Shown here piece after piece: positions 1 to 21,841 of a DNA stretch of 21,841 bases. Both the position numbers and the translations under genes were made by a program. Source of the stretch: a virus; IMG/VR virus record IMGVR_UViG_3300005918_000156, positions 1 through 21,841 of that record; one strand, 5' to 3'. The notes under the pieces were generated by a model. That model was not told the origin of the DNA, did no database searches, and saw only the letters and a program-made list of their open reading frames with translations. Numbering within the stretch: position 1 is the stretch's first letter; every line of letters begins with the position of its first letter.

Positions 1-188
1 TCCTTGGCGACGGTTTCGATCTGTCGGCGGTCGTTCCCGTTGCGTGGCGGGGTGCCTTTGGTCCATCGGTCTACGGTGGGCCATGCGACGTTGAGCCGGC
101 GTGCGGCCTTGGACTTGTTGCCTCCGAGCGCGGCGACTATCTGTCTGACGATGTTGGGGTAGTCTTCGGGTGGGGTGTAGGCGGGCAT
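1..188 (-). CDS. Helix-turn-helix DNA-binding protein, C-terminus cut by window edge
   Basis: The first 62 residues of a leftward gene are visible; the rest lies outside the window. The ATG at 186-188 is preceded by a perfect AGGAGG (195-200) at 6 nt spacing, which fixes the start. Residues about 18-42 form a helix-turn-helix pattern (GGNKSKAARRLNVAWPTVDRW), typical of small phage regulators and of the DNA-binding domain of some terminase small subunits. It is the last visible member of the leftward cluster starting near 1282 and follows the 203-424 gene with a 14-nt gap. The role could be transcriptional regulator or small terminase; the sequence shown does not decide. Confidence 0.75.
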   Translation of the reverse strand, partial: MPAYTPPEDYPNIVRQIVAALGGNKSKAARRLNVAWPTVDRWTKGTPPRNGNDRRQIETVAK

Positions 189-202
189 GTCAGGCCTCCT
201 TC

Positions 203-424
203 TCAGTGGAATCCAAGAATAAACTCACGCATCTGCTCGGGCGTCTCCAGGTGTCCGCCACGAAACAACTGCATGCCGAGCACGATGCCGGCGTGTCCTG
301 CCGTCTCTTCGTGCCCCGCGAGGTCGCTGCACATAGAGAAGAACGCCTCACGCCTATTGCCTCTCGCCAGATAGTCAAGCGCTCGATTCTTGCACCAGAT
401 CAGATGAACGGCCCTCGTCTCCAT
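203..424 (-). CDS. Conserved small phage protein of unknown function (73 aa)
   Basis: A small alpha-helical protein whose pattern is familiar from many tailed phages, especially of high-GC hosts: an N-terminal segment ending in a long helix (residues 2-25), then SDLAGHEET, then LGMQLFRGG, then a tail LETPEQMREFILGFH. The function is not known to me. Two in-frame ATGs exist, at 430 and 424. GAGGAG lies only 1 nt before the first and 7 nt before the second, so the second was chosen. A strong GC hairpin (447-463) sits just upstream of this ribosome binding site. Confidence 0.8.
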   Translation of the reverse strand: METRAVHLIWCKNRALDYLARGNRREAFFSMCSDLAGHEETAGHAGIVLGMQLFRGGHLETPEQMREFILGFH

Positions 425-446
425 CGTCATTCTCCTCTGTGGGCTG

Positions 447-463
447 GGCCGGGGAGCCCGGCC
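447..463 (-). promoter_or_regulatory. Perfect 7-bp GC hairpin upstream of an RBS
   Basis: GGCCGGG (447-453) and CCCGGCC (457-463) are perfect inverted repeats around a 3-nt loop, in the 46-nt gap between the stop of the 471-686 gene and the start of the 203-424 gene. There is no T-tract on either side, so an intrinsic terminator is unlikely. An mRNA structure that limits decay or tunes translation of the next gene is an inference. Confidence 0.45.
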
Positions 464-470
464 GGGGTAG

Positions 471-686
471 TCACATCACGGTCTGGATGATGTTGCCCGC
501 GGCGTCGCGGGGATGCGCGTAGCCCGCGGCCTCTGCCTCGGGAGTGCCTACGCACGCGGCGCACAGATACCACGCGGAGGTCCCCCCGCCCACGCGGAAT
601 ATGGTCGGCCTTCCGCACAGGGAGCAGGGCTCGTATTGGTCCGCGTCGTCGCGTCGGCTGGCCTCGCTGCGTCGCTTGCTGTCCAT
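471..686 (-). CDS. Small zinc-ribbon-like protein (71 aa)
   Basis: A short hydrophilic protein with two CxxC knuckles (CSLC and CAAC) about 22 residues apart, a spacing that would bind one zinc ion. The basic N-terminus (DSKRRSEASRR) suggests nucleic-acid contact, but that is inference. The start is the ATG at 684-686, with GAGGAGG 7 nt or less upstream at 692-698; a longer in-frame reading to 755 has no comparable signal. The leader carries AACCCGAACGAGGAG, shared with two neighbouring genes. No specific function can be assigned. Confidence 0.7.
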   Translation of the reverse strand: MDSKRRSEASRRDDADQYEPCSLCGRPTIFRVGGGTSAWYLCAACVGTPEAEAAGYAHPRDAAGNIIQTVM

Positions 687-717
687 CGTCGCCCTCCTCG
701 TTCGGGTTGGGGGTGAA

Positions 718-951
718 CTATTCGGGATCTGAGGCATCGTCGTAGCAGTCGGCACAGACGGGGCCGTGGGCGGAGGTCATTTCCGCCGGGCCTCCGCAAC
801 GCACACAGGCGCGGCGCGTGGAGGGGGCGGCGGGCATGGCGATACGGCGTGCGGCCCACATGTCGCCCCTAGGGCGGCTGTCCGGGCTATGCACGTCTGC
901 CTGAGCGTCCGCAGCCGCGGCGGCACGTTTGAGAATCGCATCCAGGTCCAT
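718..951 (-). CDS. Small zinc-ribbon-like protein (77 aa)
   Basis: The C-terminal third carries CVRCGG and CADCYDD, a compact CxxC...CxxC zinc ribbon. The N-terminal half is an Ala-rich helix (MDLDAILKRAAAAADAQ) followed by a basic, Pro-rich linker. The start is the ATG at 949-951, with GAGGAG 7 nt upstream; the frame stays open to 1224, but upstream extension has no ribosome binding site and would run into the next gene. The leader again contains AACCCGACGAGGAG, nearly identical to the leader of the 471-686 gene, although the proteins differ outside the Cys knuckles. Confidence 0.7.
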   Translation of the reverse strand: MDLDAILKRAAAAADAQADVHSPDSRPRGDMWAARRIAMPAAPSTRRACVRCGGPAEMTSAHGPVCADCYDDASDPE

Positions 952-976
952 CTCGCTCTCCTCGTCGGGTTGGGGT

Positions 977-1282
977 TTAGCGGGCCGCCAGGGACAGTAC
1001 GCCGTCTTTTTCGCCCAGTTCCAGGCAGTGATGCCGGAAGTAAGGGTTCGCCTTGTCAACGCGCAGGCGGGGATCGTCCTGGTAAAGTTCCACCGCCTTG
1101 GCGATGATCTCAGCGCTCCGGCGAGCGATGGCGGGGTCCGGGGCCTTGGGGGCTCGAGGCGCACGGGGTCTCGTGGTCTGGCGCCCTGACCCGCCGCACT
1201 TGAAGCAGATGCCGCCAAGCACATTCGAGAAGGCCGTGATGTGTCCGCGGCCGTCGCATCGGTTGCACGGGTAGGTCTTCAT
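977..1282 (-). CDS. DnaJ-type zinc-finger-like protein (101 aa)
   Basis: The N-terminus carries two CxxCxGxG-type elements, CNRCDGRGHI and CFKCGGSGRQ, the signature of the zinc-binding central domain of DnaJ. Here they stand alone without a J domain, as in many small phage proteins. A basic Pro/Arg linker (about residues 35-50) leads to a helical C-terminus. The start used is the ATG at 1280-1282, with GGAG 9 nt upstream. An in-frame ATG at 1319-1321 lies only 2-3 nt from the predicted transcription start and could give a leaderless 114-aa form. This is the first gene downstream of the leftward promoter at 1331-1359. Confidence 0.72.
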   Translation of the reverse strand: MKTYPCNRCDGRGHITAFSNVLGGICFKCGGSGRQTTRPRAPRAPKAPDPAIARRSAEIIAKAVELYQDDPRLRVDKANPYFRHHCLELGEKDGVLSLAAR

Positions 1283-1330
1283 TGCACTCGTCTCCGTTCG
1301 GGTTGTCTCGTCGTTCCTCATACTACTTAT

Positions 1331-1359
1331 ATTATACCATACGTATGACCCATGCGCAA
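1331..1359 (-). promoter_or_regulatory. Leftward sigma70-type promoter
   Basis: On the minus strand TTGCGC (1354-1359) is followed after exactly 17 nt by a perfect TATAAT (1331-1336). The spacer and flank are AT-rich, in contrast to the GC-rich surroundings. Transcription would begin near 1323-1324 and read the five small leftward genes down to position 1 and beyond. Confidence 0.75.
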
Positions 1360-1721
1360 GCAACTATCAGGATACTTTCGCACCTTTTCCGATTCGCACT
1401 CCGTCTAACCCACGTCCGCCACGCCGCTCCCCGCCCGCCACACGCCCAACACCACCCCAAACGCGCCACGCTCGCACCTGCCGCGTCCACGCCACGCCGG
1501 TAGGGGCCAGCACGCACCCAGCACGCCCGGACGCCGTCTACCCCCGCTACAGGCCGCCGACGCACGCCGCGATCAGGCAGGGCAGCCCGCACGCGCAGCC
1601 ATTCCCGGATTCCAAACGCCGGCCTCCCTAGCGCAGGCACCTGTCCCTCAAGCATTTTCCTGTTTGGCCTGCGATTCTTTTTTTGTGGTATGGCATGTCT
1701 TCTGCGTATGGGGAAGGGGTC
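1360..1721. other. Non-coding divergent region with extreme C bias on the + strand
   Basis: About 360 nt between the two divergent promoters with no gene I can support. From about 1390 to 1640 the + strand is very C-rich (33 C against 12 G in 1441-1500). Long open frames on the minus strand here are Arg/Ala/Gly/Val low-complexity readings without ribosome binding sites. The right end (about 1655-1700) is suddenly T-rich. Nine CACGC words occur on one strand only. It could be a regulatory region or replication origin; that is inference. Confidence 0.5.
1420..1594 (+). repeat. Cluster of nine same-strand CACGC words (iteron-like)
   Basis: CACGC occurs at 1420, 1441, 1467, 1488, 1493, 1511, 1522, 1563 and 1590 on the + strand, and I saw no reverse-orientation copy in this stretch. 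Two copies are part of an 8-bp direct repeat CAGCACGC (1508-1515 and 1519-1526), and several share CCACGCC. Early gaps of 21, 26 and 21 nt are near two helical turns. Local C-richness explains part of the excess, so an iteron role is a hypothesis. Confidence 0.35.
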
Positions 1722-1749
1722 TTGACAAATGGGTGGTGGTATGTATAGG
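1722..1749 (+). promoter_or_regulatory. Rightward sigma70-type promoter
   Basis: A consensus TTGACA (1722-1727), a 16-nt spacer and TATAGG (1744-1749) give an expected start near 1756, about 27 nt before the ATG at 1783. It would drive the rightward virion gene block. Confidence 0.6.
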
Positions 1750-1782
1750 ATTGAGATGGTTTTTTGGCGAGGATTGATTGCG

Positions 1783-2361
1783 ATGGATTGCGGCATGAGC
1801 GTTGGGAATGTGGGATTGCGGTCGGGGGACATTGTGTTGTTTGGGAATCGGGCGAGCTGGGTGAGTCGGCTGATTGGTCGATTTGAGCGAGGGCGTGGGG
1901 AGGCGCCAACGGTGATGACTCATGTGGGCACGATGTCGGGATCGACTTTGTTGTGCGAGGCGTTGTGGCGGGTTGAGATACACGAGGTGGGTCCGCGGGT
2001 GGAGGGGTATGTGGAGAGGGGTGGGACGGTGGAGGTGTGGCGAGCGCGCGGGCTTCGGGACTGTGACCGTGTGGACGTGGCGCACCGGCTCCAGAAGTAT
2101 CGGGGCCGTCGGTATGGGTGGTGGAAGATTGGGGTGCACGCGTTGGAGCGGGCGTTTGGCGGTCGGTTCGTATTCCGTCGGCTGCTGCGGTGGGACCGTT
2201 ATCCGATCTGCTCTTGGGTGGCGGCATTCGCGTTCGAGCCGTTGCGCCACCACTTCTTTGGGGTGGACCCGCGGCTGGCGCAGCCCGACGACATTCACGA
2301 CTGCGTGCTCGCCGAGCCCGAGCGGTTCGAGCGGGTTGCGCGCTTTTCGCCAGGCCTGTAG
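1783..2361 (+). CDS. Permuted papain-like (YiiX / NlpC-P60 type) amidase or peptidase
   Basis: A 192-aa protein that fits the circularly permuted NlpC/P60 (YiiX/YebB-like) fold. An N-terminal LRSGDIVLF strand leads to the catalytic His in THVG (H47), followed by LLCEAL (E59), and the candidate nucleophile Cys lies late in YPICSW (C143). His before Cys is the permuted order. Family members cleave or transfer acyl groups on peptides or lipids; in phages they may act on the cell wall, but that is inference. The start is the ATG at 1783, with GAGGA at 1769-1773 and downstream of the promoter; ATG 1795 is an alternative. Codon use is odd: the 5' half is G-ending and G-rich, while the 3' half is C-ending like the other genes. 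Confidence 0.7.
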   Translation: MDCGMSVGNVGLRSGDIVLFGNRASWVSRLIGRFERGRGEAPTVMTHVGTMSGSTLLCEALWRVEIHEVGPRVEGYVERGGTVEVWRARGLRDCDRVDVAHRLQKYRGRRYGWWKIGVHALERAFGGRFVFRRLLRWDRYPICSWVAAFAFEPLRHHFFGVDPRLAQPDDIHDCVLAEPERFERVARFSPGL

Positions 2362-2378
2362 TTGAGTAGGAAATCGAA

Positions 2379-2696
2379 ATGAAGACACTGACTGAACCGA
2401 CCCCAGACGCGCAATTGACCAAGCTCTACGGCGGCGGCATGGCTGCGGCGGAGCAGGTGGCCCTCGTGCCGGGCAAGAAGTACGCGCTTTGCCTGCTGAC
2501 TCTTGGCGACGGGGTGACACCCGCGCACTACTCGGCGCTCAAGGCCGCGGTGGAAGCGATCCATGGCATCCAGAATATCGAGCTGATCGTGGATCACCAG
2601 GCGCGTGCGACCCTCCCCGATGGCACGCAGCTTGTCGCCGTGATTGAGATGAACCTGCGAATCGAGCCCGTGCCCGTGCCGGACCCCGAGGAATAG
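2379..2696 (+). CDS. Hypothetical protein (105 aa)
   Basis: A mixed alpha/beta small protein without a family I recognise. A short N-terminal region is followed by two strands (VALVPGKKYALCLLTL), a helix (HYSALKAAVEAIHGI), strands around IELIVDHQ and VAVIEMNLRIE, and an acidic Pro-rich tail. The ATG at 2379 has TAGGAAA 5 nt upstream. It lies 17 nt after the papain-like gene and ends 1 nt before the ATG of the beta-solenoid gene, whose GAGGAA ribosome binding site lies inside its last codons. Its position between virion genes suggests a structural or assembly accessory; that is inference from context only. Confidence 0.7.
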   Translation: MKTLTEPTPDAQLTKLYGGGMAAAEQVALVPGKKYALCLLTLGDGVTPAHYSALKAAVEAIHGIQNIELIVDHQARATLPDGTQLVAVIEMNLRIEPVPVPDPEE

Positions 2697-2697
2697 C

Positions 2698-4149
2698 ATG
2701 GCTGACCGATACTGGGTGAATGACGATGCGGACAACTCCTTCAAGAACGCCAACAACTGGGCCGCGGAAGATGGCGGCGCTGGTGGGGCAGGTGTCCCAG
2801 GATCGTCTGACGCCGTGATTCTCAAGGCGGTGTCTTCGATAGATCAGTGTGTGGTTGATGTCGCCCTGGATGTGCAGTCTATCACGGCGTATGCGGACTA
2901 TACCGGCGCTGGCGTGGACGATGGGCGCTTCGACAACGCGGCTGCTCACAACATCACGGTGGGCGACGTGGCTTTCGCCTGCAAGTCGCTCACGTTGGGC
3001 AACGGGGCGACGTGGACTGTGAACGGAAACTGGGACACGACTGGGATGGCCTACGGGACGATCACGCGCACGGGATCCTTGATTGACCTGGCGGGCACAT
3101 CGAAGACATTCGTGAACGGCACTAACGGGCAACTGAACGATATTACTGTGAGCGGATCATATACGTCCCCTGGCAAGTGCGGTCGTGTAGAGGGGGCGGT
3201 GCGGGTGACGGGAACCCTCACGTGCAACCACAAGTGGGTGTACGGCTTTGACGCGTACATTACGGGCACGCTGAACGGTTCCGGGAGTTTCGGGTGCACC
3301 AACGGGAAAGAGCTGAAGGATGCGAGCGGGACGATTGATATCGCGACGTTTGAGTTGCGGCCTACCGTAATGGGTGTTGCTGAATGTGCGTCTGCGGTAT
3401 TTGGTGGAAACCTAACACTGGCCCAGCGGTCTGGCTCCAATGGGACGATCCGGCCCCTGGGGGACATTGAGGTCGGCGGGACACTGACCCTGTATAGCCG
3501 GGACCACGCCACATACACATTCTGGATCGACATGGCGACGAACAACGTCGATCTCACTGTGCGGGGCGGTGTTGTTTGGGATGAGGGAACGCTCCCGATT
3601 GTCTGGCAGAAGGGCACTGGCACGATCACTATCGAGGGAGCGAACGACCAGGACATCCAACTTGGCGATCCGGTCGAGGACATTGTAGTCAACAAGAGCG
3701 CGGGGGACCTGGTCCTCAACGGCGACATCGTGACCGACTCGTGGACCGGCACCAGCACGGGCACGGGGAAGTTCAAGCCCAACGGCTACACGATCACGAC
3801 CGTGGGTGCCTGCTCATGGACCGCGGCGTTCAAGTTTGCTTCGGACGCGGACGCGATGAACGGCTGCACGTGGGTCGTGGGGGGCAACTGGACTGCGGAC
3901 GGGCAGAAGCTCCCCGCAACGGCCGCGTGGTATCTGCAAGTCACCGGCACCGCGGTGGCGTCCGGCATTGGCGAGGTCGCGTACTCAGACGCGAGCGGTG
4001 GCACCGAGATCAACGCGGCAGGCGGAACGTGGACCGACAACGGGAACAACATCAACTGGGCAGGCCTCGTGTCGGCTGCACCAGTTCGGGGAAAGATCGG
4101 GACAAGTCTGGCAGGCCGTAACCCCCTACTCCGAGGACTGGTCGCATGA
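2698..4149 (+). CDS. Beta-solenoid-like phage tail/appendage protein
   Basis: A 483-aa protein rich in Gly, Thr, Asn and Val with repeated short strands separated by turns (TWTVNGNW, VTGTLT, ITGTLNGSGSF, LTVRGGVV, GTITIEG, WVVGGNW). This is the look of a right-handed beta-helix or beta-roll in tail fibers, tailspikes and surface adhesins. The N-terminus (RYWVNDDADNSFKNANNW, then GVPGSSDAVI) matches the cap pattern often seen before such solenoids. No catalytic glycosidase motif is evident, so adhesion or capsid/tail decoration is more likely than depolymerisation. It starts at the ATG 1 nt after the previous stop and overlaps the next gene by 4 nt (ATGA). Confidence 0.72.
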   Translation: MADRYWVNDDADNSFKNANNWAAEDGGAGGAGVPGSSDAVILKAVSSIDQCVVDVALDVQSITAYADYTGAGVDDGRFDNAAAHNITVGDVAFACKSLTLGNGATWTVNGNWDTTGMAYGTITRTGSLIDLAGTSKTFVNGTNGQLNDITVSGSYTSPGKCGRVEGAVRVTGTLTCNHKWVYGFDAYITGTLNGSGSFGCTNGKELKDASGTIDIATFELRPTVMGVAECASAVFGGNLTLAQRSGSNGTIRPLGDIEVGGTLTLYSRDHATYTFWIDMATNNVDLTVRGGVVWDEGTLPIVWQKGTGTITIEGANDQDIQLGDPVEDIVVNKSAGDLVLNGDIVTDSWTGTSTGTGKFKPNGYTITTVGACSWTAAFKFASDADAMNGCTWVVGGNWTADGQKLPATAAWYLQVTGTAVASGIGEVAYSDASGGTEINAAGGTWTDNGNNINWAGLVSAAPVRGKIGTSLAGRNPLLRGLVA

Positions 4150-5897
4150 TGTACCTAGGTGATTTCGTGGAAGACGCGGAAGTTGTCTTCTACTGGAACA
4201 CGAATGACAGCGATGGGGCGAGCATCACGCGCGCCACAGATGGCACGGTCAAGGTGCGCCGAGATGATGGCACTGATTGCACAGGCACGTCCGTGACCGA
4301 CAATGAGGATACGCCGGACACCGGCATCCACGAGTGCAAGATCGACACCTCGGACAGCGCCAACTTCGCCGTTGCATACGATTACACGGTATGGCTCGAT
4401 GGGGCGGTGATTGACGGGGCAACAGTCAACGCGGCCCTTGCTCATTTCTCTGTTGAGAACCGTTTCGTCGAAGTGGACGTGACCAAGATCGGCGGGGCCG
4501 CTCAGTCAGCGACGGACCTCAAGGACTTCGCGGACGCTGGCTACGATCCAAGCACGCACATCGCGCAGTCAGACTTGACTCACATCCATGGCTCGGCTCT
4601 GACTGAGACCGCGGGCCAACTTGCGGCGCGGTTCACGACCTTCTTCGACCAGGCCAGCGCTGCGTTCAATGTGGCGACGGCTCTTGCGAGCTTCAAGGCG
4701 ACGGGTTTCTCTACACACAGCGCGGCTGATGTAGTAACGGCGCTCGGGACTGGCAGCACGCTGACGGCTTGCTTGACAGCCGCTGGGTTCTCTACCCATG
4801 ACGCTGCGGCTGTCGTTACCGCGCTCGGGACTGGCAGCACGTTGACTGCCTGCCTCACTGCGGCTGGATTCAGTACGCACGATGCCGCCGCCGTTGTCAC
4901 CGCGCTCGGCACAGGATCGACCCTCAACGCGTGCCTTACTGCAACGGGGTTCAACACGGTCGTGCCCGACGTAAATGGTACGGCAGCAACTTTGCACACG
5001 ACTACGAACAGCAAGATCGACACAGTTGATACCGTCGCCGACGCCATCCAAACCGTGACAGACAACTTGCCCAACGCCGGGGCCTTGAGTGACCTGGCGA
5101 CCTTGGCGACCCGCCTGTCTGCCGCAAGAGCGGGCTACCTCGACAATCTCAATGTTGCGGGTACTCTTGCGAATACAGACAACGCCTCCAGTTTCATGGC
5201 GGACATCACGACTTTGGCCCTAGAGGCTACGCTCACTGCCATGAAAGGCACAGGCTGGACGGACGAGTCCCTCAAGGCCATCAAGGATGCCGTGGACGCC
5301 ATCGGCGGCGATGCCACGTTGGCGAATCAGGAGACGCTGTTGGATCGCCTTGGCGGATGGACCGCGACGGGAGACAACACGATTCTCGGCGCGCTCAAGG
5401 CAATCGCCTCAAAGGCCGCGGACACGCCGTCCGACATCGGCGGCACGTTCGCCGCCAGCACGGACAGCCAAGAGGCGATCCGAGACAAGCTTACCACCAC
5501 CACAATCACGATCACGAATCCGATCAATCCCGACACCAATGCCGCCACGCTCTATCACGCGTCTGATTACACGGCGCTCAGCGTCGCAGGCACCCTCGAC
5601 TTCACGTTCACCGATTGGGCGGGCGAGACCGTGGCAGAGGCGTGGTTCACCGTCAAGCGCCGCTACGCCGACGCCGACGCCGACAAGATTCACCAGGAGA
5701 CGAAAACTGGGGGCGGCATCACCGTGTCCGATATCACAGGCCTGGACCTCTCGGTTGCAGTCAGCGCGACGAGCCTCGCCGCAATCGACGCCGGCGAGTA
5801 TGTCTACGACGTCAAGCTCCGGGTCGGCGACACGGTCGATGTCGCGGTCATCGGCGTTCTCACCGTCGCGGATGTCGTGACCAAAGAAGTCCCCTAG
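4146..5897 (+). CDS. Tail/baseplate-appendage-like protein with 27-aa repeats (583 aa)
   Basis: Residues 1-105 form a beta-rich domain (MMYLGDFVEDAEVVFYWNT..., ending ALAHFSVENRF) that recurs at the N-terminus of phage tail or neck appendage proteins known mainly from metagenomes. Residues 110-420 are Ala/Thr/Asp-rich and probably helical or coiled, including three perfect-length 27-aa repeats (residues 186-266). Residues 455-583 (ITITNPINPDTNAATL onward) form an Ig-like beta domain similar in pattern to the N-terminal domain of baseplate upper protein BppU. It starts by ATGA overlap with the previous gene; a second ATG follows directly. Structural role in the virion is inferred from architecture and position next to terL. 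Confidence 0.68.
   Translation: MMYLGDFVEDAEVVFYWNTNDSDGASITRATDGTVKVRRDDGTDCTGTSVTDNEDTPDTGIHECKIDTSDSANFAVAYDYTVWLDGAVIDGATVNAALAHFSVENRFVEVDVTKIGGAAQSATDLKDFADAGYDPSTHIAQSDLTHIHGSALTETAGQLAARFTTFFDQASAAFNVATALASFKATGFSTHSAADVVTALGTGSTLTACLTAAGFSTHDAAAVVTALGTGSTLTACLTAAGFSTHDAAAVVTALGTGSTLNACLTATGFNTVVPDVNGTAATLHTTTNSKIDTVDTVADAIQTVTDNLPNAGALSDLATLATRLSAARAGYLDNLNVAGTLANTDNASSFMADITTLALEATLTAMKGTGWTDESLKAIKDAVDAIGGDATLANQETLLDRLGGWTATGDNTILGALKAIASKAADTPSDIGGTFAASTDSQEAIRDKLTTTTITITNPINPDTNAATLYHASDYTALSVAGTLDFTFTDWAGETVAEAWFTVKRRYADADADKIHQETKTGGGITVSDITGLDLSVAVSATSLAAIDAGEYVYDVKLRVGDTVDVAVIGVLTVADVVTKEVP
4701..4943 (+). repeat. Three in-frame 81-bp tandem repeats
   Basis: Units 4701-4781, 4782-4862 and 4863-4943 each encode 27 residues of the form (A/T)GFSTHxAAxVVTALGTGS followed by TLxACLTA; a fourth unit begins at 4944 (TGFNT) and decays. 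The second and third units differ by one residue (T/N), yet their DNA differs at many synonymous sites, so the protein repeat is old and kept by selection. Confidence 0.9.
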
Positions 5898-5908
5898 CGG
5901 AGAGCCTT

Positions 5909-7336
5909 GTGCCCGATCTCACCTTCCACGTCAAGTATCACCCGCAGCCGTGGAGCGTTCCCGTGCTCCAATCCCCTGCTCGATACCGTTGGGTCGCGGG
6001 CGGCCGTCGCCTCGGTAAAACACACCTCTTGGCGCAAGCCGGTATGGAGGCGGTCGCCCGTTTTGCCCCGCTCAGGCATCAACTCTGGCACGACATGGGC
6101 CGGCACGAGGAGCCGTACATGGGTTGGGTCGTGGGGCCAAGCTACAAAATCGTGCTTAAGGACTGGAACGTGTTTCGCGGCGCCTGCGCGAAGAGCTGGT
6201 ACAAGGCTCGCCAGACCGATCCCAAGCAACTCTACTTTCCGGCGTTCAACGCCTATATCGAGTTCGTGAGTGCGGACCATCCAGACGACCTAGTCTCCGA
6301 AGGCCTCGACTTCCTGCTTCTCGACGAGTGCGGCCTGCTCTCGGAGGAGGCGTGGATGACCGTTCAGCCGTCGCTATCCGAACGCAAAGGCTGGGTGCTC
6401 GGCGTCGGCCGCCCCATGGGTGCGGAGCACTGGTACTACGAGGCATGGTTGAAGGGACAGCCGGGCACGCCGGAAGTCTTGGCGGGCGAATCCGCGTCGT
6501 GGCGATTCGACTCGACCGCGAACCCGTTGTTCCCGGTCGACGAGTGGGAGCGACAGAAGTCGCAGTACCCACCAGCCTGGTTCGATCAGGAGTTCCGCGG
6601 CGAGTTTCTCAAGGCCGGCAGCGCCGTGTTTCCCTCGTTGGACCACTGTCTCCTGCGCTCGACTCTCCGTTCGCCTATCACGACCGCGGATGGGCAGCCC
6701 GGCGAACGCGGCCTGGTGACTGGCGTGGACGTGGGCCAGCACAAGGCCCATACCTCCTGCGTTACGATGGACGCGAACCGAGCAATAGTCGATCTCCAGC
6801 AGTGGACAGGCGACACCACGACCAGCCGCAAGAATCGAATCATCAGGACGGCCCGGCGTTGGCGATCCAAGATCGTCGTGGACAGCACGCTCGGGTCCAT
6901 CGGGCATGACCTCGAGCACGACCTGCGCGGCGCGGGCATGCGCGTGATGGGCGTCTCGTTCAATCCCAAAACCAAGGCGGCGATGATTCTCGCCATGTGC
7001 CAGGCTATCGAGGAGGGCACGTTCCAGGTCGGCCCCGCCGACCATCCGACCGTGGCGCGGTTGATTCAAGAATTCAAGGAACACCAGCTCAAGACGACCC
7101 GCCGCGGAGTCATTCAGTACCAACCCCCTTCGGGCAAGACCTGCGATCTTTTGACCGGATGCTATCTCGCCAACTGGGGCGTTGACTCGGGCTGGGCAGG
7201 CGGAGCCGTCGATGTGGGGCACGCCCCTGGACAGAGAATAACGTCAGACGGCCGCGTGGTTGAGCCAGCCTACCCCACACTCGCGGTCGGGGGCCACCGC
7301 ACGTTTTGGGCGCACGGGTCGCCGCGTATCTCTTGA
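5909..7336 (+). CDS. terL: Phage terminase large subunit (packaging ATPase/nuclease)
   Basis: A 475-aa two-domain terminase. The ATPase domain has Walker A GGRRLGKT (residues 31-38), Walker B LLLDE (D139/E140) and a coupling-like motif GVGRPMG (165-171). The RNase-H-fold nuclease domain shows the expected acidic residues: D274 in GVDVGQ, D325 in VVVDST and D413 near the C-terminus in TCDLLTG. It translocates DNA into the prohead and cuts concatemers. The start is GTG at 5909 with GGAG 6 nt upstream; the frame is open upstream but only as an out-of-frame reading of the previous gene. Unusually, no portal or capsid gene follows: one small gene and then a convergent block. Confidence 0.93.
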   Translation: MPDLTFHVKYHPQPWSVPVLQSPARYRWVAGGRRLGKTHLLAQAGMEAVARFAPLRHQLWHDMGRHEEPYMGWVVGPSYKIVLKDWNVFRGACAKSWYKARQTDPKQLYFPAFNAYIEFVSADHPDDLVSEGLDFLLLDECGLLSEEAWMTVQPSLSERKGWVLGVGRPMGAEHWYYEAWLKGQPGTPEVLAGESASWRFDSTANPLFPVDEWERQKSQYPPAWFDQEFRGEFLKAGSAVFPSLDHCLLRSTLRSPITTADGQPGERGLVTGVDVGQHKAHTSCVTMDANRAIVDLQQWTGDTTTSRKNRIIRTARRWRSKIVVDSTLGSIGHDLEHDLRGAGMRVMGVSFNPKTKAAMILAMCQAIEEGTFQVGPADHPTVARLIQEFKEHQLKTTRRGVIQYQPPSGKTCDLLTGCYLANWGVDSGWAGGAVDVGHAPGQRITSDGRVVEPAYPTLAVGGHRTFWAHGSPRIS

Positions 7337-7361
7337 CACGCATGGCCTCCCATGTTATGGT
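7333..7361 (+). promoter_or_regulatory. Rightward promoter overlapping the terL stop
   Basis: TTGACA (7333-7338) contains the TGA stop of terL and is followed after 17 nt by TATGGT (7356-7361). A transcript from about 7368 would carry only the 7394-7696 gene before the convergent leftward genes, suggesting separate high-level expression of that gene. Confidence 0.6.
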
Positions 7362-7393
7362 CGCGCTATCCTTCAACTTAGGAGCAAACGACG

Positions 7394-7696
7394 ATGGCTA
7401 AGTGGATCAACAGCCCATTGGCAGTAGGCGGAACCGCAGCGCCCCTCCCTGCCGCCGCGACCGATCTCAACGGCTCGGCACCCTCGTACCTGTACATCAC
7501 GGTCGAGGACAACCCCGTGCGGATCAGAGTCGACGGGACCGCCCCGGCGAGTGGTGGCCCAACGGGCAGGGTGTACGTCGCTGGGGCCACGGAGGAGTTC
7601 GACCTGCGCAAAGACCCGACGCTGGCGGCCGACTTCCGGGCGATTGAGGAGACCCCGGGGTCAGCCGCGGTGATTCAGATCGCGGCGAGGTTCTAG
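7394..7696 (+). CDS. Small beta-rich phage protein, possible virion component (100 aa)
   Basis: A 100-aa protein of alternating strands: SYLYITVEDNPVRIRVDGTAP, then GRVYVAGATEEFDL, then FRAIEETPGSAAVIQIAARF. This pattern (a strand pair with an R-x-D-G-T-x-P turn and a C-terminal hydrophobic strand) recurs in small phage proteins near head and terminase genes. A decoration or head-tail connector role is possible but not shown. AGGAG (7380-7384) lies 9 nt before the ATG, and a dedicated promoter precedes it, fitting an abundant product. Its TAG stop shares the palindrome CTAG (7693-7696) with the stop of the opposing regulator gene. Confidence 0.75.
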   Translation: MAKWINSPLAVGGTAAPLPAAATDLNGSAPSYLYITVEDNPVRIRVDGTAPASGGPTGRVYVAGATEEFDLRKDPTLAADFRAIEETPGSAAVIQIAARF

Positions 7697-8082
7697 CGCC
7701 TACTCGGGGCCTTCGGGTAATCGCGTGGGTCTGGGTTGACGTCTAGGCCAAGCATATAATCGGTCGAGACGTGGAGCATCTGGGCGATTCTGACCAGGCC
7801 GTCTACATGGGGCATGCACTGAGCCAACTCGGCCTGGACAATGTCATAGACGCTCGTCTCCAGGCGCAACGCGAGTTCGATCGGTGACCAGCCACGGTAC
7901 ACGCGCGCGGCGCGCAGCCGCTCGGCGAAAGTCCGGGCCAAAGGGGATGGGAGCGCCGGCCCGGGTGCGGCTTCGGGTGCCGGCTCGGGCGCCGGCTCAT
8001 ACGGCATATCCGGTGATGGCTCCCACGTATCCCGGTCTGAGCAATTGAATCGTCGCAGTGATGGTAGCCCAACAGGGGTCAA
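7693..8082 (-). CDS. Cro/CI-type (XRE) helix-turn-helix regulator
   Basis: A 129-aa protein. Residues about 50-115 match an XRE/HTH_3 domain: FAERLRAARVYRGWSPIELA, then helices through VDGLVRIAQMLHVSTDYMLG, a near-textbook ending. A Pro/Ala/Glu-rich linker precedes it. The likely start is TTG at 8080-8082, because GAGGAG (8090-8095) sits 7 nt upstream; that SD overlaps the stop of the upstream membrane-protein gene (8094-8096), indicating coupling. The internal ATG before PYEPAPEP has a weaker, more distant GGAG. It is the last gene of the long leftward operon and would regulate phage transcription; its operators are not identified. Confidence 0.82.
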   Translation of the reverse strand: MTPVGLPSLRRFNCSDRDTWEPSPDMPYEPAPEPAPEAAPGPALPSPLARTFAERLRAARVYRGWSPIELALRLETSVYDIVQAELAQCMPHVDGLVRIAQMLHVSTDYMLGLDVNPDPRDYPKAPSRR

Positions 8083-8093
8083 TGGCTTTCTCC

Positions 8094-8267
8094 TCAGTCT
8101 CTAGTTGTCAACACGATCAATACGCAGCCGCCAAGGCCGCCCACGCAGAGCAACGCCAGGCCTGCCCATTCAAACCATATCGGCAGGGAATAGAATGCCG
8201 TTGTCACTGTGACGCACAGCACGCCTACGACCATGCAGGCGGTGGCGATGTACATGAGGGCTTTCAC
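8094..8267 (-). CDS. Small two-helix membrane protein (57 aa)
   Basis: A short gene starting with GTG at 8265-8267, preceded by GAGGAG (8276-8281) at 8 nt. The product begins MKALMYIATACMVVGVLCVT and has two hydrophobic stretches, residues 3-25 and 34-54, separated by a short SLPIWFEW turn, ending TTRD. This is a helical hairpin in the inner membrane. Size and two-TM topology would suit a holin-like or superinfection/regulatory membrane protein, but the early-type leftward operon is not a lysis cassette, so no function is assigned. Its stop overlaps the SD of the downstream XRE gene. Confidence 0.7.
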   Translation of the reverse strand: MKALMYIATACMVVGVLCVTVTTAFYSLPIWFEWAGLALLCVGGLGGCVLIVLTTRD

Positions 8268-8281
8268 TACTCTTTCTCCTC

Positions 8282-8302
8282 AAAAACGCCCGCGCCGCGC
8301 GG
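8282..8302 (-). terminator. Possible attenuator: GC hairpin plus T-tract before an RBS
   Basis: Read on the minus strand, CCGCG-CGG-CGCGG (8290-8302) forms a 5-bp all-GC stem with a 3-nt loop, followed by GCG and five T (8282-8286). The GAGGAG of the 8094-8267 gene follows at once. It may partly terminate transcription ahead of the membrane-protein and XRE genes. The short stem keeps confidence low. Confidence 0.35.
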
Positions 8303-8316
8303 CCCGTTTTAGCGGT

Positions 8317-8333
8317 GCGCGGGTACCACGCGC
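8317..8333 (-). other. Second GC hairpin in the same intergenic stretch
   Basis: GCGCG (8317-8321) and CGCGC (8329-8333) flank a 7-nt loop containing the palindrome GGTACC. Together with the hairpin at 8290-8302 it makes most of the 89-nt gap between genes structured. Confidence 0.35.
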
Positions 8334-8356
8334 TAACCGGCGACGCGGGCTCGGGA

Positions 8357-8494
8357 CTATGCTTCGTTCTTCAATACCTCGGCCGCGGGGCCAACCCACT
8401 CCCACTCATTGAGGCATGAACCGCAGTGAAGCACCTCCACGGCCTCGGTCGCGGTCAGACGCAAGATATCGCCAGCACGGACACCATCGCCCAT
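8357..8494 (-). CDS. Small Cys-containing hypothetical protein (45 aa)
   Basis: An ORF of 45 codons with one CxxC (HCGSCLNEWEW) and a leading MGDGVRAGDILRLTA that looks like a beta-barrel strand. The ATG at 8492-8494 has only AGG 7 nt upstream. The frame is open back to the stop of the upstream gene (8525), so a non-ATG start nearer that stop is possible. An overlapping alternative reading begins with ATG at 8532 (ATGACTGA junction) and stops after 25 codons, with no family resemblance. The composition and charged residues favour the 45-codon frame; the exact start is unsure. Confidence 0.5.
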   Translation of the reverse strand: MGDGVRAGDILRLTATEAVEVLHCGSCLNEWEWVGPAAEVLKNEA

Positions 8495-8524
8495 TCGTAG
8501 GCCTGCGTTGCGGTCTTCTCTGTT

Positions 8525-8830
8525 TCAGTCATTGCAACAGCCTGGCCCGAACGCCATGTCAGGGCCGTCGATGCCGGGAATCGCCATGATCTCGTCAAAC
8601 GCCAGGCACTCATACTCGCCGTCGCCGTTCGGCCCTGCCAGCAAGGGGCACGTCTCGCCGCTGGCCTCAGTCCACGTTACGTCGACGCAAAGCTCGGCCC
8701 CGTGCTCGCGAACCATGTGCTCCGCTAGGTCGCACGGCGCGCCACGGCAGCACTCGCCGCAGCGCACGCACTCGGGTCTCGAAAGCAGGGTAGCCTCCGT
8801 CATGTCAAGCAGGGTCGTTGCTTCGTCCAT
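8525..8830 (-). CDS. YkgJ-type cysteine-cluster (zinc/iron-chelating) protein
   Basis: A 101-aa protein with the CxxCxxCC signature (C21, C24, C27, C28 in CVRCGECC) characteristic of the YkgJ/UPF0153 family, which is thought to bind zinc or an iron-sulfur cluster. Further Cys occur in GETCPLL, YECLAF and the terminal GPGCCND, in the order expected for the family, though the protein is at the short end of its length range. Members occur in phages without a defined role. The ATG at 8828-8830 is preceded by AAGGAAAGG. The stop overlaps a possible start of the next reading frame. Confidence 0.65.
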   Translation of the reverse strand: MDEATTLLDMTEATLLSRPECVRCGECCRGAPCDLAEHMVREHGAELCVDVTWTEASGETCPLLAGPNGDGEYECLAFDEIMAIPGIDGPDMAFGPGCCND

Positions 8831-8860
8831 CGGGCCTTTCCTTCACTGTTCAGTAGGGGT

Positions 8861-9274
8861 TCATTGTGAAGACATGGGTTGCCCGGCGAGCGCCCGCCGG
8901 TAGACCTCGGGGTCGATGTACATCGCCTCCGCAACCGCCACGGGCGCTTCATACTCCGTGCCCGTAGCGCGGATGCCCGCGAGCCAGACGGGAATCAGCA
9001 GGCCGTGGATTTTGATGCGGTCCCAAGGCGGCTCGGGGGTGAGCCACGCGTGGAAGCCGCGGGGGTAGCACTGCCCCCACCTCGACTGAATGTCACCGCG
9101 GCAGTGTATTGACACCCAAATCCATCGTGGCGACACCCAATTCCACCCGGGGGAGTATGGGCCATGTGAAACCGCGCACACAGGCGGCCACACGGCCTCC
9201 CAGCCTACGTATGTCATCTTCCACGCTCGCACGCTGTCCGCGCTCGATTTTGTGTCCACCATTTCTAGGCACAT
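8861..9274 (-). CDS. Hypothetical phage protein (137 aa)
   Basis: A Trp- and Pro-rich protein with an N-terminal helix and then a pattern often seen in phage proteins of unknown function: a central CYPRGFHAWLTPEP element, followed by strands (LIPVWLAGIRATGTEY, then PVAVAEAMYIDPEVYRRAL). The GFH...L motif and late strands suggest a small alpha/beta fold. The start is the ATG at 9272-9274 with AAGGAG 8 nt upstream; the upstream open frame lacks such a signal. It overlaps the preceding gene by 10 nt. Confidence 0.7.
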   Translation of the reverse strand: MCLEMVDTKSSADSVRAWKMTYVGWEAVWPPVCAVSHGPYSPGWNWVSPRWIWVSIHCRGDIQSRWGQCYPRGFHAWLTPEPPWDRIKIHGLLIPVWLAGIRATGTEYEAPVAVAEAMYIDPEVYRRALAGQPMSSQ

Positions 9275-9549
9275 GGCTCGCTCTCCTTCCACTCGTCGCA
9301 CATGCCGTGTCCTGCGCACTTGTGCGTCGCGGCCCACGCGTCCCACCGCTCGCCCGCGGCGAAGTAGGCCGCGACTGCCTTCGGGTACTCCATCGGCTTC
9401 GGAAACGAGCCCTCGTCGTAGTACGGAGGTCGATCCTGCGTCTTGTTGCAGAAGTGCCCCGGAGACTTGCGCCACGACGCCACGCCAAACACATGCGCGC
9501 AGTCGTGGCACCCGTGCTGGATTCGGTAGGTCTCGGGGAGGTCAGTCAT
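9265..9549 (-). CDS. Cys/His-rich hypothetical protein (94 aa)
   Basis: The product begins MTDLPETYRIQHGCHDCAHV, with a C-x2-C-A-H knuckle, then FCNKT, and ends with CAGHGMCDEW and a terminal EPCA. The four to six Cys/His residues suggest one zinc site. The middle (KAVAAYFAAGERWDAWAA) is helical. The ATG at 9547-9549 has GAGGAG 7 nt upstream. It overlaps both neighbours (8 nt with the 9542 gene, 10 nt with the 9274 start), typical of coupled translation. Its MTDLPE opening is echoed by MPTDLPE in the upstream gene. Function unknown. Confidence 0.7.
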   Translation of the reverse strand: MTDLPETYRIQHGCHDCAHVFGVASWRKSPGHFCNKTQDRPPYYDEGSFPKPMEYPKAVAAYFAAGERWDAWAATHKCAGHGMCDEWKESEPCA

Positions 9550-9724
9550 CACGGGGCTCCTCGGGATTCTTGGGGCAAAAGAACACATGCTCTTTGTGGC
9601 ACTCGACGCAGAACCACTGGCGGCACAATTGACAATAGATCAGTCGTGACGGCGAAAATGGGGAGTGACAACCGGCACAAGACCGCAACCGCGGGCCATT
9701 TCTCTCGGGGAGGTCAGTCGGCAT
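9542..9724 (-). CDS. B-box/FYVE-like small zinc-finger protein (60 aa)
   Basis: Almost the whole protein is a Cys-rich finger: CAGC, then YCQLC, FCVECHKEH and FFC. The order C-x2-C...C-x2-C-x4-C-x2-C-x2-H resembles cross-brace fingers that bind two zinc ions. Such fingers often mediate protein contacts. The ATG at 9722-9724 has GGAGG 6 nt upstream. The gene overlaps the 9714-11030 gene by 11 nt and the next gene by 8 nt. The specific partner is unknown. Confidence 0.68.
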   Translation of the reverse strand: MPTDLPERNGPRLRSCAGCHSPFSPSRLIYCQLCRQWFCVECHKEHVFFCPKNPEEPRDD

Positions 9725-11030
9725 CGTTCGCCTCCTGCCCCGTCAGCTTGTTGAGGGCCGCGCAGAGGATGATGGCACGCTCCTCGTCTGTCGCCGCAAA
9801 TGCGCGGCCCTCACCGTTCTGGAGCGGGGCAACCGCAACCCATCCTCCGCCCTCCATTATCCGCGCCGCGAACGGCTCGGTCACGCTGGCCTTGAACTCC
9901 GCGACGGGGTCGGGCGCGGGCTCCTCCTCGATGCCGTCGAGGTCCGCGAGCGTCGCGATGGGGCGCTTCGTCCAGAGGCGACCCGTATCGCAGGCAACAG
10001 CCTGGGGTTTTCCCTCTCCCGAATACAAACACACAAAACACAGGCTCGCCCCGGCTCTATACACAATCACCAATTCCGCTTTGCCTCCTACGCAGGTTTT
10101 CGTCCCGTAGCATTCCGCCTCCGTCGGCAGGTCGTGCGTGTAGCAGTTCGGCTCCCGCGGCTCGCCCACGGGCAGGGGAGCGCGCGACCAGAGGCGGGTG
10201 GACTCGGCCTCACTTATCCACGATGACATTTCACAATCCGGGGCGAATCGCAGCCCACCGCCCCATTCCCACACGACCACCGGATGCTCGGGGCCACCCT
10301 CAACGGTGCTCAGGTACACGCCGGGCACGGTCGGCCTCTTCAGGACCAGTTTCGTCTTCGTGCCCGTCGCCTTCGGCGCGGCGACTTGCAGCGGCTCGCG
10401 GGACCAGAGGCGATGTTGGCTGGCTTGGCCTACCCACTGCGCCTCGCCACTCACATCTGGCGCGAACCGCAGCATGTCCTCACAGCGCCAGACAATCACC
10501 TCGTGTATATCACCCATGCTCAGCACGCGGGAGAGGTACGTGCCTGTCTTCGTCGGATGCTTGGAAAATAGTTCCTCAGTCACGGCAGTCTCCTCGGGTT
10601 TGGGTAGCGGGTTGTTCGGGCACATGCCATCGGGATGAACAGAGCCAGGTTCGCACGACCCCAACCAAAGACAACAGCCACAGCCATAGGCACAGCCCTG
10701 CAACCACGGCGATGGGCCATAGTCGTGCGGGCCGAATCGGTTAGGGTCTACGCGCGGCGTACTGGTCCTACCGTTGCGCCACTTGTCAAACTCCCCCGGC
10801 ACCGCCCAATCGGGGGTCTCGGTCGATTCACTCGGCATGGTCTCCTCCTCGGGTTTGGGTTTGTTCGCGTACTCGGGGCAGAGCACGCGGTCGGTGATGT
10901 ACCAGCCCGCCTCTAGCGCAACGCGTGTGGTATCGCACATGAACGGAAACCCCTCCTGCGTATTCTGAATCCCGCATTCATCGCAGACCGCGGTGCAGCG
11001 GTGCAGCGTGGGGTCATACTGAATCGGCAT
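9714..11030 (-). CDS. Three-module Cys-rich protein with internal starts (438 aa)
   Basis: One uninterrupted frame that looks like three small genes joined. Module A (residues 1-64) has a C-x3-CDEC knuckle (HRCTAVCDEC) and FMCDTTRVALEAGWY. Module B (65-149) has a CAYGCGCC cluster. Module C (150-438) holds three degenerate repeats of about 55 aa, each ending in RLW(S/T)(R/K)xP(L/I), at about 159-214, 233-286 and 311-357. A and B each end in a KPEE run encoded by CCCGAGGAG, which also forms a Shine-Dalgarno before an in-frame ATG (10838) and GTG (10583). Full-length and shorter products are all possible. The main ATG at 11030 has AAAGGAG at 6 nt. No family recognised. Confidence 0.65.
   Translation of the reverse strand: MPIQYDPTLHRCTAVCDECGIQNTQEGFPFMCDTTRVALEAGWYITDRVLCPEYANKPKPEEETMPSESTETPDWAVPGEFDKWRNGRTSTPRVDPNRFGPHDYGPSPWLQGCAYGCGCCLWLGSCEPGSVHPDGMCPNNPLPKPEETAVTEELFSKHPTKTGTYLSRVLSMGDIHEVIVWRCEDMLRFAPDVSGEAQWVGQASQHRLWSREPLQVAAPKATGTKTKLVLKRPTVPGVYLSTVEGGPEHPVVVWEWGGGLRFAPDCEMSSWISEAESTRLWSRAPLPVGEPREPNCYTHDLPTEAECYGTKTCVGGKAELVIVYRAGASLCFVCLYSGEGKPQAVACDTGRLWTKRPIATLADLDGIEEEPAPDPVAEFKASVTEPFAARIMEGGGWVAVAPLQNGEGRAFAATDEERAIILCAALNKLTGQEANDAD
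10581..10598 (-). promoter_or_regulatory. Internal RBS and GTG (module C start)
   Basis: CCCGAGGAGACTGCC precedes an in-frame GTG at 10581-10583 with 6 nt spacing, giving a 289-aa product starting MTEELFSKHP. The upstream 15 nt are shared with the 10836 site. Confidence 0.55.
10836..10853 (-). promoter_or_regulatory. Internal RBS and ATG (module B start)
   Basis: CCCGAGGAGGAGACC directly precedes an in-frame ATG at 10836-10838, giving a product starting MPSESTETPD. The signal is as strong as those of the annotated genes around it. Confidence 0.55.
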
Positions 11031-11032
11031 CG

Positions 11033-11236
11033 CTACTCCTTTGGTTTGAATCCGGACTTGATCTGGCGACGGGTTTCGTCCCATGATAGCTCGCCCGCTT
11101 TCACACGGCGTATGATGTCCATGCGCCTCGGGAGGCCGGCGTGCAATGCACTCTGTCGCCGCTCGAATGCCTGTTCGCGCGCGGCCTCGCGCCGATAGTG
11201 GGTCTCGTCGTCTCGCCTGGGTATCTGCCCAGACAT
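11033..11236 (-). CDS. Small highly charged helical protein (67 aa)
   Basis: Strongly basic and probably all-helical: repeated Arg/Glu segments (RREAAREQAFERRQSA), then LPRRMDIIRRVKAGELSWDE and a C-terminal KSGFKPKE. It could bind nucleic acid or act as a small regulator, but there is no family match I can state. The ATG at 11234-11236 has GAGGAG 6 nt upstream. The upstream frame to 11482 lacks a signal and overlaps the Lar/DUF551 gene. The TAG stop lies inside the ribosome binding region of the next gene (AAAGGAGTAGCG). Confidence 0.68.
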   Translation of the reverse strand: MSGQIPRRDDETHYRREAAREQAFERRQSALHAGLPRRMDIIRRVKAGELSWDETRRQIKSGFKPKE

Positions 11237-11238
11237 GG

Positions 11239-11676
11239 CTACTCCTCTCCCGGCAGTGCGGACAGTTCCTGCCAATGCGTGATGTGTTCGCATCGGTCGC
11301 CTTCGATGTTCCAGTAGCAGGGTCTCGAGGATTCGAGCCACATTTCCTTCCCGTCCGTCACGAGCCATCGTTTGCGGACAAGGGTAGGCGGCATCTTCGG
11401 CAGCCGATCCTTTACGCTGACCCACCCGCCGCGCAGCGCCGCGCGGCCGGCCTCGATCTCGTCTAGAGTCCGCAAAACCCACCGCACCGCGCCGCCTTGT
11501 GTGCGGTAGTCAGGCCTGCGCGAGCACAGGCGGAAAAAGCATCGGCTGCATTCCCAGACCGCGCAGTACTTCCAATTGTTCCGGCTAAGGCTTGAGAATA
11601 CAGGGGTCGGTCGCCCGCCGCACTTCGGACACTTCCGCGCCAACAGCTTCGCGGTGTAGTCAATCGCCTTGGTCAT
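11239..11676 (-). CDS. Lar-type zinc ribbon fused to a DUF551-like domain (145 aa)
   Basis: The N-terminus has a Lar-like zinc ribbon: CPKCGGRPTPVF, then a W-rich segment and WECSRCFF. The C-terminal 60 residues (GWVSVKDRLPKMPPTLV ... EHITHWQELSALPGE) fit the small phage domain DUF551, which opens with W-I/V-S-V-x-x-R-L-P and closes with I-T-H-W and P. Lar of the Rac prophage alleviates type I restriction; whether this protein has that activity is inference from the ribbon only. The ATG at 11674-11676 has GAGGAGG 7 nt upstream. It overlaps the preceding gene by 17 nt. Confidence 0.68.
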   Translation of the reverse strand: MTKAIDYTAKLLARKCPKCGGRPTPVFSSLSRNNWKYCAVWECSRCFFRLCSRRPDYRTQGGAVRWVLRTLDEIEAGRAALRGGWVSVKDRLPKMPPTLVRKRWLVTDGKEMWLESSRPCYWNIEGDRCEHITHWQELSALPGEE

Positions 11677-11947
11677 TGCTGTCCTCCTCACGGTCGTACC
11701 ACAGAAACGAGTCCACTGAAACCCAGTACTCGTGTTCGTGCCCCACACTAGAACGAACACGCACCCTGTCCCCCTGGACCTCAAGCACTATGCCGCGCAC
11801 ATTATATCGGCCGCGGCTCCACCACACAGACTGTCTCACAGGCAGCAGCGCCCTTATCCTGGCGTGCCATGCCAACTCGGCTTCTAGCAGCACGGCGCGT
11901 AACGCTCGCGGCCCGGGAACCCAATTCTTACCTCGCGCCTCGGTCAT
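11660..11947 (-). CDS. Hypothetical protein with SH3/Tudor-like strand pattern (95 aa)
   Basis: An N-terminal amphipathic helix (ALRAVLLEAELAWHARIRALL) is followed by a small beta-barrel pattern: SVWWSRGRYNVRGIVLEV, then DRVRVRSSVGHEHEYWVSV, and an acidic tail. Such VRGIVLEVxGDRVRV barrels occur in small phage proteins and can bind nucleic acid or protein; function is not known. The ATG at 11945-11947 lies under the repeated start element (AAGGAGGCCCCCG). Confidence 0.68.
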   Translation of the reverse strand: MTEARGKNWVPGPRALRAVLLEAELAWHARIRALLPVRQSVWWSRGRYNVRGIVLEVQGDRVRVRSSVGHEHEYWVSVDSFLWYDREEDSNDQGD

Positions 11948-11960
11948 CGGGGGCCTCCTT
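11945..11960 (-). promoter_or_regulatory. Start-associated repeat element, copy 1
   Basis: AAGGAGGCCCCCGATG spans SD to start codon; identical over 16 nt to the copy at 16577-16592 and two changes from the copies at 12168 and 12391. Confidence 0.7.
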
Positions 11961-12170
11961 TCAGTGTCCTGGGAAATCAGGTAGGTTGTCGTATTCTGCC
12001 TGGGGCATCGTGACCAGTTTCAACGTGATCGTCACTTCCTCGCCAATCTCCAACCCGGAAAGCTCGCCATCAATGGCCTGGTGCAGGTCTGACAATCGTT
12101 GCACGTAGGCACTGCCGCCGCGGAGGGCCACTCTGACGAATACGCACGTGTCGGTTTCAGGTTCAGGCAT
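11961..12170 (-). CDS. Hypothetical phage protein (69 aa)
   Basis: A short alpha/beta protein: a first strand (CVFVRVALRGG), a helix (YVQRLSDLHQAIDGEL), a second strand (VTITLKLVTM) and a tail QAEYDNLPDFPGH. No Cys pairs beyond one residue. I recognise no named family. The ATG at 12168-12170 sits under an exact copy of the 16-nt start element. The gene overlaps the upstream one by 8 nt and ends directly at the SD of the next. Confidence 0.68.
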   Translation of the reverse strand: MPEPETDTCVFVRVALRGGSAYVQRLSDLHQAIDGELSGLEIGEEVTITLKLVTMPQAEYDNLPDFPGH

Positions 12171-12393
12171 CGGGTGCCTCCTCAGATAACAGTGCCGCTG
12201 CTACATCACCAAGTTTGGCACGGTGTGCCATCGCCATCGACGTTACCGGAATGGTTACGGTAGGCGGCATCGCGGTGGTGTCAATCACTGCGGTATGCCA
12301 CGGGCACGGCAGCGGGTGCCCACATAGCAGTTTGGGACTGTCGCGGTCAGGATGTCTGCATGTCAAGCCAGGCACTTGATGTTTAGGCTTCAT
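12163..12393 (-). CDS. Small Cys/His protein, hypothetical (76 aa)
   Basis: The N-terminal half is Cys/His-rich (GLTCRHPDRDSPKLLCGHPL, then CPWH), consistent with a small zinc knuckle. The rest is a Thr/Pro/Val segment and a short helix (AHRAKLGDVAAALL). The product ends EEAPDA, a tail dictated by the start element of the next gene. The ATG at 12391-12393 has GAGGAGG 7 nt upstream. Function unknown. Confidence 0.62.
   Translation of the reverse strand: MKPKHQVPGLTCRHPDRDSPKLLCGHPLPCPWHTAVIDTTAMPPTVTIPVTSMAMAHRAKLGDVAAALLSEEAPDA
12168..12183 (-). promoter_or_regulatory. Start-associated repeat element, copy 2
   Basis: GAGGAGGCACCCGATG, identical over 16 nt to the copy at 12391-12406. It also encodes the C-terminal EEAPD of the upstream protein. 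Confidence 0.75.
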
Positions 12394-12790
12394 CGGGTGC
12401 CTCCTCTCTGTCCTCTGGCTTCCACTCGACCAACTCTAGGCCGCGGGTCGGCAGGCCGTAGCGGTCGCGGAAGAACACAAGCAACTCTGACCATGTACTG
12501 AAGCCGTCGCGGTGAATGAACTCATTGGCATCCTCATAGGGGAGATAGCCCCTCCGATAGCGCAGCGCCTTGCGCTCGAGCTGGACACCCCATGGGTCAA
12601 TCGTGATCGGCGTCACAGCCGCGCACGGGACGCGGAGCAGCAGCCGACACGCGGGCGTCCGCTGCCCCGTGTAGAGTGACAGCATGTCGCCGGGGACCGT
12701 GGGCCGCTTGCGCTTGCGGCGGATCGTCTGCGGCTTCTCGCCACTCGCTACGGCCGCCGCGAACTCATCCATGAAGTTGTACGCTGGCAT
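12383..12790 (-). CDS. ASCH-domain-like protein (135 aa)
   Basis: The pattern fits an ASCH-like RNA-binding fold: MDEFAAAVASGEKPQTIRRK (the sG-K-x-x-T-I-R element), PGDMLSLYTGQRT, strands through RLLLRVPCAAVTPITI, and the characteristic DGFSTWSELLVFFRDRYG followed by a final strand LELVEWKPE. ASCH proteins bind RNA or modified nucleotides; some act as ribonucleases or N4-acetylcytidine hydrolases, but no activity is claimed here. The ATG at 12788-12790 has GGAGGAG upstream and overlaps the previous stop by 1 nt (TGATG). The upstream open frame to 12865 has no ribosome binding site. Confidence 0.75.
   Translation of the reverse strand: MPAYNFMDEFAAAVASGEKPQTIRRKRKRPTVPGDMLSLYTGQRTPACRLLLRVPCAAVTPITIDPWGVQLERKALRYRRGYLPYEDANEFIHRDGFSTWSELLVFFRDRYGLPTRGLELVEWKPEDREEAPDEA
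12391..12406 (-). promoter_or_regulatory. Start-associated repeat element, copy 3
   Basis: GAGGAGGCACCCGATG, identical to the copy at 12168-12183, overlapping the end of the ASCH-like gene, where it encodes EEAPDE. Confidence 0.75.
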
Positions 12791-13260
12791 CAGGACTCCT
12801 CCCCTCTCAGCTTCGCGGCGCTCTCTTGCATCTCCACCGCCGACTCGTCCAGCCTGTCCGCGCACGCGACTACAGCAGCGGCCCGGCTCGCGTACAAGTC
12901 GCCGATCTTGTAGTACTTGACCTCCGTGTCGTACGGGCTATGGACATTTTGAGTCACCGTGCGGATGCTGGCGCAGTCCTTCTCGTCCACGGACAGGTCC
13001 GTCCACCAAGACAGATCAACCTCGACCACCCAAGGGCTGTGGATGCCCTGCACGTAGTAGAAGGTCCGGCTGTTTGTGATGTCGAACGGCTGCCCGTCCG
13101 CGGTGCGCTGGGTCGCCAGCAGCATCCGATCATAGTGTTTCCTGGCGCTCTCGTACTCCGCCGTGATGCGCTGAACCTCCTCGTGTTGCGTGGCCTTCAA
13201 CTCGGTGTCAAACGTCTGCCCGTCCTCGGTCTCGAACTGCGGTTTCGTCTCAGTCACCAT
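12790..13260 (-). CDS. Hypothetical phage protein (156 aa)
   Basis: The N-terminus KPQFETEDGQTFDTELKATQHE matches a short motif found in several phage proteins that open with a F-x-t-x-D-G-x-x-F-d-t-x-x-e-a-x-x-h-E pattern. It is followed by a helix (residues 28-50), a central beta region (RTFYYVQGIHSPWVVEVDL) and a C-terminal helix (YASRAAAVVACADRLDESAV). No catalytic motif is visible. The ATG at 13258-13260 lies under a divergent copy of the start element (GAGAGGAAACCCCG). Confidence 0.7.
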   Translation of the reverse strand: MVTETKPQFETEDGQTFDTELKATQHEEVQRITAEYESARKHYDRMLLATQRTADGQPFDITNSRTFYYVQGIHSPWVVEVDLSWWTDLSVDEKDCASIRTVTQNVHSPYDTEVKYYKIGDLYASRAAAVVACADRLDESAVEMQESAAKLRGEES

Positions 13261-13273
13261 CGGGGTTTCCTCT
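13258..13273 (-). promoter_or_regulatory. Start-associated repeat element, divergent copy 4
   Basis: AGAGGAAACCCCGATG keeps the AGGA(G), ACCCC and GATG parts of the element at the same spacing from the start codon. Confidence 0.5.
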
Positions 13274-13668
13274 CAGAAGATTTCCACAGGCTGCCGCTTC
13301 CGCGCAGCAGCCACAGCACGAAACAACTTGCTGAAGTCCTTGCAAGCGCCCAGGAGCAACCAGATGACGTGATTGAGCCCGGGCACCTCCACTACGTCCG
13401 TCTGGCGAAATTGTTTGTGCCACACATCAAAGGCCATGTTGGCCTTGATTGGCATTGCCTTAGCATACCGACACATCAACGCCGCCAATGCCTGCTTTAC
13501 GCCGTCTTGGGACCACGGGTACGAGCCCCGTTCAGATAGCAGTCGGGCCAATTCCAGTACGCGCCATACGCCGATGCGTGCGAGCGCGCCGCGCTCAGAA
13601 CCGGCGCACTCCTCGCCATCACAGAACTTGCCCACGAACCGTGCGCCGCAGTAGTCACATCTGGTCAT
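13273..13668 (-). CDS. Zinc-ribbon protein with helical C-terminus (131 aa)
   Basis: The N-terminus has CDYCGARFVGKFCDGEEC, a clear four-Cys zinc ribbon (C4, C7, then FCDGEEC). The remaining 100 residues are mainly helical (LARIGVWRVLELARLL, QALAALMCRYAKAM, LNHVIWLLLGACKDFSKLF) and end in KRQPVEIF. The ribbon suggests nucleic-acid or protein binding. The ATG at 13666-13668 lies under a one-mismatch copy of the start element. It overlaps the upstream gene by 14 nt. Confidence 0.7.
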   Translation of the reverse strand: MTRCDYCGARFVGKFCDGEECAGSERGALARIGVWRVLELARLLSERGSYPWSQDGVKQALAALMCRYAKAMPIKANMAFDVWHKQFRQTDVVEVPGLNHVIWLLLGACKDFSKLFRAVAAARKRQPVEIF

Positions 13669-13927
13669 CGGGTGTCTCCTCTAGAATCTCCGCCTCAAGT
13701 TCGTCCAGTTTCGCGGTGACCGCCGCTGCCACGGCCTCGCACATCGCCCGTACGTGTGGGCCGCGCCACTCGCGGTCCTCGTCGGGGCCGGGGTAGTACC
13801 ACACGTTCGCGGTGAGCCTGCCCTTCAGATCAACGAGCTCGCGACAGACGATATCGCGTATCCCTTTCACCATGCTCCGCGCGAGGTCGGGGTGCTCGCG
13901 GGCCAGGGCCGTCAGCTTCATGCACAT
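13655..13927 (-). CDS. Hypothetical helical protein (90 aa)
   Basis: Mostly alpha-helical: MCMKLTALAREHPDLARSMV, then GIRDIVCRELVDLK, a short WYYPGPDEDREWRG loop and a long C-terminal helix (RAMCEAVAAAVTAKLDELEA). It ends EETPDDQM, the tail set by the next gene's start element. AAGGAGG lies 6 nt before the ATG at 13925-13927. The much longer open frame upstream overlaps the DUF5131 gene and is a GC artefact. No family recognised. Confidence 0.66.
   Translation of the reverse strand: MCMKLTALAREHPDLARSMVKGIRDIVCRELVDLKGRLTANVWYYPGPDEDREWRGPHVRAMCEAVAAAVTAKLDELEAEILEETPDDQM
13666..13681 (-). promoter_or_regulatory. Start-associated repeat element, copy 5
   Basis: GAGGAGACACCCGATG differs at one position from copies 2 and 3. 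It encodes EETPDD at the end of the upstream protein. Confidence 0.72.
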
Positions 13928-14898
13928 GGGGTTCCTCCTTCTGTGGGCCACTGGCGCCACGTCTCGCCGTCGAGCGTGTGCTGTGTCTGGTCTTTGGGGA
14001 CGTGCTTGCCCCAGGACTTGAAAAAGTAGGGAGTGCCAGCGGCGACGCACTGGTCGCGGAGACTTCGCACCCACTCGGGGTCCATCGGCCGCGCGCCGGG
14101 GCCACTTTCTGCGCCCGCGATCAGCCAATCAAGTCGTGGCGTTTCGTCACAATTTGCGAAACCAAACGCTCCATCCTCAGAGGTGCCACAACGGGGGCAT
14201 TTCACCTCGTCGACTTCGGGATCAGTTTCGGCGCCTATATCGTTTCCAACATATCCACAGTCGTGACAACTATACGTGGGGGCATACCGTTCCACATTCA
14301 CGAAGCTCAAACATGGCTCCACGCTCGCGAACCGCACGGCCGCGGGGATGCGTAGCAGCTCGCGAACCCGCCAGTCCTGGTCTTGGTTTTCGACCGTCAC
14401 GCCGAGCCACGCGTTCGGCAGGAATTCCCCACGACGGAACGCCATCGCGGCCTTGTGCAGGCGCATTGGGTACGAAAGCTGATTCTCAAATCGTAGTGCG
14501 CCCTCTACGGATTGCAGGTCGGAGATATAGGCCTCCATGCGCAGGGGGCGTTTAGTGAGGAGCATGAAGATGTGTTGCGGGCATTGGGCCATTGTCCCGA
14601 CCACGCGGTCGATAGCACTGAAAGCCACGTCCTCGTGAAACAGGTCGCCCATGCTGCACACGAACACCGCACGCTGCTTGCGCCAGTGCAGGGGCTCGCT
14701 GAGCTTGTCCAAGTGAACCGTGCCGGGGCGGAAGGGCTCGTCCTTCGGATACCCGTATCGCCCCGCCAACCGTTGCGCCATGCGCTTCGCGTAGCAGTGA
14801 GCGCAGCCCTCGCTGGCAGGCGTGCAACCCGTGATGGGGTTCCAGGTCACGGGTGTGTAGCCAGGGATATTCAACCATCCGATCTTGTGCTCAGGCAT
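13918..14898 (-). CDS. DUF5131 (phage Gp37/Gp68 family) protein with an inserted zinc ribbon
   Basis: A 326-aa protein of the Gp37/Gp68 family, recognisable from TWNPITGC, a C25-x6-C32-x2-C35-Y-A cluster, VFVCSMGDLFHE, FMLLTKRP, WLGVTVENQ, FASVEPCL, LDWLIAGAESG and PYFFKSWGK. The three-Cys cluster is reminiscent of radical-SAM-like iron-sulfur binding, but the reaction is not established. Between FASVEPCL and DWLIAGAESG lies an extra segment with CHDC (C211/C214) and CPRC (C234/C237), a zinc ribbon also seen in some relatives. The ATG at 14896-14898 has AAGGAGG upstream and overlaps the previous gene by 8 nt; the longer upstream frame lacks an SD. Confidence 0.88.
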   Translation of the reverse strand: MPEHKIGWLNIPGYTPVTWNPITGCTPASEGCAHCYAKRMAQRLAGRYGYPKDEPFRPGTVHLDKLSEPLHWRKQRAVFVCSMGDLFHEDVAFSAIDRVVGTMAQCPQHIFMLLTKRPLRMEAYISDLQSVEGALRFENQLSYPMRLHKAAMAFRRGEFLPNAWLGVTVENQDQDWRVRELLRIPAAVRFASVEPCLSFVNVERYAPTYSCHDCGYVGNDIGAETDPEVDEVKCPRCGTSEDGAFGFANCDETPRLDWLIAGAESGPGARPMDPEWVRSLRDQCVAAGTPYFFKSWGKHVPKDQTQHTLDGETWRQWPTEGGTPCA

Positions 14899-15409
14899 CC
14901 GACACCTCCTTCCACGTAGGGGGCGACTTCGCCACATGCCGGTGGTGCAGCGCCCAAAACCGTCGCCACGCCTCCTGTGTGACTGCAAGGCTGGCGGGGG
15001 GTCTTTCGAGCAAATGATACGGGGCTGGTTGGCATTCAAGCACGCCGCTGCGCACGTTGGCTTGACCAATCCTACACAGCGTGCTGCGTGCTCTCGCCAA
15101 AACCCCTGCACGCGTGGCCTTCTTCCGAGAATCGCTCGCTAACCTATAACCAGTGTACGCGTCTGCCACGACCCATCCGTAGTCTTCTTGGAACGTAGCC
15201 TCCCCCATCATTGGCCTATGTACGACCCACGCGAACGGCACTGCCGGGCGGTCTGAGAGCGACCAATCTGGGGCCACGGTGATCGGCTCTGCTATCACGG
15301 GGACATACTCTACCGCGTTATCGTGACCTACGGGGGCACGCGCCAATAGGGCCAACACGCGGTTGCTCGGAATATCAATCGGGGCATTGGCAATCTTGTA
15401 CTCAGGCAT
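14891..15409 (-). CDS. Hypothetical protein (172 aa)
   Basis: It begins MPEYKIANAPIDIPSNRVLA, an opening echoed at the DNA level by the next gene (ATGCCTGAxxACAAGAT), although the rest differs. A beta-rich middle (YVPVIAEPITVAPDW, FAWVVHRPMM, YGWVVADAYTGYRLA) is followed by helices and WRRFWALHHRHV. No domain recognised. AGGAAGG lies upstream of the ATG at 15407-15409, overlapping the end of the upstream gene by 8 nt. Confidence 0.68.
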   Translation of the reverse strand: MPEYKIANAPIDIPSNRVLALLARAPVGHDNAVEYVPVIAEPITVAPDWSLSDRPAVPFAWVVHRPMMGEATFQEDYGWVVADAYTGYRLASDSRKKATRAGVLARARSTLCRIGQANVRSGVLECQPAPYHLLERPPASLAVTQEAWRRFWALHHRHVAKSPPTWKEVSDA

Positions 15410-15935
15410 ACTTCGCCTTCCTTTGTGCCTTGTGTTGGAGAATGAGTTGGCTGTTGCGGATCTTTTTGCATCTGGGACACCAGCGTTTCACTCGGCGGGT
15501 CTGGCGGGACGCGGGGCGTTCGTAGGTGAACATCCTGTGGCATATCTCGCACTCCGTAGACACCTGTTCCATCACCACCTGCTCCGTGCCGTGGTCGTGC
15601 GGATCAGTATGCCCGCGATCCTGAGCGGGGCTCCGCGCCTCTACAGGATCGTCCGCGTTGCCCGCCCGCCGATCATCACTACGCAGCAGATCCTCCACAT
15701 AGGTCGTGCCATTCGGGTTGCGGACCGAGACGAGGTCGGGGTCCGTCTCCTCCAGGTAGTGCGTCATGGAGCTGCGCACTGGCGCGGAGGATGCCATACG
15801 CGCGGGGTGGCCCTGCCGCCAACTGTCTCGCGCGATGCTCCTGGGGGTATCGGTCGCGCCCAGGGCGTCGTCCGGTTCGTCTGGGTCGTCCGTCTCTGCG
15901 CGGGCCAGGTCCTCGGCTGTCGGTTCGTCAGGCAT
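15402..15935 (-). CDS. Acidic protein with C-terminal zinc ribbon (177 aa)
   Basis: Residues 1-120 are acidic, Pro/Asp-rich and probably disordered (MPDEPTAEDLARAETDDPDE onward). The C-terminal third is a basic zinc ribbon: CEICHRMF, then RRVKRWCPRCKKI and a helix (SQLILQHKAQRKAKYA). The charge contrast suits a nucleic-acid-binding tail on a flexible linker. The ATG at 15933-15935 has AGGAGG at 7 nt. It overlaps neighbours by 8 nt on each side. Function unknown. Confidence 0.68.
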   Translation of the reverse strand: MPDEPTAEDLARAETDDPDEPDDALGATDTPRSIARDSWRQGHPARMASSAPVRSSMTHYLEETDPDLVSVRNPNGTTYVEDLLRSDDRRAGNADDPVEARSPAQDRGHTDPHDHGTEQVVMEQVSTECEICHRMFTYERPASRQTRRVKRWCPRCKKIRNSQLILQHKAQRKAKYA

Positions 15936-16116
15936 CGAGGACCTCCTGTTTAAGTGCGTTGGCGAACAGTTCGTTCGCGGCATCAATCGCCAGATCCAGT
16001 ATGGCGGCGTCGGCCTTATCCTCGTCGTACAGGTTCATCGCCTCCATTTCCAGTTTTGCGGCCTCGATCAGGGTCTCGAGGATGTCGCAGGGGATCGTCA
16101 CCGTGGGGCTACTCAT
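15928..16116 (-). CDS. Small acidic helical protein (62 aa)
   Basis: After MSSPTVTIPCDILE the protein is one or two amphipathic helices (TLIEAAKLEMEAMNLYDEDK, then AAILDLAIDAANELFANAL). The start is the ATG at 16114-16116. Its SD (AGGAG) is separated from it by a run of nine C and an A, an unusual 10-nt spacer. It overlaps the upstream gene's end by 8 nt. No family recognised. Confidence 0.65.
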   Translation of the reverse strand: MSSPTVTIPCDILETLIEAAKLEMEAMNLYDEDKADAAILDLAIDAANELFANALKQEVLDA

Positions 16117-16579
16117 TGGGGGGGGGCTCCTGTAGAGAGGCGACATATTCCGTGTCCAGGTAGGTTATGCCGTACAAGTCAATCTGCGCGTCCGCGAGCC
16201 GGTTTAGCTTGCGCAGGAACACCTTCTCACAATGCGACAGCACTTTTTGATCCTCCTTCTCGATCAAGTCGACCCGCCAACGATTCGTCGCCTCCCAGTC
16301 GGTCGTGATCGCGCGGTAGTCGCTCGCGGATAGCCCGAGCCAGAATCGGCCGCGGACCTCCAACAGCTTGCGGAGCAGGGCCTTGGTCGCGCCGGCCTCC
16401 GTCTTGCGGAATACCCATGTACCCCAGTGGCAGGTAGAACAATGAAACTTGGTCATCCATTTGCTCCGCACGTCTCGGTAGAACTCGAGCAGATCAATCT
16501 TGATGTCACTCGCCCCGCAGAACGGGCATCGCTTCCACTGCGCTCGGCGCGCGGCCCAGTCGATTCTAGGCGTTGGCAT
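16109..16579 (-). CDS. Lar-like zinc-ribbon protein (156 aa)
   Basis: The N-terminal 50 residues hold a zinc ribbon, CPFCGASDIKIDL ... FHCSTCHWGTWV, close to the Lar and related phage ribbons (CPFCG followed by a second C-x2-C before an aromatic). The remaining 100 residues are helical and basic (ATKALLRKLLEV, LIEKEDQKVLSHCEKVFLRK). An anti-restriction role is only a possibility. The ATG at 16577-16579 is covered by the start element AAGGAGGCCCCCGATG. The end overlaps the next gene by 8 nt and contains the C9 tract (residues PPP). Confidence 0.7.
   Translation of the reverse strand: MPTPRIDWAARRAQWKRCPFCGASDIKIDLLEFYRDVRSKWMTKFHCSTCHWGTWVFRKTEAGATKALLRKLLEVRGRFWLGLSASDYRAITTDWEATNRWRVDLIEKEDQKVLSHCEKVFLRKLNRLADAQIDLYGITYLDTEYVASLQEPPPNE
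16118..16126. repeat. Nine-base G/C homopolymer between SD and start codon
   Basis: Nine G on the + strand (nine C in the leftward mRNA) lie inside the last codons of the 16109-16579 gene (PPP) and between the SD and ATG of the 15928-16116 gene. Confidence 0.9.
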
Positions 16580-17438
16580 CGGGGGCCTCCTTCTGCGCAA
16601 CCCGCAACTCCTGCACGGTGATCTTGAACTGCCGCTTCCCGCGCTCGTCAGGCTTGCGGTGATACGGGACATCCGAACTATACCCACCGCACGCGACGAG
16701 CCAACCGCTGCCGTCCATGAAGTCGGCGAAACTCGTCACATCGCAGACCATGCCCTCCCACTCGAATTGCGATCCGACGTACAATCGCTTCTTCTGCCAA
16801 AGGAACGGCGTCCGGCCGCAACACGCTTCAACACTGCGCGCTGCGCTGAGATTGCCCTCCCTGATGGCATAGCGATAGACCTGCTCCATGTGGAGCCAGT
16901 ACTGGCCTCCCTGGGTATCGTAAATTCGTTCAATGTCGTCGGGGTAGAATTCCATGTGCAGTTCAATGGCGATGCACAGGGCACGTTGCAAGGCCCCGTT
17001 GAGTTTCGTCCCCGACCGGCGTTTCGCCGGGCCGTAGACCGCCTGGAGCAATCGCTCAGGCCCCGAAAGATCGTCGATGGCCTCCACGGTCGCGGTGTAG
17101 CACCGCGGGCTGATCGTCACTCGTCGCGCTACAATGGTCGGCACGTCCATGTCCTGTCCCGACGCCACCACGTCGTCCACGGCGACGCGGATGCAACGCG
17201 AGTTTGGCATCAGTTTGAGGGCGCTGGGTTTCCGAACATACAGGGACCAGCCGGCTTTGTACGCAGGGCGGCCCGCATATTTTGCGACTTCGTCCTGGCC
17301 CCGCCACACGTTTTCGCCAGGGCTCCATTCGGTCACTTTGCGGCCCGTGCCATCCACGAGCCGCCGGCCCTTTGCCCAAACGATAGGATGGGCATGGGTC
17401 ACGTTTCGCGTCTGTTCGTCTACCGTGGTCAATGCCAT
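16566..17438 (-). CDS. Large hypothetical phage protein (290 aa)
   Basis: The second largest gene of the leftward block after DUF5131 and DnaB-sized products, without a family I recognise. The N-terminal third is beta-rich (IVWAKGRRLVDGTGRKVTEW, GWSLYVRKPSALKLM, CIRVAVDDVV). The centre is helical (LNGALQRALCIAIELHMEFY, IYDTQGGQYWLHMEQVYRYA). The C-terminus returns to strands (RLYVGSQFEWEGMVCDVTSF, GWLVACGGYSS, RQFKITVQELRVAQKEAPD). The ATG at 17436-17438 has GGAGGAA 9 nt upstream. It ends inside the start element of the next gene. A 45-nt gap separates it from the upstream gene. Confidence 0.72.
   Translation of the reverse strand: MALTTVDEQTRNVTHAHPIVWAKGRRLVDGTGRKVTEWSPGENVWRGQDEVAKYAGRPAYKAGWSLYVRKPSALKLMPNSRCIRVAVDDVVASGQDMDVPTIVARRVTISPRCYTATVEAIDDLSGPERLLQAVYGPAKRRSGTKLNGALQRALCIAIELHMEFYPDDIERIYDTQGGQYWLHMEQVYRYAIREGNLSAARSVEACCGRTPFLWQKKRLYVGSQFEWEGMVCDVTSFADFMDGSGWLVACGGYSSDVPYHRKPDERGKRQFKITVQELRVAQKEAPDANA
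16577..16592 (-). promoter_or_regulatory. Start-associated repeat element, copy 6
   Basis: AAGGAGGCCCCCGATG, identical to copy 1 at 11945-11960 although the genes are unrelated. It encodes KEAPDA near the end of the upstream protein. Confidence 0.72.
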
Positions 17439-17483
17439 GTCACGGTTCCTCCGGTAGTGAGAGTGGGGGTCATTTACTCTGGG

Positions 17484-17969
17484 TCAACATTGCTGCGCGC
17501 GGGCCACCTCATAGTCTACGGCCTCCTCGGTCGCACGCCATTCTGCCTGCGTCATGGTCTGCACCAGCAACTCCCCCATACATTGAAGGAAGTTTGGCGC
17601 TTCGCCAAGAGACTGGCGGGCAAGCCAAAGCCGAGCGCGGGTCGGTAGCAGACGGGATATAGGGTCGGTATCCACGAGCGTGCCGCATAGCCCAGCCCAC
17701 GGCGTCCAGAAGAACAGCAGGTCGCGAAACCAGCCGCCTTCGCGCACGTTGGACAGTGACAGGATTGGCTTGCCCTCGGCCGAAAACCAAGTCGCTTCGA
17801 TCCACTCTACCACGTCTACGATATCCCACTCCGCAGGCCCCGCGGGGTAGCAGAGTTCGGGCGGACCGGTTGTCCGGGCTGGGTCGCCTGGACGATACTC
17901 AACGGAAACGCGCAGGACGGCGAGTATGTCCTCGCGGTCGATGGTGAGCGGAATCACGTATGTCGTCAT
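17484..17969 (-). CDS. Hypothetical protein (161 aa)
   Basis: An N-terminal strand-rich region (TTYVIPLTIDREDILAVLRV, EYRPGDPARTTGPPE) precedes an aromatic segment (VEWIEATWF, WFRDLLFFWTPWAG) and C-terminal helices (LPTRARLWLARQSL, LLVQTMTQAEWRATEEAVDY). No Cys ribbon or catalytic motif. GAGGACC lies upstream of the ATG at 17967-17969, and the SD overlaps the stop of the 42-aa membrane-protein gene. Function unknown. Confidence 0.66.
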   Translation of the reverse strand: MTTYVIPLTIDREDILAVLRVSVEYRPGDPARTTGPPELCYPAGPAEWDIVDVVEWIEATWFSAEGKPILSLSNVREGGWFRDLLFFWTPWAGLCGTLVDTDPISRLLPTRARLWLARQSLGEAPNFLQCMGELLVQTMTQAEWRATEEAVDYEVARAQQC

Positions 17970-17979
17970 TGTGCGGTCC

Positions 17980-18108
17980 TCAGTTCATACTACAGTCGTG
18001 CGGGGCTGAGTCGCTCGCCTTAGCGTTATCCTTGGTATGTCCAAGCCAGATAAGGCCGCCGACGATCAGGGTCGCCATCAGCCGCCATCCGATTTCGATT
18101 TCGATCAT
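17980..18108 (-). CDS. Small single-pass membrane protein (42 aa)
   Basis: A short gene with a strong GAGGAG 6 nt before the ATG at 18106-18108. The product begins MIEIEIGWRLMATLIVGGLI, with a single hydrophobic helix at about residues 7-23, then a polar tail (HTKDNAKASDSAPHDCSMN). Topology suggests a membrane anchor with a small soluble end. Its stop sits inside the SD of the next gene. Small phage membrane proteins of this kind often act on host membranes, but no specific role is supported. Confidence 0.65.
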   Translation of the reverse strand: MIEIEIGWRLMATLIVGGLIWLGHTKDNAKASDSAPHDCSMN

Positions 18109-18118
18109 GCGGGTCTCC

Positions 18119-18469
18119 TCAGACTAGGGAAGGGTGTGGGGTCGGCTGCGGCGCGCACGTGCAGCGCCACAGGTGCAAGGTGAACTCGTGAACATTGATC
18201 TGGAGCGACTTGGCGGGGTGGAATTGAACCACCGTATCCTCGGCGTTCCAGAACTGCCGTTTGATCCAGCACATCTCTGTCCACGTCGGGCAGCGGGCCT
18301 CGCCCACCACATGGACCGAGACGTGCTCCCAACCCATGCCGTCGGACGCGATGATCGTGAAGCAGACGGCGCCGTGTGTCAGGGTGAACGCTCCATGGTT
18401 GCCCGCGCGCTTCGGCGACGCGAGCGGGCCAGTGCGGACGCGCTGTTTCTCAGGGACGTGGAAGCTCAT
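18119..18469 (-). CDS. DUF7694-like phage protein (116 aa)
   Basis: The core fits a conserved phage family (I recall it as DUF7694): GWEHVSVHV, then RCPTWTEMCWIKRQFWNAED, VVQFHPAKSLQINVHEFTLH and LWRC, ending PHPSLV. The N-terminus (MSFHVPEKQRVRTG, then HGAFTLTHG) adds a small beta region. Family members have no established function. The ATG at 18467-18469 is preceded by GGAGGAG and overlaps the previous stop by 4 nt (ATGA). Confidence 0.75.
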   Translation of the reverse strand: MSFHVPEKQRVRTGPLASPKRAGNHGAFTLTHGAVCFTIIASDGMGWEHVSVHVVGEARCPTWTEMCWIKRQFWNAEDTVVQFHPAKSLQINVHEFTLHLWRCTCAPQPTPHPSLV

Positions 18470-18726
18470 AGGTTCGGCTCCTCCAGCGCCAGACGGCGCT
18501 TGTAGAATCGGCAGAGGCGGCCCACGAACTCGTCGCGGATCGTCCACACGTCTGCGCCTGCGCGGTGCCCGTCGCAAGCCACGTTCTCCAGAAGTACTCC
18601 GCCGCGGCAGATGCCGGGCCGCACTTCCCAACACCCGAGGCCGCCGCCTTCGTCGACCCATTCGTAGCGTTTGTTCCAGTGTGCCAGCGCCCAGGCGCGT
18701 ATGGGATAGGTGCGCTTGTCAGTCAC
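18466..18726 (-). CDS. Hypothetical protein with GTG start (86 aa)
   Basis: The product begins MTDKRTYPIRAWALAHWNKR and continues YEWVDEGGGLGCWEV, GVLLENVACDGHRAGADVWT and RDEFVGRLCRFYKRRLALEE, a mixed small fold with a basic helical end. The GTG at 18724-18726 has GGAG 7 nt upstream and overlaps the upstream TGA (GTGA). The frame continues to 18801 but without an SD and inside the upstream gene. No family recognised. Confidence 0.66.
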   Translation of the reverse strand: MTDKRTYPIRAWALAHWNKRYEWVDEGGGLGCWEVRPGICRGGVLLENVACDGHRAGADVWTIRDEFVGRLCRFYKRRLALEEPNL

Positions 18727-19292
18727 CGCCACTCTCCTTTCTCGGGGACGTTGGTCTCGGCGGTTTCGGTATCGGGGAAACCCCTGCACTTTATGAGCCA
18801 CGGGCCTTTGGAAGACTGCCGCGAGACGACGTGTAACGGCGAGCAGGGATGTGCGTTGTCAAACAACTGCCACACGCGCATGAACTCCGTCTTGCGAATT
18901 CGCTTGCCCGGCTTGTTGCTAAAGTACGCCCATGACTTGACCTCCGAATAGTGCAGTTGGGGGCCGTGCTCGCCTTTTGTCCATACCCCGAAGTCCAGAC
19001 TGACCCGCCCGTGCTTGCCCGCGTCGATGGTCACGATGGGATGCACGTCGATGTGGATCACGTACTCCTGCGCCTTGAGAAATTGGTAGCGCTGCCACTC
19101 AAGCCCGGAGTCGAATGTGAAACCGTCCTCAGTGTGCTTGACCGCTCCAAACTTGGTCCGCTTGGGCAGGCCCGCGACCGCGGCCGCGCAGACTGCGGGC
19201 ACGACCACTTGGCCTCGCCTGCGCATGTCCGCCTCAAGGGCGGCTCGGTCGGCGGCGGGCATCATGTCCCATGCCGTCTTGCGTTCGCTCAT
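18723..19292 (-). CDS. DUF1064-like PD-(D/E)xK fold protein, probable nuclease (189 aa)
   Basis: The central region follows the phage DUF1064 pattern: KFGAVKHTEDGFTFDSGLEW (E65 in SxLE), then QRYQFLKAQE, a strand, SLDFGVW (D100) and YSEVKSW (E117-x-K119). The spaced D...ExK is the core of the PD-(D/E)xK nuclease fold; a DNA-processing or Holliday-junction-type role is inferred from the fold and from DnaB nearby, not shown. The start is the ATG at 19290-19292, which shares one base with the upstream TAA (TAATG); GTG 19301 is an alternative. It overlaps the next gene by 4 nt. Confidence 0.72.
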   Translation of the reverse strand: MSERKTAWDMMPAADRAALEADMRRRGQVVVPAVCAAAVAGLPKRTKFGAVKHTEDGFTFDSGLEWQRYQFLKAQEYVIHIDVHPIVTIDAGKHGRVSLDFGVWTKGEHGPQLHYSEVKSWAYFSNKPGKRIRKTEFMRVWQLFDNAHPCSPLHVVSRQSSKGPWLIKCRGFPDTETAETNVPEKGEWR

Positions 19293-19831
19293 TACAGCCA
19301 CCCCATGACGCGAGCCTCAATGACCACTCGCCACGTCTGCTCCTCGAGAGGCACTGGCGGCGGATTGCTGCACCCCATGAACGCCACCGCTTCCTTGCTC
19401 GTAAACTCAAAGTCGATAGCGATGGGATGGCCCGCTTTCATAGAGCGCCGCGCCGCAACTGCCAGCGCGGTGTCGCCTGACTCCATGACGCCGCGCTCAG
19501 GCACTTCGCCTTCGACCAGTACCTCCAATTCCTGCACCCGCTCGGCCGCGAACGCAACGGGTATCTCCTCGCCCGTATCCAGGTCGTAAAGGGCCGCGAA
19601 CCCCCACTCGTCGTCCTTGGCCCGTGCCGCGGCATACTGGAGGGCCAGGCAGATATCGGGAAATGAGTAGTACCAGACCCGCGCGCCGGCCCTGCCTGTT
19701 TCCACGAGCAGATAGGGCGCGACAATTAGTGCCTTGGGCGTCGGCTCGTCCGTCCTAAGCTCCACGAGTTGGTCAAGCTCAACGGCTCCGTAGTGGGCGA
19801 CGATCTGCTCAAATGCTTCTACTCGATCCAT
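19292..19831 (-). CDS. Hypothetical protein (179 aa)
   Basis: An alpha/beta protein of a type common in phage early regions: an N-terminal helix (DRVEAFEQIVAHYG), strands (KALIVAPYLLVET, RVWYYSF), helices (DICLALQYAAARAKDD), the turn YDLDTGEEIPVAF and a late SKEAVAFMGCSNPP segment. No active-site motif stands out. The ATG at 19829-19831 has GGAGGAA 8 nt upstream; the two in-frame ATGs further up lack an SD. The SD overlaps the end of the previous gene. Confidence 0.68.
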   Translation of the reverse strand: MDRVEAFEQIVAHYGAVELDQLVELRTDEPTPKALIVAPYLLVETGRAGARVWYYSFPDICLALQYAAARAKDDEWGFAALYDLDTGEEIPVAFAAERVQELEVLVEGEVPERGVMESGDTALAVAARRSMKAGHPIAIDFEFTSKEAVAFMGCSNPPPVPLEEQTWRVVIEARVMGWL

Positions 19832-19835
19832 GTTG

Positions 19836-20345
19836 CTATTCCTCCGGGTCATGGGGCATAAAGTGTGGGGTGTCAAGGTCGTCGAAGCCAGCATCGTAGC
19901 CCACGCTCAGGTTCACCTGGCGAAGCTTGTAGGGACACGGCTCAAGTGGACTGTGCTGTCCGTCGCACTCGTGGCAGGCATTCCACAGATCGCGGTCGAA
20001 GACATCGCCGCAGGAGCCGACCATCCTGCCGTCGTCGGTCAGTTCCTTGCAGGTTACGGTCTCTCCACACACGGGGCACACGTCGCCCATCAATTCGCGC
20101 AGGCATCGCAAGACCCGGGGACGTGGGCCAGCGTCGTCGAGGGGCATGTAGTGTTCGCCATGCGGCCCACGTTGGACGAACACGGTGTTGGGTTTGGGCC
20201 ACCAGTTCACGCAAATGCCCGCCCGCTTGAACTGCCAGCCGTTGGCGATTGCCCTGAGAGTGATCCTATTTCGCCCGCAGTAGGTGCGGATGATGTCAAG
20301 CCAGCGGTACAATCGCCGGGCGCGTTCCTTGTTGACTGTGCTCAT
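19836..20345 (-). CDS. Zinc-binding hypothetical protein (169 aa)
   Basis: The N-terminus is basic and helical (NKERARRLYRWLDIIRTY), followed by a strand-rich segment (CVNWWPKPNTVFVQRG). The middle has CPVCGETVTC, and the C-terminal part CGDVF, CHECDG and PCPY, enough Cys for one or two zinc sites. It lies directly downstream of the DnaB gene with a 4-nt ATGA overlap, so a replication accessory role is possible but unproven. The ATG at 20343-20345 is preceded by GGGAGAG. Confidence 0.7.
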   Translation of the reverse strand: MSTVNKERARRLYRWLDIIRTYCGRNRITLRAIANGWQFKRAGICVNWWPKPNTVFVQRGPHGEHYMPLDDAGPRPRVLRCLRELMGDVCPVCGETVTCKELTDDGRMVGSCGDVFDRDLWNACHECDGQHSPLEPCPYKLRQVNLSVGYDAGFDDLDTPHFMPHDPEE

Positions 20346-21841
20346 TCGGTTTCTCTCCCTGCCCGGTTGTCAGGCGGTGATTCGGGAGTCTGGGGAATGG
20401 GGTCGCGCGGCCCGTCGCGATACGCGTCATACTCTCCGGCGGGGCCGTGCAGGTTCTCAAAACGCTTTGTCGGGCCGTCCCAACGTAGTGGTATGACCCC
20501 GACCATGCCGTTGCGATTTTTCGCCAAGAACAACTGAGCCTTGTGCATGTCCTCTTTATCATCGTAGTATCCAGGACGGTGCAGCAGCATCACCACGTCC
20601 GCGTCTTGCTCGATTGCACCGGAATACCTGAGATCGCTTAGGGTGGGAATGTGATCTTTTCTGTCCAACGCCCCGCGACTCAATTGTGCGGCGACAACCA
20701 CGGGCACGTCGAGGTCTTTCGCCAGCACGGTACAGATATCGCTGGCAGCCGCAACCTCCTCCTCGCGGCTCCGGCCCTTCGCCCGAATCCGTTGAAGGTA
20801 GTCTATAACCACAAGGTCGAGTCCGTCCGCTTGCAGCTTGGTCGCCCGCGCTTCTGCAAGCAGGGTCGCGGGTGTGAGTTTCGTGCTCTCGTTTACATGC
20901 AGGTTGGTCGCGCGAAGTTGCTCGATAGCCTCGATTACGCCCGTCCAACCTTCCTCGGTGAGGTCGCCGCGCAATAACGCGTCAGTCGAAACACACGCGG
21001 ACTCGGCGATGATGTTGGCGCCGAACTGGAGGCTGCCGGTTTCCAAAGTGAACATGAGCACTTTGGTCTCGGGCTTAGCTGCCAGCACATTTCGCACGAT
21101 TGCTTCGCAGAAGGATGTCTTGCCCATGCTGGTCCGTCCGCCCAACACGTAGACCCATCGCCGCATGAGCCCACCTGAGGGCAGGAAGTCGTCCACGTCG
21201 TCAAATCCTGTGGAAAGACTCGGCGGTAGGTCGCCTTTGCTCGCCGCGTCCACATGGCGCATGGTCGTACGCAGGACCGTCGCCACGTCGGTCGTTTTGG
21301 CGCGACCTTCGCCAACGCGAATGCCGAGCAATTCGTGCAGCATGTCCGCCTTGATCTCTTCGGCAGCTTCCAACGGGGAGAGGTCAGGGTCGCGCTCGTT
21401 GCTGTGGCACTGGCCCATGATTTGGTTACATGCCGCAATGAGCTTTCTGCGCACCCATGCGGCCTCGACGAGCTGGAAGTAGTACTCCCAGTTTGTGGCT
21501 GTCGGCATGGCATCGAATAGCGTCATCAGGTAGGGCGAACCACCTACTTTGTCCAGAGAGTCAAGCGAGGCCAATTTGTCGCGCAGCGCGACGGGGTCGA
21601 TCTTCGTGTCGCCGCGCATCATGTGCCGAGCGGCCTCGAAGATATACTGGTTCGCCGGCCCGTAGAAGAAGTCATCCGGGACATCTTCGACTACGGTAGC
21701 GAGCGGCCGCGAATCCACGAGCAGTGCCCCCAGAAGCGCTTGCTCAGCATCGACGTCAGATGGTGGCAGTCGTGTGGCAGCGTAGAGCGCGCTATCGACT
21801 CCGTAGGTTTGCTCGTCGGCGTCCATCTCGTTAGCGTCCAT
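20342..21841 (-). CDS. dnaB: DnaB-family replicative helicase
   Basis: A 499-aa hexameric 5'-3' helicase. The N-terminal DnaB domain starts near residue 28 (DVDAEQALLGALLVD, PDDFFYGPANQYIF). The RecA-like core has Walker A GGRTSMGKT (234-242), Walker B VVIDYLQ (D347), QLSR (386-389) and the H4 signature DLRYSGAIEQDAD (403-415). The C-terminal 30 residues are polar and Pro-rich. It unwinds DNA at the phage replication fork. The first ATG is at the very window edge, so the true start and SD are not visible; length and domain order suggest the gene is complete or nearly so. Confidence 0.95.
   Translation of the reverse strand: MDANEMDADEQTYGVDSALYAATRLPPSDVDAEQALLGALLVDSRPLATVVEDVPDDFFYGPANQYIFEAARHMMRGDTKIDPVALRDKLASLDSLDKVGGSPYLMTLFDAMPTATNWEYYFQLVEAAWVRRKLIAACNQIMGQCHSNERDPDLSPLEAAEEIKADMLHELLGIRVGEGRAKTTDVATVLRTTMRHVDAASKGDLPPSLSTGFDDVDDFLPSGGLMRRWVYVLGGRTSMGKTSFCEAIVRNVLAAKPETKVLMFTLETGSLQFGANIIAESACVSTDALLRGDLTEEGWTGVIEAIEQLRATNLHVNESTKLTPATLLAEARATKLQADGLDLVVIDYLQRIRAKGRSREEEVAAASDICTVLAKDLDVPVVVAAQLSRGALDRKDHIPTLSDLRYSGAIEQDADVVMLLHRPGYYDDKEDMHKAQLFLAKNRNGMVGVIPLRWDGPTKRFENLHGPAGEYDAYRDGPRDPIPQTPESPPDNRAGRETE

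Follow-up and report, generated by a model that had tools for sequence, protein, structure and literature searches.

Possible fusion of small genes through leader-like linkers, with candidate internal translation starts, in an uncultured phage

Results

The IMG/VR virus record IMGVR_UViG_3300005918_000156 spans 21,841 bases at 62% G+C, and the whole record constitutes the window analyzed here. Its terminase gene scores just over the Pfam cut-off for Terminase_6 and matches phrog_2 at 6.9e-27, and Pfam also identifies a DnaB helicase and a DUF5131 protein. Called genes from 21841 down to 7693 all run leftward, with overlaps of 1-17 nt in 18 of 28 adjacent pairs. Terminase peptide patterns gave 0 DNA matches in viral contigs and no close relative was found in the databases searched; a terminase match was obtained in 111 phage records, of which the first-ranked is a Tunturiibacter phage at 24.9% identity.

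Among tightly packed small leftward genes lies an open frame of 438 aa (47.9 kDa), reading on the minus strand from ATG 11030 to a TGA ending at 9714. The first unit, M1 (10842..11030, 63 aa), has the layout CDxCG...AGW...LCP, ends in KPKPEEE, matches phrog_17873 weakly and has stand-alone look-alikes. Directly downstream of its LCP end (the M1 boundary being our own reading) is joint J2 (10839..10866), a leader-like linker reading NKPKPEEET that contains the 16-mer ACCCAAACCCGAGGAG at 10845-10860 and places the SD GAGGAG 6 nt before ATG 10838. The Cys-rich unit M2 (10584..10838), without a family match, fills the 85 codons between both internal starts. It ends in joint J3 (10584..10611), a leader-like linker reading PLPKPEETA, with the 16-mer at 10590-10605 and GAGGAG 6 nt before GTG 10583. 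J3 lies directly upstream of repeat R1 (10347..10583), which shares 47% identity over 64 columns with R2 (10140..10346); a probable decayed third repeat, R3 (9945..10139), is 30% identical to R1. The remainder of the frame (9714..9944) comprises a third acidic linker, IEEEPAPDP (GAGGAGGAG at 9929-9921), which has no start codon at SD spacing, and a C-terminal unit, M4.

An earlier note on this DNA, made from the letters alone, had described three gene modules in the frame. There are more than three, since the third part is made up of tandem repeats and a further C-terminal unit. R1 is predicted to be a small beta-domain, in a model built from the three repeats that has four strands, a pLDDT of 71 and a pTM of 0.59. 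The full-length fold model is unreliable (pLDDT 32), so that module boundaries rest on sequence only. By codon statistics, one and the same frame is preferred in each of the six parts tested, most weakly in M2. By computation, a start at ATG 10838 would yield a product of 374 aa and 40.6 kDa, and a start at GTG 10583 one of 289 aa and 31.4 kDa.

The earlier note was accurate in placing GAGGAG SDs before an in-frame ATG and an in-frame GTG. J2 reads aaacccgaggaggagacc-ATG, or at greater length aaacccaaacccgaggaggagacc-ATG, and J3 reads aaacccgaggagactgcc-GTG, or ctacccaaacccgaggagactgcc-GTG; J2 also contains another GAGGAG that overlaps the first and leaves 3 nt to the ATG. The distance from GAGGAG to the start is 5-8 nt at the 10 listed leftward starts that carry this hexamer. 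For the frequency of such signals we relied on a hand-made list of 35 genes, also used for the start profile, recoding and folding analyses below, which omits the left-end genes 1282-977, 951-718, 686-471 and 430-203 and some weak frames. Inside these genes (gene ends excluded) there are 20 strong SD-like clusters, six of them in the 438-aa frame alone, and five of the 20 have an in-frame ATG or GTG at 4-9 nt: J2, J3, two terminase sites (6119 and 6356) and 16243. By our arithmetic, about two in 20 would be expected from the 5.45% frequency of ATG/GTG codons. Because five of 20 clusters have one, the terminase pair included, an SD with an in-frame start is by itself not beyond chance. The terminase sites 6119 and 6356 (plus strand), each an internal SD with an in-frame ATG, could serve as negative controls, or might themselves be candidate internal starts.

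When the protein was held fixed and its codons were redrawn synonymously 2000 times, the SD was equally strong in 56% of the draws at J2 and in 62% at J3. SD strength at both joints thus follows from the Glu-Glu codons. The SD duplex energies are -11.8 and -8.9 at the joints, against a median of -8.75 at true starts. A start profile with fixed positions, which we judged too rigid given the variable SD spacing, still ranks J3 10th and J2 35th among 420 internal in-frame starts, and this counts against the joints.

In folds of 50 nt, internal sites average -13.8 kcal/mol, while J2 stands at -4.5, J3 at -5.1, and the terminase sites 6119 and 6356 at -19.6 and -16.3. Only J2 and J3, among 406 internal in-frame starts, are at least equal to J3 in both SD energy and 50-nt openness, by thresholds that the two sites themselves set. 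The local openness was attained by 1.4% of synonymous versions for J3 and 15% for J2. True starts are also closed in places by this measure (-19.6 at 9724 and -17.9 at 11236). Local folding in a 120-nt context ranks J2 29th and J3 110th of 406 by opening energy, and the wide-context energies of J2 and J3 (3.21 and 4.91) compare with 3.49 and 4.89 at the terminase sites. The evidence from openness therefore depends on the method, being exceptional in 50-nt folds and ordinary in the 120-nt context.

The joints are further linked by their nucleotide sequence. The 16-mer ACCCAAACCCGAGGAG is exactly common to J2 and J3; when the codons of the 438-aa frame were shuffled 5000 times, just 2 shuffles contained any 16-nt repeat. 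Scanning the whole window for the joint 16-mer with up to three mismatches returned a single further match, at 961-976 on the same strand with two mismatches (0.21 expected by chance). It falls inside a stretch, here called leader A (952..979, minus strand), that runs from the TAA of the apparent gene 1282-977 through ACCCCAACCCGACGAGGAGAGCGAG to ATG 951, upstream of the apparent gene 951-718, and that is identified by the 16-mer scan, local alignment and codon statistics. The next gene start is preceded by a similar leader B (687..720, minus strand), running from the TAG of the apparent gene 951-718 through TTCACCCCCAACCCGAACGAGGAGGGCGACG to ATG 686. In local alignment across the window, both J2 (score 36) and J3 (31) match leader A best once the joints themselves are set aside; the best scores in 100 second-order Markov windows were 32 and 30 for the respective queries, and none reached 36 or 31. 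Used as the query, leader A scores 38 with B, 32 with J2, 30 with a coding stretch at 13816-13757 that has no start, and 24 with J3. With the leader A query, here three bases longer, 2 of 100 shuffled windows scored at least 31. The likeness of the joints to leaders is thus real and not overwhelming. To this extent the leader family proposed in the earlier note is upheld: linker DNA resembles the leaders that lie between stop and start of other genes here.

Leader A is non-coding only if 1282-977 and 951-718 are genes as we called them. In codon statistics, 1282-980 scores 0.21 and 951-721 scores 0.14, whereas the upstream extension of the latter scores -0.09; 686-474 is also favoured in frame. 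The frame of gene 951-718 stays open through leader A up to 1224, and if the gene calls are wrong, leader A would be another coding linker. The apparent gene 1282-977 has a DnaJ-type CxxCxGxG look, with a Pfam E-value of 0.04 that is under the cut-off, and every Pfam match of the left-end apparent genes is likewise below cut-off. Translated in the frames of their own genes, leader A reads KPQPDEESE and leader B SSPPTRTRRAT, beside NKPKPEEET and PLPKPEETA at the joints.

Elsewhere in the gene array, an upstream gene often carries the SD of its successor within its final codons, which are of the kind found at the joints, as in ...LPGEE* followed by ATG 11236 and ...GFKPKE* followed by ATG 11030, and similar SD-bearing tails are ...SEEAPDA* over ATG 12170 and ...NPEEPRDD* over ATG 9549. 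From their sequence, the joints look like these neighbouring gene junctions minus the stop. Exact direct repeats of at least 16 nt on one strand of the window amount to five pairs: the J2/J3 pair, one inside gene 4146-5897, and three at gene starts or leaders (11947/16579, 12170/12393 and 9549/9724). The last of these pairs belongs to two adjacent genes, whose starts have 17 nt in common (9531-9549 and 9703-9724, minus strand; MTDLPE and MPTDLPE), which suggests that gene starts have been duplicated or have recombined. The pair inside gene 4146-5897, which perhaps encodes a fibre or tail protein, consists of exact repeats 81 nt apart (ALGTGSTLTACL..., 4740-4841, plus strand). Another kind of leader, RAGGAGGCMCCCGATG, stands unaltered at four gene starts and differs by one change at a fifth (11945-11960, 12168-12183, 12391-12406, 16577-16592 and 13666-13681, minus strand). 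The upstream gene overlaps it at four of the five sites, with look-alike tails EEAPDEA*, EEAPDA*, EAPDANA* and EETPDDQM*.

Across IMG/VR, the 17-mer pattern CCMAACCCGASGAGGAG matched in 15 places, one of which has a usable start downstream (L169, 763 codons); at the other 14, some of them copies of one stretch, no start opens a frame of more than 10 codons. The motif hence carries no general start-site meaning outside this phage.

Homologues of the 438-aa frame, with or without stops at the joints, were sought in viral contigs, genome contigs and phage records using the whole frame, the modules and the repeat alignment as queries, and none was found; plasmids were searched with M4 only and returned nothing usable. 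The contig scans used short exact or degenerate peptide patterns, which mostly reach close relatives. Since no homologue with or without stops came to light, we only infer the loss of stops. A scan with the DUF5131 protein matched 139 stretches, of which 133 were relatives and 80 were kept. When the 35 genes and the modules were compared by tblastn with 161 loci, no module match was better than E 0.006. That value belongs to M4 on mycobacteriophage Donny and was discarded as out of frame with the annotated gene; a match of M2 (E 0.052), which lies away from a gene start in a long frame that by eye resembles a phage integrase, and matches under a cyanophage terminase (E 0.7) were also rejected. 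The 15 loci carrying CCMAACCCGASGAGGAG matches held no module match at E<=0.01.

Pfam and PHROG searches returned no significant family match for the 438-aa protein, and none at all for M2. M1 matches phrog_17873 at E 0.031 (11-53 on 11-61 of 69; 9.2e-4 for this record alone), a family that at a loose threshold also matches in 12 of 14 control genomes. A pattern derived from M1 retrieved stand-alone 67-aa frames of like layout, with an AAGGAG leader, at three loci, two of which are identical in this frame; their likeness to M1 arises partly by construction, because the search pattern was taken from M1. M4 has a weak match to phrog_15678 (E 0.012) that runs past the TGA, in a search that also matches in 4 of 14 control genomes. 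The best viral fold matches of the R1 model include phage proteins of 72-78 aa and DUF551 proteins (best E 0.096), and against the PDB nothing of note was found (best E 0.98). A resemblance of M1 and R to short stand-alone phage proteins is weakly supported by these matches, none of which is significant.

Discussion

Nested products from a single phage frame have a precedent. In LysIME-EF1 (PMC7098653), an in-frame SD and ATG in the linker before the C-terminal domain give rise to a nested C-terminal product; 36 related sequences retain this site, and mutating the ribosome-binding site and start together abolishes the short product. The 438-aa frame is similar to LysIME-EF1 and Lys170-type endolysins in having an in-frame SD and start, properly spaced, at what its sequence indicates to be domain boundaries. 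It differs in having two such sites instead of one, in that no relatives were found, and in encoding a protein without a significant Pfam or PHROG match. If its internal starts are used, the 438-aa frame would work as LysIME-EF1 does.

A second comparison concerns the leaders. Cluster K mycobacteriophages carry the start-associated sequence, or SAS (PMC3203893), a repeated leader with AGGAG located just upstream of many non-structural gene starts. The phage studied here similarly has repeated SD-bearing leaders at several gene starts (A with B, 38; A with J2, 32; RAGGAGGCMCCCGATG). It departs from the SAS in sequence, which is GGGATAGGAGCCC in cluster K, and in that its leader family is also translated inside an open frame. 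In the window, GGGATAGGAGCCC has three matches with two mismatches (5963, 7944 and 18703; 0.62 expected) and none closer, and 0 of them are at called gene starts. The leaders resemble the SAS in kind and not in sequence.

Starting from the observed anatomy, leader likeness, SDs and spacing, our best reading is that the frame is a fusion whose linkers derive from leaders and that ribosomes probably also initiate internally, yielding products of 374 and 289 aa; we hold this tentatively and at somewhat less than an even chance. Neighbouring small accessory genes would have been joined into the 438-aa frame, with former stops presumed between them. Two of the joints would be former leaders of the genes downstream, A/C-rich stretches with GAGGAG that came to be read in frame as acidic PKPEE linkers. 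A single lost stop or upstream frame change would suffice to translate a leader, because such a leader is free of stops when read in frame with the gene it precedes (KPQPDEESE in leader A), and the linkers do look like translated leaders. The translation of leader A cuts both ways, in that it may display the route from leader to acidic linker or may already be that of a coding linker. Since the leader's ribosome-binding site is intact, ribosomes probably initiate at 10838 and 10583 besides 11030, which would place C-terminal proteins of 374 and 289 aa beside the 438-aa protein, with the tandem beta-repeats common to all. The proposal of the earlier note, that adjacent genes gave either a fusion or nested products, is partly supported, by leader-family linker DNA and by the precedents for SDs in gene tails, and is amended in its module count. 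We regard a putative internal-start fusion of an established kind as likely but unproven.

The frame might instead encode a conventional multi-domain phage protein with 11030 as its sole start. Acidic Pro/Lys/Glu linkers would then join its domains and spell an SD through codon usage, and the Met or Val shortly after would be there by chance. GAG is the usual Glu codon (299 against 109 GAA, in an early hand-picked gene list with several wrong starts), so that PEE linkers spell GAGGAG, and an SD of equal strength appears in 56-62% of synonymous draws. The third linker lacks a start, 14 of the 15 IMG/VR motif matches lack a usable one, and two comparable sites, equally accessible in wide context, occur in the terminase, where no joint is expected. 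These points make the ordinary protein a distinct possibility, on the doubtful side in our estimate; it leaves unexplained why both linkers, outside the joints, best match a gene leader that has their register, and why the linkers share an exact stretch of 16 nt, when 2 of 5000 codon shuffles contained any such repeat.

The leader evidence would be accounted for just as well by an old leader-derived fusion whose internal starts are now unused, the leaders surviving as fossils in the form of linkers, and the merely average opening energy of J3 agrees with this. We consider such decay unlikely, given that the SDs are uneroded (-11.8 and -8.9, with true starts at a median of -8.75) and that the local openness of J3 recurs in just 1.4% of synonymous versions. 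An assembly or consensus error that erased the stops between genuinely separate genes is conceivable in an uncultured virus contig with no close relative found, where checking for errors would need reads, and appears highly improbable to us: codon statistics favour one frame across six parts (weakly for M2), errors would be needed at two independent joints, each keeping the frame open and the SD whole, and a 16-nt repeat would be short for assembly collapse.

If the fusion with leader-derived linkers is right, downstream leaders would have been kept as protein linkers in gene fusion, not removed. Strings of small genes would then have a simple route to multi-domain proteins with their separate products kept, in compact phage genomes, and gene callers that give one long frame may miss nested proteins. 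Measured from one point in J2 to the identical point in J3, M2 spans 255 nt, or exactly 85 codons. A more speculative extension, which we rate as quite improbable, is that leaders act as hinges with three roles, as ribosome-binding site, flexible linker and 16-nt recombination homology, with M2 as an in-frame cassette gained or lost and nested multi-domain proteins arising by leader shuffling. Under these terms, whether M2 was gained or lost, the frame would always stay open and retain an internal start that works.

As to function, a small-domain accessory protein is a guess from the place of the frame among small Cys-rich and DUF551-like genes; the repeats R1 and R2 and their non-significant fold likeness would fit a string of small genes. 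The R1 model is like DUF551 (PF04448) in having DUF551 proteins among its best fold matches, and unlike it in that R1 and R2 have no PF04448 sequence match and the fold E-values are all >0.09; R1, R2 and the whole third part gave no match to PF04448 at E<=10, in searches where HMMER filters drop most weak matches. The neighbouring gene 11239-11784 (minus strand) matches PF04448 at 19.8 bits (cut-off 22). Over 11239-11676 it has a Cys-rich N-terminus joined to a DUF551-like C-terminus (E 0.0015, under the cut-off), a further indication that small domains have been joined in this phage.
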